From Verrucomicrobiia bacterium (GTDB taxonomy: Bacteria; Verrucomicrobiota; Verrucomicrobiia; Limisphaerales; UBA8199), in NCBI GenBank assembly GCA_035946615.1, contig DASYZB010000062.1:1-57528 (forward strand): 57,528 nucleotides of DNA, read 5' to 3'. Of the stretch, positions 1-57,528 are shown one piece after another; position 1 is the stretch's first letter, and each line of letters opens with the position of its first letter. A program made the translations under genes and the position numbers. The notes below the pieces were generated by a model that did not search any database, had not been told where the DNA came from, and was given only the letters and a program-made list of their open reading frames with translations.

Positions 1-2
1 CC

Positions 3-545
3 TTTCAAGGCGTCCGAATTAGCCTCTTTAATTACAACGACACCGGCAAACCCGGAGGTTACGCCGATTTCGATAATTTCACGGTTGATGAACCGCGCGC
101 GAGGGGCGTTGAGCGCGCGCTGCCCATAGGCAGGACCATTATCCTGAGCAGCGGCGCCGATGGCAGCTTGCTGGCTGTCGATACTCAGAAGATGTCACTG
201 GTGAATATTGCAGCCGATACGAGTGCGGCGGCCGGCCAGAACGCGCAATTTCAGGTCGTTGATCTGGGCCAGGGCCATGTGGCGCTGAAGACGGCCAGCA
301 GCCGATTGGTTTCCGTGGCTGATGACGTTGTTATCTTGAAGAATCTCACGGGAAAGATGCCGGGCGAAGCTGAATGGTTTCAATGGATAAACCTCATGCG
401 CGGTGACACCATGCTCATGTCTCTCGTCAACCACCGCTATCTAACCACCAAGCCGCACAACCCGGGTGTGGTAGCGATTTCAGCCACCGGCCCCCGTCCG
501 GACCGCAAGGGCGGCGCGTGTTTCAGGTGGAAGACAATCCAATGA
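3..545 (+). CDS. C-terminal part of a GH43-like glycoside hydrolase with a beta-trefoil (fascin-like) tail (partial)
   Basis: The frame is open from the first bases of the window, so the gene begins upstream. The first 30 or so residues (ISLFNYNDTGKPGGYADFDN) resemble the end of the concanavalin-like C-terminal domain of GH43 beta-xylosidase/arabinofuranosidase proteins, where GGYADFDWF is typical. The remaining ~130 residues look like a fascin-like or ricin-like beta-trefoil module (hydrophobic repeats, final FRW). The stop overlaps the next start as ATGA, so translation is probably coupled to the GH3 gene. Plant polysaccharide, probably xylan side-chain, degradation is inferred. The catalytic domain is outside the window, so family assignment rests on the tail only. 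Confidence 0.7.
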   Translation, partial: FQGVRISLFNYNDTGKPGGYADFDNFTVDEPRARGVERALPIGRTIILSSGADGSLLAVDTQKMSLVNIAADTSAAAGQNAQFQVVDLGQGHVALKTASSRLVSVADDVVILKNLTGKMPGEAEWFQWINLMRGDTMLMSLVNHRYLTTKPHNPGVVAISATGPRPDRKGGACFRWKTIQ

Positions 546-2878
546 GACGCGGTCAAAGTCCATTAGCCATTCCACTTTACAGGAATACGGATGTGCCGGT
601 TGCGCGTCGTGTTAAAGACCTGCTTGCGCGCATGAGGCTCGAGGAAAAGGCCGCACAAATGACGTGCGTCTGGCAGCAAAAGGCTCAAAAGCTCGTGGAC
701 GCCGATGGCAATTTCGACCCAACCAAGGCCAGGGCTGCGTTCAGGAAAGGGCTCGGCCTGGGCCAGGTGGGCCGCCCTAGTGATGCTGGCGCCCCAGCCA
801 CCGCGCCGTGGATGGGACGCACGGCGCGGCAGATGGCTGAGTTGACCAACGCCGTTCAGAAGTTTTTCCTGGAGAACTCGCGACTTGGCATTCCGGTCAT
901 CTTTCACGAGGAATGCCTGCACGGCCACGCGGCCCGTGAGGGCACGAGTTTCCCCCAGCCCATCGGGCTGGGCGCCACGTTCAATCCGACGCTGGTCGAG
1001 CGGCTCTTCACCATGACAGCGTACGAGGCGCGGCTCCGCGGCACACATCAGGCGCTCACGCCGGTGGTGGATGTTGCCCGTGACCCACGTTGGGGCCGCG
1101 TCGAGGAGACCTATGGCGAGGACCCTTACCTGACCACCCGGATGGGTATCGCTGCGGTCCTTGGATTCCAGGGCGACGCCACATTCAAGGACAAGAAGCG
1201 CGTCATGGCGACGTTGAAGCACTTTGCCGCGCACGGGCAGCCGGAGTCGGGCCAGAACTGCGCGCCGGCTAATATTTCGGAGCGCGTGCTGCGCGAAACC
1301 TTCCTGCAACCATTTCGAGAGGTAATCCGCGAAGCCGGGGCTGTTAGCGTGATGGCTTCCTACAACGAGATTGACGGTGTGCCCTCTCACGCCAATAAGT
1401 GGCTGTTACAGGACGTGCTTCGCAGAGAATGGGGGTTTAAGGGATTTGTAGTTTCGGATTACTACGCAATCTGGGAACTGGGTTACCGTCCCGACACCCA
1501 TGGACACTTCGTGGCGAAGGACAAAAGGGAAGCCTGCCGGCTGGCTGTTGAGGCTGGTGTGAACATTGAGCTGCCGGAGCCGGATTGTTACCTCCATCTG
1601 GTCGATCTGGTTCGCAAGGGCGCCCTCAAAGAAAAGCAGCTCGACGATCTGGTCGCCCCGATGCTGCATTGGAAGTTCCAGATGGGCCTGTTCGACGATC
1701 CTTACGTCGATCCGGAGGAAGCAGCCCGGGGAGTTGGCTGCGAAGCACACCGTGAGTTGGCACTCGAGGCTGCACGGGAAACAATCACGCTGCTCAAGAA
1801 TGAGAACAACCTGGCGCCCCTCGATGCTTCAAAGCTAAGGACCATCGCGGTCATCGGGCCAAATGCCAACCGAATGTTGCTGGGCGGCTACAGCGGGCTG
1901 CCCAAGCACAACGTTACGGTGCTCGAGGGCATCAAAGCCCGGATTGGTGATCAGGTGACGGTGCTTTATGCAGAAGGTTGTAAGATCACCCAGGGCGGCT
2001 CCTGGCAGGAGGGCGCTGTTGTCGCGAGCGATCCAGCCCAAGACCGGAGACAGATTGCCGAGGCGGTGGAGGTGGCGAAGCAGGCCGAGGCGATTGTGCT
2101 GGCTATCGGCGGCAATGAACAAACATCGCGAGAAGCTTGGGGCCTCAAGCACATGGGCGACCGCACGAGCCTGGATCTTATCGGGCTCCAGGACGAACTG
2201 GTGGACGCGATGCTGGCTACCAGCAAGCCGGTGATTGTGTTTCTGTTCAATGGCCGTCCGCTATCGATCAACAAGGTGGCGAAGGACGTGCCGGTCATTT
2301 TTGAATGCTGGTATCTGGGCCAGGAATGCGGCCTGGCACTGGCGGAGGTGTTGTTTGGCGACGTGAATCCGGGTGGCAAGCTCCCTATCTCCATACCGCG
2401 CTCGGCGGGACATCTGCCCGTTTTCTATAACCATAAGCCGTCGGCGCGACGCGGTTACCTCTGGGACGACGTTTCGCCCCTGTTCCCGTTCGGCTTTGGA
2501 CTTAGTTACACCACGTTCAAGCTGCAAAATGTCCGGCTCGCTAAGAAGCGAATCACTTGCGAGGGTTCGACTCGTGTTTTGGCGGATGTGACCAATACCG
2601 GTAAACGCGCCGGCTGGGAAGTGGTGCAGATGTACATCCGCGACTGCGTCAGTTCGGTCACCCGGCCCGTTAAGGAGTTGAAGGGGTTCAAAAAGGTCTG
2701 GCTCCAGCCCGGTGAAACGAAGAAAGTGGGGCTAGACATCACGCCTGAATCCTTGGCGTTCTACGACGTGAACATGAAATACGCGGTTGAGCCCGGCGCC
2801 TTCGAAATCATGGTCGGGAACTCATCTCGCGACGCGGACTTGCAGAAGTTGATTCTGACAGTGACCAAACAACCCTGA
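542..2878 (+). CDS. Glycoside hydrolase family 3 beta-glucosidase/beta-xylosidase
   Basis: About 778 residues from the ATG that overlaps the upstream stop; a GTG 24 nt earlier keeps frame but would lie inside the upstream gene. The order is the usual GH3 plan: TIM barrel with VARDPRWGR and the KHF motif (K226-H227), the nucleophile in VVSDYYAIWE (Asp ~306), the alpha/beta sandwich (ITLLKNENNLAPL, GGNEQTSREAW), and a C-terminal fibronectin-III-like domain (TNTGKRAGWEVVQMY). No signal peptide is visible, so it probably acts in the cytoplasm on oligosaccharides brought in by the next gene's symporter (gap 7 nt). Length and domains fit bacterial beta-xylosidase/beta-glucosidase enzymes; substrate specificity cannot be read from sequence. 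Confidence 0.95.
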   Translation: MRRGQSPLAIPLYRNTDVPVARRVKDLLARMRLEEKAAQMTCVWQQKAQKLVDADGNFDPTKARAAFRKGLGLGQVGRPSDAGAPATAPWMGRTARQMAELTNAVQKFFLENSRLGIPVIFHEECLHGHAAREGTSFPQPIGLGATFNPTLVERLFTMTAYEARLRGTHQALTPVVDVARDPRWGRVEETYGEDPYLTTRMGIAAVLGFQGDATFKDKKRVMATLKHFAAHGQPESGQNCAPANISERVLRETFLQPFREVIREAGAVSVMASYNEIDGVPSHANKWLLQDVLRREWGFKGFVVSDYYAIWELGYRPDTHGHFVAKDKREACRLAVEAGVNIELPEPDCYLHLVDLVRKGALKEKQLDDLVAPMLHWKFQMGLFDDPYVDPEEAARGVGCEAHRELALEAARETITLLKNENNLAPLDASKLRTIAVIGPNANRMLLGGYSGLPKHNVTVLEGIKARIGDQVTVLYAEGCKITQGGSWQEGAVVASDPAQDRRQIAEAVEVAKQAEAIVLAIGGNEQTSREAWGLKHMGDRTSLDLIGLQDELVDAMLATSKPVIVFLFNGRPLSINKVAKDVPVIFECWYLGQECGLALAEVLFGDVNPGGKLPISIPRSAGHLPVFYNHKPSARRGYLWDDVSPLFPFGFGLSYTTFKLQNVRLAKKRITCEGSTRVLADVTNTGKRAGWEVVQMYIRDCVSSVTRPVKELKGFKKVWLQPGETKKVGLDITPESLAFYDVNMKYAVEPGAFEIMVGNSSRDADLQKLILTVTKQP

Positions 2879-2885
2879 ATCTTCC

Positions 2886-4403
2886 ATGAGCGATAACGAG
2901 CAGAAGCTCTCCTTCTTCGAAAAGGCCGGGTATAGCTGCGCGGATGCCGGGGCGAATTTCGTGTTCATGACGATGGTGCTGTTCCAGCTCAATTTTTACA
3001 CCGACACCTTTGGGCTAAGCGCCGGCGCTGCAGCGGCCATTCTGCTATGGCCACGGTTGTGGGATGCCGTCGCCGATCCGATTGTCGGTATTCTCGCCGA
3101 TCGCACCACCACGCGTTGGGGAAAATTCCGGCCATGGATTCTGTTCACCGCCGTGCCGTGGGCCATCATTATGGTGCTCGCTTACACAACGCCGAAGGGC
3201 TGGAGCATGGCCGCAAGGGTTTCATACGCCGTGATCACCAATACGTTGCTCATGACGGTTTACTCGATGAACAACATGCCCTACGCTGCGCTCGGCGGCG
3301 TCATGACGGGTGACATCAACGAGCGGGCGCAACTGAATTCCTTTCGTTTCATTGCCGTCAACGCAGCGCAGTTCATCGTCGGCGGATTCACCCTGCCGCT
3401 GGTGGCAAAATTTGCCATCGGCCATGACCGACAGTACGGGTGGCGGATGACGATGAGCATCTGGGCAGCGCTTTGTCTGGTATTGTTTCTTATCACCTTC
3501 GCCACGACTCGCGAACGCGTCCAGCCGGCCAGGACCGGGAAGTCATCGCCAAAACAGGATTTCCTCGACCTGCTCAAGAACGGCCCGTGGCGGGTCATGT
3601 TTTTCTGGACGCTCGTGCATTTCGCCATTCTCTCGTTTCGCGGGGGGGCGCTCTACAATTACTACCATTACTACGCCAATAAGGGGGCGATGTTCGATTT
3701 TGTGCAACGCTTCGGCCTGGTGGCGCCCGTCGGCGCGGAGCCGCAGGGCGGAATTCTCGAAACTCTTGGTTATATTGTCCATGGAGACCTTGCCAATCCC
3801 GCAAGCTCCAATGTGGCGGACGTGTTCAACAGCATTATCAACATGCTCGGCACCGGCTTGATTATGATCGTCATTCTGTTGTCGCCGCCGCTGGCGCGAA
3901 GGTTTGGGAAAAAGGCTGTGTCGGCCGGCGGCTTTGCCTTAGCGGCAGTTGGCACTTTGGCGTTTTATCTTTTGTCGCCTGCGAATGTCTGGGGCATGGT
4001 GTGGCTAACTGCCTTTATCTCCATTGTCTATGCTCCCACCATTCCGCTGACTTGGGCAATTTTCGCGGACGTAGCGGATTATTCCGAATGGAGGCTGGGC
4101 CGTCGCTTTACCGGAATGGTTTTCGCCACGATTGGATTCGCGCTGAAGTCCGGCCTGGCGCTTGGCTCCGCATCGTTCCTATGGATCATGCAAGGCTTCT
4201 TTGCTTACGAAACGGCTCTTCCTTCGGCGCCTAAAGCCGTCGCCGGGTATCGCTTCAACAGTGGCGTCGCCGTTGGCGTCCTGTTTGCCATTTGCACAGT
4301 CTTGCTTTTCATTTATCCCTTGAACAAACGAGCGACTATCCAGATGGCCGACGAACTTGCCGGGCGACGACGCAAACTCATGCCCAAACCCGCCACCGTC
4401 TAA
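2886..4403 (+). CDS. GPH-family sugar:cation symporter (MelB/XynB-like)
   Basis: A 505-residue polytopic inner-membrane protein with about 12 hydrophobic segments. The N-terminal motif DAVADPIVGILADRTTTRWG followed by KFRPWI is the signature of the glycoside-pentoside-hexuronide:cation symporter family; PTIPLTWAIFADVADYSEW in the C-terminal half is also typical. There is a long loop (about residues 255-310) between the two six-helix halves. It lies 7 nt after the GH3 gene and is probably co-transcribed with it, so it likely imports xylo- or gluco-oligosaccharides for hydrolysis in the cytoplasm. The imported sugar is inference from context. Confidence 0.92.
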   Translation: MSDNEQKLSFFEKAGYSCADAGANFVFMTMVLFQLNFYTDTFGLSAGAAAAILLWPRLWDAVADPIVGILADRTTTRWGKFRPWILFTAVPWAIIMVLAYTTPKGWSMAARVSYAVITNTLLMTVYSMNNMPYAALGGVMTGDINERAQLNSFRFIAVNAAQFIVGGFTLPLVAKFAIGHDRQYGWRMTMSIWAALCLVLFLITFATTRERVQPARTGKSSPKQDFLDLLKNGPWRVMFFWTLVHFAILSFRGGALYNYYHYYANKGAMFDFVQRFGLVAPVGAEPQGGILETLGYIVHGDLANPASSNVADVFNSIINMLGTGLIMIVILLSPPLARRFGKKAVSAGGFALAAVGTLAFYLLSPANVWGMVWLTAFISIVYAPTIPLTWAIFADVADYSEWRLGRRFTGMVFATIGFALKSGLALGSASFLWIMQGFFAYETALPSAPKAVAGYRFNSGVAVGVLFAICTVLLFIYPLNKRATIQMADELAGRRRKLMPKPATV

Positions 4404-4600
4404 AACATACTCAGCCACCATTTCAAGGATAACATCGCCGAGGGCGACAAGGCTGTGCAGGTGATGTGCGCTTGTTGCGCCCCCTGGCAAATGGAGGTTC
4501 ACGGCAGTTTTTCGTGCACAGTCCTAACCTGAGGTATTAAGGGCAGACGCGGCTGTAAAGCTCGCTGGAAAAATCGGGCTGCAGTCTCTAAGCTGTGTGC

Positions 4601-5557
4601 ATGCTGAACCCACGCCCGCTTTTTCCAGCTCATGCCGCCCAGTATTGCCTCATGGTTTTGTGTGTCACCGGGTCCCTCTCATTCCTGGGGCCTGCGAGTA
4701 TCAGGGCTGCCACCAACGCCGCGTCGGCCTTCCCGTGCGACCCGGAAAAGATTCCCCACTACACCGCCTACCGTGTTTCGCAGCCTATCCGGATCGATGG
4801 CAAGCTGGACGAGCCGTGCTGGCAAACGGCTCCGCGCTCCACACGGTTCGTGGATATTCTCACCGGGGCGCCGACGCTGCACGACACACGGGTGAGTGTG
4901 CTGTGGGACAAAAACAATCTTTACGTCGGCTTCTGGCTGGAGGAACCCAACGTGCAGGCCACCTTCACCAAACACAACTCTCCCATTTACGAAAACAACG
5001 ATGCCGAGGTGTTTATTGCAGGACGGGACAGTTACTACGAATTCGAAATCAACGCGCTAAACACCGTCTATGAGGCATTCTTCATGTGGGAAGATACCTA
5101 CGAAAAGGATGGCTTTGCCCGGGAGCCCGCGTTCCGTCGGGCGAACCCGCTCGTCAAACCTTTTAATGGAGTTGGCTATACCAATCACCCGCGCGGGCTG
5201 CGGCTGGGTTCGTGGGCATGGACGTTCCCCGGGCGGAAAACGGCCGTTCATATCGACGGCACGCTCAATAATGACAAGGACAAGGACCGTGGCTGGACGG
5301 TGGAGTTGGCGTTTCCATGGGAAGGAATGAAATGGCTAGCAAAGGCCGACGGGCGCGCTTTGCCGCCCCAGCCAAGAGACGTTTGGCGCATCGACTTTTC
5401 CCGCTTTAATCAATACAAAGCGCCGCCACCGGCACAGGATTCTGGCGGCTGGTTCTGGAGCCCGCATGGGGTCTGGGATTCGCACATCCCAGAGTGTTTC
5501 CCTTTTATCGAGTTTTCAACGAATGACGTGATGAGCACAGTTTCCTCGGGGCGATGA
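4601..5557 (+). CDS. Secreted carbohydrate-binding family 9-like protein
   Basis: About 318 residues. An N-terminal hydrophobic stretch (LMVLCVTGSLSFLG... ending near IRAA) is a probable signal peptide. The rest is one CBM9-like domain: RIDGKLDEPCWQTA, then VSVLWDKNNLYVGFWLEEP and a DAEVFI strand, the pattern of CBM9-like domains found alone or attached to xylanases. ATG at 4601 is preferred over an in-frame GTG two codons earlier. It follows the symporter after ~200 nt, in the same direction, so it probably belongs to the same saccharide-use locus and binds glycan outside the cytoplasm. No catalytic motif is visible. Confidence 0.82.
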   Translation: MLNPRPLFPAHAAQYCLMVLCVTGSLSFLGPASIRAATNAASAFPCDPEKIPHYTAYRVSQPIRIDGKLDEPCWQTAPRSTRFVDILTGAPTLHDTRVSVLWDKNNLYVGFWLEEPNVQATFTKHNSPIYENNDAEVFIAGRDSYYEFEINALNTVYEAFFMWEDTYEKDGFAREPAFRRANPLVKPFNGVGYTNHPRGLRLGSWAWTFPGRKTAVHIDGTLNNDKDKDRGWTVELAFPWEGMKWLAKADGRALPPQPRDVWRIDFSRFNQYKAPPPAQDSGGWFWSPHGVWDSHIPECFPFIEFSTNDVMSTVSSGR

Positions 5558-5693
5558 TGCACAGGACGACTCGGAATTAATTCTTGCACAAGTGCCTGAA
5601 TTTTCGTGTCAACCCGGTTCGGGTTATTCCGATGGCGGATTGGTCAAGGGCACGGCGCGATAGAATCGGGACGGATAGCTTTGGGCGTCGGGA

Positions 5694-6134
5694 TCAACGA
5701 AATTCAATCGCGGCCAAGCCACTGCTGGCGCCGGCGGAGGCGAAAATTGGAATGTCCACTGGCGCGAGAAAGGTCGCACCGTTGGTCGGGCTATCAATGC
5801 GAACCGCTGGCGGAACGTTGGTCGGCGGAGGACTGTTGACCACGGAAATCTTCACCGGCGCCGAGGTGGCGGACAAGCCGCCATTGTCGGTGACGACGGC
5901 GGTCAAAGCGTAATTGCCGGCGGGCGAGTCCGACCATGCCAGATAATACGCGATGCCGATGGGGCTGGGCGGGTCCGTCGCCAGCGGCAGTCCGCGGCCC
6001 AAATCCGCGCCGTTGGCAAAAAACTCAACATTGGTGACATATCCGTCCGGATCGGATGCGGTTGCGCGTTGCACCGTCTGGAACCCCTCTTGGAGTTCGG
6101 CCTGCCGTCGGGCATCCAGGGGCGTTATCCGCCA
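5694..6134 (-). pseudogene. Remnant of a secreted Ig-like (Big/cadherin-like) repeat protein
   Basis: Translation reads on, in frame, directly after the stop of the neighbouring LamG gene. It contains a recognisable bacterial Ig-like repeat (ASDPDGYVTNVEFFANGADL ... GNYALTAVVTDNGGLSATSA) followed by the start of a second repeat (SPTNGATFLAPVDIPIFASA) that is cut by a stop after EFR. There is no plausible start or signal peptide; a GTG at 6074 lies inside the first repeat. I read it as a truncated relic of a larger surface protein. The alternative, a continuation of the LamG protein beyond a mutated stop, is possible because the frame is shared. Confidence 0.55.
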
Positions 6135-8465
6135 TCATTGCGCCGGCAGTCTGACCCGATAGTACATGGGCGGGCCGCTGGTTGAAGGTGAATAGGGCGA
6201 TGGCTGGTTGAGATCGCTGAATGGGCCGCCTGGGGCCGTGGCGGATTGCAGCGTGCCGACTGGCCATGCGAGGACGACGCTGGCGCCGGTTCTAGTGATC
6301 GTCAACAAGGGCGTAGCTTGAGAATGGGCAGCGATTTGCGAAGGGGCCAGCGCATAGTTATAGAAAGCGACTTCATCCATCGCGCCGGAGAAGCCGAAGA
6401 AGGCGGCATCACCGCGCTGGCCCAGCACCTCAGAACCTGCCGAGAGGGTGGGGTCGCCATTTATGCCATTAGGAATAAACCCCGAGGCTGCCACAGTAGT
6501 CCGAGCACTGCCGGCGACGCCATTGACGTAAAGAATGATGTTGGTCCCGTCATCTGTGAGGACCAGATGATACCAACTCCCGGGGATTAGCGGGATATGC
6601 CCGAAATCGCTCCCGAAGAAGCCGGGGCCGCCGGTGCCATTAAACAAGCCCAGGGTCCATGCGCCGTTGCCGGAGTTGGGGTGCTGGTAAATGACCCAGC
6701 CATAAACAGCCGCGCTGAAGTTGTAATTGTATAACGAAGACATCACGCTGCGGAAATTATTGTTGGTGTCGTTGGAATCTGGCCGAACCCAAGCTTCCAT
6801 CGACCAAGGCCCGAATGGATTGAGTTCGAGGGCGTAAGGAATCCGCACCACACCGCCCCGACCGATCGCGAGAGTATTGGTGTCGCTTAGATCGACGGCT
6901 TGGTCGTAAGACGCGAGCGAAGGGTTGCTGAAACCGGGGATGCCCGGCGGCACACCGAAGGTGATGTCCCCTTTGGAATTATCATATGTCCCATCGAAAC
7001 TGCCCACGGCATCAACGGCGGTGACGCTTCCATTGGGTTCGTCGAGCCGCCAATAAGCCACCGGGTGATCGGCCGCGACGATTTGGGCGTAGCCGGTTAA
7101 CGGAACGTTGACTGCCCGAGCCACAACAGAAAGCGATGCGTCCATTGTATCTGCCGAAGTGAATGGGTTGGACACATGCGCATGAAAGAGCGAACCGTCA
7201 TCTGCGGATTGTAAATTGGTCAGCCACAGCGTATCGCTGGTTTGGCCGGCGATTGCTGTCGTTCCCTTAAACCACTGGTACTGGATGGGCACTGCGCCAC
7301 TTGCAGCGACCCGAAAGGCGGCGGCGCTGCCCACGTTTCTGGTGATGGAATAGGGATCGGCGATAATGTTCAGGTTGGTCAAAACCGTGAGAGTCGCCAG
7401 GGGGCTATTGGTCAGCCCGACGCTGTTGGTGACCGTGATGGAAAAAGTGGCCTGGTCATCCGCTGGATAATAACAGATAAACGAGTAGCTGCTGTCGGTG
7501 GCCCCGGCGACGATGGTCCCATTTCGCTTCCATTGATAATGCAGCGGTTGGGTTCCGTTTACCACAGCGCTGAAGGTCACCCTGGTCCCGGAATAATTGG
7601 TCGTCGGGCCCGGAGTGGATACGAAAACGGGCGGGGTGTTGGGGGCACGGAAGGAATTGGTGCCAAGCTGATAATGGTCCAGGATTTGGGCTGCGGTCAG
7701 AGTGTTGGTATAAAAGGCCACCTCATCCACGCCGCCCGCGAAGGCTCCATGGCCAGTTTGCGGGCCGGCGCCAATGGCTCCGGCATAGCCGGCCAGTGGA
7801 TCGACGGCTTTATAATTGATCGCGGATGAGCCTTGCGACACTCCATTGACGTAAAAGGTTGCCGCGGCGCCATCCCAAGTAACGGCCAAGTGGTACCATT
7901 GCAGCAGCGTTACGGGCGGGCCAAAGAACGTATAAACCGCCCCGCCGCGGATGAACAAAGCCCATCCGCTTCCGGGGCCTTGCGTCTGGTAGAAATTCCA
8001 GCCCGAGCCGCTGGGGTAACTCGTTGTGTAAGCCCCTGACATCGCCAAGGGCGAGGTATAATCCGAGAGCGAGTCGCTCGTGGCCTGCGCCCAGCATTCG
8101 GCCGAGAACGGCGCGCCGGTGATGCCATCGGAATTCGTCGGGGAAAGCTCCGGTTGATAGGGAATGCTCACCGAGGCAAAGTCAGCGCCGCCGTTGAACA
8201 AAACCGAGTTGGTGTCTATGCCGGGTTCCCCCAAGATAGGGAATGTGCCGGTGCTGTTGAAGCTAAAGACGGCGTCGAACCCATTGCCCGATGAGTCCGC
8301 TGCGGTCGCGCCTGAGGTCTCTTCCAGGCGATAGTAGGCCACGGGATGATCTGAAAGAATCAAGTCAGGATATGCCGCGCGCGCATTGTAACCGCCCAGT
8401 GCGGCAAGTCCTGTCAGGGTCAGCATGACGGCTTCAGGCAAGGACGTTCTTTTTGTTGATTTCAT
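6135..8465 (-). CDS. Secreted LamG/Ig-like domain protein
   Basis: About 776 residues from ATG 8465 (three codons inside the longest frame; AGAG lies upstream). A signal peptide (LPEAVMLTLTGLAALGGYNA ... RA) is followed by a first LamG-type concanavalin-like domain (YPDLILSDHPVAYYRLEETS to VDEVAFYTNTLTAAQILDHY), two Ig-like domains (PLHYQWKRNGTIVAGAT; PIQYQWFKGTTAIAGQT), a second LamG domain (IVAADHPVAYWRLDEPNGSV to MDEVAFYNYALAPSQI) and a C-terminal strand-rich tail ending YYRVRLPAQ, common in verrucomicrobial exported proteins. LamG plus Ig domains suggest glycan or surface binding outside the cell; no enzymatic motif is seen. A relic of a close paralogue lies at 13.0-13.7 kb. Confidence 0.88.
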   Translation of the reverse strand: MKSTKRTSLPEAVMLTLTGLAALGGYNARAAYPDLILSDHPVAYYRLEETSGATAADSSGNGFDAVFSFNSTGTFPILGEPGIDTNSVLFNGGADFASVSIPYQPELSPTNSDGITGAPFSAECWAQATSDSLSDYTSPLAMSGAYTTSYPSGSGWNFYQTQGPGSGWALFIRGGAVYTFFGPPVTLLQWYHLAVTWDGAAATFYVNGVSQGSSAINYKAVDPLAGYAGAIGAGPQTGHGAFAGGVDEVAFYTNTLTAAQILDHYQLGTNSFRAPNTPPVFVSTPGPTTNYSGTRVTFSAVVNGTQPLHYQWKRNGTIVAGATDSSYSFICYYPADDQATFSITVTNSVGLTNSPLATLTVLTNLNIIADPYSITRNVGSAAAFRVAASGAVPIQYQWFKGTTAIAGQTSDTLWLTNLQSADDGSLFHAHVSNPFTSADTMDASLSVVARAVNVPLTGYAQIVAADHPVAYWRLDEPNGSVTAVDAVGSFDGTYDNSKGDITFGVPPGIPGFSNPSLASYDQAVDLSDTNTLAIGRGGVVRIPYALELNPFGPWSMEAWVRPDSNDTNNNFRSVMSSLYNYNFSAAVYGWVIYQHPNSGNGAWTLGLFNGTGGPGFFGSDFGHIPLIPGSWYHLVLTDDGTNIILYVNGVAGSARTTVAASGFIPNGINGDPTLSAGSEVLGQRGDAAFFGFSGAMDEVAFYNYALAPSQIAAHSQATPLLTITRTGASVVLAWPVGTLQSATAPGGPFSDLNQPSPYSPSTSGPPMYYRVRLPAQ

Positions 8466-8591
8466 AGGTCTCAATTCTCTTTCAATTCAACCGGCCAAAA
8501 GGGTCGCGTGGGGTTTCACAGCGTCACCGGGTTCTGCACGGTCAGTTTTACCAGAGCGGTCCCGATATTGACAGGTAAATTCGAAGGGAAT

Positions 8592-9983
8592 TTAGGGCGG
8601 CGTTTGCACGCGATAAAAGCGTTGAGGCGCCGCAGTCCGGGCGCCGGAATCCAGCATCTGAAGAGGAGCGCCGTTACCAGGAACGTTGTTGCTGAAGGTC
8701 TTCCACGCAGGCGGCTCCAGGTTGCTCGTCCACAGCACCCGATACCCCGCCAGAGGCAGTGTAGTGAATGTGAACTGGATGTCTTGATTGGTGGGTGCTA
8801 CGGACAGCAACTGCGGAGTAGCCAAGGCCTGTTTTATTGTCTGAAGCAGCGGGTCCCGCTGGCCGTTTGGCGCTCCGGCGAAATAGCCTTGGCCGAGTTC
8901 CCAAATCATGAGCCCTCCGAGAAAATGGTTCCTGGCGAAGCTGACTTTCGCCCGGCAGGAATATTCGTCGTCGAAGGAAAGGAAATCGTCATTCGCCGGG
9001 ACTGAACTGGTGACACTGAGGTAGGCGGCTTGGGCTGCAGCATCCCAATGATAGCGGCTCGCTTGGTACTGGTTGGACATGATTTGAGAATAGGTGAGCG
9101 CCGTAACCGTTGGGGCGCCGATCCAGCTTTGACGCGGCAACAGGGTCCCGCTCGTCGAGGTACCCGCGCCGTTGGTCCAGGCCTTGCCATAAAAGGGAAT
9201 GCCCAGCCCCAGCTTGGCGGAGGCCACACCATTTGAGACGAAGTTGCTGACGGCGCCATTAACCGAGGGCACGAGCCGACCGTTGCTGGGGAAACGATAA
9301 CCCCCGTCGTAAATCGGTGCATTAAACCAGGTGACCCAGCCCTGATAGGCGCCAGAAAGGTCGTAGGTCATGATATTGATTTGATCCAGTTGCCCTTGGA
9401 GCGCAGCGAACATGGCAAATTCCGCAGCGGGTGGATCTCCGGGAACAGGGTAAGCTGGCGCTGCGACGGTGAGGAGTTTTGATGAAGACTCATTCAAGGC
9501 TGAGCGGAGGGCCTTCACGAAATTCGTGAATTGGTTAAAATCAGAAGCAGGAAGCGGTTCCCAATCGATATCCACGCCGTCATAGCCGTATGCGGACATA
9601 AACCCAAGGATGTTGCTGATAAATACTGGGCGATTCAAGCTGCTTGTGGCGGCCTGGAAGCCTGGCTGGCTGCCGGCGCCACCCACGCAGATGAGGGCGG
9701 CGCGTCCGGCGGCGTGGGCTCGGGCCACCAGGTCTGCGGTCCGCGCGGGTATGATCGCGTTGAGGGCGGGGTCCAGTGTGCCGTCCGGATTGGGCATCAC
9801 GGAAAAGTGGATTACATGGGTAACAACTGTGAAGTCGATATTAGAGGCGGCCAGGTAACTCTGCCGATAACCGGGGTAATACGCTGTGATCCAAAAGCCG
9901 GCATGGGTCGAGCCGCAGACGCTAAACACGCCCCAAAGGAACACCCCAAGCGCGAAACGACAGGAGTACGCGACGGCGTGCAT
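8592..9983 (-). CDS. Secreted GH18 chitinase-like glycosidase
   Basis: 463 residues from ATG 9983, chosen because it has a GGAG ribosome site and opens directly into a signal peptide (FALGVFLWGVFSVCGSTHA); the frame is open 29 codons further upstream, into the sigma-factor gene. The GH18 barrel is clear: strand 1 ITAYYPGYR, the SxGG-like segment ICVGGAG, and the catalytic DGVDIDWE at residues 135-142 with acid Glu142, plus INIMTYDLSG. After the barrel (about residue 385) comes an ~80-residue Verrucomicrobia-type C-terminal domain ending FYRVQTPP. It probably cleaves chitin or related GlcNAc polymers outside the cell. It sits 73 nt after the fused sigma factor, in the same direction. Confidence 0.92.
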   Translation of the reverse strand: MHAVAYSCRFALGVFLWGVFSVCGSTHAGFWITAYYPGYRQSYLAASNIDFTVVTHVIHFSVMPNPDGTLDPALNAIIPARTADLVARAHAAGRAALICVGGAGSQPGFQAATSSLNRPVFISNILGFMSAYGYDGVDIDWEPLPASDFNQFTNFVKALRSALNESSSKLLTVAAPAYPVPGDPPAAEFAMFAALQGQLDQINIMTYDLSGAYQGWVTWFNAPIYDGGYRFPSNGRLVPSVNGAVSNFVSNGVASAKLGLGIPFYGKAWTNGAGTSTSGTLLPRQSWIGAPTVTALTYSQIMSNQYQASRYHWDAAAQAAYLSVTSSVPANDDFLSFDDEYSCRAKVSFARNHFLGGLMIWELGQGYFAGAPNGQRDPLLQTIKQALATPQLLSVAPTNQDIQFTFTTLPLAGYRVLWTSNLEPPAWKTFSNNVPGNGAPLQMLDSGARTAAPQRFYRVQTPP

Positions 9984-10056
9984 AGCTCCGTTTAACACAA
10001 TCCCTGGTGCGGGTCGAGCTCGGCGCCAATGAAATGATTGCGCGGCGGTTCCGCGA

Positions 10057-11661
10057 TTACTGGCCTCCAAATAGCTGTTTCAGAGCGTTGTTCTTAAAAG
10101 CGGCTATTATCGGGCCACTGCCACTAGAGCCGATTGGAGAAACGGCAGTGTAGGAAAAATTAAACGTGCCAATCTTAAACAGGCCGTCGTATTGCGCGTT
10201 ATTAATAGGCAGCTTTTCCGAAACCAACGGTTCTGATGGGGCGAGTTGGCTCACGTTTCCAGTTGCAAGCAGTTGATAGCGCTGGAGCATGGCATCATTA
10301 ATTTCCAGGGATTTGATGCCATAATGAGTGGCGCGATTGTTCCAGTTCATGAGATAGGGCTTTAATTCTGAAAGATCAGTGGGCAACTGACCGCCATTAG
10401 CGACGAGGTAATTATCCAAACATCCCCCAAGAATCATGGCAAACTGTTCCTTCGCCTCTGTGCGCAGGCTGCCCAAAACCAACTCAAAATCATTCGAGGT
10501 CCCTTGCCACTTGGGGACTGCGCTTACGTAATTCACCCAATGGGAAACGTCGATAAGGTCAAGTTCAGGAATTTTCTCTGCTGGCGTTTGCTTCAACCAT
10601 TCTTTCGTTTGGCTAATTCTAGCCGCGGCTTCTGCCAGGCCAACATCGGCCACATCGTTTGTTCCTTCTCTAACGGCCTTGCGCAAGCGCGTCACCTCAC
10701 CGCGCAGTCTCAAAAGCGCGGTGTCGTTTGGCTCTGACCGCCATTGCTTTCTTTCTGCGAGCAAGGCCGCCAAGAGGTTCGTCGCGTCATCTCGTTCCGA
10801 TTGCAATTGCCGGATTTGGCCGACCAATGGCGCGTGCTGTTGCTGTAGAGTCTCGTTTTGCTCGCGTAATTTCGCGGTTTGGCGAGATTCATAGAGTCCT
10901 GTTCCGGCAAGGACAACAAGGGCGGCAGTGACAAGAGGTTTTTGCAGTGTTGTCATGGCGATTGTTTTGATGGCGGTTGTCGTCGCGGTGGTACCGAGGG
11001 TTGTTCCAGCCAGAACTGCGGCGGTTGAAATGGAAGCGGCCAAACCGGGCGGAGCGGCTTGTACGGCGTTAGCGGAGATGACGGTGGACAGAGCAGCCGC
11101 GGTGGTGTTGATGCCGTGCCGCGCTAAATGTTCGCGGAGCTTTTCAAGCGCGCGCGCAACCCTCTTTTGCGCCGTATCGTCACTGACGCCCAGCGCCGAA
11201 CCTACGCTACGCAAATCCTGATTTTTGAGAAAGCGCAGCACGAGCGCGTCGAAGTCGGTTTCGTTAAGCTCTGACATGGCGGTGTCCAGCACTGGACGCA
11301 GGCGTTCCGAATCGGGAGCGGTGTCAGAAATCGAGTTGAGTTGTTCCATGGCTTCCCTTTCACGCATTCGTCGCCGAACCTCATCTCGCCGGAAGTTGAG
11401 CGAAAGATTGCGGGCGCTGCGGCAAAGCCATCCCGTCAATGACGCTTGTGCCGCCAACCGGGGCGCTAAGGACCGAGCACCGCGCGCCAGTCCGATGAAC
11501 GCGCTCTGGGCAATCTCCGCGGCGGTTTCGTGGGAATTCACCTGCCGGAACGCGGCGGAATACACGAGGTTAGTATGCCGGTTGACGAGTTCGGTGAATG
11601 ATGCCTCAGTGCCCTGTTCGGCATAATCGCGTAGGAGCTGCGCATCGGATTTGGCCTGCAT
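10057..11661 (-). CDS. ECF-type sigma factor fused to a membrane segment, coiled coil and C-terminal domain
   Basis: 534 residues, far longer than the ~200 of ordinary ECF factors. Sigma region 2 is at residues ~10-75 (EASFTELVNRHTNLVYSAAF, DEVRRRMRERE downstream) and region 4 at ~135-183 (VLRFLKNQDLRSVGSALGVS, then DDTAQKRVARALEKLREHL). An Ala/Thr-rich hydrophobic stretch (~205-257, best helix KPLVTAALVVLAGTGLYE) follows, then a heptad-rich coiled coil (~258-330) and a ~200-residue C-terminal domain of unknown fold. This layout is known from Verrucomicrobia. The membrane helix suggests the C-terminal part lies outside the cytoplasm and may gate the sigma part, replacing a separate anti-sigma factor (inference). 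The GH18 gene follows. Confidence 0.9.
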   Translation of the reverse strand: MQAKSDAQLLRDYAEQGTEASFTELVNRHTNLVYSAAFRQVNSHETAAEIAQSAFIGLARGARSLAPRLAAQASLTGWLCRSARNLSLNFRRDEVRRRMREREAMEQLNSISDTAPDSERLRPVLDTAMSELNETDFDALVLRFLKNQDLRSVGSALGVSDDTAQKRVARALEKLREHLARHGINTTAAALSTVISANAVQAAPPGLAASISTAAVLAGTTLGTTATTTAIKTIAMTTLQKPLVTAALVVLAGTGLYESRQTAKLREQNETLQQQHAPLVGQIRQLQSERDDATNLLAALLAERKQWRSEPNDTALLRLRGEVTRLRKAVREGTNDVADVGLAEAAARISQTKEWLKQTPAEKIPELDLIDVSHWVNYVSAVPKWQGTSNDFELVLGSLRTEAKEQFAMILGGCLDNYLVANGGQLPTDLSELKPYLMNWNNRATHYGIKSLEINDAMLQRYQLLATGNVSQLAPSEPLVSEKLPINNAQYDGLFKIGTFNFSYTAVSPIGSSGSGPIIAAFKNNALKQLFGGQ

Positions 11662-12010
11662 CTCACTTATTTAATAACCAAGGAAACCAAAATCCGACAA
11701 AGAAAAGTTCAGGAACGGGTGAGGATTTGCGGCTGGTTGTCCAGGGGATTTGGGATGGGGAAAGGGAAAAGAGCCGGGGGCCCTTCAAAGGGGTAATCCA
11801 TAACATCGTTCGCTGAGTTTCATAAAGCCAAGCGGGCCTGAGTTGGAGAGGACGCTTGAGACGCTAGCATTGCGGTATGCAGGCGGAGGTTGGCGCTCTT
11901 GAAGGTTCTCAGATGAGGCTGGGCGCCCCATCACTAAAAACGTGTCATTCAACATGATGCGGATCGAGTTCAGGCGGGTTTGTGATTCTTCAGCGAGTAT
12001 AGCACAATAG
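11662..12010. other. Intergenic stretch with no gene recognised
   Basis: About 350 nt between the divergent sigma-factor and xth genes. Short open frames on both strands show no recognisable domain and no good ribosome site. It probably holds the two divergent promoters, but I cannot place them with confidence. Confidence 0.5.
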
Positions 12011-12808
12011 ATGCGCAAGCAAACGCCCAAAGCGCCAATGAAAATTGCGACTTACAACGTCAACGGCATTAGGTCGCGTCTGGCCAATTTAATTGAGTGG
12101 CTGCAACGGGAAACGCCCGATGTCGTGTGCCTTCAGGAACTGAAGGCGAGCGAGGAGGCCTTTCCTGCTCTGACGATTTGTTCTGCGGGTTATGGGGCGG
12201 TTTGGCATGGGCAGAAGTCCTGGAACGGGGTGGCTATTCTGGCGCGTGACACCAATCCGGTTGAAACTCGCCGGGGGCTGCCCGATGGCACTGAGGATAC
12301 GCACAGCCGATATATTGAGGCAATGGTCAAGGGAATCCTGGTCGGCTGCTTGTACCTGCCAAACGGGAACCCACAACCAGGGCCCAAATTCGATTACAAG
12401 CTGGCCTGGTTTGAACGGTTACTGCGCCATGCGGCCAGCCTGTGCCCAAGCGGCCAACCCGTGGTGCTGGCCGGCGATTACAATGTCGTGCCTACTGATT
12501 TTGACATTTACGACCCGCGCTCGTGGCGTAAAGACGCGTTGCTTCAGCCGCAGACCCGGGCTTGTTACCAGCGGCTGCTGGCCCAAGGCTGGACCGATGC
12601 GCTTCGGGCGCATTTCCCGGACCAGCGGGTGTACACTTTCTGGGATTACTTCCGCCAACACTGGCAAAGGAACTCCGGGCTGCGGATCGATCATCTCCTG
12701 CTAAACCCTCCGCTCAAATCGCAACTGGCCGATGCCGGCGTGGACACGTGGGTGCGCGGCCAGCCCGGGGCCAGTGATCACGCCCCGGCTTGGGTGCGTC
12801 TCAGGTGA
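12011..12808 (+). CDS. xth: Exodeoxyribonuclease III (AP endonuclease, EEP family)
   Basis: 265 residues. It carries the endonuclease/exonuclease/phosphatase signature motifs: MKIATYNVNGIRSRL, VVCLQELKAS with the metal-binding Glu, VVLAGDYNVVPTDFDIYDP, WTDALRAHFPD, LRIDHLLLNPPL and the final ASDHAPAWVRL with the catalytic Asp-His pair. It cuts DNA 5' to abasic sites and removes 3' blocking groups in base-excision repair. A second in-frame ATG at 12038 (MKIATYN) is where many family members begin; neither start has a clear ribosome site, so the first nine residues are uncertain. It stands alone between unrelated genes. Confidence 0.95.
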   Translation: MRKQTPKAPMKIATYNVNGIRSRLANLIEWLQRETPDVVCLQELKASEEAFPALTICSAGYGAVWHGQKSWNGVAILARDTNPVETRRGLPDGTEDTHSRYIEAMVKGILVGCLYLPNGNPQPGPKFDYKLAWFERLLRHAASLCPSGQPVVLAGDYNVVPTDFDIYDPRSWRKDALLQPQTRACYQRLLAQGWTDALRAHFPDQRVYTFWDYFRQHWQRNSGLRIDHLLLNPPLKSQLADAGVDTWVRGQPGASDHAPAWVRLR

Positions 12809-13002
12809 GCGCACCTCTTTGATCGGCATTTGATGTTGTGTCGCACTGGCCGCTGGAGTTTGAACATTCTCAGGGAGGGGCGGGCGCGCCGCACGGCCAT
12901 TGCCTTTAGGGGAATAAGCGCGAAACGCGGTCTCTCTCTCCTCCTTTGGAGGTGTGGGTCGGGGAGTGGAGGCTCCACTCGCTGCACCCGACAATGAAAT
13001 TC

Positions 13003-13666
13003 TTAAGCGCCACCAGCGAACAGGCCCCTCTCCCTAGCCCTGCCGAAGGGCCAGGAAAGCATGACATCGTTGCCGATTTTTGTGATGGTGAGCCGGACGG
13101 TCGCCTGGTAATGCGCCTGGATTTGTTGCGGGGTCAATGCCTGGTTATAGAAAGCGACGTCATCCACGGTGCCGGCAAAGGCCTTCCAATCATTATCACT
13201 CCGCCAGCCGAAATTGGCAGAGCCACCTTGATTAGGCACAAAACCGCTCCAAATGGCGGAGGCGCCTAAATGGCCATTGACATAAAGAGCGAAGGCGGCG
13301 GCGCCGTCATAGGTGAGCACCACGTGATACCAGGAGTTGGCCGTCAGAGTATCAACGGTATCGGTTACGAAAGTGTTGACCCAATTGTTCCCCCATAGGA
13401 CCCAAGCCAATGTAGTGAAAGGGCCGTAAGGATTCATTTCGAGCGCATAGGGCACAATGACGCGGCTCCGCCGGAGACGTTCACACCCGGATCGGTCTCG
13501 TGCAGGATGCTGGTCTGGGCGCCGAAGGTGATGGCGCCTGCCCCGGAATAATCATCGAATGTCCCGTCGAAACTGCCGGCGGCATCGGTCGCAATTAGGC
13601 CGCTAAGCAGGTAGGAGAGGGAGCCAGAAGCACCCGAAGCATCTGCAGATTAAAGAGGTATTCCAT
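13003..13666 (-). pseudogene. Frameshifted, truncated LamG-domain gene
   Basis: Three pieces of one LamG protein lie in different frames. ATG 13666, with a GAGGAG ribosome site, opens MEYLFNLQML and stops after ~23 residues. The next frame gives ATDAAGSFDGTFDDYSGAGA up to NVSGGAA, and a further shift near 13460 leads into VPYALEMNPYGPFTTLAWVL and the LamG end VDDVAFYNQALTPQQIQAHY. The paralogue at 6135-8465 has these segments joined (GGVVRIPYALELNPFGPW). The signal peptide is missing, and the C-terminus ends inside a dispersed repeat (GRARERGLFAGGA). Most likely a dead gene. Confidence 0.75.
13014..13041 (+). repeat. Dispersed repeat copy (family also at 30926-30953)
   Basis: Begins CAGCGAACAGGCCC and matches the reverse complement of 30926-30953 at 24 of 28 positions. 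It overlaps the 3' end of the dead LamG gene, whose last ~10 codons are repeat-derived. Confidence 0.6.
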
Positions 13667-13686
13667 TGTTAGGGACTCCTCAGTAA
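13639..13686 (-). repeat. Leader-like dispersed repeat, copy 1
   Basis: Read on the minus strand it contains ACTGAGGAGTCCCTAAC, a strong ribosome-site-like GAGGAG, then a start codon and EYLFNLQML. A second copy at 15786-15832 matches at roughly three quarters of positions with one gap and encodes NYIFNLPML. This is the 5' end of the dead LamG gene. Confidence 0.6.
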
Positions 13687-13882
13687 TATCTGCGCCGGGT
13701 CCATCCCGAAATGATTGCGCCGCGGGGTGGCATTTGATAGGGCTGTAGGCGCAACACCCTAAAGAGATCTGAACAAATGGCCATGACTCCGCTTCTGCCT
13801 CATCGCTGACCATCCGGTGGACCGTCGTATCGCCAACTCCATGACGTCTCGTTCGCTCAAAACTCGGGCATCGAGGGAAACA

Positions 13883-15565
13883 ATGCCAGGCAAGGCCAGC
13901 TATCCAGCCGAGGCGATTGGGCGCGTTGGAGTGAGGCAAAACCCCTTTATTGGCGATATGATGGCCATCTTGTTGCTGGTGTCGGTTTGTCTTTTCATTG
14001 GGCTGCCGCGGTTCCGTTCAGGCCTTGACCTGGGCGACGAGGGCCTGCTGGCTTATGGCGCCGCTCGAGTGCTGGACGGACAGGTGCCCAACCGCGATTT
14101 CGTCAGCCTCCAGCCCCCGCTCTCCTTTTATACCGCTGCAATCACATTCAAAGTGTTTGGCACATCACTTTGCTCGCTTCGAATACTGGGGCTCTCTCTA
14201 TTCATCCTGATTCCTTTGCTGATTTATGGAATCTCGCGCAATCTCTGTGGCCGCGCCTTATCCCTGGCTGCAGCCCTCCCGGCGACTATTCTGGGACTGC
14301 CCTATTTTGGGTTCGTTCCTTTTGCTCCCTGGCAAGGCATCGCGGCAGCGCTGGCGTCCGTCCTTTTCTATTTCCGCGCGACCCTGGGCCGCCGTCGTTA
14401 TCTCGCGTTTCCGGCTGGGTGTTTGGCCGGGTGCACGGTTTTGCTGCGGCAGGATGAGGGGTTTTACCTTGCGGTCTCGACGCTCGTTTACAGCCTGGCA
14501 TTGAACTACGCCCGCGGGGTTCCCATTTCCAAGCCGGAGATGAAGCGGGTGGTTGCTTTCTGGGCGTCCGGCCTCATCGCGGTCCTGTTGCCTTTTGGAA
14601 TTTATTGGACGGCTAAGGGCGCCTTGCCCGACATGTTCAAACAGCTCGTTGTCTTCCCGCTCACCATTTATGCAAAAACCAGCTCCTCACCTTTTCCCTC
14701 CGTCAGCTCCGGCCTGACTTTTGGCCCCCAAGCGTATCTGGTGCTTTATTACCTTGCGCCGCTTGTGGAAATCCTCGCAGCGCTCGAATTGGCGCGGCGC
14801 TTTGCACGTGGACGCTTCGGTCTCCAAGAGGCCACACTCACGTTCCTGGTGGCGTGGTCGGCCTTGTTTTATTGCCAAGTGCTCGCCCGGTCGGACCTGT
14901 GCCATCTCCTTATAACCTTGCCGCCCTTTTTCATTTTGTGCGCCTTATGTTTCAAGGCAATTCAGGCGCCATTCGTGGACATCGTCACCCAAGCGTACAA
15001 GAACCACTCCGCGTCCGTGCTTGCCAAGACCATCATCTGCGGTCTGGCGTCAACCGCCGTGCTTTGTTTTCTGTGGCTTTTAACGCCGGCGTTGTTGTGC
15101 CCAGCCTTGCCGGCTGCAGATAGGGTGCCCCTCGAACGAGCAGGCGTGCGCCTGCCGGGCGCCGATAATCTCAAAGCTTTGGTCGAGAGCTTGCAAAGAT
15201 TGGCTCCGCCGGGTCACCCGATCCTTTGCCTTCCTTACCAGCCGATGTTCTACTTCTTGTGCAATCGCCCGAATCCCACGCGCTGGAATTACCTCTGGCC
15301 CGGCGACCAGACCCTGGCGGAACACCAAGCCCTGATTCAGCAGGCGCGAAACAATCCGCCTACTATTGTGCTGACCACCGCGGAGGCAGACATGCAATCA
15401 TATGCCCCGGCGATCCTCGATTATGTGCATCAGGAGTATCGGTTGATTGGCGACGTCGGAGGTGTGATGCGCATTTACGTTCCATCCGGTTCTCTCATTA
15501 ACAGCCGGCTTCAGACGGGTGATTCTCCTGGCGGGAGAGCATTGAGCCGTTTCAACGGCTTTTGA
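13883..15565 (+). CDS. Multi-spanning GT-C (family 39-like) membrane glycosyltransferase
   Basis: About 560 residues. ATG 13883 is chosen because GAGG stands 8 nt upstream; an in-frame codon at 13817 lacks a site. The protein has about ten hydrophobic helices. The first extracytoplasmic loop contains GLDLGDEGLLAYGAARVLDG then RDFVSLQPPLSFY, the acidic-residue motif of polyprenyl-phosphate-sugar dependent GT-C enzymes (PMT/ArnT-like). The last ~130 residues form a soluble domain (HPILCLPYQPMFYFLCNRPN). It probably transfers a sugar from a lipid carrier to a periplasmic acceptor; donor and acceptor are unknown. The final codons (SRFNGF, stop) lie inside a palindromic repeat. Confidence 0.82.
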   Translation: MPGKASYPAEAIGRVGVRQNPFIGDMMAILLLVSVCLFIGLPRFRSGLDLGDEGLLAYGAARVLDGQVPNRDFVSLQPPLSFYTAAITFKVFGTSLCSLRILGLSLFILIPLLIYGISRNLCGRALSLAAALPATILGLPYFGFVPFAPWQGIAAALASVLFYFRATLGRRRYLAFPAGCLAGCTVLLRQDEGFYLAVSTLVYSLALNYARGVPISKPEMKRVVAFWASGLIAVLLPFGIYWTAKGALPDMFKQLVVFPLTIYAKTSSSPFPSVSSGLTFGPQAYLVLYYLAPLVEILAALELARRFARGRFGLQEATLTFLVAWSALFYCQVLARSDLCHLLITLPPFFILCALCFKAIQAPFVDIVTQAYKNHSASVLAKTIICGLASTAVLCFLWLLTPALLCPALPAADRVPLERAGVRLPGADNLKALVESLQRLAPPGHPILCLPYQPMFYFLCNRPNPTRWNYLWPGDQTLAEHQALIQQARNNPPTIVLTTAEADMQSYAPAILDYVHQEYRLIGDVGGVMRIYVPSGSLINSRLQTGDSPGGRALSRFNGF

Positions 15566-15617
15566 GGCTTCGCGCGCGTGACCGCGACAGAAACGCCGAG
15601 AAGCCGTTGAAGCGGCT
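15544..15617. repeat. Inverted repeat overlapping the end of the glycosyltransferase gene
   Basis: AGCCGTTTCAACGGCTT at 15545-15561 pairs with AAGCCGTTGAAGCGGCT at 15601-15617 (16 of 17 positions), spaced by 39 nt. Each arm is itself nearly palindromic. It could act as a terminator or be a REP-like element. Confidence 0.65.
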
Positions 15618-15785
15618 AGCCACTCGCTACCTTGCCCGCCACCCGGCTGAAGTCCTTGTCATTACCCACAACTTGAGCGGTTCTGCGCGCTCGTGTCTGT
15701 ATGGTCATCATGCTCACGGCGGAGTATTGCCTTCGGTGGCGAAACTGATACCGTGAATGCCGAAACCGAGAAGCCGAGTCGCTCA

Positions 15786-15832
15786 ACATCGGCAGATTGA
15801 AGATGTAGTTCAAGTTAGGGACTCCTCAGTAG
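15786..15832 (-). repeat. Leader-like dispersed repeat, copy 2
   Basis: Minus-strand ACTGAGGAGTCCCTAAC is followed by TTG (15813) and codons for NYIFNLPML. The open frame continues ~65 residues with no recognisable domain. It is homologous to 13639-13686. Confidence 0.6.
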
Positions 15833-15843
15833 TGTTTTTTAAC

Positions 15844-17250
15844 ATGACCAACGAACACCTGGATACCAGCCAAAAGGCGAGGCAGATCAACCTCGAAGCC
15901 AAGAGGTACGGGGCTTTCGCCGAGATTGGAGCGGGCCAGGAGGTCGCGCGTTGGTTCTTCCGGGTTGGCGGGGCTGCCAAGACCGTCGCCAAAACCATCT
16001 CAGCGTATGACATGGCGGTCAGCGACGCCATTTACGGGCCCACGGACCGGTATGTGAGCCGGCGCCGGCTCAAAGCGATGCTCGATTACGAGTACGATCT
16101 GCTCCTCGAGCGGCTTGGTGATAAACGCGGCGGCGCCAGTGCCTTTTTCGCATTCGCCGACACGGTGACGACACGCCGCGAGGGCGGCCACGGGTGGTTG
16201 GGCATTAAGTTCCAGGCGGAACCGGGGGCCGAGCCGTCCGAGATTTATATTCACCTGCGGATGCTGGATAAGGAGCATGTGCGGCAACAAGAGGCCCTGG
16301 GGGTCGTTGGAGTCAACCTGGCGTATGGGACTTTCTACTCGCACCCGCAGCCGGAGGCATTAATTCGCTCGCTATTGGATGACCTGACCTGGGAACGCGT
16401 TGAAGTGGATATGGTCCGCTTTGCCGGGCCAGCTTTTGGGGGTGTGGATAATCGGCTGATGGCGCTACAATTGGTCCGGGGAGGGCTCACGGAAGCTGCG
16501 ATGTTCACCGCGCAGGGGGAAGCCATTCAATGGGCGGAAGCCCTTTACGACAAACCAGCGCTGGTCCTGCGCGGGAGCTTCCGGCCAGTGACCAAGGCCA
16601 GCATTGACGTGCTCGAACGCGGTCTCGAGAAGTTTGTTCAAGAGCCGGCACTCCGCGGCCAAGCACCGGTAGTCTTAATGGAGATGACCCTGCGCCACCT
16701 GATGTCCGGCGACGTGGTGGATACCGATGATTTTTTGCAACGCGCCGATACCCTGCGGGCATTGGGCCAAACGGTGCTGGTCTCGAATTTCCGCCGGTTT
16801 CATCGCCTGGCCTCCTACTTGTCCCGGTACACCAAGCGCCCCCTGGGCATTGCGCTGGGGGCCTCGAATCTCAAAGAAATTTTCGATGAGAGTTTTTACA
16901 ACGAAAGCGAAGGGGGCCTGTTGGGCGGCCTGGGACAACTTTTCAAGAATCCAGCGCGCCTTTATGTCTATCCGCATTTGGACATTCCCTCGGGGCAGTT
17001 GATCACAGCGGATAATTATCCGGTGGCGCCCCATTTAAAACATTTGTATGCGCATCTGCTGGAAAACGGCTATATCCAGCAAATTCGCACATCGAACCCG
17101 GACTTGTTGCGCATCCGCCACCGCGAGGTGCTGGGGCGCATCCAGTCGGGCGAACCAGGTTGGGAGGAGTTGGTGCCGCCGGCAATTGTTGAGGCAATCA
17201 AGGCCCATCGGCTGTTCGGTTACCGGGGCGAAGCGCACTTAGCCCGGTAA
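15844..17250 (+). CDS. Conserved protein of unknown function (~468 aa)
   Basis: Start taken at ATG 15844 (MTNEHLDTSQKARQINLEAK), after which the sequence has the look of a conserved cytosolic protein; the frame is open further upstream through the leader-like repeat. Notable segments are YGAFAEIGAGQEVARWFFR, GGAAKTVAKTISAYDMAVSD, and a C-terminal part with LGIALGASNLKEIFDE and LYVYPHLDIPSG. I recall homologues in Bacteroidetes and Verrucomicrobia carrying conflicting database labels (nicotinate-nucleotide adenylyltransferase, TonB receptor). I see neither an HxGH nucleotidyltransferase motif nor beta-barrel character, so I leave the function open. No signal peptide or membrane helix. The 3' end overlaps the convergent bactofilin gene by 31 nt. 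Confidence 0.85.
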   Translation: MTNEHLDTSQKARQINLEAKRYGAFAEIGAGQEVARWFFRVGGAAKTVAKTISAYDMAVSDAIYGPTDRYVSRRRLKAMLDYEYDLLLERLGDKRGGASAFFAFADTVTTRREGGHGWLGIKFQAEPGAEPSEIYIHLRMLDKEHVRQQEALGVVGVNLAYGTFYSHPQPEALIRSLLDDLTWERVEVDMVRFAGPAFGGVDNRLMALQLVRGGLTEAAMFTAQGEAIQWAEALYDKPALVLRGSFRPVTKASIDVLERGLEKFVQEPALRGQAPVVLMEMTLRHLMSGDVVDTDDFLQRADTLRALGQTVLVSNFRRFHRLASYLSRYTKRPLGIALGASNLKEIFDESFYNESEGGLLGGLGQLFKNPARLYVYPHLDIPSGQLITADNYPVAPHLKHLYAHLLENGYIQQIRTSNPDLLRIRHREVLGRIQSGEPGWEELVPPAIVEAIKAHRLFGYRGEAHLAR

Positions 17251-17939
17251 GCCCTTCCAATCTTGGCGCAGCCGACGAAGACGGCCCCGGCTTCGACCAC
17301 GAGGTTGGCGGCCTCAATGTTTCCAAACAAACGGCAAGCGGCGCGGAGCAGCACCGTGCCGGAGGCGCACAAGTTGGCCGCTAATTCGCCTGAAATGTCT
17401 GCGCCACCCAGCCGGAGTGGCTCGGGCCACCGGAAATGGTGGCCCGCAGGGATAATCAAACGGCCTGTGCTGAAGGCGCCTTTGATATTGGCGTTGGTGT
17501 GAATTTCCAGAGTGCGTTCGGCAACCAGTTTGCCAATAAGGCGGCCTTTGACCACCGCCTCGCCGACCCGCGAATCGGTGTTCAGGACATACCCTTTGTC
17601 CTCAATTACCAGCCGCCCGTAAGTCCGGAAATTCTTCGAGACGGTCTTGTTGACGACGTAATCGCGCAGGTCCACATGGCTGCTGCAACGTTTGCACATT
17701 GTGGATTCGGCCGCTAAAGGCACATCGAGTTCGGTGCCGCACTGAAAACAAAGAACGCTCCTAACCCGGATTACGGTCTGAACGGGTTTGGATGCCGGGC
17801 GGAGCGTCTCCTGGACGCGGAAATGCTCGTGGCATTTCTTGCAGAGGGTCGAGTAGGCCTCGCGTGGTTCACGCTGGCTATGGCCGCATTTAGGGCATGA
17901 GACCGCAATGGTGTCCTTGGTTACAGGCATCGTTGGCAT
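17220..17939 (-). CDS. Bactofilin-like protein with N-terminal zinc ribbons
   Basis: 239 residues. The N-terminal part has two CxxC...CxxC clusters (CPKCGHSQ with CKKCHEHF, and CFQCGTEL with CKRCSSHV), which look like two zinc-ribbon units. From about residue 95 the sequence follows the bactofilin (polymer-forming cytoskeletal) beta-helix pattern: GRLVIEDKGYVL, GRLIGKLVAERTLEIHTNAN, IKGAFSTGRLIIPAG. Bactofilins polymerise into filaments that position cell-wall or envelope proteins. Zinc ribbons on a bactofilin are unusual and may bind a partner. It is followed in the same direction by no gene, but a second bactofilin lies ~110 nt upstream, so the two are probably an operon and may co-polymerise (inference). 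Confidence 0.82.
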   Translation of the reverse strand: MPTMPVTKDTIAVSCPKCGHSQREPREAYSTLCKKCHEHFRVQETLRPASKPVQTVIRVRSVLCFQCGTELDVPLAAESTMCKRCSSHVDLRDYVVNKTVSKNFRTYGRLVIEDKGYVLNTDSRVGEAVVKGRLIGKLVAERTLEIHTNANIKGAFSTGRLIIPAGHHFRWPEPLRLGGADISGELAANLCASGTVLLRAACRLFGNIEAANLVVEAGAVFVGCAKIGRAYRAKCASPR

Positions 17940-18048
17940 GCGGTCTCAGGCAAAGGTTGAAGGATGAGGCTTGAAGCGAGTTCATCCTCATCCTTCAGGC
18001 TCATCCCTTCCCGCCTGGGCCTTCCTCAAAAGCCCTTGCGTTGGAGAA

Positions 18049-18471
18049 TTAGAGGCCCGGGGCTTTGACCGGTGAATTGACCTTGGGGATATCTCCGCCG
18101 CGGGTTGGGGGCACAGCCGGAGAAACCTTGTTTGGATTGATTTCGCTCTTGCCGACGAAGGTGACTCCTTCTTCGATGACCAGCTTCGAGGCGCGAATGT
18201 CGCCAAACAGCTCGGTCTTGGCCTTGATATCGATTTTATCCTTGGCAATAACATTGCCGGTTATTTTGCCGCGCACGATGACCGAGCCGACGTCGATTGT
18301 TCCTTTGATGATAGCGTTATCCCCCAGGCTCAGAGTGCCTTCCGAAGCGATGTCGCCGTCCAGCTTCCCGTCAAAGGTCAGGTCACCGGAGAATTTCAGG
18401 GTGCCTTTGACCTCGACATCGGAGTTGAGAACGTTCTTGGACCCATTGTTGTTATTGGATGGAATGCTCAT
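18049..18471 (-). CDS. Bactofilin family cytoskeletal protein
   Basis: About 140 residues from ATG 18471 (MSIPSNNNNGSKNVLNSDVE); in-frame starts at 18516 and 18552 would add a basic leader and cannot be excluded. The core shows the typical bactofilin rhythm of short Gly- and Asp-marked beta-helix turns: VEVKGTLKFSGDLTFDGKLD, GTLSLGDNAIIKGTIDVGSV, TELFGDIRASKLVIEEGVTF. The ends are disordered and Pro/Asn rich, as in BacA-type proteins. It probably forms non-polar filaments at the membrane. Next to a zinc-ribbon bactofilin. Confidence 0.88.
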   Translation of the reverse strand: MSIPSNNNNGSKNVLNSDVEVKGTLKFSGDLTFDGKLDGDIASEGTLSLGDNAIIKGTIDVGSVIVRGKITGNVIAKDKIDIKAKTELFGDIRASKLVIEEGVTFVGKSEINPNKVSPAVPPTRGGDIPKVNSPVKAPGL

Positions 18472-18587
18472 GTTGGTCGATATGATTGTTTGCTTTCGGA
18501 ATTGAAGTTTAGCCATCCGGGGTTGGAAACCAGAGCGAAACCTCGCGGCCACTACCTAGGATTTTCCTAGCGCAGACGGGCCTCAGA

Positions 18588-18641
18588 CCGTGGCTCGGGC
18601 ATCATGCCCGAGTCCCCACCGGCGAGAGGCCCGTGCCACGG
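18588..18641. repeat. Nested palindrome (REP-like element or terminator)
   Basis: Outer arms CCGTGGC (18588-18594) and GCCACGG (18635-18641) enclose a near-perfect palindrome CTCGGGCATCATGCCCGAG (18594-18612). It lies between the stop of the M20 peptidase gene and the bactofilin gene, both on the minus strand, so it may terminate the former. Confidence 0.6.
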
Positions 18642-18678
18642 CCAGACCGGGTTCGATCCGCCAGGAATGGAACAAGAA

Positions 18679-19908
18679 TCAAAATAAATCCGCTAACGCC
18701 GAAATGGCCATCGTGTTCAGCAGCGCCTTGGGCACGAAAGAACTTACCTCGACAAACTCGGGGAGCTTCGAACCGTCTGGCGTACGCTCCGAACAATGGT
18801 CGTTGTCGCCCCACGGGCCGAGGCCGTCGAGGGTGGGAACGACATCCCAGAGCAGATTGCCATCACTGAGGCCGCCGCGCTCCTCGAGGCCAACCGGCAA
18901 TTTGAGTTGGCGCCCCGTCCGTTGCCAGAGGTCTATCAAACGGTCCGTAGCCGCATTGCGGGGCCAAGGGCGAGTTTCGCTGGTAATTTCCACTGAGACC
19001 GCGCAGGGATAGCCGTCGGCAGGACTGGCAATTGCGCCCGAGCCGGCGAGGGCTAAAACCTGGGTCTTGGCCTGTTCATAGGTTTCGGCTGAAAACGCGC
19101 GAAACTCTCCTTCGGCAACCGCTTCGTGTGGGACCCGGTTGAGCACGGTCCCGCCTAAGACTGTGCCGGCGTTGAAGGTGAGATCGCGGGCGTAGTTTGT
19201 CAGGGCAGCCAATTGCTGCAGCGTGAGGGCCAATTGCGTGATAGCGTTGGCGCCATGCTCGTGCTTTCCGCCAGCATGCGCGCCCCGGCCCCGGACGGTA
19301 ATGCGCCATGTAGCGCGGCCCTTGCGCGCGGCCACGAGCATTCTGTTGGCGGCGGAGCGACCCTCGGCCTCGAAGACCAGCGCCGCCAGTGTCTTGTCGT
19401 TGAGGTTGCGGCAGCATAGGCCGCCAAAATCAGGCGCAAAGGTTTCCTCAGCCGCGTCCCAGAGGAGGTTCCAGGTGAGTTCATCGAATACCTGCGGCGC
19501 CTTGTTGCGCAAGGCCGAGAGCACCAGCCACATCATCACCGTGCCGCCTTTGATGTCATTGGTTCCCGGACCATAGATGCGGTCGCCTTCGTGCATCCAG
19601 CGAAAGCCGTTGGCGGCTTCTTCTTCGGGAGGAAAGACGGTATCGAGATGCGAAACCATCGCGATGTTCCGGGCTGAGCGGCCAGGCCGGGTGAGCACCA
19701 GGTGATCGCCATAGCGCGGGTTTGTTGCGGGGACGAATTGCGGCCTGAACCCGAGTGGCGCGAAGGATGTTGCTGTTAACCGGGCAAGTTGGTTCACGCC
19801 TTGGCGGTTTTCGGTAAAGCTGTTGATCGCGACCATCTCGCGGAGCATTTGCAATGCGGCAGGCATCTGGCTTTCGAGATAATGCTGGATAGCGCCTGGT
19901 TCTTGCAT
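18679..19908 (-). CDS. M20 family metallopeptidase (ArgE/DapE/carboxypeptidase G2-like)
   Basis: 409 residues, with the two-zinc M20 active site visible: VSHLDTVFP (His87, Asp89), GPGTNDIKGG (bridging Asp118) and DAAEET (catalytic Glu154, metal ligand Glu155). The lid/dimerisation domain is marked by RGRGAHAGGKHEHGANAI. The final metal-binding His is probably in DNDHCSERT near the C-terminus. No signal peptide, so a cytoplasmic amidohydrolase acting on an acylated amino acid or a C-terminal glutamate is likely; the exact substrate cannot be told. Start ATG 19908 is the only one in keeping with the family length. Confidence 0.9.
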   Translation of the reverse strand: MQEPGAIQHYLESQMPAALQMLREMVAINSFTENRQGVNQLARLTATSFAPLGFRPQFVPATNPRYGDHLVLTRPGRSARNIAMVSHLDTVFPPEEEAANGFRWMHEGDRIYGPGTNDIKGGTVMMWLVLSALRNKAPQVFDELTWNLLWDAAEETFAPDFGGLCCRNLNDKTLAALVFEAEGRSAANRMLVAARKGRATWRITVRGRGAHAGGKHEHGANAITQLALTLQQLAALTNYARDLTFNAGTVLGGTVLNRVPHEAVAEGEFRAFSAETYEQAKTQVLALAGSGAIASPADGYPCAVSVEITSETRPWPRNAATDRLIDLWQRTGRQLKLPVGLEERGGLSDGNLLWDVVPTLDGLGPWGDNDHCSERTPDGSKLPEFVEVSSFVPKALLNTMAISALADLF

Positions 19909-20473
19909 GGGCGCTGAGGGTGCAAAGAAAGCGGTGGCCGGTCAACTGCGCGGTAAGGGAGGGAGTTCTACATGCGTAAGTCTAAGGCGTAACGATTCAG
20001 TTTGAACAGGAGACAACAGAAAGCGGAGCGTGAACAGAAAGCCGACACTGTGTCTTGCACCCTTGTGGCTGGTCACTGGACGGTGAGGCGCCGTTTGTGC
20101 CTCTGTTGCCCACAAAAGTGCTTCAAAAATTCCGTTCTCTCCGTTTATTCCTGTTTCTTTCCGTTTCGTTCTGCATGTTTCCGGTTAAGCCGGAAACAAT
20201 TAATTTAGGGACTACTCGCTTTCTTCTGAGGCGCTCCTGGTTTAGCCTCCCCGGCGCGCAAACGAATCGAACGCGGGCATCTATTTCAGAAGCTCTCCTC
20301 TTGGTTGTATTGGTCTCGGTCTGGGCCAGTTCAGCGCGCTGGACGAAAGCTTCGGCCTGAACATTGGGCGCACGCCATTTTCGACCGGTCATGAGCAGGC
20401 GGGTGAAATTGCAGAGCAACAAGCGGCCGGGGTTCAAGGGATTTACAGCGCGGCCTGATGCTGCCATGCAGAA
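19909..20473. other. Intergenic stretch with a short hairpin, no gene recognised
   Basis: 565 nt. It contains a perfect 8-bp hairpin GTTTCCGG-TTAAG-CCGGAAAC at 20177-20197, followed by TTAGGGACTACTC at 20203-20215, which resembles the TTAGGGACTCCTC core of the leader-like repeats at 13.6 and 15.8 kb. Open frames here are short and show no recognisable domain. Confidence 0.5.
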
Positions 20474-20860
20474 ATGAGAAAACAATATCACATGCGCCAC
20501 TCAGAGCGCGGGTTGCTGGCGTGGGACGTTGATCGGTTGATCCGTCTTACCTCGGGGCAGGAGCCTATCGAGTTGCCTCTCCAGAATATCCGGGAACTCG
20601 ACGAGGTTTTCTGGTTCTCTTCTAATGGCGCTCCTCCAACGTGCCGGCGAGTCGCGGAACACACCCTGTTGATTAACCAGACAAGTTTGGACCATCCGAT
20701 TATCCTCGATCCCGAGGGGCGCGTTATGGATGGCATGCATCGGGTGTGCAAGGCCTTGATCGGTGGATGGAAGACTATCAAGGCCTTCCGTTTGTCAGCC
20801 ATGCCGGAACCTGATTTCGTTGGAGTTCCAGCGGATCAGTTGCCATACGAAACCGTGTGA
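20474..20860 (+). CDS. Small hypothetical protein with ParB-nuclease-like motif
   Basis: 128 residues. The segment HPIILDPEGRVMDGMHRVCK resembles the DGxHR motif of ParB/Srx-type domains, in which a Gly-His-Arg turn binds nucleotide or acts catalytically. The protein contains little else, so it may be a single-domain member. The first ~45 residues (AWDVDRLIRLTSGQEPIELP) are a probable helical part of the same domain. A second ATG at 20492 is possible. It is followed by a degraded fragment and another orphan gene, suggesting an accessory stretch. Function unknown. Confidence 0.72.
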   Translation: MRKQYHMRHSERGLLAWDVDRLIRLTSGQEPIELPLQNIRELDEVFWFSSNGAPPTCRRVAEHTLLINQTSLDHPIILDPEGRVMDGMHRVCKALIGGWKTIKAFRLSAMPEPDFVGVPADQLPYETV

Positions 20861-21016
20861 AACACAACCGAGAGCATCGATGCGGTGGTTCGGAAGGGCG
20901 TGGCGCCGTTCCTGAAGACATTTGGATTTCGACGGCGTGGCAATTTCTTTGCGCGACCATTTTTTCACGGCTGGCGACCGATTGAACGTCAGCGATGGCG
21001 CAAATCGCTGACCTGA
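20861..21016 (+). pseudogene. Fragment resembling DUF4304 N-terminus
   Basis: In the same frame, directly after the stop of the preceding gene, the translation reads SIDAVVRKGVAPFLKTFGFR then RRGNFFARPF and stops at 21016. DUF4304 proteins begin with a helix followed by LKxxGFxRRGxxF, which this matches; the rest of the domain is missing and there is no start codon. I read it as a decayed fragment. Confidence 0.45.
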
Positions 21017-21111
21017 TCAATGAGGGCAGGGAAAGGGTTTCTAAAGCAAATGCTTTTGAATGTTATCTGGCCTAAAACCTGCTATTTCAAAGTGTCTATG
21101 GGCAGAGCGAT

Positions 21112-21624
21112 ATGAACCAGACCGAGAAACCTGCGCCTTCCAAGCGGTTTAGAGCACGACAGTGCGAGGTTTGGCGGCTGCTCGAAGTTCCCAACGGCTT
21201 GATGCGTAATGCGGCCTTGAGCATCGCGGAAGAACTTGAGGCTGAATTCGTCCACGCCTGGGGGCTTGTCAGCGACACCGATGGTGCGTCACTGGATATG
21301 AAAATGATGGCCGCAAGGAATTGCGACAACTTCCAGCATTGTTTTGATCACTGCACCTGCTATTACGAGGCCAAAAACAGGTCACACGTGGTTGTCACTC
21401 AGCCATATCGCGAGCCCGGTGAAGCGGTCGAATTGTTGCGGCAGGGCCTGGTCATCCCCGGGAAGGTGGAGCCTGAGATCATCGCGGCTCCCGAATGGGC
21501 ATTCTATTATCCGTTTTACGCGACGTTGATCGTGGTGAAGTTCCCGCCCGGCTACGAGCGCATTTTGAAGGCGATTAATCGGTTGTGGTCGCCGACGGCG
21601 CAGTGGAGCCTGGACCGTAATTAA
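21112..21624 (+). CDS. Hypothetical protein
   Basis: 170 residues from ATG 21112, with no domain that I recognise. It is soluble, with cysteines clustered around residues 71-85 (NCDNFQHCFDHCTCYYEAKN), which may bind a metal. The C-terminal half is more hydrophobic (PEWAFYYPFYATLIVVKFP). Codon use resembles neighbours, and the frame is clean over its full length, supporting a real gene. It lies in the accessory stretch with the ParB-like gene and converges on the lectin gene 6 nt downstream. Confidence 0.7.
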   Translation: MNQTEKPAPSKRFRARQCEVWRLLEVPNGLMRNAALSIAEELEAEFVHAWGLVSDTDGASLDMKMMAARNCDNFQHCFDHCTCYYEAKNRSHVVVTQPYREPGEAVELLRQGLVIPGKVEPEIIAAPEWAFYYPFYATLIVVKFPPGYERILKAINRLWSPTAQWSLDRN

Positions 21625-21630
21625 TGACCC

Positions 21631-22764
21631 TCAGGGTCGCAAACGAAAGAACATCTGGGGGACCGATGCAGGAGTTGCCACACTGAATGTCCCGGCGGCC
21701 GCATTGGTGAGGAGCGTATAAGATACTGGGGAAAAGGGGACCGACAAATTGGTCGTGCCTTCCAATACTGCATTAGGCATCGCTATCGGCCATGAAAACT
21801 GCAGACCAGCGCCGTTCTGCCGGGAGACGGCGAGCCGAGGGATGATCTCGACAACGCCATTGAACGGAAGGCCAATAGGGTCGGCAGTCCGGTCGCTCCA
21901 ATCGTTCCAGGAGCCAGGCTGGTTGAAATTCGGATAGTATATTACGACGTAACGCTCGATTCCTCCAGTGTTGTTCGGTTCACCCGAAGCCCGGTTTGTG
22001 TAGGTGAGCGGTTCGCCGCTCACCCAAGTGAAATCGAATGCCTGCGCCGCGTCGTTAAGCCCGACCCACAAGAGCCGCTGCTGTCCCCCATAGCTGCCAA
22101 ACGTGTTGAAAATCCAGTCCTGCTCGGCTTGATCCCTGACCGTAGCCAAGTGGCCGCCGACTGATTCGGCCAGCGCCTCGGATTCTGTCCAATTCGCGTT
22201 GGTGAGAAGCAAATAATAATGGTTGTTCCCCGGGTTGAGCATCAACGCCGTTAGGACAAACGGGAAAGCCGGGATCACCTCGACGACGCCATTTAATGGC
22301 AGGCCGGAAGGGTCGTGCAACCGATTCGTCCAATCATTCCACTTTCCGGGCTGGTTGAAGTTTGGGTAGTACATCGCCACATACCTTTCAACCCCTCCGG
22401 CATTATTGGGCTCCCCTGCGGCCCAGTTCGAGTAGGTAAACGGTTCGCCGCTCAGCCACGTAAAATCGAAGGCCACGTTGGTGTCGTTGAGGCCAATCCA
22501 TAGCAGGTGCTGATTGCCGCCGTAACTCCCAAAAGTATTGAGAATCCAATCCTGTTCGGCTTGATTACGGACCGTGGCAAGATTCCCGCCCATCAAGGCC
22601 GCTTCGGCCTCAGAGTCGGTCCAGACGGCATTTTTCAACAACAGGTACTCATGGTTGTTATTCGTGTTAAGGATTAGCGGGCTCAAAGGAACCGGAAGAG
22701 CTATAGCCTGTGGGGCGAGTAAAAGGGTGGCAAGAACCAAGATTCTCTCAAGGCGGCTAAGCAT
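21631..22764 (-). CDS. Secreted protein with two tandem C-type lectin domains
   Basis: 377 residues with a signal peptide (ILVLATLLLAPQAIALPVPL). Two near-identical C-type lectin domains follow (about residues 38-165 and 172-300), each opening NH(E/Y)YLLL and containing WIGLND or WVGLND, GEPNN and WNDW. EPN and WND are the Ca2+/sugar ligands of mannose-type lectins, which suggests binding of mannose- or GlcNAc-like sugars. Neither domain contains a cysteine, so the family's usual disulfides are absent. A C-terminal tail ends MFFRLRP, like the YRV-type tails of other exported proteins here. A run of ten Gs lies 17 nt before the start codon. Confidence 0.88.
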   Translation of the reverse strand: MLSRLERILVLATLLLAPQAIALPVPLSPLILNTNNNHEYLLLKNAVWTDSEAEAALMGGNLATVRNQAEQDWILNTFGSYGGNQHLLWIGLNDTNVAFDFTWLSGEPFTYSNWAAGEPNNAGGVERYVAMYYPNFNQPGKWNDWTNRLHDPSGLPLNGVVEVIPAFPFVLTALMLNPGNNHYYLLLTNANWTESEALAESVGGHLATVRDQAEQDWIFNTFGSYGGQQRLLWVGLNDAAQAFDFTWVSGEPLTYTNRASGEPNNTGGIERYVVIYYPNFNQPGSWNDWSDRTADPIGLPFNGVVEIIPRLAVSRQNGAGLQFSWPIAMPNAVLEGTTNLSVPFSPVSYTLLTNAAAGTFSVATPASVPQMFFRLRP

Positions 22765-22780
22765 AAGGTTGCCAAGTGTA

Positions 22781-22790
22781 CCCCCCCCCC
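22781..22790. other. Homopolymer C10/G10 tract in the lectin gene leader
   Basis: Ten Cs on the plus strand (Gs on the coding strand), ending 17 nt upstream of the lectin ATG. Such tracts slip during replication and can change promoter or ribosome-site spacing. Confidence 0.9.
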
Positions 22791-22821
22791 GAGCCGAGTG
22801 TCAAATCTGGGGGTTTAAATC

Positions 22822-24948
22822 TCAACGTGTCAAAAAGCGGGCGTCCGCATAAAGGCCGATTTCCTTGAACGGGATGGGGTCAAAGCCGGGGTGGTTCAAT
22901 TCAAATTTCACCGGGTCCCACACGAATTCCTTATCCGGGAGAATGGCGTTGTCCTCTGCATCGAGATTGCCGGGGGCGCGCCTTAACAATTCTCCGCAAC
23001 GCCACCCCAGGTTTCGGCGGATATGGTTGCGGTTTGGGTTCTCAGCAAGTTGGGCCAGGTCAGGATATTTTCGCAGGTATAGTGTTGGATCAATTTCGGG
23101 GGATTCCAGGGAGGTTGCAACATATTGGCGCCAGCGTTTACTGTCCCACGGGGAGCAGCTCACCATGGCCGCGCATTGGATAAAGAGGTTGTTCTCGACG
23201 ACGTTGTCTTTTCCACCATGAATTTGGATTCCACCGAAACCGAGTTTTCCCGCCGAGCAGCGTTCGAAGACATTTCCATAAATCAGCGTTCCACAGATAG
23301 CGTCGTCGAGGCGGATGCCAGCCTGGCCGCACTTGGGTTGTTCGCCGGCAGCGCGCCAGTTGCCGATGTGATGAAAATAATTGTAACGAAAAACGTTACC
23401 GCGGAAGGTGGGGTTTGCAAACATATCGACGCCGCCCTGGTCGTCCGATTCCGTGACGACGTTATACACCTCGTTATATTGGATGCTGTGGTTGTTGCCA
23501 GCGACGCGCATGGCGCTGCTGGGGATGTCGTGCATCCGGTTATGTTCTAACCGGTTGCCGACACCATCGAGGACTACGGCGGGGGTGTAGGTGTGGTCGA
23601 TGCGAGATAAATCATGGATGTCACAGTTCTCGACAAAGTGCCCGCCTGGTTCGAGCGATTTGCGGTCTCCACCAGAAATCAGTGTTCCCCCACGGCCCAT
23701 GGAGTAGATATCACAAGCAAGTAATCCATGCTGGTGGCCGCCCCGAATTTCAACGCCGTTCCCAGCAAAGTGGCGCACGACGCACCCCGCAAACAGACAA
23801 TGCGCACCGCCGCGGACATGGATGGCATCGGCGCTGCCGAACTCCCAGGTCACGCCGCTAAAGCATACCCAGGAGGCGTTGTCGAGGTTGACCATTGGAG
23901 CATCGAATCTGGACAACTCGATGGTGGCCCGCCGCGGATCGGAGGGGGGATAAAAAAGCACCTGGGCACCCTTGCTGTCCAGGTACCATTCGCCCGGGGC
24001 GTCCAGTTCGCTCATGGCGTTCACGGCATAAAACGGCGCGCCGACGCTGAAACCATAGGTGTGCCAAGGCTGAGCCAGGGTGATCAATCGCTGGCGCGGA
24101 GCGATGCTGGCCACGCGCTCGTAGGAATCAGCCCAATCCCAAAACCAATAGCCGTAGAGCAGCAAATCCGGCTCATTGGCCCAGCGGCTTGGCCTGTCGC
24201 CTTCGTAGAAGAACTTGCCGGTTTTGCTGCCTTGGCGATCGTAGCCTTTGGTGCCGTCTTTGACCGCGACCTGGCTGATGTGCAAGAACCCCTGATTGGG
24301 GCCGCGGGCCAGCAGCATGGCCTGCCCGTTGAAGAACAGCTCGTGCGCAGGGTGCGTTTGAAAACCGTTACCACTGGCGAACCCGCCCAATTTCAATGGC
24401 AGGAGATGGGTGATGCCCAAAGCCCGCAAATTCACGAGCCAGATTTTGGACCGCGCTTCTGGCGGGAGCAGGGCATAGCCGTCGGCGTCGGAGAGCCTGC
24501 GCCAGCCAGTCAATTGCGTGCCGCCGCAAAAGATTGGCTGCTCACCAGGCGCCGCACGAAACACCACGGGCGCGGATTCAGTCCCTGAGTCGGTTTCCGA
24601 GACTGAGAAGGTTCGGCTCACATGATAGGCGCCGCCGTGCACCAGCACCTCGACCGTGCCGGCGGGCAAGGACCCGCTGTGGCGGCGCGTCCGGATTTCG
24701 TTGCGCGCTCTTTGGAGGCTGGCGAACGGCTGCTCTGCAGAGCCGTTTCCCGCGTCGTTGCCTTGTGAAGAAACATGCAGGGTCAGGCCAGGAGCCGGCC
24801 AGGGAGGCAATGCCAGACGGATGCTGACGTTGGTTCGCAAGGGCAGGGGAGCGACTGCCTTTTCGGGTGCATGGGCAGGCTCGACGCCTGAAGAGACGGT
24901 GACCACGAACGATGCGAAACCCACCAAGGGCAACCGGGGAAATCTCAT
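22822..24948 (-). CDS. Secreted right-handed parallel beta-helix protein
   Basis: About 708 residues from ATG 24948, which opens a good signal peptide (MRFPRLPLVGFASFVVTVSS ending near AHA); the frame is open 54 codons further upstream without signal character. Residues ~50-100 (LTLHVSSQGNDAGNGSAEQP) match the start of DUF1565/Pel9-type beta-helix proteins. The long central part repeats Asn-rich turns typical of a parallel beta-helix (NRLEHNRMHDIPSSAMRVAG, NHSIQYNEVYN, NVVENNLFIQC). Members are polysaccharide lyases, hydrolases or binding proteins. No catalytic residues can be assigned, so polysaccharide degradation is inference. Confidence 0.85.
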   Translation of the reverse strand: MRFPRLPLVGFASFVVTVSSGVEPAHAPEKAVAPLPLRTNVSIRLALPPWPAPGLTLHVSSQGNDAGNGSAEQPFASLQRARNEIRTRRHSGSLPAGTVEVLVHGGAYHVSRTFSVSETDSGTESAPVVFRAAPGEQPIFCGGTQLTGWRRLSDADGYALLPPEARSKIWLVNLRALGITHLLPLKLGGFASGNGFQTHPAHELFFNGQAMLLARGPNQGFLHISQVAVKDGTKGYDRQGSKTGKFFYEGDRPSRWANEPDLLLYGYWFWDWADSYERVASIAPRQRLITLAQPWHTYGFSVGAPFYAVNAMSELDAPGEWYLDSKGAQVLFYPPSDPRRATIELSRFDAPMVNLDNASWVCFSGVTWEFGSADAIHVRGGAHCLFAGCVVRHFAGNGVEIRGGHQHGLLACDIYSMGRGGTLISGGDRKSLEPGGHFVENCDIHDLSRIDHTYTPAVVLDGVGNRLEHNRMHDIPSSAMRVAGNNHSIQYNEVYNVVTESDDQGGVDMFANPTFRGNVFRYNYFHHIGNWRAAGEQPKCGQAGIRLDDAICGTLIYGNVFERCSAGKLGFGGIQIHGGKDNVVENNLFIQCAAMVSCSPWDSKRWRQYVATSLESPEIDPTLYLRKYPDLAQLAENPNRNHIRRNLGWRCGELLRRAPGNLDAEDNAILPDKEFVWDPVKFELNHPGFDPIPFKEIGLYADARFLTR

Positions 24949-25169
24949 GAGCAGCGAGCGAATTGCCGGAGGAACATAAGACGACGTGAGAGCACGTTTT
25001 AAAAAAATGGCGCCGCCATCCTCCACGTTCTCGATTTTCCAGGTGTTTCGAGAACGAGGACCAAGGGAGAGCCGGCCATTTCCAAAACACGCTCTGAGAA
25101 AAGAAATCATGAGAATCCGAAGTTAGATGCGCCTTATGGGATGTGATTCGCGTCTGGATGATAGAGTGC

Positions 25170-28100
25170 CTAATTCGAGTTTCCGTTCCAACGGCGAGGG
25201 GGGCGTTCGGGCAAGGTCGGGTCGGCCTTTGCAAAATAGGCGTCATCACCCAGGAGTTCATTGGCGGCTTGTTGCAATTGGCGCGAGGGCGCTACGAAGA
25301 ACTTTTCGTGCGTCTCGACAATGACCTTCTGCCCCGTGGGACGGATAAAACAAAGATATAAGGGGCATTTGCCCGGATGGGCCTCAACCAGCGCGCGCAC
25401 CGGCTCAAGGGTTGACGGGCTGAAATGAGCCGTGTGAAGCCGCAGGAGGACTTGTTTGGTAAATCGCCGCGGGGCGTCTTCCAGCGCCATGATTTCCTGC
25501 GGAAAAAGCTTGGGCCGCTCATCGCCGATGTTGACCTCGCCGACAACGAAAACGGCTTTGCCAACCTGGAGCAGCTCCCTGTTCTTCTCGTAGTTTTCGT
25601 TGATGCACAGGATTTGCACCGAACCTTCAAGGTCTTCGAGGGTCAATATCGAGTAAGGTTTGCCGGATTTTTTCGACACACCGTTCTGCGCCGCCGCAAT
25701 CATTCCCCCGAGCCGGGTCAGCGCGCGGTTGGGTAATTGCGCGAGGGTTTTGGTGTTGGTTAGGGAATATTTCTCGAGTATAGCCGCGTAAGGCGTGAGC
25801 GGGTGGCCGGTCACATAAAAACCCAGCAATTCCTTTTCCTGCGCCAGCATTTCGTGCTCCGGCCATTCCTCGAGTGCGGTGTCGGCTTCCGGCTCCGCGG
25901 AGGATTTGTTTTCCAGCGCGCCAAACAGCGAGCTCTGGCCCCGTTGGCGGTCGGAGATGATGCCCGCCGCGCGGGTCAGTGTTCTGTCAATCTGCGAAAA
26001 CAATCCGGCCCGGGTTTTGCCGAAGCCATCGCAGGCGCCGGATTTGATGAGGGCTTCTAGGACCTTGCGATTAATCGTGCGGCCATCGACGCGCTGGCAC
26101 ATGTCCGCCAGCGAATGGAAGGGGCCGCCCTCGTTGCGCGCCTTGAGGATGGATTCGACTGCGACTTCGCCGATTCCTTTAATGGCAGCCAGTCCGAAGC
26201 GAATCGCCATGGCAGAGGAGGCGTTTTGCCCTGTCGGTTCCGGGATGGGATGGCAGTTCGAGCCGTTGGCAGCCGCCGGCGCCGGCTGTGCCCCCGGCTT
26301 GTTTGGCGCGAAATGCACCTGGCTTTCATTGACATCGGGCGGCAGCACCTCGATGCCCATCGCCCGCGCCTCGGCGATATATTGGCTGAGCTTCTCGGTG
26401 TCCCCCATGTCGTTGGTCATCATCGCGCAGAAGAACTCGACCGGGTAATTGGCTTTGAGATACGCGGTTTGATAGGCGACGATTGCGTAGGCGGCGGCGT
26501 GCGATTTGTTGAAGCCGTAGCCCGCGAATTTTTCGAGCAAATCAAAAATCTGGTTGGCCTTGCCAGCCGGGATGTTGTTCACGCGCGCGGCGCCTTTAAC
26601 AAAAATCTCGCGCTGTTTGGCCATTTCCTCGGTCTTCTTTTTGCCCATGGCGCGGCGTAGGAGGTCGGCGCCGCCGAGGGTGTAGCCGGCAAGGGCCTGG
26701 GCCGCCTGCATGACCTGCTCCTGGTACACCATGATGCCGTAGGTCTCACGGCAAATGGGTTCCAACAACGGGTGCGCGTATTCAATCTTCACTTCGCCGT
26801 GGCGCCGGCTGATGAACTCGGGAATCAGCTCCATCGGCCCTGGCCGATACAACGCGATGAGCGCCGTGATGTGTTCGATCGAGCTAATTTCGAACTTGCG
26901 GCACAAATCCCGCATGCCGCCGGATTCCAGTTGGAACACCCCCAATGTATTGGCTCTATTGAGCAGGTCGTAGGTCTTGGCATCATCCAACGGCAAATGA
27001 TCGATAGGAACCTCGATACCCCTGGTCTTGTGGACCAACTCGCAGGTGTTGCGGATGACGGTCAATGTCTTGAGTCCCAAAAAGTCCATCTTCAACAGGC
27101 CGAGGTCGCCAACGGGCCCCATGGCGTACTGGGTGACAATGCCGCCGTCGTCATCCTGCTTGAGTGGGAGCAAGTTGACCAGGGGTTGATCGCCAATAAC
27201 CACCCCGGCGGCATGGACGCTGGCGTTGCGCGAGAGGTCTTCGAGCGCCATGGCCGTGTCGATCAATTCGCGCGTGACTTCCTCGCTCTCATAGGCCTGT
27301 TTCAGCTCCGGTGATTGCTTGAGCGCCTTTTCCAGAGTCATTTTCAAGTCGAACGGGATCATCTTCGCCAGGCGGTCGCACTCGCCATAGCTCAAACCCA
27401 TGACACGCCCAACATCGCGCACCACAGACTTGGCGCCCAGCGTGCCGAAGGTGACGATCTGCGCGACGGCCTCCCGCCCATATTTCTGCCGGACGTACTC
27501 GATAACATCCGCGCGGCGGTCATCGGCGAAATCGATGTCGATGTCCGGCGGGTTCACGCGTTCGGGATTCAAAAAACGCTCGAACAGGAGCCCATACCGG
27601 ATGGGATCGACATTGGAGATTTCCAGCAGGTACGTCACAATCGAACCGGCGGCCGAACCGCGCGCAACGCAAGCAACGCCCTTCTGGTGGCCGTAACGGA
27701 CGAAGTCGCCGACGATCAGGAAGTAACTGATAAACCCGGTCTTTTCGATGACCTTGAGTTCGGTTTGAAGCCGATTCATGACCGCCTGGGCCGCCGCGGC
27801 CGCTTCAGATTCTGAAAGGTTGGGGGAGCTGGACGGGGTGGCCTGCTCCCCATCTGGTTCAGTGTCCGCGGCAGTCCCCGCAGTTGAACCCTTGTCTCCA
27901 TTGGCGCGCGCCGGTCCGCCTGCCGTTTCCGGCCCGGCGATTGGCGGCAGCCGCTGGGGTTCAGTAACGCGCTCGAGAACAAATTCCGTTCCCTCGACTC
28001 GCGCTTCCAATCCGTAACGCTTCTTCAAACCTTCGGCGCAAAGGCGGCGCAGGTAGCTGTCGCGCGTGAAGGGCGGGGGCGGATCGAACACCGGGTAATG

Positions 28101-28955
28101 GAGCGTGTTGAATTGGATTTCGACATTGCAGCGTTCGGCCACTTCGAGCGTGTTTTGCACCGCCTCGGGTTTTTCTGCAAAACGCGTCTTCATTTCCTCA
28201 GCCGAGCGCAGATAAAACTGTTCCTGGGCGTACTTCATGCGCTTGGTGTCGCTGAGCAGCGTCTGGGTGCCGATGCAAATCAAACAATCGTGGGCGTGGG
28301 AATGGCTTTTCTCGACGTAATGGACGTCATTGGTGGCCACCAGCTTCAGGCCGAATTCCGCGGCCCAGGGGATCAGGTGCCGGTTAACTTTTTCCTGCTC
28401 GGCAATGCCGTGGTTTTGCAGTTCGAGATAGAAATTTTCAGGTCCCAGCGTCTGCTTGAACCAATCGATGGAATCGCGGGCTTTGGCGAGTTGCTCTCTT
28501 TGGATGGCCTCGGGGATTTCGCTGGCCAGGCAGCCGGAGAGCGCGATGAGCCCTTCCTTATGGGCGGCCAGGAGCTCTTTGTCGATTCGGGGTTTGTAAT
28601 AGTAACCTTCCAGATGCGCGGCGGTGGCGAGCCGAATGAGGTTTTTGTAGCCGGTCTCATCTTTGGCAAGCAGCACCAAATGATGATACACATCCCGTCC
28701 ACCGCTGCTGCTCTTCTTTTCCAGCCGGCTGCCCGGGGCGACATACACCTCGCACCCGATTATGGGCTTGATGCCTTTGTCGCGAGCCGCCTGGTAAAAA
28801 TCAATGGCGCCGTAAAGCACCCCGTGGTCCGTTATGGCCAGCGAGGGGAATTTCAGCTCGCGCGCCTTGTCCATCAGCCGGTCCAGCCGACAGGCCCCAT
28901 CGAGCAAGGAATACTCGGTGTGCAAATGTAAGTGGACAAACTCCGCATGCGCCAT
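25170..28955 (-). CDS. dnaE: DNA polymerase III alpha subunit
   Basis: 1261 residues, about 90 more than E. coli-type DnaE. The N-terminal PHP domain begins FVHLHLHTEYSLLDG (His8, His10). The polymerase palm holds the catalytic pair in NPPDIDIDFADD (Asp471, Asp473), with GSAAGSIV upstream and RPGPMELIPEF downstream. The C-terminal part has the helix-hairpin-helix region (FGLAAIKGIG) and an OB-fold (LGGMIAAAQNGVSKKSGKPY). Two low-complexity insertions explain the extra length: residues ~330-390 (rich in Gly, Ala, Ser) and a Pro/Ala/Asn-rich segment just before the FGLAAIKGIG motif. It is the replicative polymerase; the gene stands alone. Confidence 0.97.
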   Translation of the reverse strand: MAHAEFVHLHLHTEYSLLDGACRLDRLMDKARELKFPSLAITDHGVLYGAIDFYQAARDKGIKPIIGCEVYVAPGSRLEKKSSSGGRDVYHHLVLLAKDETGYKNLIRLATAAHLEGYYYKPRIDKELLAAHKEGLIALSGCLASEIPEAIQREQLAKARDSIDWFKQTLGPENFYLELQNHGIAEQEKVNRHLIPWAAEFGLKLVATNDVHYVEKSHSHAHDCLICIGTQTLLSDTKRMKYAQEQFYLRSAEEMKTRFAEKPEAVQNTLEVAERCNVEIQFNTLHYPVFDPPPPFTRDSYLRRLCAEGLKKRYGLEARVEGTEFVLERVTEPQRLPPIAGPETAGGPARANGDKGSTAGTAADTEPDGEQATPSSSPNLSESEAAAAAQAVMNRLQTELKVIEKTGFISYFLIVGDFVRYGHQKGVACVARGSAAGSIVTYLLEISNVDPIRYGLLFERFLNPERVNPPDIDIDFADDRRADVIEYVRQKYGREAVAQIVTFGTLGAKSVVRDVGRVMGLSYGECDRLAKMIPFDLKMTLEKALKQSPELKQAYESEEVTRELIDTAMALEDLSRNASVHAAGVVIGDQPLVNLLPLKQDDDGGIVTQYAMGPVGDLGLLKMDFLGLKTLTVIRNTCELVHKTRGIEVPIDHLPLDDAKTYDLLNRANTLGVFQLESGGMRDLCRKFEISSIEHITALIALYRPGPMELIPEFISRRHGEVKIEYAHPLLEPICRETYGIMVYQEQVMQAAQALAGYTLGGADLLRRAMGKKKTEEMAKQREIFVKGAARVNNIPAGKANQIFDLLEKFAGYGFNKSHAAAYAIVAYQTAYLKANYPVEFFCAMMTNDMGDTEKLSQYIAEARAMGIEVLPPDVNESQVHFAPNKPGAQPAPAAANGSNCHPIPEPTGQNASSAMAIRFGLAAIKGIGEVAVESILKARNEGGPFHSLADMCQRVDGRTINRKVLEALIKSGACDGFGKTRAGLFSQIDRTLTRAAGIISDRQRGQSSLFGALENKSSAEPEADTALEEWPEHEMLAQEKELLGFYVTGHPLTPYAAILEKYSLTNTKTLAQLPNRALTRLGGMIAAAQNGVSKKSGKPYSILTLEDLEGSVQILCINENYEKNRELLQVGKAVFVVGEVNIGDERPKLFPQEIMALEDAPRRFTKQVLLRLHTAHFSPSTLEPVRALVEAHPGKCPLYLCFIRPTGQKVIVETHEKFFVAPSRQLQQAANELLGDDAYFAKADPTLPERPPRRWNGNSN

Positions 28956-29035
28956 GACATCAAATTACCGCCTCGGCTCGCGGCGGAGCAAGCACGAGAT
29001 GTTCACTTTCTATTAAGAATGCGTTTTAGAATTGT

Positions 29036-29119
29036 AGGAGCCGACGTGAGGAGGCTGGACGAAGACTCACATTTTGATGGGTTTTTCCTATCGATCAAAG
29101 CCTCCTCACGTCGGCTCCT
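29036..29119. repeat. Perfect 21-bp inverted repeat with 42-nt spacer
   Basis: AGGAGCCGACGTGAGGAGGC plus T at 29036-29056 is repeated exactly in reverse complement at 29099-29119. It lies 16 nt beyond the stop of the Tat oxidoreductase and upstream of the dnaE start (both minus strand), so it could terminate the former. The size and symmetry also fit a REP/MITE-like mobile palindrome. Confidence 0.85.
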
Positions 29120-29135
29120 GCGAGGCGCTTTCAGC

Positions 29136-30491
29136 TCACAACGTCCACCCTTTGCGATATTCGTAATGGAGGAGCTTGTTTGCGTCCGGATCATTTGTGA
29201 TTTTGAAATCGGCGCTGTCCCAAACCAGCTTATCGCCCCCGTTATGGATGCAGACGCTGCCAAGCAGGACCGCTTCAGTCAGTGGCCCCGCAAAATCGAA
29301 GTTCGAACGGGTGGGCGAGCCATGCTTGCAGGCCTCGATCCATTCTTTGTAATGGCCGATGGAACGGGGCAGCGTTTTGGGCGGTCGCCGGTAGCTCTGA
29401 TCCAGCGAATGGGGCAACAGCCGCGGGTGCTCTCCGCCCCAGCCGGTGACGAGCATTTTGCCTTTGTCGCCTACGAACAGGATGCCGTCTTCGGGGTCCA
29501 GTTCGCGATTGGGCTCCAACTCGGCTGGGCGCTCCGGCAGCAGCCCGCCATCATACCAATGGAGTTTGACAGCGGGCAGTTCGCCGCGCGCCGGGAATTC
29601 ATAATGGACCATCGCCGCTACCGGGACGCTTTCGGCAAAGACAGGCGTCGAGCTGGCCTGGATGGTTGTGGGCGGGCCAAGCTTGAGGGCAGAAAAGACC
29701 GGCGCCAAGTTGTGAATACCCATATCGCCCAGCCCGCCTGAACCGAAGTCCCACCAGCCACGCCATCGAAACGGCACATAAGCTGGGTTGTAAGGCCGGT
29801 ATGGGGCCGGGCCGAGCCATAAATTCCAATCGAGCGACTCCGGCTCCGGGGGGGTGTCTTTGGGCCGCTCGATGCCTTGAGCCCACCACAGCGGCATTTT
29901 TCCTCGATGCGTCGGGCGGTCGGACCACACATGCGCCTCGCGGACCGCTCCAATTGCCCCGTCCCAAAGCCAGTCGTTGATCAAGCGATTGCCCTCGAAT
30001 GCCATGCCTTGATTGCCCATTTGCGTTGCTACCCTGGCCTCGCGCGCCGCTTTGGCCACTGCTCGCGCCTCATACACGGTGCGCGTGAGGGGTTTCTCGC
30101 AATAGACGTGCTTGCCGCTTTTAATGGCCGCCATCGACACAATGGCATGGTTATGGTCCGGCGTCCCAATGACCACACCGTCGATGGATTTCTCCTTATT
30201 CAGCATCTCCCTGAAATCTTTGTAGCGTTTTGCCTTTGGATACTTGTTGAAAGTGTGCGCCGCGTGATCCTGATCCACGTCGCATAAGGCGATGATGTTT
30301 TCGCTGCTCATTTCGTCGATGTCGTTGCCGCCCTGGCCGCCAATGCCCACTCCGGCGATGTTGAGCTTATTATTCGGAGAGCTTTCACCAGCGCCCAACG
30401 CCACGTGGCTGGGCAGAAGCAGAAACGAACTTGCCGCAGTCGATGTGAACAGGAAACTGCGACGCGAGAGTTTTTTGTACGAGGCATTCAT
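29136..30491 (-). CDS. Tat-exported Gfo/Idh/MocA family oxidoreductase
   Basis: 451 residues. A twin-arginine signal (KKLSRRSFLFTSTAASSFLL) precedes the NAD(P)-binding Rossmann domain (NIAGVGIGGQGGNDIDEM, IALCDVDQDHA). The substrate-binding half carries GKHVYCEKPLTRTVYEAR, the EKP motif with the catalytic-region Lys. GNQGMAFEGNRLINDW and DFGSGGLGDMGIHNL are typical of the exported subfamily abundant in Verrucomicrobia and Planctomycetes. It probably oxidises or rearranges a sugar derivative in the periplasm with a tightly bound nucleotide; the substrate is unknown. A second member lies at 43.7 kb. Confidence 0.93.
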   Translation of the reverse strand: MNASYKKLSRRSFLFTSTAASSFLLLPSHVALGAGESSPNNKLNIAGVGIGGQGGNDIDEMSSENIIALCDVDQDHAAHTFNKYPKAKRYKDFREMLNKEKSIDGVVIGTPDHNHAIVSMAAIKSGKHVYCEKPLTRTVYEARAVAKAAREARVATQMGNQGMAFEGNRLINDWLWDGAIGAVREAHVWSDRPTHRGKMPLWWAQGIERPKDTPPEPESLDWNLWLGPAPYRPYNPAYVPFRWRGWWDFGSGGLGDMGIHNLAPVFSALKLGPPTTIQASSTPVFAESVPVAAMVHYEFPARGELPAVKLHWYDGGLLPERPAELEPNRELDPEDGILFVGDKGKMLVTGWGGEHPRLLPHSLDQSYRRPPKTLPRSIGHYKEWIEACKHGSPTRSNFDFAGPLTEAVLLGSVCIHNGGDKLVWDSADFKITNDPDANKLLHYEYRKGWTL

Positions 30492-30635
30492 ATTCGGGTG
30501 GTCCCCAGGGTAAATGAGAATGAGCGCGAGGACAAGTCAGGCCATTCTCAAAACACTCTTTTGTCAGACAAACACCTAACTCAAAATCAGACCGCTTCCG
30601 AATGCTATCCATTGGGGTCTGGTTAATTCTAAAGC

Positions 30636-30887
30636 GTGAGATCAACCAAACGACACGCTACACTTCCGATTGGCCGGACCGCCCGGCTCGCTTTTGAAAT
30701 TGATGCCATGCGCGCCGAATGCAGCAGGTCAGCCCAAATCCTGATTGGCAAATTTCCTCTCGATGAAGAGGAACTCGAAGAATGCGCGCGTTTGGATGAC
30801 GCCCTGGCTCGCGCCCAACGCCTGCTCAAAGGAACCATTCGCAGCGTGATGCTTTCCCGCCTGAACCGCAGGAGCCGGGCAAGGTAG
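30636..30887 (+). CDS. Small hypothetical protein
   Basis: 83 residues, starting GTG at 30636 (ATG at 30708 is an alternative). It is charged and mostly helical, with a central acidic stretch (FPLDEEELEECARLDDALAR) and a basic end (MLSRLNRRSRAR). No family recognised and no clear ribosome site. It fills an otherwise empty gap between two minus-strand genes; coding status is uncertain. Confidence 0.4.
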   Translation: MRSTKRHATLPIGRTARLAFEIDAMRAECSRSAQILIGKFPLDEEELEECARLDDALARAQRLLKGTIRSVMLSRLNRRSRAR

Positions 30888-30902
30888 CGCGCGCAGCCAG
30901 GT

Positions 30903-30953
30903 TCCCTCTCCCCGTCTGCGGGGAGAGGGTCAGGGAGGTGGGCCTGTTCGCTG
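30903..30953. repeat. Palindrome plus dispersed repeat at the end of the PhoPQ-related gene
   Basis: CCCTCTCCCC-GTCTGC-GGGGAGAGGG (30903-30928) is a perfect 10-bp hairpin. It adjoins and slightly overlaps the segment 30926-30953 that matches 13014-13041 in 24 of 28 positions. The last codons of the PhoPQ-related gene (QRTGPPP, stop) lie inside it. It may work as a terminator. Confidence 0.7.
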
Positions 30954-32381
30954 CCAATGGTACAGCAGCTTGTCCGGCACCACCCGCACCTGCGTTGTGA
31001 ATTTGAAAGGCGCCTGGCACCCGCTGCGAAAAGTCAGCTCCACGAAAAAGCCGGTCCAACCTTTCGCCGGCTCAGGCACTTTCGCCACATAAACCCCTTC
31101 GCTCTGCGGCGCGAGGTCTGAGGACTCCCAGTGCGGGCCGAAAGTTTCGAGGCGAAAATCCCGGGCATCGGGGTTGGTGGCCTGCCATAGTTTTACGGCC
31201 AAGGGTGCGGTCTGCGTCGTCACGCGAATGGCGCCGTCTTTTTCCAGTTCCCACCAGAAGCGGGGCAGGGCATCCCCATAGAGCAGGGCATGGTAACAAG
31301 CCAATATCGTTTCGGGCGCATCCGACCCTCGGAGCGAATGGTCCGTATTGGGGATGTAGCGCAGGTACTTTATTCCCGGCAGGTCCTTGAAATAAAACTG
31401 CGATGAATCCGGCAGGAAAAACTGGTCACCTGTATCGTTGATCAGGAACTTGGGCATCGTATAACGCCGGCGATAAGAATAGGGCTCCACAATGTCCATC
31501 AAGGCGTGGTATTGGGGCGTGCCGGTCCAATCCATTATGCCAAAGCGCTCATAATCCTGTATCGCCGGCGCCCAGAACCCATAAGCCGCGTAATGGTGCA
31601 TAAACGAGGGCTCGATGTTCAGCAGGTCAATCACAATCGGGATAATCCCGATCACTCGCCTGTCCACCGCCGCGGTGGTCCAAGTCGTCCAGCCTCTCTT
31701 TGAGGCCCCCGCCACCACGAACTTCTCCAGCTTCAGCCCGCCGGCCTCGGGCCCGGAGCAAAACGCCGTCACCGTGTCCATCGCGCGCACCGCGGCTTTG
31801 GTCATCGGCAGGCGCGCCGGCCATTTGGCATCGCCAGTGCGTAGGAACTTATCCCACGTATAGGCGATGATTGCATCCTCCGTGCGCCTCTGGGTCTCTC
31901 CGGCGAATACCAGGGGCTGATTGGGGACCATCCGCAGTTCGGTCACCACAGAATGGGTCGCCAGCGCGATCCGAAGGAGGTTGCCATCGGCCCCTTTTGG
32001 CGGCGGCCGGTCATTGGCGCCTCCGTCAATGAACAAGAGCGACTTCGAACTTTGGACCGTCTCGGGACGCACGATGATCATCCAATGTTTCCAAAGTGGA
32101 CGGTCCACCTGGTTGGTGGTCAACCAGGCCTGCGAGGTCATCTCCAGGATGAATGTGGTCTGCCCCGCGCCAGGCACGGTCTTTAGCAGGTGAAAACTAT
32201 AATTCGTATCCGGCGCGGCAACATAGTCGTCCAAAGCCGTCCGTTCTTCTCGCGGCGCCGCCGCCGCGGTAATCTGTGGACCAGTCGGAGGCGCCGTCGC
32301 CGGCCTCGAGCATCCCATTGCGAGCAACAGCGCCGCAATCGCCACGACTGCGCGCCAGCATCTTGGACTTTGTTCTTTCAT
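30930..32381 (-). CDS. PhoPQ-activated pathogenicity-related (PqaA-like) alpha/beta hydrolase
   Basis: 483 residues with an N-terminal export signal (AVVAIAALLLAMGCSR); the Cys could be lipidated but the lipobox is off consensus. The body matches the PhoPQ_related family: DDYVAAPDTNYSFHLLKTVP, SLLFIDGGANDRPPP, and the nucleophile elbow VVAGASKRGWTTW, followed by IVIDLLNIEPSFMHHYAAYG and KFLINDTGDQFFLPDSSQFY, which places the Asp, and YIPNTDHSL, which places the His of a hydrolase triad. The role of the family is not established; exported ester or peptide hydrolysis is plausible. The extreme C-terminus is encoded by a dispersed repeat. Confidence 0.9.
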   Translation of the reverse strand: MKEQSPRCWRAVVAIAALLLAMGCSRPATAPPTGPQITAAAAPREERTALDDYVAAPDTNYSFHLLKTVPGAGQTTFILEMTSQAWLTTNQVDRPLWKHWMIIVRPETVQSSKSLLFIDGGANDRPPPKGADGNLLRIALATHSVVTELRMVPNQPLVFAGETQRRTEDAIIAYTWDKFLRTGDAKWPARLPMTKAAVRAMDTVTAFCSGPEAGGLKLEKFVVAGASKRGWTTWTTAAVDRRVIGIIPIVIDLLNIEPSFMHHYAAYGFWAPAIQDYERFGIMDWTGTPQYHALMDIVEPYSYRRRYTMPKFLINDTGDQFFLPDSSQFYFKDLPGIKYLRYIPNTDHSLRGSDAPETILACYHALLYGDALPRFWWELEKDGAIRVTTQTAPLAVKLWQATNPDARDFRLETFGPHWESSDLAPQSEGVYVAKVPEPAKGWTGFFVELTFRSGCQAPFKFTTQVRVVPDKLLYHWQRTGPPP

Positions 32382-32393
32382 AATAAACCCCGT

Positions 32394-33407
32394 TTAACTG
32401 CTCACCTTGATCTGCCCGGCCCGATGGCGTTTCAACAACTCGATATCCGCATCCACCATCAGCCGGGCGAGGTCCGCAAAACGTGTCTTTGGCGCCCAAC
32501 CCAATTCACGCTTTGCTTTGCTGTAATCGCCAATCAGCAAATCCACCTCGGCTGGCCGGTAATAGCGCGGGTCGATATCGACGTGCTCCTCCCAGTTCAA
32601 GCCCGCATGACCGAAGGCCACTTCCAAAAACTCCCGCACCGAATGCGTTTCATTAGTGGCGATGACGTAATCGTCGCCTTTATCCTTTTGCAGCATCAGC
32701 CACATCGCCTCGACATACTCCTTCGCGTAGCCCCAGTCCCGCTTGGCATCCAGGTTGCCCAGAAACAATTTCTTTTCCAGACCTGCCTTGATATGCGCCA
32801 CCGCCCGCGTGATCTTGCGCGTCACAAACGTCTCTCCGCGCCGGGGTGATTCATGATTGAACAAAATGCCGTTGTTGGCGTGCAGCCCGTAGGACTCGCG
32901 GTAATTGACCGTTATCCAATAAGAAAACAGCTTCGCGCAGCCGTAGGGGCTGCGCGGATAAAAAGCCGTCTTCTCGGTTTGCGGCACCTCGCGCGCCATG
33001 CCGAACATCTCGCTCGATGAGGCCTGATAAAACCGCGGGCGAATGCCCGTCTCGCGTATGGCCTCCAGCAGCCTTACCGTGCCGGTGGCGGTGATGTCCG
33101 ACGTGTACTCCGGGCTGTCGAAACTCACGCGCACATGGCTCTGGGCCGCCAGGTTATAGACCTCCTCCGGTTGAATCTTGCCAATCAAGCGCGCCACGCC
33201 GCTGGCGTCGCTCAGGTCACCGTAATGCAGGAACAGCCGGCTGCGACCCGAATGGGGGTCCTGGTAAATGGGCTCCAGGCGGCCTGTGTTGAACGTGCTG
33301 GCGCGGCGGATAATGCCATGGACCTCATAGCCTTTGCCCAGCAGCAACTCGGCCAGATACGACCCATCCTGCCCGGTGATGCCGGTTATTAACGCCTTTT
33401 TGGCCAT
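32394..33407 (-). CDS. gmd: GDP-mannose 4,6-dehydratase
   Basis: 337 residues from ATG 33407 ([20 protein letters not shown]); the frame extends upstream but this is the standard family start. The extended SDR features are complete: TGxxGxxG dinucleotide site, [18 protein letters not shown], the catalytic region ASSSEMFG and [15 protein letters not shown] (YxxxK), and [19 protein letters not shown]. It converts GDP-mannose to GDP-4-keto-6-deoxymannose for fucose- or rhamnose-type sugars. The partner that makes GDP-mannose, manC, is at 49.5 kb; no GDP-fucose synthase is in the window. It ends 12 nt before the PhoPQ-related gene. Confidence 0.96.
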
Positions 33408-33488
33408 GGCCAGTAGCTTTAGCAAGCCCCTCTCCCAACACAAGCCCGCAAATGCCTGAACGTGCAAACCGGGTTTTAAGGCACCCCT

Positions 33489-33518
33489 CCTTTGCGTTCT
33501 TTGCACTCTCTTGCGGCT
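33489..33518 (-). repeat. CGCAAAGA-type dispersed repeat, single arm
   Basis: Reverse complement begins AGCCGCAAGAGAGTGCAAAG and continues AACGCAAAGG. It belongs to the family AGCCGCAAAAGAACnCAAAG also seen at 33992-34133 and 39914-39989. It lies in the divergent gap between gmd and nuoA. Confidence 0.55.
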
Positions 33519-33582
33519 GATAATTACCCCCTCTGTGCGGCTTTGCGCTTGCCACGACCTTTCCCCCTCTTACATTCCTCTG

Positions 33583-33969
33583 ATGGAACAGTCGCAATTG
33601 CTCCAATACCTTCCGGTGTTGATGCTCGGGGTGCTGGCCGTCCTCTTTTCGGCGGGGATGCTTGTGGGCTCCGTTATTCTGGGCAAAAAGGGCAAGCGCC
33701 CTCCCATCAAAGACACCCCCTACGAATGCGGCATGCTCCCCGTCGGCCCTGGCAACACCCGGCTTTCCATCCGCTTTTATCTTGTCGCCATGCTCTTCAT
33801 CCTCTTCGACATCGAAGTGGTCTTCCTCTATCCCTGGGCTGTCATTTACAAACAGATGCTCACGGAAAATCCCGGTGTCATCCTCGGCTCGATGCTCTCC
33901 TTCCTGGGCATCCTTTTCGTGGGCTACCTCTACGCCCTCAAAAAGGGCGCCTTCGATTGGAAGCACTGA
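33583..33969 (+). CDS. nuoA: NADH-quinone oxidoreductase subunit A
   Basis: 128 residues from ATG 33583 (MEQSQLLQYLPVLMLGVLAV). Three transmembrane helices and the family's conserved loop (KDTPYECGMLPVGPGNTRLS then IRFYLVAMLFILFDIEVVFL) identify the ND3/NuoA subunit of complex I. It sits in the inner membrane at the junction of the quinone channel and the proton-pumping arm. It is usually first in the nuoA-N operon; here no other nuo gene follows within 23 kb, so it is an isolated copy. Confidence 0.95.
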   Translation: MEQSQLLQYLPVLMLGVLAVLFSAGMLVGSVILGKKGKRPPIKDTPYECGMLPVGPGNTRLSIRFYLVAMLFILFDIEVVFLYPWAVIYKQMLTENPGVILGSMLSFLGILFVGYLYALKKGAFDWKH

Positions 33970-33991
33970 AGGCGCCGCAAAGGGGCGATCA

Positions 33992-34133
33992 TTCGCGGCG
34001 AAAGAACGCAAAGATCGCAAAGAAGTTGAGGGTAATCGCTCAGCCCCTTCCAAGGCCCAAGGCGCATAACGCGGTCCCCAGAGGGTTTTCCCTTCTCCCT
34101 TCTCTTTGCGTTCTATGAGTTCTTTTGCGGCAT
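33992..34133. repeat. CGCAAAGA-type inverted pair downstream of nuoA
   Basis: Left arm 33992-34032 reads GCGGCGAAAGAACGCAAAGA and TCGCAAAG; right arm 34097-34133 is its approximate reverse complement (TCTCTTTGCGTTCT ... TTCTTTTGCGGC). About 65 nt separate them. Likely a terminator-like or REP-like element. Confidence 0.55.
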
Positions 34134-34201
34134 CTCCCCCCAAAATACACGGGTTTCCACCCACTTAACTCCTTCCCATTCTGGTTTATAGCAGAGCGGT
34201 T

Positions 34202-34459
34202 ATGACGAATAAATACGTGATCAAATGGAAATCGAAAGTCAACGGACGCGCCGGCAAGGGCACCAAACTTTTCGATCTTGAACAAGCCACCCAACTCGTC
34301 GAGGAACTCAACACCGAATACCCCGACATCGACCATGAACTCCTGGCCGCTGGACCCCAACACGGCGCCGCACCCTTCCCGACGGAACCTCGGTACGAGG
34401 CACCCACACCCAACCCTGAGCAACCAAACCCTATCCACGTCCTCTCGTTTCGCCAGTAA
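34202..34459 (+). CDS. Small conserved hypothetical protein
   Basis: 85 residues from ATG 34202. The first 50 residues look structured (KYVIKWKSKVNGRAGKGTKL, FDLEQATQLVEELNTEYPDI) and I believe similar short proteins occur in other Verrucomicrobia. The last 35 are Pro-rich and probably disordered. No known function, no membrane segment. Confidence 0.65.
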   Translation: MTNKYVIKWKSKVNGRAGKGTKLFDLEQATQLVEELNTEYPDIDHELLAAGPQHGAAPFPTEPRYEAPTPNPEQPNPIHVLSFRQ

Positions 34460-34523
34460 TCCGCCCTTCTTTCCTCATCCTGGCCCTTCATAATTGCCCG
34501 CCCTTGGTGTAGATTAGCTCTGC

Positions 34524-34703
34524 ATGGATTTGCAGGAAGTCTCCAGAAGTTTCCAAACTCTCTGGGAGAACAAACCAGCCGCGATCATCTTGCTCGCCCT
34601 CGGTTTCGTGGTCTTCCTGTTCCTTGTCGTGGACACCTGGCGTCACAGGCGCCATCGCAAAAGACAACGCCCCACCGCTCAGAGGCAAAATTGGCGACCC
34701 TAA
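34524..34703 (+). CDS. Small single-pass membrane protein
   Basis: 59 residues: MDLQEVSRSFQTLWENKPAA, then a strong hydrophobic helix (AIILLALGFVVFLFLVVDTW), then a very basic tail (RHRRHRKRQRP). The layout (short acidic/neutral N-terminus, one helix, basic cytosolic end) is that of small bitopic membrane proteins. The last four codons overlap the 3' end of the tRNA-Glu gene on the other strand. Function unknown. Confidence 0.6.
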   Translation: MDLQEVSRSFQTLWENKPAAIILLALGFVVFLFLVVDTWRHRRHRKRQRPTAQRQNWRP

Positions 34704-34766
34704 GGGGAATCGAACCCCTGCTACCGCCGTGAAAGGGCGGTGTCCTAACCGCTAGACGATAGGGTC
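34692..34766 (-). tRNA. tRNA-Glu (anticodon TTC), CCA encoded
   Basis: The minus strand folds as a full cloverleaf: acceptor GACCCTA pairing with TAGGGTC, anticodon stem CCGCC/GGCGG around the loop CTTTCAC (anticodon TTC), T arm AGGGG-TTCGATT-CCCCT, discriminator G and encoded CCA. It reads glutamate codons GAA/GAG. Confidence 0.97.
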
Positions 34767-34780
34767 GTTTGAGCGCCCGA

Positions 34781-34808
34781 AATATAATCCTCAGCCGCTT
34801 TCTGTCAC
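34781..34808 (-). promoter_or_regulatory. Probable sigma-70-type promoter of tRNA-Glu
   Basis: On the minus strand GTGACA (34803-34808) and TATATT (34781-34786) are 16 nt apart, and the -10 element ends 14 nt before the mature tRNA 5' end. Position and spacing fit a housekeeping promoter. Confidence 0.5.
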
Positions 34809-34868
34809 GTAAATAGTATCCTGTTGCTTTATCAGCCTGCTTTGTCTTAGGTTTCACGCGGCTTAGAC

Positions 34869-35741
34869 ATGAAGATATTCATCGATGGCAAGTATTTTAA
34901 CGAAGCGGACGCCCGCGTCTCCGTCTTCGACCACGGCCTGCTTTACGGCGACGGCGTCTTCGAGGGCATCCGCGCCTATAATGGCCGCGTCTTCCAGCTC
35001 AATGAGCACATCGACCGCCTGTTCGCCTCCGCCAAGGCCATTTTACTCGGCATCCCCATGTCCCACGCCGCCCTCATGCAAGCCGTCATCGAGACCTGCC
35101 GGCGCAACAAACTCCGCGACGGGTATATCCGCCTGGTCGTCACCCGCGGCTGCGGCACCCTCGGCCTTAACCCGAACCGTTGCAAAAATCCCTCCGTCAT
35201 CATCATTGCGGGCAAGATTCAGCTCTACCCGCCCGAGCTTTACGAAAAGGGAATGGCCATTGTCACCGTCCCGACGGTGCGCAATCTGCACAGCGCCTTG
35301 AATCCCGCCATCAAATCGCTGAATTACCTCAACAACATCCTCGCCAAAATCGAGGCCAACAACGCCGGTTGTGAAGAGGCCCTCCTCCTCAATGCCGAGG
35401 GCTTTGTCGCCGAATGCACGGCTGATAATATCTTCATTATCAAAAACGGCGCCTTGCTCACCCCGCCCCTTTCCGCCGGCGCTCTCTACGGCATCACCCG
35501 CCGCATTGTGCTCGATATCGCCGAACAGTCCGGCCTCAAAATCGGCGAACCCAACCTCACCCGCTACGACCTCTTTAACGCCGATGAGTGCTTCCTGACC
35601 GGCACCGGCGCCGAAGTCCTGCCCATCGTTAAAATCGATGGCCGCCCGATCGGTCCCGGCAAACCCGGCCCCATCACCGCCCGCCTGGTGGCCCAATACC
35701 ATGCCTTGACGAAAGTCTCCGGCGAGCCGATATACGAGTAG
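34869..35741 (+). CDS. ilvE: Branched-chain amino acid aminotransferase
   Basis: 290 residues, class IV PLP fold. KYFNEADARVSVFDHGLLYG and DGVFEGIRAYNG are the N-terminal signature; the PLP lysine is Lys149 in NPAIKSLNYLNN; GFVAECTADNIFIIKNGALL and the end segment ECFLTGTGAEVLPI fit the same family. It transfers amino groups between glutamate and the 2-oxo acids of Ile, Leu and Val. D-amino acid aminotransferase is a close alternative within the class, but the GDGVFEGIRAY motif and length favour IlvE. It is first in a run with mcsA, mcsB and clpC (gap 7 nt to mcsA). Confidence 0.9.
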   Translation: MKIFIDGKYFNEADARVSVFDHGLLYGDGVFEGIRAYNGRVFQLNEHIDRLFASAKAILLGIPMSHAALMQAVIETCRRNKLRDGYIRLVVTRGCGTLGLNPNRCKNPSVIIIAGKIQLYPPELYEKGMAIVTVPTVRNLHSALNPAIKSLNYLNNILAKIEANNAGCEEALLLNAEGFVAECTADNIFIIKNGALLTPPLSAGALYGITRRIVLDIAEQSGLKIGEPNLTRYDLFNADECFLTGTGAEVLPIVKIDGRPIGPGKPGPITARLVAQYHALTKVSGEPIYE

Positions 35742-35748
35742 AGATTTT

Positions 35749-36258
35749 ATGTTGTGCTGCATCTGCAAGGAAAAAGAAGCCAAGGTCCACCTGACCCAGA
35801 TCGCCGAAGGCAAAATGCAAAAGGTGGACCTGTGCGAAGAGTGCGCCAAGACCAAGGGCGTCAACGACCCCACCGGGTTCTCGTTGGCCGACCTGCTCCT
35901 GGGCCTGGGCGCCGCGCAGGAAATCGAACAGGCCGCCGGGGGCGCCGAACTCAAATGCCCTCGCTGCGGCTTCACCCAGGCTGACTTTAAAAAGGCTGGC
36001 CGCCTGGGCTGTCCCGAGTGCTACAAGACCTTCGCCGAACCTTTGGAAGCCCTCCTCAAAAGCATGCACAAGGGCACCCGCCATACGGGCAAAATCCCTG
36101 AATCCTTCCGCCACACCCGCGACCTCTCCGACCGCGTCCGGCTCCTGGAAAAACGCCTCAACAAGGCCATCCAGGACGAAGACTTCGAGGAAGCCGCCAT
36201 CTTGCGCGATGAACTCAAGCAGGCCAAGGCCCGCATCACCACCTCCGCTCCCAGTTAA
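35749..36258 (+). CDS. mcsA: McsA-like zinc-binding activator of protein arginine kinase
   Basis: 169 residues. Two zinc-finger pairs: CICKEKE with LCEECAKTKG at the N-terminus, and CPRCGF with GCPECYKTF around residues 70-90. The C-terminal third is a UvrB/UvrC-type helical hairpin (RVRLLEKRLNKAIQDEDFEE then AAILRDELKQAK). This is the layout of McsA, which binds and activates the arginine kinase McsB and helps assemble ClpC. The kinase gene starts 2 nt after this stop and clpC follows, which supports the assignment. No CtsR repressor gene accompanies it. Confidence 0.92.
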   Translation: MLCCICKEKEAKVHLTQIAEGKMQKVDLCEECAKTKGVNDPTGFSLADLLLGLGAAQEIEQAAGGAELKCPRCGFTQADFKKAGRLGCPECYKTFAEPLEALLKSMHKGTRHTGKIPESFRHTRDLSDRVRLLEKRLNKAIQDEDFEEAAILRDELKQAKARITTSAPS

Positions 36259-36260
36259 TC

Positions 36261-37367
36261 ATGGACCTCTACCAGTTCCTCACCCCGCCGGCCGATACCG
36301 CCCGCCGCAAAGGCCCCCACGACCGCATCGTCATGTCCAGCCGCATCCGCCTCGCGCGCAATATCAAAGACGCCGCGTTCCCTGGCTGGGCTAAAAAGCC
36401 CGAACGTGTCCGCGTCCTGGAACTCATCCGCCCGGCCATCGAAGGTCTGCCCGAAATGAAAGATTCCTTCTCGGAGGCCATGGATACCTTGACCACACTG
36501 GAAAAGAATATCCTGGTCGAACGCCACCTCATTAGCCGCGAGCACGCTGCCAAAAGCGCCGGCAGCGGCATCGTCCTCAATCACGACGAAACCCTCTGCG
36601 TCATGATTAATGAAGAGGACCACCTCCGCATGCAGTCCCTCCGCCATGGACTCCAGCTTCGCCAGGCCTGGGCCGCCATCGACCAGGCAGATTCCGCCCT
36701 CGAAAAAAAACTCGAATTCGCCTTCAGCCCCGAGCTGGGCTACCTCACCGCTTGCCCAACCAATATCGGCACCGGCATCCGCGTCAGCGCCATGCTCCAC
36801 CTCCCGGGCCTGGTCCTGGCCGAACAGATCAACCCCATCATCCAGTCGGTCAATAAACTCGGCCTGGCCGTCCGCGGCCTTTATGGCGAGGGTACCGAAG
36901 CCCTGGGCAATGTCTTCCAAGTGTCCAATCAGATGACGCTCGGCGAGTCCGAATCCGCCATCGTCGAGCGCCTCGAAAAGGTCCTCGCCCAGATTATCGA
37001 GCATGAGGAAAACGCCCGCGCCACCCTGCTCGAGAAAAAGCCCAAGGTCGTCTTCAACCATATTGGCCGTGCCTATGGTATTTTGGCCAATGCCCACAGT
37101 ATTTCCTCGAAAGAAACCATGAACCTGCTATCTTTGATGCGATTGGGCGTCGATTTAGGCCTCTTTCCAGGCATGGACCGCTCGCTGGTTGATGAGTTAT
37201 TCATTCTCACCCAGCCGGCCCATCTCCAGAAACAGCATTCTGAGAAACTTTCTGCCGAGGAACGGGACTTGCTCCGCGCTGATATGGTGCGCGAACGCCT
37301 TAAACCTATCAGCCGCCCGGTCGCCAGGCCACCCGCCCCGCCGGGCGGCGGATTGGACAAACAGTAG
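36261..37367 (+). CDS. mcsB: Protein arginine kinase
   Basis: 368 residues, the same size as Bacillus McsB (~363), with the phosphagen-kinase fold: IVMSSRIRLARNI at the nucleotide site, SAGSGIVLNHDETLCVMINE then EDHLRMQ (catalytic Glu/Asp region), GTGIRVSAMLHLPGL, and RGLYGEGTEALGNVFQVSNQ. McsB phosphorylates arginines on damaged proteins, which marks them for ClpC-ClpP. Outside Firmicutes such genes occur in scattered phyla. The gene is 28 nt before clpC. Confidence 0.95.
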   Translation: MDLYQFLTPPADTARRKGPHDRIVMSSRIRLARNIKDAAFPGWAKKPERVRVLELIRPAIEGLPEMKDSFSEAMDTLTTLEKNILVERHLISREHAAKSAGSGIVLNHDETLCVMINEEDHLRMQSLRHGLQLRQAWAAIDQADSALEKKLEFAFSPELGYLTACPTNIGTGIRVSAMLHLPGLVLAEQINPIIQSVNKLGLAVRGLYGEGTEALGNVFQVSNQMTLGESESAIVERLEKVLAQIIEHEENARATLLEKKPKVVFNHIGRAYGILANAHSISSKETMNLLSLMRLGVDLGLFPGMDRSLVDELFILTQPAHLQKQHSEKLSAEERDLLRADMVRERLKPISRPVARPPAPPGGGLDKQ

Positions 37368-37395
37368 AATTGGCTGCATTTTGATCAGTAGTATT

Positions 37396-39897
37396 ATGAG
37401 CGAAGAAGCGATGAACAATTTTACCCCGCGAGCCCAACAGGTCCTCGCACTCGCCCGCAAAGAGGCTGACCGGTTTAACCACAATTTCGTCGGCACCGAG
37501 CACCTCCTCCTGGGCCTTATCAAACTCGGCCAGGGCGTCGCCGTCAACGTCCTCCAGAAACTTGGCCTCGACCTGGAAACCGTCCGCATGGAAGTCGAGA
37601 AGCAGGTCGGCACCGGGCCTGACCAAAAAATGATCGGCAACATCCCTTACACACCGCGTGTCAAAAAGGTCCTCGCCCTCGCCGCCAAAGAAGCCAAGGC
37701 CCTTAACCATACCTATGTCGGCACCGAACATATCCTTTTAGGCCTCCTGCGCGAAGGTGATGGCGTCGCCGCCCGCGTCCTCAAAAACCTCGACGTCGAT
37801 ATCGAACAGACCCGTCAGGAAATCCTCAAGGAACTCGACCCCAATTTCGCCGCCCAGGAAGAATCCGGCTCCGCTGAATCTCCTTCCGAAAAGCCGGCCC
37901 CGGAGAAGAAGGGCGAAATCAAAACCCCGGCCCTCAAGGCCTTTGGACGCGACCTCACCGATATCGCCCGCAAAGGCGAGATGGACCCCGTCATCGGACG
38001 TAAGAGCGAAATCGAACGCGTCATCCAAATCCTTTGCCGCCGCACCAAAAACAACCCCGTCCTCCTCGGCGAGGCCGGTGTCGGCAAAACCGCCATCGTC
38101 GAGGGCCTCGCTCAGGAAATCGCCGCCGGCAATGTCCCCGAACTGCTTCGGGACAAACGCGTCATCACCCTCGACCTCGCCCTCATGGTCGCCGGCACCA
38201 AATACCGCGGCCAGTTTGAAGAGCGCATCAAAGCCGTCATGGACGAAATCCGCCGCTCCAAGAACATTATCCTCTTCATTGACGAGCTCCATACCATTGT
38301 CGGCGCCGGGTCCGCCGAAGGCACCATGGATGCCTCCAATATTATCAAGCCCGCCCTCAGCCGCGGTGAACTCCAGTGCATCGGCGCCACCACCCTCAAC
38401 GAATACCGCAAATACATCGAAAAAGACGCCGCCCTCGAACGCCGGTTCCAGGCCGTCAAGGTCGAAGCACCCTCCATCGATGAGGCCATCCTCATCCTCA
38501 AGGGGCTCCGACCCAAATACGAAGAGCACCACAAAGCCGAATTTACTGACAAGGCCATCGAAGCCTCTGTCAAACTCTCCGACCGTTATATCACCGACCG
38601 GTACCTCCCGGATAAGGCCATCGATCTCATGGATGAAGCCGGCTCCCGCGCCCGCATCGGCACCATGACCCGCCCGCCTGAAGTCAAGGTCCTCGAAGGC
38701 GACATCGAGGAAATTAAGGCCAAGAAAGAGCGCGCCATCAAGAACCAGGATTTCGAGGGCGCTGCCGCCATGCGCGACAAAGAAAAGCAAGCCAAGGAAA
38801 AGCTCGAGACCGTTTTGAAAGAGTGGCGCACCGCCCGCGAGGAAAAGCGCGTCAAGGTCGATGAAGAGGACATCCTCCATGTCGTCTCCAAATGGACCGG
38901 CATCCCCCTCCAGCGCATGGAGCAGGGCGAAATGCAGCGCCTGATGCAGGTCGAAACCGAGATGGACAAGGTCGTCATCGGCCAGAAAGAAGCCGTCTCC
39001 GCCATGTGCAAAGCCCTTCGCCGCTCCCGCGCCGATCTCAAAGACCCGCGCCGCCCCATCGGCACCTTTGCCCTCCTCGGCCCTACGGGGGTCGGCAAGA
39101 CGTTGCTGGCCAAAACCCTTGCCGAACAATTATTCGGCGATTCCAAAGCCCTCATCCAACTCGACATGAGCGAGTACATGGAAAAATTCAATGTCTCGCG
39201 CCTGATCGGTTCCCCTCCGGGCTATGTCGGTTACGAGGAAGGCGGCCAGCTCACTGAACAGGTCCGCCGCAAACCCTATTCCGTGGTTCTCTTCGACGAA
39301 ATCGAGAAGGCCCATCCTGATGTCTGGAACCTGCTCCTGCAGATTCTCGAAGAGGGCAAGCTGACCGATAACATCGGACGGGTCGTCAATTTCAGGAATA
39401 CTATCATCCTGATGACCTCCAACGTCGGCAGCGACACAATCAAAAAACAATCTACCATGGGTTTTTCGCCCATTTCCGACGAGAACAGTTACGAGAGAAT
39501 GCGCGAGAAGATCCTCGATGAGGCCAAAAGGACCTTCCGCCCCGAGTTCCTCAACCGCTTGGACGACATCATCGTTTTCCGCGCCCTCACCAAGCCCGAC
39601 CTCATCCAGATTCTCGACCTCGAAATCAACAAAGTCATGCATCGGCTTAAGGCCCGCAACATTGTGCTGCAACTCGATGAGGGCGCCAAAGACTTCCTGG
39701 TCACCCGCGGCTACGACCCGCAATACGGCGCCCGCCCAATGCGTAGGGGCGTCGAGCGCTTCCTCGAAGACCCCTTGGCCGAAGAAATCCTCAAAGGCGC
39801 CTTCCACGAAGGCGAACCGATCCTTGTGAGCGTGGATAAAGACCGCCTGGTCTTCTCCCAAAAAGCCCAAACCGAGGGCGCCGCCCTTTCGAGCTAG
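37396..39897 (+). CDS. clpC: AAA+ unfoldase ClpC
   Basis: 833 residues from ATG 37396 ([20 protein letters not shown]); the frame is open upstream into mcsB. Domains in order: double Clp-N repeats (residues ~5-150, [12 protein letters not shown] and [12 protein letters not shown]), NBD1 with [13 protein letters not shown] and ILFIDELHT, a middle UVR-type coiled coil ([20 protein letters not shown]), NBD2 with [12 protein letters not shown] and [11 protein letters not shown], and a C-terminal small domain ([20 protein letters not shown]). With ClpP (not in the window) it degrades proteins, here presumably those tagged by McsB. Ends the four-gene run; a strong inverted repeat follows. Confidence 0.97.
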
Positions 39898-39913
39898 GTC
39901 GAAATAGGGACCC

Positions 39914-39989
39914 AGCCGCAAAAGAACACAAAGATCGCAAAGGGTCCTTATTATTTCCCTCTTTGTGTTCCTTGCGTTCCTTTGCGGCT
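39914..39989. repeat. CGCAAAGA-type inverted repeat downstream of clpC (likely terminator)
   Basis: AGCCGCAAAAGAACACAAAG followed by ATCGCAAAGGG (39914-39944) pairs imperfectly with the arm 39957-39989, whose reverse complement begins AGCCGCAAAGGAACGCAAGG. It stands between the convergent clpC and DUF2905 genes and may end transcription from both sides. Confidence 0.65.
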
Positions 39990-40000
39990 AATAAGTCTTG

Positions 40001-40213
40001 TCACTTCCGGAACAACCATAGGATCAGTGTCAGGAACAGGCTCACCAAAATGCAGGTCACAATTGGAAAATAGAAAGTGAAGTTTCCTTTCGTGTAATTA
40101 ATATCGCCCGGAAGCCGTCCCAACCAACCACGGCCAAAACCGGTCCAGAGCAAAACCCCAAGCGCCGCCAAGCCCAGTCCGGCTATCACGAGAAACTTGC
40201 CCAACTCATTCAT
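40001..40213 (-). CDS. DUF2905 family small membrane protein
   Basis: 70 residues from ATG 40213 (MNELGKFLVIAGLGLAALGV); an upstream in-frame start would overlap the ABC gene. Two hydrophobic helices flank a loop with GRGWLGRLPGDINYTKGNFT, the signature of DUF2905 proteins, and the second helix is FYFPIVTCILVSLFLTLILW. The role of this family is unknown. It follows the ABC exporter gene by 4 nt and is probably co-transcribed with it. Confidence 0.88.
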   Translation of the reverse strand: MNELGKFLVIAGLGLAALGVLLWTGFGRGWLGRLPGDINYTKGNFTFYFPIVTCILVSLFLTLILWLFRK

Positions 40214-40217
40214 TGAA

Positions 40218-42098
40218 TCAACCCTCGACCATTTCGAGTGTTTCTTCAATCAACGCAGTGCTTTGAATCCGAGCCAATTTGCTGTAGAGCCCGCTGCCCG
40301 AGACCAGTTCATCGTGTGTGCCGCGCTCAATGATCTGGCCCTGGCGCATGACGAGTATCTGGTCGGCTTTGCGAATCGTGCTCAGGCGATGAGCGATGAC
40401 GAAGCTGGTGCGATTAGCCAGGAGCCGTTCAAGCGCTTCCTGGATGAGCTTTTCGGTCGCCGTATCCACACTGGCGGTGGCCTCGTCCAGGATAAGTATC
40501 GGCGCGTTCTTGAGCAATGCACGGGCGATGCTCACGCGCTGCTTTTCTCCCACACTGAGCTTCACGCCCCGTTCGCCAACACGCGACTCGTACCCTTGCG
40601 GCAGCCGGCTGATGAATTCATGGCAGTTGGCTGCGCGCGACGCCGCCAGCAGCTCCTCCTCGGTCGCATCCAGCCGCCCAAACAGGATGTTCTCGCGCAC
40701 CGTGCCGTTGAAGAGGAATGCCTCCTGGCTGACGACACTGATGTGGCTCCGCAACGATTCAAGGCAAATCCCGCGAATATCCTGCCCATCAATCAGGATG
40801 TGGCCCGAAGTGACTTCGTAAAAGGCCGGCAAAAGATTGACCAATGTCGATTTGCCCGCGCCGGTAGGCCCAGCCAGCGCGATCATTTCTCCGGGCCGGG
40901 CATGCAACGAAATCCCGTGCAGCACTACGCGCTCGGGGTTGTAGCCGAATGCCACGTTTTCATAAACGACCTCGCCGCGAACTGGGTTGCGGAGGGTTTC
41001 TCGACCGCCCGGCTCAATCCCGAGCTTTGTCCCAGGCGCCTGCAGGGCAGGGCTGGTTTCTGCTTGGGAAGGAAGCGCGCTGGTTTGGCCCGCCGCTCGT
41101 TCCTCGGCTGTATCCAAAATGTCGAACACACGCTCACCGGCCGCGCGCGCCGCCTGGACCATTTGATTCAATCCATGAAGCCGGGCGACAGGTTCATAGA
41201 AAAGGGCGAGGTAAAACATGAAGCCGATGAGCTGGCCCAGCGTCAGGTGATCCGCCAGCACCTGCCGGCCCCCAACCCACAGGACCAGGACCAGGCCCAG
41301 GGCGCCGGCGTAGCTCATCGCGGGCGAATAGGCTGCCCAGACGCGCATGACCCCGAGACTTCCCTTGCGCAGGTCATCCGCTCGCTGGTCGAACCGCGCA
41401 TCCTCGTGGTCCTCCCGGTGGAAGGCCTTGATCTGGCGGACCCCTTGGAGATTATCCATTAGCAGCGCGTTCATGGCGCTGGCTGCGAGCCGTTGGGCGC
41501 GGTAGCGGCGATGGGCTGTCAGGGTGTACCAGAGCGCGCCTGCGCTCAGCAAGGGCAGCGGAATCAACGCCACCCACGCCAGCGTCGAGTTGGTCGTGAA
41601 CATGATCGTCGCCACCCCGATGATCGCCAGAACCGCAACCGTTCCCTGTTCCGTCCCGTCAATGAGCACGCGCTCGACGGAGTTAACATCCTCGATGACG
41701 CGTGTCATGAGGTCGCCCGAGGCGCGCTGGTCGAAATAGCCAACCGGCAGCCGCTGCAGGCGGGCATACACATCCCGGCGCATATCATAGATGACATTCT
41801 GCTCGAATGTGTTGTTGATCCACAGACGAAGGCTGTTGAAAAGGTCCCGCAAGAGAAATGCGCCCAGAAGCCCAAGCATCATCGGCATCAGGAGGTTAAT
41901 GCGCTTGTGGCCGATGACATCATCTATGACAAATTGCGTCAGCTTGGGATAGGCGAGCGCAAAGCCCAATGAAAGGAGCGCGCAACCAATGTTCCCGGCG
42001 GCCATCAGTTTGTAAGGACGCAAATAGCGGGCAACACGCCTCAGGACTTCCCAAGTCGTGCGCGACCTGGCCTGAAACGTTGGGTCTCCATGTGCCAT
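40218..42098 (-). CDS. ABC exporter, fused permease-ATPase (MsbA-like)
   Basis: 626 residues from ATG 42098 (MAHGDPTFQARSRTTWEVLR), preceded by AAGGGG; the open frame extends ~190 codons upstream through nnr but that part is non-coding for it. Six transmembrane helices (residues ~30-320) contain the coupling motif region DLMTRVIEDVNSVERVLIDG. The ATPase domain has ALAGPTGAGKSTLVNLLPAF (Walker A), LSVGEKQRVSIARALLKNAP (signature), ILILDEATASVDTATEKLI (Walker B) and IAHRLSTIRKAD (H-loop). This half-transporter class forms dimers that flip lipids such as lipid A core or export drugs; the substrate is not evident. Confidence 0.93.
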   Translation of the reverse strand: MAHGDPTFQARSRTTWEVLRRVARYLRPYKLMAAGNIGCALLSLGFALAYPKLTQFVIDDVIGHKRINLLMPMMLGLLGAFLLRDLFNSLRLWINNTFEQNVIYDMRRDVYARLQRLPVGYFDQRASGDLMTRVIEDVNSVERVLIDGTEQGTVAVLAIIGVATIMFTTNSTLAWVALIPLPLLSAGALWYTLTAHRRYRAQRLAASAMNALLMDNLQGVRQIKAFHREDHEDARFDQRADDLRKGSLGVMRVWAAYSPAMSYAGALGLVLVLWVGGRQVLADHLTLGQLIGFMFYLALFYEPVARLHGLNQMVQAARAAGERVFDILDTAEERAAGQTSALPSQAETSPALQAPGTKLGIEPGGRETLRNPVRGEVVYENVAFGYNPERVVLHGISLHARPGEMIALAGPTGAGKSTLVNLLPAFYEVTSGHILIDGQDIRGICLESLRSHISVVSQEAFLFNGTVRENILFGRLDATEEELLAASRAANCHEFISRLPQGYESRVGERGVKLSVGEKQRVSIARALLKNAPILILDEATASVDTATEKLIQEALERLLANRTSFVIAHRLSTIRKADQILVMRQGQIIERGTHDELVSGSGLYSKLARIQSTALIEETLEMVEG

Positions 42099-42178
42099 GT
42101 GATGCATCCCCTTATTTATTGGCCAAAAAAGGCTTTGGGACAAGCCGGGCGATGAAGGGAATTCCCAGTACGACGAGT

Positions 42179-43606
42179 TTAGGGGTGCGCTCGCGGCGCC
42201 TGGCTCCCCAAAGCCGCCACCAAATCTTCCACGACCCAATTGCGGCTTGTGGCCTGCAGAGCGTCGGCGGTGGCGCCGTGCTGCCATGCCGCATAGCGGA
42301 TTGTCTGCAACGGGTCCGCCTGCATCGCTGGTTGGGCCAGCAAACCCGCGAGAAACCCCGAAAGCGCATCGCCGCTCCCGCCTTGCGCCAAATGCGGGTT
42401 GCCGGAGCAATTCACATAGACCTCGCCGGCGCTGCGGCCAATGAGGGTTTGATGGCCTTTGAGCACCACATACGAGTTGCCGAATCTCTTCGACACATTC
42501 CGCAGGGACTGCAACCGATTCGATTGCATTTGGGCCGGCGTGGCTCGCATCAATCGCGCCGCTTCGCCCGGATGCGGAGTGATAACCCGGATGCCGGTTT
42601 TGGGGGGGGATTCCATCGGCAGCCAGTCTAGGGCGCTGGCATCCACCACCACCGGCACCGGCGAATCCCGCCAAAGATGGCGCACCTGAGTCTTCAATTG
42701 GTCTGGCATCTCAGTGGCCGCCAACCCGGGGCCTACCAGGACCGCATCCCAAAAGTTGGGCAATTTCGACTCCATCCGCCATGGGGACACCATCACGGCC
42801 TGCAATTGCGGGGCCACAGAATGATATACCGATTCCATCGTGTAGAGGGTAATCAACCCCGGTTGCGCCCGTTGGGCGCCCCGGGCAGCCAGCACCGCCG
42901 CCCCATGGTAGCCCATGCTGCCCGCAATAATGAGGAGATGTCCGTAGCTTCCTTTGTGAGTCGCCGCAGAGCGGGCCGGAGGGAAGGCCTCAAAGTCTCC
43001 AGGCAAGGTCCATTGCAGCTCGCCCGAAAGAGGGCAGGGGACCAGGCCGACGTCGGGGGCCACTTCGAGTTGCCCCACGAATGGCCACGCCGATTCCTGC
43101 AGCATTCCCACCTTGGGTGCCCCAACCGTCAGCGTCACCGATGCCCGTACCGCTCCTCCATGCGGTTGGCCGGTATTGGCATCCAACCCCGAAGGCACAT
43201 CCACAGCCAGGACAGGCCGTCGGGCTTCGTTCACCCGCTGGATCAGGGCAATCCATTCAGCCGAGAGCGGGCGGTTTATCCCAATTCCAAAAAGGCCATC
43301 AATGACCAGCGCTGGCTTCAAGGAAAGCAGGGCATCCAGCTTTGGCAGGTCGGCGGCAGGCTCCGTCACTTCGAGCACATCCACCCGCCTCTCGCCCAGA
43401 AGCTCGCGGGCCCCCCGGGCGTCCTCCCCATTATGGCCTTTGCCGGCGAGGATCAAAACCAAGTCCGCCGGCCGGGTCAGGCTCAGTGCGCGCCGGGCCA
43501 CACACCGGCCCACGCGGCGAATGACCTCCGCCTCAGTCTGGCCGGCGGCCCAGGTGGCCCTTTCCCAGTCCCGCATTTGCTCGACCGCAATGACAGGCAG
43601 CCCCAT
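42179..43606 (-). CDS. nnr: Bifunctional NAD(P)H-hydrate epimerase / ADP-dependent dehydratase
   Basis: 475 residues. The N-terminal YjeF_N epimerase domain (~1-200) shows LILAGKGHNGEDARGARELL and VIDGLFGIGINRPLS. The C-terminal ribokinase-like dehydratase domain (~215-470) shows THKGSYGHLLIIAGSMGYHG, ITPHPGEAARL, VVLKGHQTLIG and the catalytic GNPHLAQGGSGDALSGFLAG. It repairs hydrated NADH and NADPH. Domain order and length are normal for Nnr. It lies upstream of the ABC exporter gene with an 80-nt gap, in the same direction. Confidence 0.95.
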   Translation of the reverse strand: MGLPVIAVEQMRDWERATWAAGQTEAEVIRRVGRCVARRALSLTRPADLVLILAGKGHNGEDARGARELLGERRVDVLEVTEPAADLPKLDALLSLKPALVIDGLFGIGINRPLSAEWIALIQRVNEARRPVLAVDVPSGLDANTGQPHGGAVRASVTLTVGAPKVGMLQESAWPFVGQLEVAPDVGLVPCPLSGELQWTLPGDFEAFPPARSAATHKGSYGHLLIIAGSMGYHGAAVLAARGAQRAQPGLITLYTMESVYHSVAPQLQAVMVSPWRMESKLPNFWDAVLVGPGLAATEMPDQLKTQVRHLWRDSPVPVVVDASALDWLPMESPPKTGIRVITPHPGEAARLMRATPAQMQSNRLQSLRNVSKRFGNSYVVLKGHQTLIGRSAGEVYVNCSGNPHLAQGGSGDALSGFLAGLLAQPAMQADPLQTIRYAAWQHGATADALQATSRNWVVEDLVAALGSQAPRAHP

Positions 43607-43690
43607 GAATTAACAATACACGCGATTTCCCTAAGCTTCGCCAGTTCCAAAGCGAGGTGCAGGTCCCGTGACCAAAGATACCGCACCTTC

Positions 43691-45121
43691 TCAGGCCAGC
43701 TTAAAACCCTTCCTGTAATGGCGTGTCACGAACTGGGCGGCTTCAGGCGCGTTTGTGGCGCGCATGTTGGGTCCGTCCCATTCCAGTTGTTTGCCGACTC
43801 GCAGCGCCACGCATCCCAGGAGAATAATCTCGGTAAGGTACCCCGCTATTTCGAAATTCGAGTAGGGCGTTGGGCCGCCTTTGCAGGCCTCGATCCACTC
43901 GAGGTGCTGCTTGGCATCGGCGTCCGAGGCCAGGTGATTGCGCGGCAGTGTCTCCGGGACCGCTTTGGCCGCCTCATGATTGTTGCCATTCACAAATTCC
44001 TTTTCGTCATTGAGCTTGATGAAGAAACGCGCCCCGTAATCGTCGGGCGAAAAGATTTGGCCTTTCTCACCGATGAGCAGGCAACCGCTCGAGGGAACTT
44101 TATCCAACATTTCCTTAATGCTGCTGGTCAACTCTGGCGAGGGGCGCAGCGGGGTGCAGGTCTTGTCCTGCGGATTGCCGTCATACCAGAAGAATTCCGT
44201 TTCAGGCAGCCCTTCGCGAGGAGGAAACACAAACCGGATTTTGGCCGTCTTGGGGTAAGTGTCCGGATTCAACTCGGAATGATCGACCAACTCAATAAGA
44301 CGCGGGTAACCCAGTTTGGCCGCGCGGAATGGCATATTCGCCGTGTGGCAGGCCATGTCGCCCATTGCCCCGGTGCCGAAATCGAACCAGCCGCGCCACT
44401 TAAACGGATGATATACCCCGTCTTTGAATGGCCGCGCGGGCGCCGGTCCCAGCCACAAGTCCCATTTCAAATTCGGCGGCACGGGGTCTTCCCCCTCTGG
44501 CCGGCGTATTCCCTGCGGCCAAATCGGGCGGTTGGTCCAGACATGGATCTGCTTCACATTTCCGATCACTCCCGCATGAACCACTTCCACGGCCCGGCGC
44601 AAGCCGTCTTCGGAACTGCCTTGGTTGCCCATTTGCGTCACGACACCATATTCTTTAGCCAGTTTGCGCAAATAGCGCGCCTCATAGACCCGTTGCGTCA
44701 AGGGCTTCTGGCAATACACATGTTTGCCCAGTTTAATGGCCGCCGAGGCAACCAGGGCGTGGCAATGGTCGGGTGTCGATACCGTGACGGCGTCGATGTT
44801 CTTGTGCTCTTTATCAAGCATCTGCCGCCAGTCGGAATAAAATTTGGCGTTGGGATGGGCCTCCCGCGACCGCGCGGCCATATGCTCATCGGCGTCGCAC
44901 AAGGCAACAATCTCTTCATGGCTGCAGTGCTGGATGTCGCTGCGGCCCTTGCCGCCCGTGCCCACGCACGCGATGCGCAGTTTGTCCCCTGGGCTGAGCA
45001 TGCGCGGCTGTGGTTTGGCGTAGCCGCTCAACGTGCTGGCCCCGGCAGCAGCCAAAGCCGAATAATAAAGGAACTGACGACGGGTGAGGGAGGAGGCGCG
45101 GATGGAATCGTTTTTCAACAT
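43691..45121 (-). CDS. Tat-exported Gfo/Idh/MocA family oxidoreductase
   Basis: 476 residues from ATG 45121, with AGGAAAA upstream; the open frame extends 66 codons further but antisense to the PagL-like gene. A twin-arginine signal (SSLTRRQFLYYSALAAAGAS) precedes the Rossmann domain (RIACVGTGGKGRSDIQHCSH, IVALCDADEH) and the substrate domain with GKHVYCQKPLTQRVYEARYL, where Gln replaces the usual Glu of EKP. WDLWLGPAPARPFKDGVYHP and DFGTGAMGDMACHT match the exported subfamily. Probably acts on a sugar or cyclitol in the periplasm. Divergent from the PagL-like gene. Confidence 0.92.
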   Translation of the reverse strand: MLKNDSIRASSLTRRQFLYYSALAAAGASTLSGYAKPQPRMLSPGDKLRIACVGTGGKGRSDIQHCSHEEIVALCDADEHMAARSREAHPNAKFYSDWRQMLDKEHKNIDAVTVSTPDHCHALVASAAIKLGKHVYCQKPLTQRVYEARYLRKLAKEYGVVTQMGNQGSSEDGLRRAVEVVHAGVIGNVKQIHVWTNRPIWPQGIRRPEGEDPVPPNLKWDLWLGPAPARPFKDGVYHPFKWRGWFDFGTGAMGDMACHTANMPFRAAKLGYPRLIELVDHSELNPDTYPKTAKIRFVFPPREGLPETEFFWYDGNPQDKTCTPLRPSPELTSSIKEMLDKVPSSGCLLIGEKGQIFSPDDYGARFFIKLNDEKEFVNGNNHEAAKAVPETLPRNHLASDADAKQHLEWIEACKGGPTPYSNFEIAGYLTEIILLGCVALRVGKQLEWDGPNMRATNAPEAAQFVTRHYRKGFKLA

Positions 45122-45275
45122 AAGTCTTTTCCTACGCGAAAACCGGCATGTTACAAGATTATTTTTCCCCGGACAGTCGTAAAGGTCGTAAAGAGCCTTG
45201 GCGCAAAGAGGATTTGCCAAAAAGCCATCCTCAAGTACACTAGGCGAACTACGGAATTTCATCGGTGGAAAACCT

Positions 45276-46010
45276 ATGCATGTTATGGCCAAACCATGGC
45301 GCGGAAACCTTGTCCACACAAAGACCGGCTATTGCAGTGAGCCGCGGCCAGTGGCTCCTGGCACATCTTCACTGCTGGTTCTTATTGTGGTGGTGGCTGC
45401 CCTGGTGCTCGCAGGCCCTCCGGTCACATTGGCGCAGGAAAGCGCGCAGCAAGCTCTTTCCACTCCGGCGCCCTCTTTGTGGGCGGGGGAGGTCGGCGAG
45501 GGATTCACCCGCGGCGCCCATGAACTCGAGTTGTCATCCGGCGCTGGAGCGGGCATGGCTATCTTCGGCACGCGCCAGTACCACGACTGGGTTTTGGGCG
45601 CGGTCGATTATGGATGGGTGCTGACGGATGTGGTCGGCAATGGCCATTGGTATTGCGGTAATTGGGAACTGATGGCCGATGTGTTCGGCGGTTTCCAGTT
45701 TCATCCGAATCATGCCTACCTTTTTGGGGCAGCCCCGCTCCTGCGCTACGATTTCGCCACCGGAACGCGGTTGGTCCCTTTCGTCAACATCGGGGCGGGC
45801 GTCAGCGGGACAGACATCCGCAACGGCGATTTAAGCACATCATTTGAATTCAATCTCCAATTCGGCGCAGGGGTCCATTGGTTTTTGTGCGATCACGCCG
45901 CGCTGACCGCCCAATACCGCATGATGCACCTGTCCAATGCAGGCATGGAATCCCCCAACCTTGGGGTCAACAATAGCACGTTGCTCGTTGGAGTTGCCTG
46001 GTGGTTTTAA
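45276..46010 (+). CDS. pagL: Lipid A 3-O-deacylase (PagL-like) outer-membrane protein
   Basis: 244 residues from ATG 45276 (GGTGGAAA upstream). An N-terminal hydrophobic segment (SSLLVLIVVVAALVLAGPPV) ending near LAQ is a probable signal peptide. The rest has alternating beta-barrel strands. Near the end YRMMHLSNAGMESPNLGVNN holds the His-x-Ser pair (about His218 and Ser220) in the HxSNxG motif of PagL/acyloxyacyl-hydrolase-like enzymes, and the protein ends with an aromatic strand (LLVGVAWWF). It would remove a fatty acid from lipid A. It starts a run of six genes, 17 nt before nadC. Confidence 0.78.
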   Translation: MHVMAKPWRGNLVHTKTGYCSEPRPVAPGTSSLLVLIVVVAALVLAGPPVTLAQESAQQALSTPAPSLWAGEVGEGFTRGAHELELSSGAGAGMAIFGTRQYHDWVLGAVDYGWVLTDVVGNGHWYCGNWELMADVFGGFQFHPNHAYLFGAAPLLRYDFATGTRLVPFVNIGAGVSGTDIRNGDLSTSFEFNLQFGAGVHWFLCDHAALTAQYRMMHLSNAGMESPNLGVNNSTLLVGVAWWF

Positions 46011-46027
46011 CGTGACAGTTTCGTTTT

Positions 46028-46903
46028 GTGCGTGTCAACGCGCTCACTGACCAAGAGATTCACTCCGCTGTCGAACTCGCCTTGAGCGAGGACATCGGCG
46101 AAGGGGATGTCACGACACTGGCAACCGTTGCCGAGAATACCATTGCGCGCGCCGTGTTGCGCGCGCGTGAGCCTTTGGTATTGGCTGGTCTGCCTCTGGC
46201 CGAAGCGGCTTTTCGCCATCTTTCCCCAGCCGTGTTCCTGGAACGCCAGGCACAGGATGCCCAGCGACTCGATGCCGGAGAATCGATTTTGCGTCTCTCC
46301 GGGCCGGCCCAACCGCTGTTGAGCGCCGAACGTATCGCCTTGAACTTTGTGCAATGGCTCTCCGGCATTGCGACCTTGACGGCCCAGTTCGTCGAGCAAC
46401 TCAAAGGAACCTCCGCCCAAATCCTGGATACGCGCAAGACCACTCCGGGCTGGCGCCGCCTCGAGAAGTACGCCGTGGGTTGCGGCGGCGGGCGCAACCA
46501 TCGATTGGGGCTCTATGATATGGTCTTGATCAAGGACAACCATTTGGCCGCATTGGCGGGTGAGTTGCCCAACCCCATTGCCGCCGCAGTGCAACGCGCG
46601 CGGACTTCTTATCCGCAGCTCCAGATCGAGGTGGAAACCGACACCCTCGAACAGGTCGAGCAAGCGCTCGAGGCTGGGGCGCGCCTCATCCTGCTGGATA
46701 ATATGAACCTGGTCCAACTCCGGCTGGCAGTCCAGAAATGCAGAGGCTGCGCGCAAACCGAGGCCAGCGGGGGAGTCACCCTTGCCAGCGTTCGGGCTAT
46801 TGCGGAGGCTGGCGTCGATTTCATCTCGATCGGCGCATTGACACATTCGGCCCGGGCTGTGGACATTGGATTGGACTTTGAGTCCGGACCACTGAAAGGT
46901 TGA
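46028..46903 (+). CDS. nadC: Nicotinate-nucleotide pyrophosphorylase (carboxylating)
   Basis: 291 residues, GTG start at 46028. Family motifs: ALSEDIGEGDVTTLATV, ERIALNFVQWLSGIATLTAQ, ILDTRKTTPGWRRLEKYAV, GGGRNHRLGLYDMVLIKDNH, and the end segment SGGVTLASVRAIAEAGVDFI then SIGALTHSA. It makes nicotinate mononucleotide from quinolinate and PRPP in de novo NAD synthesis. It is followed 3 nt later by birA, part of a cofactor-related run. Confidence 0.96.
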   Translation: MRVNALTDQEIHSAVELALSEDIGEGDVTTLATVAENTIARAVLRAREPLVLAGLPLAEAAFRHLSPAVFLERQAQDAQRLDAGESILRLSGPAQPLLSAERIALNFVQWLSGIATLTAQFVEQLKGTSAQILDTRKTTPGWRRLEKYAVGCGGGRNHRLGLYDMVLIKDNHLAALAGELPNPIAAAVQRARTSYPQLQIEVETDTLEQVEQALEAGARLILLDNMNLVQLRLAVQKCRGCAQTEASGGVTLASVRAIAEAGVDFISIGALTHSARAVDIGLDFESGPLKG

Positions 46904-46906
46904 GCC

Positions 46907-47887
46907 ATGTCCCTCGATGCTCAGATTCTTCATGCCCTGCGCCGCGGCGAGCGGGAGGCGGTTTCCGGAACCGAATTGTCGCAGAAACTGCGCGTCAGCC
47001 GCGCTGCGGTTTGGGCGCGCATCGAGGCCTTGCGCGGCTTGGGTTATGAAATCGAAGCCAGCCCGCACCAGGGTTACCGGCTCCTGAGCGCTCCCGACCT
47101 GTTGCACGCGGACGATTTAACCGCGCGGCTGGGTTCAGTGCGCGTGATCGGGCGCGAGATTTATGTCTTCCAGAAAACGACTTCCACAAACGATGTCGTG
47201 GACAAGCTCGCCCGTGATGGTGTCAAGGAAGGCGTCGCCGTCTTCGCCGAGACGCAGACCAAAGGCCGCGGGCGGCTGGGACGAAAATGGATGTCCCCCG
47301 CCGGTCAGGGTCTGTGGTTTTCGATTCTGCTCACGCCAGCCTTGCGCCCCCAGGAAGCCACCCGCTTGACAGTGGCCTCCGCCACGGCTCTGAGGCGAGC
47401 CATTGTCGCGCAAACCGGGCTCAACCCTCAGGTCAAATGGCCCAACGACATTCTCCTGGGAGGCAAAAAGGTCGCCGGAATCCTTACCGAACTCAACGCG
47501 GAAGTCGATCGAGTCAATTACCTAATCCTGGGAATCGGTGTCGATGTTAATGTGGATACGGAGGGTTTCCCCAAGGACCTGAGCAGCCGTGCAACGTCGC
47601 TCAAGGCAGAGTTGGGCAGCGCGATAGATCGGGCGGAACTGGCGGTGGCCATCCTGCGAGAGCTGGATAGCGATTACGAGCGCGTTGTTTCGGGAGCCTT
47701 CGCCAAGGTGGCCGATGAGTGGGAGGCCTGCTGTAGCACCATAGGCCGGCAGGTCACCATTCGAAGCGGGCAGCGCCAACTGCACGGGCGGGCCGAATCG
47801 CTTGGAGAAGATGGCGAGCTGCTGCTGCGCAGCGAGCACGGCCACCTCGAGCGAGTCGTGGGAGGAGACGTGACGCTCGAGGCGTGA
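46907..47887 (+). CDS. birA: Biotin--[acetyl-CoA-carboxylase] ligase with N-terminal helix-turn-helix
   Basis: 326 residues. Residues 1-62 form a winged helix (GTELSQKLRVSRAAVWARIE, ALRGLGYEIEASPHQGYRL), as in the bifunctional BirA repressor. The ligase domain has FQKTTSTNDVV, ETQTKGRGRLGRKWMSPAGQ (biotinyl-AMP loop) and VKWPNDILLGGKKVAGILTE, followed by the C-terminal SH3-like domain. It attaches biotin to carboxylase carrier proteins, and may also repress biotin genes. Its last 4 nt overlap coaX. Confidence 0.95.
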   Translation: MSLDAQILHALRRGEREAVSGTELSQKLRVSRAAVWARIEALRGLGYEIEASPHQGYRLLSAPDLLHADDLTARLGSVRVIGREIYVFQKTTSTNDVVDKLARDGVKEGVAVFAETQTKGRGRLGRKWMSPAGQGLWFSILLTPALRPQEATRLTVASATALRRAIVAQTGLNPQVKWPNDILLGGKKVAGILTELNAEVDRVNYLILGIGVDVNVDTEGFPKDLSSRATSLKAELGSAIDRAELAVAILRELDSDYERVVSGAFAKVADEWEACCSTIGRQVTIRSGQRQLHGRAESLGEDGELLLRSEHGHLERVVGGDVTLEA

Positions 47888-48690
47888 AAGCAACCGGCCC
47901 CATGCTGTTTCTGCTCGACATTGGCAATACTCATACCCACCTGGGCCTGGCCAACGGCGAGCGGGTGATTAAGCAAGCCACTATATCGACCGCAGACTGG
48001 TTTCAAGGGCCTGCCGTTAAAGCCGCAGCCCGATTTGCCGGCGCCACGCAATTTAGCGGGGCGGCCTTGTGCAGCGTTGTGCCGCGGGCCACGCCGCTCG
48101 CCGCGCGGATGCTTAAGCGGACGTGGGGCGTTGAAGCATTGGAGCTGACAGAAAAAACCCTGGCCGGCATTGGAATCGATTACCCTCAACCTCACACCAT
48201 CGGCCCGGACCGCCTTGCCAATGCCGTGGCCGCCCACCACCGCTTCGGGGCCCCCGTGATTGTGGTGGACTTCGGGACGGCGGTTACATTCGATGTGGTG
48301 GACCGGGCCGGCAATTACGCCGGGGGCATCATCGCGCCGGGCTTGGCGGCGATGACCGAGTACTTGCATGAAAAAACAGCCCTGCTGCCGCGAATCGAAA
48401 TCCGCGAGATTGAGCCAGTTATCGGCAAGAGCACCAAGGAAGCAATGCTCATTGGGGCCGTTCACGGCTACCGCGGCCTGGTCCGGGAATTAATCCGGGA
48501 ACTCAGGCGCGAACTGAAGGCGCCGCGGCTGCCCGTCGTTGCGACAGGCGGTTATGGGTGCCTCATGGCCTCGCGCATGCCGGAAATCAGCGCCGTCGAA
48601 CCGGAGTTGACGCTCGAGGGCCTCCGCCTGGTCTGGCATTCATCGCACAAAGGTTCGGGCACTGAGAAGTCGGGACCCTTTCCCGCTTGA
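47884..48690 (+). CDS. coaX: Type III pantothenate kinase
   Basis: 268 residues from GTG 47884, overlapping the birA stop; ATG 47902 (MLFLLDIGNTHTHLGLANGE) is an alternative that starts at the family's first strand. Motifs: DIGNTHTHLGL (phosphate loop), IGPDRLANAVAAHHRFGAPV, VDFGTAVTFDVVD and NYAGGIIAPGL. It catalyses the first step of coenzyme A synthesis. CoaX enzymes need a monovalent cation and are not feedback inhibited. Placed between birA and trpA. Confidence 0.94.
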   Translation: MKATGPMLFLLDIGNTHTHLGLANGERVIKQATISTADWFQGPAVKAAARFAGATQFSGAALCSVVPRATPLAARMLKRTWGVEALELTEKTLAGIGIDYPQPHTIGPDRLANAVAAHHRFGAPVIVVDFGTAVTFDVVDRAGNYAGGIIAPGLAAMTEYLHEKTALLPRIEIREIEPVIGKSTKEAMLIGAVHGYRGLVRELIRELRRELKAPRLPVVATGGYGCLMASRMPEISAVEPELTLEGLRLVWHSSHKGSGTEKSGPFPA

Positions 48691-48723
48691 AACACATAAG
48701 CTGAACCCTGAAACTTCGCGGGC

Positions 48724-49524
48724 ATGAATCGCATTGAGGAACGATTCGCCCGGCTCGAAAAGTCAGGGCAAAAGGGATTTATTGTCTATATCGGGGCAGG
48801 GGACCCCGACCTCGAATCGACGCGCCAACTGGGGCTGGCGTTTGATCGGCTTGGGGTGGATGTTCTCGAACTGGGTGTCCCCTTCAGCGATCCATTGGCC
48901 GATGGATTGGTGAACCAACTGGCGGCCCAGCGCGGGCTGGCATCCGGCACCACGCCTCCAAAGGTCCTGGAACTGGTGGGTCAAATTCGGAAGGAGTCCG
49001 CCATCCCCATCGTGCTCTATATCTATTTCAACCTGGTACACCGTCATGGCATCGAGCGGTTTATCCATGATGCCGCCAGAGCGGGTGTGGACGGTATGCT
49101 GGTCCTGGATTTGCCGCCGGAAGAGAGCAATAATTATGAGGCTCTGATGCAGCGCCATGGCTTGTCCAACATCTATCTGGTTGCCCCCACAACCCCCGAT
49201 GAGCGCATCGCTCTCATCGTTAAACGGGGGCGAGGCTTCATTTATTACGTCTCGCGCGAAGGCGTCACCGGAATGCAGGCCAAAGTAGCCGAGAGCATTG
49301 CACAAATGACGGCCAAAATCCGCGCGCACACCCATTTACCCATTGCGGTGGGATTTGGCATCTCGACGCCGGACCAGGCGCGCCTGGTGGCGCAGAACGC
49401 GCAGGCGGTAGTGGTCGGCAGCGCTATTGTCAACCAGATCGCGCTGCATGGCAGTGCGTTTAATCTGGTCGAGCGCACAGCCGCGTTTGTAAAATCCTTG
49501 ATGGAAGGGGTCAAGAATTCATGA
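48724..49524 (+). CDS. trpA: Tryptophan synthase alpha subunit
   Basis: 266 residues, TIM barrel. Catalytic Glu49 and Asp60 are in VLELGVPFSDPLADG; the phosphate-binding end has FIYYVSREGVTGMQAKVAES and VGFGISTPDQARLVAQNAQA. In the usual DGPxIQxA motif this protein has DGLVNQLAAQRGL, a variation beside the active-site Asp. It cleaves indole-3-glycerol phosphate to indole for TrpB. No other trp gene is in the window. Its stop overlaps the manC start as ATGA. Confidence 0.94.
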   Translation: MNRIEERFARLEKSGQKGFIVYIGAGDPDLESTRQLGLAFDRLGVDVLELGVPFSDPLADGLVNQLAAQRGLASGTTPPKVLELVGQIRKESAIPIVLYIYFNLVHRHGIERFIHDAARAGVDGMLVLDLPPEESNNYEALMQRHGLSNIYLVAPTTPDERIALIVKRGRGFIYYVSREGVTGMQAKVAESIAQMTAKIRAHTHLPIAVGFGISTPDQARLVAQNAQAVVVGSAIVNQIALHGSAFNLVERTAAFVKSLMEGVKNS

Positions 49525-50654
49525 AAGGCAAGATCAACACAACGGATCGCTTTGCAATTATTATGGCCGGGGGAAAAGGCGAGCGGTTTTGGCCCGTAAG
49601 CCGGGAGAAGACACCCAAGCAGCTTTTATCATTGCTGGGAGGGGGTTCCTTCCTTCAGCAGGCCGTCGAGCGGGTGCTGCCCATTATCCCCCTGCGCAAC
49701 GTGTTCGTGATTACCAACGAGACGCAGGCGCCGGAAGCGCGAAAGCAGTTGCCAAAACTGCCCAAGGAAAATGTGATTGCCGAGCCGGTAGGCCGCGACA
49801 CCACCGCCGCTGTCACGCTGGGCGCCGCATTAGTGGGCGCGCGCTCGACCACCGGGGTGATGGCCGTTCTGCCTGCCGACCACGTCATTCCGGAGCAGAA
49901 GAAATTCCAGCAGGTTCTGTCCGATGCCTTTGATTTGGCCGGCCGAGGCCAGGCCATTGTCACGATAGGCATCCAGCCGACCGAGCCGGCTACCGGTTAC
50001 GGCTACATCCGGGTCGGCGAAGCCTTGCCGCCGCCTCAGGGTGTCAAGGGCTATAAAACCCAATTCTTCCGCGCCGAACAATTCGTGGAAAAGCCGCACT
50101 TTGACAAAGCCCTCGAGTATGTCAACAGTGGCCGGTATCGCTGGAATGCCGGGATGTTCCTCTGGTCCTTTGTCACCATTACTGAGGGGTTGCAAAAGCA
50201 CCAGCCCGAGATGTACGCCGCCTGCCAGCGCTGGTTCAAGCTTGCCGCAACCCCCGCAAAACTCAAAAGCGCCTTGGCCAAGGATTACCCTGGCCTTAAG
50301 AGAATCTCGATTGATTATGCGCTGATGGAGCACGCCCAGAATGTCGTCGTGGCCGACGGCGCCTTCGAGTGGGATGACCTTGGGTCATGGACTGCTCTGG
50401 GGCGGCATCTGAAAGCCGACCCGGAAGGCAATTGCGCCGTGGGCGAGTTCATCCATGTGGACGGCGCTCGAAACATCATCTTTGATGCGCGCAGCAAAGA
50501 GCGGCGCACCCCAATTGCCGTAGTCGGTTTGCGGGATTCAATCCTGGTCCAGACCGATGACGCCACGCTCCTGGCGCACAAGACCCAAGCTCAAAAGGTG
50601 AAAGAATTGGTCAAGAAACTGGCCCAGGACCCGAAGCTGAAGAAATTGGTATAG
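49521..50654 (+). CDS. manC: Mannose-1-phosphate guanylyltransferase
   Basis: 377 residues. The nucleotidyltransferase signature is FAIIMAGGKGERFWPVSREK with TPKQLLSLLG; further motifs are VIAEPVGRDTTAAVTLGAAL, GVMAVLPADHVI, TGYGYIRVG, FVEKPHFDKALEYV, YRWNAGMFLW, and ISIDYALMEHAQNV with EWDDLGSWTALGRHL. It makes GDP-mannose from mannose-1-phosphate and GTP, and supplies the Gmd at 33 kb. It lacks the C-terminal phosphomannose isomerase domain of bifunctional ManC. The 3' end overlaps the convergent HAD gene by 44 nt. Confidence 0.95.
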   Translation: MKGKINTTDRFAIIMAGGKGERFWPVSREKTPKQLLSLLGGGSFLQQAVERVLPIIPLRNVFVITNETQAPEARKQLPKLPKENVIAEPVGRDTTAAVTLGAALVGARSTTGVMAVLPADHVIPEQKKFQQVLSDAFDLAGRGQAIVTIGIQPTEPATGYGYIRVGEALPPPQGVKGYKTQFFRAEQFVEKPHFDKALEYVNSGRYRWNAGMFLWSFVTITEGLQKHQPEMYAACQRWFKLAATPAKLKSALAKDYPGLKRISIDYALMEHAQNVVVADGAFEWDDLGSWTALGRHLKADPEGNCAVGEFIHVDGARNIIFDARSKERRTPIAVVGLRDSILVQTDDATLLAHKTQAQKVKELVKKLAQDPKLKKLV

Positions 50655-51525
50655 GGGCATGGCCCACGATTTCCTTCAGCAACGCTTCCGCATCGCGGAA
50701 ATCCGGGATGACCACATCGGCTCCGACTCCTAAGAGGCGGCGATATTTCCATTCATCGAACCTGCCAGAGCCATTGTGGGCTTCATCGCTGGCAACGGCG
50801 ATGGCCAGGCCCCCGGCTTCTTTTGTGTTTTGGATTTCAACATACCCATCGCCAAAGGAAACCAATTGACCCCCATCGATTTGGTTATCGCGTAAAATGC
50901 GCCGAATGACCTTTTGTTTCGAGAATTGCTTGTAATCATCCAGCGCGCCGTAGATGTGCGGTCCAAAGAAAGGCCCCAGGCCCAGCAGCTCAGCCTCTTG
51001 TTTCACAAATATCTCATCGGTGCCGCTGGCCAGATAAAGATGAAATCCGCCGCGCCGGAGCAGTTCCAAAAAGGGACCGGCTCCATAAACCAGCAGATCG
51101 TCCGGTTTAATCGCACCGTTGCGCAGGCCCTCGAGCCGGTGGCGAATCCGCTCGTCCAACCGGCGAAGGTATTCGTGCTTGTACCAAAGGGGGTCCCGCG
51201 GCGCGCCGCCCCGCTCTTTAATCCGCTCGGCCAATTGGATCATCTGGTAGATGGTTTGCTTGCCGTTGAGGCGCATGATATCCTCGTTGCAAAGCCGGCG
51301 GCGAGCCTGCTCGCTCTCGCCTGGGATTGCCGGCAGAAACTCAGCAAACATCGGCGCCATTACCTCGGGCCAACCCTCGCGGATCAAAGAGAGAGTGCCA
51401 TCGAAATCAAACAGGATGTGGCTGATGCAAGGCCTTGGGGCAAAGCCCGAGCTGAACTCGACCCTGCCGCCAAATTGGTTCGTGGTTTGATAAGGTTGTG
51501 TCGTAATGTGGCGATGTTCCGGCAA
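50611..51525 (-). CDS. HAD-superfamily phosphatase
   Basis: 304 residues. The HAD motif I is SHILFDFDGTLSLIREGWPE (Asp40 nucleophile, Asp42). A helical cap of about 110 residues follows. Motif II is LYLASGTDE and motif III/IV is QLVSFGDGYVEIQNTKEAGG. The protein resembles beta-phosphoglucomutase/phosphoglycolate-phosphatase-like members, but the substrate is not evident. About 30 N-terminal residues precede the domain; a later start cannot be excluded. It lies beside an unknown protein and a sugar-kinase-like gene (reading the other way), which hints at a sugar-phosphate substrate. Confidence 0.88.
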   Translation of the reverse strand: MPEHRHITTQPYQTTNQFGGRVEFSSGFAPRPCISHILFDFDGTLSLIREGWPEVMAPMFAEFLPAIPGESEQARRRLCNEDIMRLNGKQTIYQMIQLAERIKERGGAPRDPLWYKHEYLRRLDERIRHRLEGLRNGAIKPDDLLVYGAGPFLELLRRGGFHLYLASGTDEIFVKQEAELLGLGPFFGPHIYGALDDYKQFSKQKVIRRILRDNQIDGGQLVSFGDGYVEIQNTKEAGGLAIAVASDEAHNGSGRFDEWKYRRLLGVGADVVIPDFRDAEALLKEIVGHAPIPISSASGPGPVS

Positions 51526-51636
51526 GGGGCTTGCCGGGGCAACCGGAAAGTGTTTGCGCGCATCATGAGGGCCATTTATTCATACCGCGATGCGCAACGT
51601 CTTTCCAGATATCAGTAATCCCAAGGGCCCATCCTG

Positions 51637-52758
51637 ATGAGAGATTATCCGAAACCACTGGATTTAATGAAGGTGAAGGTTTATCCGCTGGCAACACGCC
51701 GGAGCCTGAGCTCAATAGCCGACGTGCTTGTCAATCCGGACGGCGCGCTGCGGGCCTGTCCGGCTGAAGTACTTGATACCATCCAGGAGTGCGCGAGCCG
51801 GGTCCTCACCGCGCGAGCCGTGGGCGCCAGTGTGATGCTCCTTTACGGCGCGCATCTCATCAAGAATGGGGCCATGCAGATCGTCAATCGGCTCATCGAG
51901 GGGGGTTGGGTCACTCACCTGGCCACCAACGGGGCCGGAACAATTCACGATTGGGAATTGGCTTTTCAAGGACGAACGGAGGAAAACGTGCGCCAAAACG
52001 TCGCGACAGGTTCATTTGGGACTTGGGACGAAACGGGGCGCTGCATCCACCTCGCTCTGTTAGTTGGGGGGTTGCGCGAAGAGGGTTATGGACGCAGCCT
52101 GGGCCGCTTTATTGTCGAGGATGGCGTTACCCTGCCAACGATCGAATCGCTCGCTGCGATTTTGCGTGCCGAGCCATCGCATCCGCTGGCCCCTGCTCGC
52201 GCTGAGCTGCTCCAGGCCATGCTCACCCATCATTTGCCTGCGGGACGGATCGAGGTGAAGCATCCCTGGAAGGAGAACTCAATCCTTGCGCGGGCTTTTT
52301 CCACGAATGACCCGCTCACGGCGCATCCGGGAATTGGTTACGACATTTTTTCCACACACCCCATGTTCAATGGCGCAGCTATTGGCCGCGCGGCGCAAAC
52401 CGACTTCCTCCTCTTTGGCCAGGCCGTCGAAGGACTCGACAACGGCGTGGTGCTTTGCGTCGGCTCGGCCATCATGGCGCCGCAGGTCTTTGAAAAGAGC
52501 TTGAGCGTGGTCAATAATTTGCGGCTCCAGGCGGAGCGGCCCATCGTTCAGGGTCACACCATCTACGTGGTGGACATCCAGGACGGGGGTCGTTGGGATT
52601 GGTCCAAAGGCGAGCCGCCAAAGGATAATCCAGCTTATTATTTGCGCTTCTGTAAGAGCTTTTCCCGCATGGGCGGCGCGATGGTGTACAGCCAATGCGA
52701 CAACGCCGCCTTTCTGCATCATCTGCTTCAGCGGCTGGAATCCAGCCCAACAAAGTGA
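51637..52758 (+). CDS. Conserved protein, possibly deoxyhypusine-synthase-like
   Basis: 373 residues from ATG 51637; a Met at codon 11 is an alternative. Features: GASVMLLYGAHLIKNGAMQI, THLATNGAGTIHDWELAFQG, NVATGSFGTWDETGRCIHLA, HPGIGYDIFSTHPMFNGAAI and VVLCVGSAIMAPQVFEKSLS. The NGAGxxHDxE segment and overall Rossmann-like pattern remind me of the deoxyhypusine synthase superfamily, but the similarity is tentative and I would not assign hypusine chemistry in a bacterium. The kinase gene follows 12 nt later, so the two are an operon and probably share a pathway. Confidence 0.88.
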   Translation: MRDYPKPLDLMKVKVYPLATRRSLSSIADVLVNPDGALRACPAEVLDTIQECASRVLTARAVGASVMLLYGAHLIKNGAMQIVNRLIEGGWVTHLATNGAGTIHDWELAFQGRTEENVRQNVATGSFGTWDETGRCIHLALLVGGLREEGYGRSLGRFIVEDGVTLPTIESLAAILRAEPSHPLAPARAELLQAMLTHHLPAGRIEVKHPWKENSILARAFSTNDPLTAHPGIGYDIFSTHPMFNGAAIGRAAQTDFLLFGQAVEGLDNGVVLCVGSAIMAPQVFEKSLSVVNNLRLQAERPIVQGHTIYVVDIQDGGRWDWSKGEPPKDNPAYYLRFCKSFSRMGGAMVYSQCDNAAFLHHLLQRLESSPTK

Positions 52759-52770
52759 AACGTTGACCGG

Positions 52771-53898
52771 ATGGACCTCGCGCGCTTTCATGCCATTACT
52801 GGAGTGTATCCGCGGTTGCGCGTTGGGGTCCTGGGGGATTTCTGCCTGGACCGCTACCTCGAGATTGATCCAACCCGAGAGGAGGTTTCAATCGAGACGG
52901 GTCTGCCAGTTCATAATGTGGTGAATGTGCGGGCGCAGCCTGGCGGGGCTGGAACGATCCTGAACAACCTGGTGGCGCAGGGTATCGGGACGATACACCC
53001 CATTGGGTTTGCCGGGGATGACGGCGAGGGGTTCGAGTTGCGGCGCGCGCTCGAAAGCAGGCCCGGGGTGCGGCTCGATTTCTTCATCAAAACCAACCAA
53101 CGCCGCACCTTCACGTATTGCAAACCCCTGGTGGTTGCCGCAGGCAAAGCGCCTGTGGAATTGAACCGCCTCGATTCAAAGAATTGGACGCCTACGCCCC
53201 CGGCCATCGAGGAGGAATTGGCCAGGCGGTTGCTCGGACTGAGCGGTTCCATCGATGCCCTCATCGTTTTGGACCAGGTCGATCTCCCGCAAACGGGGGT
53301 GGTGACGACACGAGTGCTCAAGGCGCTCGATGAGTTTGCGGCAAAAAACCCCGGCCTTCCGGTGCTTGCGGACGGCCGCCGCGGGTTGGCCGGATTCCCG
53401 CCGGTTATCTTCAAAATGAATGCGGAGGAATTACAGAGAAGTCGTGTGCTACAACCGGAAGGACCGCGGGATGGACTACACGCAGAGGGAGCCCTCTGCC
53501 CTCCCGCTGCGACGGCGCGACAGCGCGGCGAGTCGGAAGGGGAGGGGGAGGAACTTCGGCGGCTTGGGGTGAGCGCGTTTGATGACATTAAACAAACCGC
53601 GCTGGCTCTCGCCAGAAAGAACCAACGCCCGGTTTTTATTACCTTATCCGAACGCGGCATTCTTGGGGCGGCGCCTGGAGGCAGGTTGGACCATGTCCCG
53701 GCCCTGGCGACTCGCGGGCCGATTGACATTGTAGGGGCGGGTGATGCCGTCTCTGCCAACCTGACAACGGCCCTGGCGGCTGGCGCGACTGTGAACGAAG
53801 CTATGGAACTGGCCAACGCGGCTGCCTCCATTGTCATTCACAAGCTCGGGACAACCGGGACGGCCAGTGTGGCTGAAATTGCCGAACTGGCGCGCTGA
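52771..53898 (+). CDS. PfkB/RfaE-type sugar kinase with an internal repeat-derived insertion
   Basis: 375 residues. Ribokinase-fold motifs: RVGVLGDFCLDRYLEIDPTR, NVRAQPGGAGTILNNLVAQG (substrate Gly-Gly), a beta-strand run with VLADGRRGL, and PIDIVGAGDAVSANL with catalytic Asp325. Overall it is closest to HldE/RfaE domain I (heptose-7-phosphate kinase), though the substrate could be another sugar phosphate. Residues ~223-261 (rich in Arg, Gly and Glu) do not fit the fold. They contain a sequence repeated at the end of the window, so they look like an in-frame repeat insertion. Follows the unknown gene by 12 nt. Confidence 0.88.
   Translation: MDLARFHAITGVYPRLRVGVLGDFCLDRYLEIDPTREEVSIETGLPVHNVVNVRAQPGGAGTILNNLVAQGIGTIHPIGFAGDDGEGFELRRALESRPGVRLDFFIKTNQRRTFTYCKPLVVAAGKAPVELNRLDSKNWTPTPPAIEEELARRLLGLSGSIDALIVLDQVDLPQTGVVTTRVLKALDEFAAKNPGLPVLADGRRGLAGFPPVIFKMNAEELQRSRVLQPEGPRDGLHAEGALCPPAATARQRGESEGEGEELRRLGVSAFDDIKQTALALARKNQRPVFITLSERGILGAAPGGRLDHVPALATRGPIDIVGAGDAVSANLTTALAAGATVNEAMELANAAASIVIHKLGTTGTASVAEIAELAR
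53458..53488 (+). repeat. Dispersed repeat copy inside the sugar-kinase gene
   Basis: AAGGACCGCGGGATGGACTA at 53459 and the following 10 nt (CACGCAGAGG) match 57361-57390 at 26 of 30 positions. The flanking ~70 nt, up to ~53553, are G/C-rich and look like part of the same inserted element. Confidence 0.7.
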
Positions 53899-53974
53899 GT
53901 AGGTAATAAACCCCACTGCAATCTGGCCGGGGGGGACCGAGGTTATTCCAAACAAGGAGAAAGGAGTCTGTTGT

Positions 53975-54601
53975 ATGAAAATCCTCGGAATGTTCACGAT
54001 TGCTTCGTTTCTGCTCTTTGCGACCGTTTGCGCGGCCGACAACCACGAAGCGGACAAAGGGTTGGAGGGGAGTTTGCGAGCCGTTCTTAACGAACGTCAT
54101 GTTCACGTCAACGTCCACGACGGCATTGTCACCCTCGACGGGAAGGTGCCTACCGAAGCGGACCGCCAACGAATCGATTCGCTGGTGCGCGATACCGCCG
54201 GTGTGGTGGCGGTAAAGGACAATTTGAAGGTGACTCTCCCTTCGCCAGGAGTGCTGGGCGCGCAACCCTCGACAGTGCCGGTTTATGCAACTCCTCCGCC
54301 AGTGGTGGCAACCCCAGCACCGGTGGTGACCGTTCCAACGCCGGTGATTATTCCCCAGTATCCCAAGCTCAAGGTGCAGCCTTGGTCGAGCGACGACGTC
54401 TTGGCAGCCAAACGGATTGCCCGCCAGTTGCAAGAGGATGATGTCCCCTCAGCGGGGCTGGAGAATGTGACCATCATGGTCAGGAACGGAACGGTGAGCT
54501 TGCAGGGCACGGCGGGTTCGACCGCTCACGATGCGATCATCGCCTCGATCCAGCATGTTAGCGGCCTAACCGCTATCTACGACCAGTTGCAACGGGATTA
54601 A
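53975..54601 (+). CDS. Exported protein with two BON domains
   Basis: 208 residues; signal peptide (MKILGMFTIASFLLFATVCA) then a BON domain (residues ~28-90, HVHVNVHDGIVTLDGKVPTE, DTAGVVAVKDNLKV), a Pro/Val/Thr-rich linker (~95-130), and a second BON-like domain (~140-205, NVTIMVRNGTVSLQGTAGST). ATG 53975 has AAGGAGAAAGGAG upstream. BON domains bind phospholipid; such periplasmic proteins (OsmY-, DolP-like) protect or maintain the outer membrane under stress. No neighbour suggests a specific job. Confidence 0.9.
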   Translation: MKILGMFTIASFLLFATVCAADNHEADKGLEGSLRAVLNERHVHVNVHDGIVTLDGKVPTEADRQRIDSLVRDTAGVVAVKDNLKVTLPSPGVLGAQPSTVPVYATPPPVVATPAPVVTVPTPVIIPQYPKLKVQPWSSDDVLAAKRIARQLQEDDVPSAGLENVTIMVRNGTVSLQGTAGSTAHDAIIASIQHVSGLTAIYDQLQRD

Positions 54602-54794
54602 GCTTGCAGGTTAACCACAGGCACTGAGGCTCAGAGAAGACTGCGCGAAGCCGCTTTCGGTGGTTTGGTTTTCTCAATGCCTCGGCGCCTGTGCGGGTTG
54701 ATAATTTCGCTACTACGGTTACCAAGGCGCCGAGCAAGCGGCAGAGGGCTCACCCCTTTTAAGGGAGTTAAAGTTGTGGGGCAAAATGAGGGAA

Positions 54795-54834
54795 GCGCAA
54801 TTTGGCGCAACCAAGCGCAATTTACCGCAATTTT
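54795..54834 (+). repeat. Decamer array A (unit GCGCAATTTG)
   Basis: Four consecutive 10-nt units: GCGCAATTTG, GCGCAACCAA, GCGCAATTTA, CCGCAATTTT. Confidence 0.75.
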
Positions 54835-54940
54835 TTCCAGGCGCGGAGGGAGGGAGTACGAAGTTTGACATTGAATTTTTAGAAAGGAGACCACCGATTG
54901 GGGTTTGGGGGCGCCACCGCCGCTGCGGTGCATTTCGTAG

Positions 54941-54990
54941 CTTAATTTACCTTAATTTGGTTTAATCTGGCTTAATTTGGCTTAATGGGG
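54941..54990 (+). repeat. Decamer array B (unit CTTAATTTGG)
   Basis: Five consecutive 10-nt units: CTTAATTTAC, CTTAATTTGG, TTTAATCTGG, CTTAATTTGG, CTTAATGGGG. Confidence 0.9.
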
Positions 54991-55035
54991 GCAAGGGGAA
55001 AACTGCAGAATGCCGCGAAGGAAAACTGAAATAGG

Positions 55036-55075
55036 TCCGGTTGAGTGCGGTTGGCTCCGGTTGACTCCGGTTTTT
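55036..55075 (+). repeat. Decamer array C (unit TCCGGTTGAC)
   Basis: Four consecutive 10-nt units: TCCGGTTGAG, TGCGGTTGGC, TCCGGTTGAC, TCCGGTTTTT. Confidence 0.85.
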
Positions 55076-55270
55076 TTGAGGAAGAGCAGCGAGAGCCAAC
55101 GTGACGAATCGCCAGTAGCCACCGATAGCCAATAGCCGATGGCCATGGCGTATTGAGTATAGAAGAGGGGAACAGGGGGCGGTAAAACAGGGGGGACACA
55201 CCCTCACCCCCTTGTTTTGCCGTCAACCCGTCAGGAACACAGAAAGATGGGCATTTTTTTCAAAAAGATC

Positions 55271-55314
55271 CGTCAATTTCCCGTCAATTATCCGTCAGGC
55301 ATCCGTCAATTTCG
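55271..55314 (+). repeat. 11-nt array D (unit CGTCAATTTCC)
   Basis: Four consecutive 11-nt units: CGTCAATTTCC, CGTCAATTATC, CGTCAGGCATC, CGTCAATTTCG. Two further CGTCA cores lie at 55221 and 55229. Confidence 0.85.
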
Positions 55315-55343
55315 AGATTTCGAGACGCTGGTAGGGGGAAAAA

Positions 55344-55387
55344 ACCGGGCAAGACGCCCGGTGATCTCGCAGGCGAGGACGCCTGCG
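55344..55387. repeat. Two adjacent perfect hairpins (REP-like)
   Basis: ACCGGGC-AAGAC-GCCCGGT (55344-55362) and CGCAGGCG-AGGA-CGCCTGCG (55368-55387), only 5 nt apart, 110 nt before the ATPase start codon. Confidence 0.8.
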
Positions 55388-55496
55388 GCACACGAGGAGG
55401 GGAATTGGGCCTAGAAGGTGCTTTACTGCGGGTGGAGTGGGTTCGGAAATGTTAATCGTTTCTGATGAGAGGCGGATAATTGGAAGGAAATGAAGT

Positions 55497-57167
55497 ATGA
55501 ATAATGATGAAAGCGAGCGAAGAGAAGCAGAGGAGCCCCAGGATAAAAGCAAGGCGGATGTGGCACATCCAGGGCCGGAGGGTAACGGAAGTGGACAGGA
55601 AGCGTCCAAGGACGGGACAGTGAAAGGCAAAGGTTCTGGGGCGGAACAGGCGGGCAACGGTTCAGGCGGCGGCTTGAAAGGGCAGGGAGGTGGAGCGCAG
55701 GCGGCGGAGAGCGCGGGTCCGGGTTCGGAGGGCGCGGCTGAGATTGGGAGCGAGGAGCGGGAGGCGGAGATGGGGCCGGGCGAGGAGGGCGACGGGGTGT
55801 TTGCCAAGGCCGCGGCGTTTGGGAAGGCGATAGGGAACGGGACGGGGGCGGCCGAGGACCTGTATTTATGGGAGGAAGGTGTTGCGGTGGAGCCTTGGGA
55901 TGAGCCGGTGGATGGGAAGGAGTTGCTGAATGAATTGACGCTCTGGCTCAAGCGGTATGTGGTCCTGGCGCAATGGAGCGCGGAGACCTTGGCGCTGTGG
56001 ATAGCACACACCTATGCGTTCGAGTTGCGGCCTGTGGCGACTTACATTGGGATTGAATCGCCGGAGAAGCGGTGCGGGAAGACGACGTTGCTGACGGGCT
56101 TATGCGAATTGGTGAACCGGCCAATTGTGGCGTCGAACATCAGTTCGCCGGCGTTTTACCGGGTGATCGAGGACAAGAAGCCGACGTTGCTGATCGATGA
56201 GTGGGACACGGTGCTGCACCGGAACCGGGAACTGAAGGGGATATTGAATTCGGGCTACAAGAAGAGAACGGCGTATGTGATCCGGATGACGCCGAAGGCA
56301 AATGCGGGAGGTGCCAAGAAGGAAAGCGCCCAGGCGAAAGAGGCAAATGGCAAGGGGCAGGGGAACGGGCTGGAGCTGGGGCGTTTTTCGAGCTGGTGTC
56401 CGAAGGTGATAGCGACGATCAAACATCTGCCTGAGACGCTGGCGGACCGGTGCATTATTATACGGATGGACCGTAAGACGTCGAAGGAGAAGTGCGAGCG
56501 GATGAGGAACCTGGACGGGAAGGATTTGAGACGGAAGTGCGCGCGGTTTGTGGCGGACCACGCGCAGGAGATAGCGAAGGCGCAACCGGAGTTGCCGGAG
56601 GATTTGAACGACCGCGCGGCGGACATTTGGGAGCCGCTGCTGGCGATAGCGGACCTGGCTGGGGGAGACTGGGCGGAGAAGGCGCGGCAGGCGGCGGTGG
56701 CATTAACGGTGGGGGCGCAAGAGGAGAGCCCGATTGGAACACTGTTGCTGGACATCTGGGTTCTGCTGTTGCAGCAGGAGAGTGATGAGAACAACCAGTG
56801 GATGAAAAGCAGCGGCGGGGTGAGGATGTTCAGCAGGGACATCGTGGCAGGGCTGAACCGGAGCGAGGACCGTCCGTGGGTGGTGATGCGGCGGGGAAAG
56901 GAAGTGACGGAGCGGTGGCTGTCGCAGCAGTTGAATCCGTATGGAGTGCGGCCGCGGACGATATGGATTGGGGAAGTTTCGGCAAAGGGATATATGGCGG
57001 AGGATTTCACTGAGACATTCCGGCGGTATATGCCGAAGGCGATGGCGCAGGCGTTTTTGGATGAGCAGGCGTCGATGCGCAAGAGGTATGAAGCGGAGAA
57101 GGCGAGATTGGCGGAGGAGGCGAAGAAGAAGGAGGGTGGGAATGGGGACAGCAGACAGGGGGGATGA
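55497..57167 (+). CDS. DUF3631-type P-loop ATPase of mobile-element character
   Basis: 556 residues from ATG 55497 (GGAAGGAAA upstream). Residues 1-110 are low-complexity, rich in Gly, Glu and Ala. The DUF3631 ATPase region follows (~130-480): AQWSAETLALWIAHTYAFEL, Walker A ESPEKRCGKTTLLTGLCELV, Walker B KPTLLIDEWDTVLHRNRELK, and an arginine-rich region IKHLPETLADRCIIIRMDRK. The C-terminus is a charged coiled coil (RKRYEAEKARLAEEAKKKEG). Such proteins occur in plasmids, prophages and integrated elements, often next to primase or replication functions. The coding strand is unusually G-rich, unlike the C-rich genes at 33-40 kb. Precise activity unknown. Confidence 0.85.
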   Translation: MNNDESERREAEEPQDKSKADVAHPGPEGNGSGQEASKDGTVKGKGSGAEQAGNGSGGGLKGQGGGAQAAESAGPGSEGAAEIGSEEREAEMGPGEEGDGVFAKAAAFGKAIGNGTGAAEDLYLWEEGVAVEPWDEPVDGKELLNELTLWLKRYVVLAQWSAETLALWIAHTYAFELRPVATYIGIESPEKRCGKTTLLTGLCELVNRPIVASNISSPAFYRVIEDKKPTLLIDEWDTVLHRNRELKGILNSGYKKRTAYVIRMTPKANAGGAKKESAQAKEANGKGQGNGLELGRFSSWCPKVIATIKHLPETLADRCIIIRMDRKTSKEKCERMRNLDGKDLRRKCARFVADHAQEIAKAQPELPEDLNDRAADIWEPLLAIADLAGGDWAEKARQAAVALTVGAQEESPIGTLLLDIWVLLLQQESDENNQWMKSSGGVRMFSRDIVAGLNRSEDRPWVVMRRGKEVTERWLSQQLNPYGVRPRTIWIGEVSAKGYMAEDFTETFRRYMPKAMAQAFLDEQASMRKRYEAEKARLAEEAKKKEGGNGDSRQGG

Positions 57168-57528
57168 CCACCCTGGAAAAAGCGGGCCGCGGCCTGGGGG
57201 GGAAAATCAAAGCCGAGTTGGTGGCGGCTTGAGCTCTTGAGGGGTGTGGGAGGGGCGTGGAGTTGGGCTGCGCCGCCCAACTTGAGCCGCGTCAATGGGG
57301 GAGCCAAACCAACTAACTATGGGAAACCCCTTCGCCACGGCATCATCGGCCAGATAATGAAAGGACCGTGGGATAGACTACAAACAGAGGATATTCGGGG
57401 AATTTAGTGGCTGAGTTTGGGTAGAAGGGGAAGGAGCTTTTAGAATGAAGGCGGTTGGAACGGTATGATTGCACGCTGGAGGGCGGTAGGCGGAACTGAG
57501 ATCCAAACGCTTCGCGCTGGCCTTCGCT
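57168..57528. other. Window end: hairpin, repeat copy, no certain gene
   Basis: Holds a hairpin GTTGGGC-TGCGCC-GCCCAAC (57262-57281), possibly the terminator of the ATPase gene, and the repeat copy at 57361-57390. An open frame starts at ATG 57465 (MIARWRAVGGTEIQTLRAGL) and runs off the window; 21 codons are too few to judge. Confidence 0.5.
57361..57390 (+). repeat. Dispersed repeat copy, partner of the one in the sugar-kinase gene
   Basis: AAGGACCGTGGGATAGACTA followed by CAAACAGAGG; differs from 53459-53488 at four of 30 positions. Confidence 0.7.

Follow-up and report, generated by a model that had tools for sequence, protein, structure and literature searches.

In SaPI and SCC elements, the C-terminus of a helicase is described as binding repeats downstream of the helicase gene (PMC7581432). 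The SaPI/PICI origin, as set out in parts of two reports, lies directly 3' of the gene, where a self-loading helicase binds iterons via its C-terminus beside an AT-rich region (PMC7581432, PMC6092414). DUF3631, a domain of unknown function, is also known as RepAM, and the part of one report that deals with it describes RepAM as responsible for the autonomous replication of pMEA300 and predicts RepAM proteins to be rolling-circle initiators, a mode that does not fit an AAA+ helicase (PMC3218068). Here we describe a verrucomicrobial DUF3631 locus for which the SaPI/PICI origin, by analogy, is the closest working model. Two further systems serve as background. In RAYT/REPIN systems, a single gene is accompanied by short non-coding cognate sequences scattered about the genome, and the cyanobacterial short tandemly repeated repetitive sequences are short intergenic tandem arrays, of 7 nt, dispersed in the genome. 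Among the papers searched, DUF3631 appeared in a single article, and no paper linked DUF3631 with tandem repeats; for short tandem repeats in Verrucomicrobia, and for 10-bp repeats and iterons, nothing to the point was found, as judged from the listings.

The window, by which we mean the whole 57,528-nt stretch that was analysed, is one entire contig out of the 161 that make up a 5.6-Mb assembly. It encodes, on the forward strand, a DUF3631 (RepAM-like) AAA+ ATPase of 556 aa (55497-57167) with a predicted C-terminal winged helix at about residues 435-511, and the contig ends 361 nt past this gene. The protein matched PF12307 with 128.8 bits, against a curated cut-off of 24. In 59 sequences, the G and K of a GxxxxGK(T/S) motif were invariant and a DE(x)D motif was nearly so; we take these motifs of DUF3631 to be Walker A and Walker B, respectively. 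The same genome holds four DUF3631 genes plus fragments. The AlphaFold model of residues 121-556 (mean pLDDT 89.4, pTM 0.82) shows an AAA+ core together with a winged-helix-like domain at the C-terminus, and VIA-align matched 233 residues of the AAA+ core with MCM at Z 18.2. Foldseek found the C-terminal region of the NrS-1 primase-helicase (E 2.1e-6) and SaPI5 PriRep1 (E 4.4e-5, TM 0.36), with AAV Rep40 also high, the TM-scores of the top-ranked matches being low (0.25-0.38). As modelled, the window protein appears to have the fold of an origin helicase (AAA+). The C-terminal domain modelled alone had a pLDDT of 84.3; the VIA-align matches of the winged helix alone were weak (LmrR and TubR, with Z up to 4.2), too weak for use. 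A PDB sequence search with the protein returned no chain at E 1. A preliminary description of this DNA had considered an integrated element, a reading that our analysis did not support: the open reading frame list, with three proteins run through Pfam, gave no integrase beside the gene. The packaging and partition readings of that description likewise gained no support. Contigs C86, C65 and C69 end in copies (99-100%) of the last 141 bases of the window (57388-57528), and on C86 the copy interrupts a gene with a HipA N-terminal domain. The assembly is probably broken here by an insertion sequence, of which this segment would be one end.

Inspection of open reading frames found no convincing gene within 54602-55496, in agreement with the preliminary description, and the four tandem arrays that it had reported there (A, B, C and D) were all recovered by TRF and were well above chance when compared with shuffles. 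On the forward strand, array A (54793-54833, units GCAATTTGGC, TRF period 10/20), array B (54938-54986, 10-nt units CTTAATTTGG; 54940-54986 by TRF) and array C (55035-55072, 10-nt units CTCCGGTTGA; 55036-55072 by TRF) each belong to a dispersed array family, and array D (55270-55297 by TRF, period 11) is the second half of a longer arm. A lag scanner applied to 54750-55350 detected three arrays in the real sequence, against none in 999 and one in 1 of 1000 dinucleotide shuffles; array A was detected at lag 20 only. At the same threshold, lags 10, 11 and 20 gave no further arrays in the whole 57.5-kb window, and TRF at its lowest score gave weaker period-10/11 rows elsewhere, e.g. at 20130-20171. 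Outside the window, 312,406 bases of the same genome (21 contigs chosen by number, 19 read from the contig start and 2 internal) held three arrays at lag 10 and none at lag 11 or lag 20. In 276 kb from five to six related genomes, the counts were 0 (lag 10), 2 (lag 11) and 25 (lag 7).

The four arrays had been called unrelated, which is too strong a claim for A, B and D, as nnnnATTT is common to these three. Hairpins had also been reported here. An inverted repeat with 16-nt arms, 88% complementary (55180-55195/55207-55222), does adjoin the first D box; a second hairpin, at 55341-55392, is GC-rich (GCAGGCGAGGACGCCTGCGG) and is a separate dispersed repeat, also matched in other genomes of the order. 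Nor is the region as a whole unique: 54700-55400 (701 nt) gave 31 own-genome matches, self included. A sister module on contig C127 gave 56, and several modules sit a few hundred bases from contig ends. A plasmid or phage origin of the region was rejected, since 54700-55330 had no blastn match in plasmid or phage collections.

The arm to which array D belongs (55220-55308, forward strand) is a set of CCGTCA boxes, all on one strand, that start at 55220, 55228, 55270, 55281, 55292 and 55303. The gaps between box starts are therefore 8, 42, 11, 11 and 11, and the arm ends 188 nt 5' of the DUF3631 gene. Within the 42-nt gap lies an AT-rich stretch (55253-55269, forward strand, ATTTTTTTCAAAAAGAT), where other arms have a GCGATTTT motif; among 33 arms compared, the gap motif ATTTT often lies about 8-14 nt ahead of the third box. 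Two paralogs in the same genome each have an arm upstream of the gene, one with CGTTACA boxes at gaps of 8, 42, 11, 11 and 20 (C148) and the other with CCGTCCC boxes at gaps of 8, 43, 11, 10 and 9 (C136). No convincing arm was found for a distant paralog on C131. Because the box letters vary by paralog, each initiator would have its own sites. As at iteron origins, direct repeats near helical spacing adjoin an initiator gene in the window. The earlier suggestion of an iteron-like replication site suits array D, since its box spacing recurs at DUF3631 genes and DUF3631 is a replication-initiator family; it does not extend to A, B and C.

The spacing of the window arm recurred, with different box letters, next to DUF3631 genes of several phyla and of viral contigs. 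A letter-free triplet detector (an identical 6-mer at 0, +8/9 and then +41-46) gave 128 raw overlapping hits near the genes, at 37 of 87 DUF3631 loci in 249 kb, compared with 18 hits in 580 kb farther from the genes and 0.33 per replicate in shuffles; an exact triplet near the gene was absent at 50 of the 87 loci. When a fresh set of viral contigs was searched with unchanged settings, there were 31 hits near the genes (14 of 53 loci, 155 kb) and 2 farther off (257 kb). Some of the near hits in both sets look accidental (e.g. 57228 in the window, and L031). A free gap scan over 80 named loci (the best 80 of 176) and the 53 viral ones ranked (8,45) and (8,43) as the top two gap pairs near the genes; farther off, plain tandem repeats led. 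At the same best 80 of 176 named loci, 18 lag-9 arrays fell in the two 250-nt bins just 3' of the domain and 12 in all other bins. The top repeated 7-mer just 3' of the domain beat 30 shuffles at 50 of 78 testable named loci, compared with 3 of 77 controls, and was present on both strands at 49 of these 50. Thirty different top 7-mers occurred among the 50 loci, a few of them not box-like.

In phage-type genes, the arm layout is mirrored and lies inside the 3' end of the gene. The locus L114, for example, has CGTCACA at 23, 31 and 74 on the plus strand and at 92, 135 and 143 on the minus strand, and mirrored boxes are also present in a sequenced Pseudomonas phage (L192). Since neither gap length, 8 or 43, is divisible by 3, the constraint within the coding 3' ends is on DNA. 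Many actinobacterial DUF3631 genes carry 9-nt arrays at their 3' end, which at first looked to us like peptide repeats; that impression was dropped for this reason and because of the mirrored copies, and we read these arrays as DNA sites. A conserved small gene of about 97-99 aa directly follows the phage-type DUF3631 gene at L114 (6281-6580) and L113 (6254-6547); its product presumably resembles a TubC-type docking domain. Arrays with a 7-nt unit, such as (AAATCGA)n and (AGTCCAA)n, occur inside or at DUF3631 reading frames in this and related genomes (L031, L076, L084).

An arm was found at 9 of 13 verrucomicrobial standalone DUF3631 loci (the window, C148, C136, L092, L093, L096, L099, L120 and L125), the 13 not being independent genomes, as several come from G004, G009 and G011. 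The L092 arm lies 2.3 kb from its gene. No arm was found at L094, which has less than 300 nt of upstream sequence, or at L095, L117 and L146, all three from one assembly. With a stricter arm detector, 588 kb of background yielded 4 hits; two of these are one low-complexity palindrome, and the other two (L191, L203) resemble real arms, of their genome's own type, in arbitrary stretches with no DUF3631 gene in view. The L203 arm (G009:C1:19265) lies between genes that, from their reading frames, resemble ribH and ribAB.

These data suggest, with a probability that we put at roughly 0.7, that the DUF3631 (RepAM-like) AAA+ initiator helicase, whose gene begins 188 nt past the arm, binds 55220-55308 as its cognate site. 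In the likely mechanism, every subunit would use its C-terminal winged helix to recognise one CCGTCA box, and the 8-42-11-11-11 spacing would align the subunits for loading of the AAA+ ring next to the AT-containing gap, which would then be opened. The two mirrored 3' arms of phage-type members are as expected of a two-hexamer origin; the verrucomicrobial type has a single arm, upstream or downstream. As a unit of about 95-120 nt, the arm has also been copied to unrelated places. The layout, its association with DUF3631 genes, the paralog-specific boxes and the dispersed copies are observations; binding, loading, strand opening and replication are predictions. That the window arm still starts replication is a guess to which we give somewhat less than even odds.

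Arms are also dispersed away from DUF3631 genes, which raises the alternative that a single-copy DUF3631 gene serves them in trans as a selfish or domesticated repeat population, in the manner of REPINs and RAYTs, with origin use past or secondary. The dispersed unit in the window (55195-55314, forward strand) spans about -25 to +95 from the first box, with 6 copies in its own genome. Exact-pattern searches there found 6 CCGTCA, 6 CCGTCCC and 3 CGTTACA arms, and each box type had one copy seen beside its own DUF3631 paralog (window, C136 and C148), as this alternative would have it. In two related genera, an arm lies beside a DUF3631 gene on C100 and C311 of G009 and on C56 of G011; the C100 arm has one altered box and was picked up by the arm detector, not by the exact pattern. 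Among 97 genomes, the CCGTCC pattern occurred only in the own genome (6), G009 (3) and G011 (6), and the CGTKACA pattern in the own genome (3), G009 (7, and 7+1 with the altered arm), G087 (4, forming a mirrored pair at each of two DUF3631 genes) and G035 (1). Reversed patterns gave 0 in every genome listed. These copy numbers are low, which counts against the alternative. DUF3631 was present in 9 of 58 searched genomes and in G087; 6 of the 9 had neither of the two box patterns searched, and G035 has its arm without DUF3631, which also speaks against service in trans.

Similarity between copies ends at the arm edges, which favours the alternative: in G009 it was 0.97 over the first two boxes, 0.71 in the gap and 0.24-0.25 in the flanks, with boxes 1-3 exact in 7 of the 8 G009 copies because the searches required it. 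A tblastn search of 26 array or arm loci found no DUF3631 remnant, again in keeping with the alternative, and orphan arms adjoin unrelated genes. On the other hand, no spreading mechanism was seen, and 4 of the 5 other D copies (C3, C76, C112, C127) lie 67-176 nt from a contig end, and a CCGTCCC copy on C19 lies about 290 nt from one, so that a DUF3631 gene beyond is possible there. More flanking sequence is present at C136-end, C10, C21, C133, C150, C48, C152 and seven G009 copies. The dispersed copies suggest a second role or selfish spread, and we regard service in trans as a tentative reading, possible and not favoured. Equally tentative is the broader idea of a DUF3631 helicase on verrucomicrobial chromosomes with a population of its own dispersed iteron arms, letters matched per paralog, as a helicase-based counterpart of RAYT/REPIN, with either the helicase as the agent of spread or the host having put the helicase to use at many chromosomal sites.

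Instead, the arm might have no part in replication and serve as a multi-box operator, at which the gene's transcription is controlled by its own DUF3631 product or by a nearby regulator. An upstream position, as in the window, C148, C136 and L093, would suit an operator, but the arm is downstream in L096, L099, L120 and L125, is mirrored inside the 3' end of the gene at phage-type loci, and stands as an orphan by unrelated genes elsewhere. We therefore consider an operator unlikely.

We also asked whether all four arrays could be slippage products spread by duplication, the likeness of D to DUF3631 sites being coincidental. For A, B and C, neutral minisatellites remain a good reading. Arrays like A were listed at 12 other places in the own genome and arrays like B and C at 4 each; modules carry differing mixes of A, B, C, D, E (CGTTATTTAC), F (CTCCGATTAC), G (TGACATTTGG) and others. 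Arrays A-C are dispersed and clustered, with shared leaders, and are without the arm layout. On contig C60, a fragment of an IS110-family transposase begins about 160 nt past an F array (L019, 291-695). Of 13 DUF3631 loci taken from 7 other genomes (a G030 match left out), none had a lag-10/11 array; such arrays were found within 2.5 kb upstream at 1 of 80 named loci (L124; best 80 of 176), and they occur at own-genome loci without DUF3631. The L124 array, from a Neisseriaceae bacterium, is a long perfect 10-nt satellite (TGGCTTGGGG, 2857-3073) about 2 kb upstream of the gene. We rejected A, B, C, E, F and G as arms with other boxes, since their units were not significantly closer to DUF3631 boxes than shuffled units (8% of 300 shuffles as close). 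Alignments showed no box pair 42-50 nt upstream of these arrays, save for a GCATTTT that precedes A by 42 nt at L172 and L176, which are nearly identical to each other. A reading of the four arrays together as a single DUF3631 feature was likewise rejected, as lag-10/11 arrays are rare at other DUF3631 loci. The preliminary description had held that its functional link would fail if homologous DUF3631 loci lacked such arrays; for the 10-nt arrays it does fail, because they are rare at DUF3631 loci, occur without DUF3631 and have units not significantly closer to its boxes than shuffled ones, and for D it stands. By their sequences, A, B and C appear to be separate dispersed 10-nt families, and their link to DUF3631 is not supported. 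As an account of all four arrays, slippage is nevertheless improbable, although relatives are rich in 7-nt arrays, because the exact spacing recurs with changed letters at DUF3631 genes and slippage does not give an 8-42-11 pattern. A structured RNA element in place of a DNA site, to which the inverted repeat beside D might point, is very improbable, as the boxes within the arm are direct repeats and the best Rfam score over 54600-55500, 19.8 bits for a family whose gathering score is 60, was so low that a known RNA was rejected.

If the cognate-arm reading is right, DUF3631 gains a predicted binding site that is legible from sequence alone. The spacing rule is constant across phyla while the letters change, so the specificity of an initiator for its site could be tested by box swaps. 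If the dispersed arms truly partner a single-copy helicase, they would amount to a new mode of persistence of short sequences in the genomes of bacteria. The arm layout is like the presumed phage start site of the DUF3631 family, and gene-free copies in the own and two related genomes are unusual.

How does the locus compare with the described systems? It shares with the PICI/SaPI origin, as far as the cited parts of those reports go, an AAA+ initiator helicase whose gene adjoins short repeats that include an AT-rich stretch, and the phage-type DUF3631 sites are likewise 3' and two-sided. The initiator family is different, DUF3631 arms have a fixed 8-43 outpost pair, and arm copies are dispersed without the gene. 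The PICI/SaPI site is immediately 3' of the initiator gene, whereas the window site is one-sided and 188 nt 5' of it. Since the window fits in its initiator, repeats and AT-rich gap and not in its single upstream arm, we did not file it as a PICI-type origin. The RepAM modules of actinomycete ICEs such as pMEA300 share the PF12307 domain, but the part of the report describing them names putative nick sites, not box arms (PMC3218068), and no ICE genes were recognised beside the window gene. Like the cyanobacterial short tandemly repeated repetitive sequences, A-C are dispersed arrays; unlike them, the window units are 10-11 nt, not 7 nt, and several types are clustered. With RAYT/REPIN, the locus shares one gene with dispersed short non-coding cognates, copies that lie away from the gene, most of the other D copies being near contig ends. 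The partner in the window is a DUF3631 helicase-type ATPase and not a tyrosine (Y1) transposase, and DUF3631 arms are iteron arms of 3-8 copies, whereas REPINs are palindromes.
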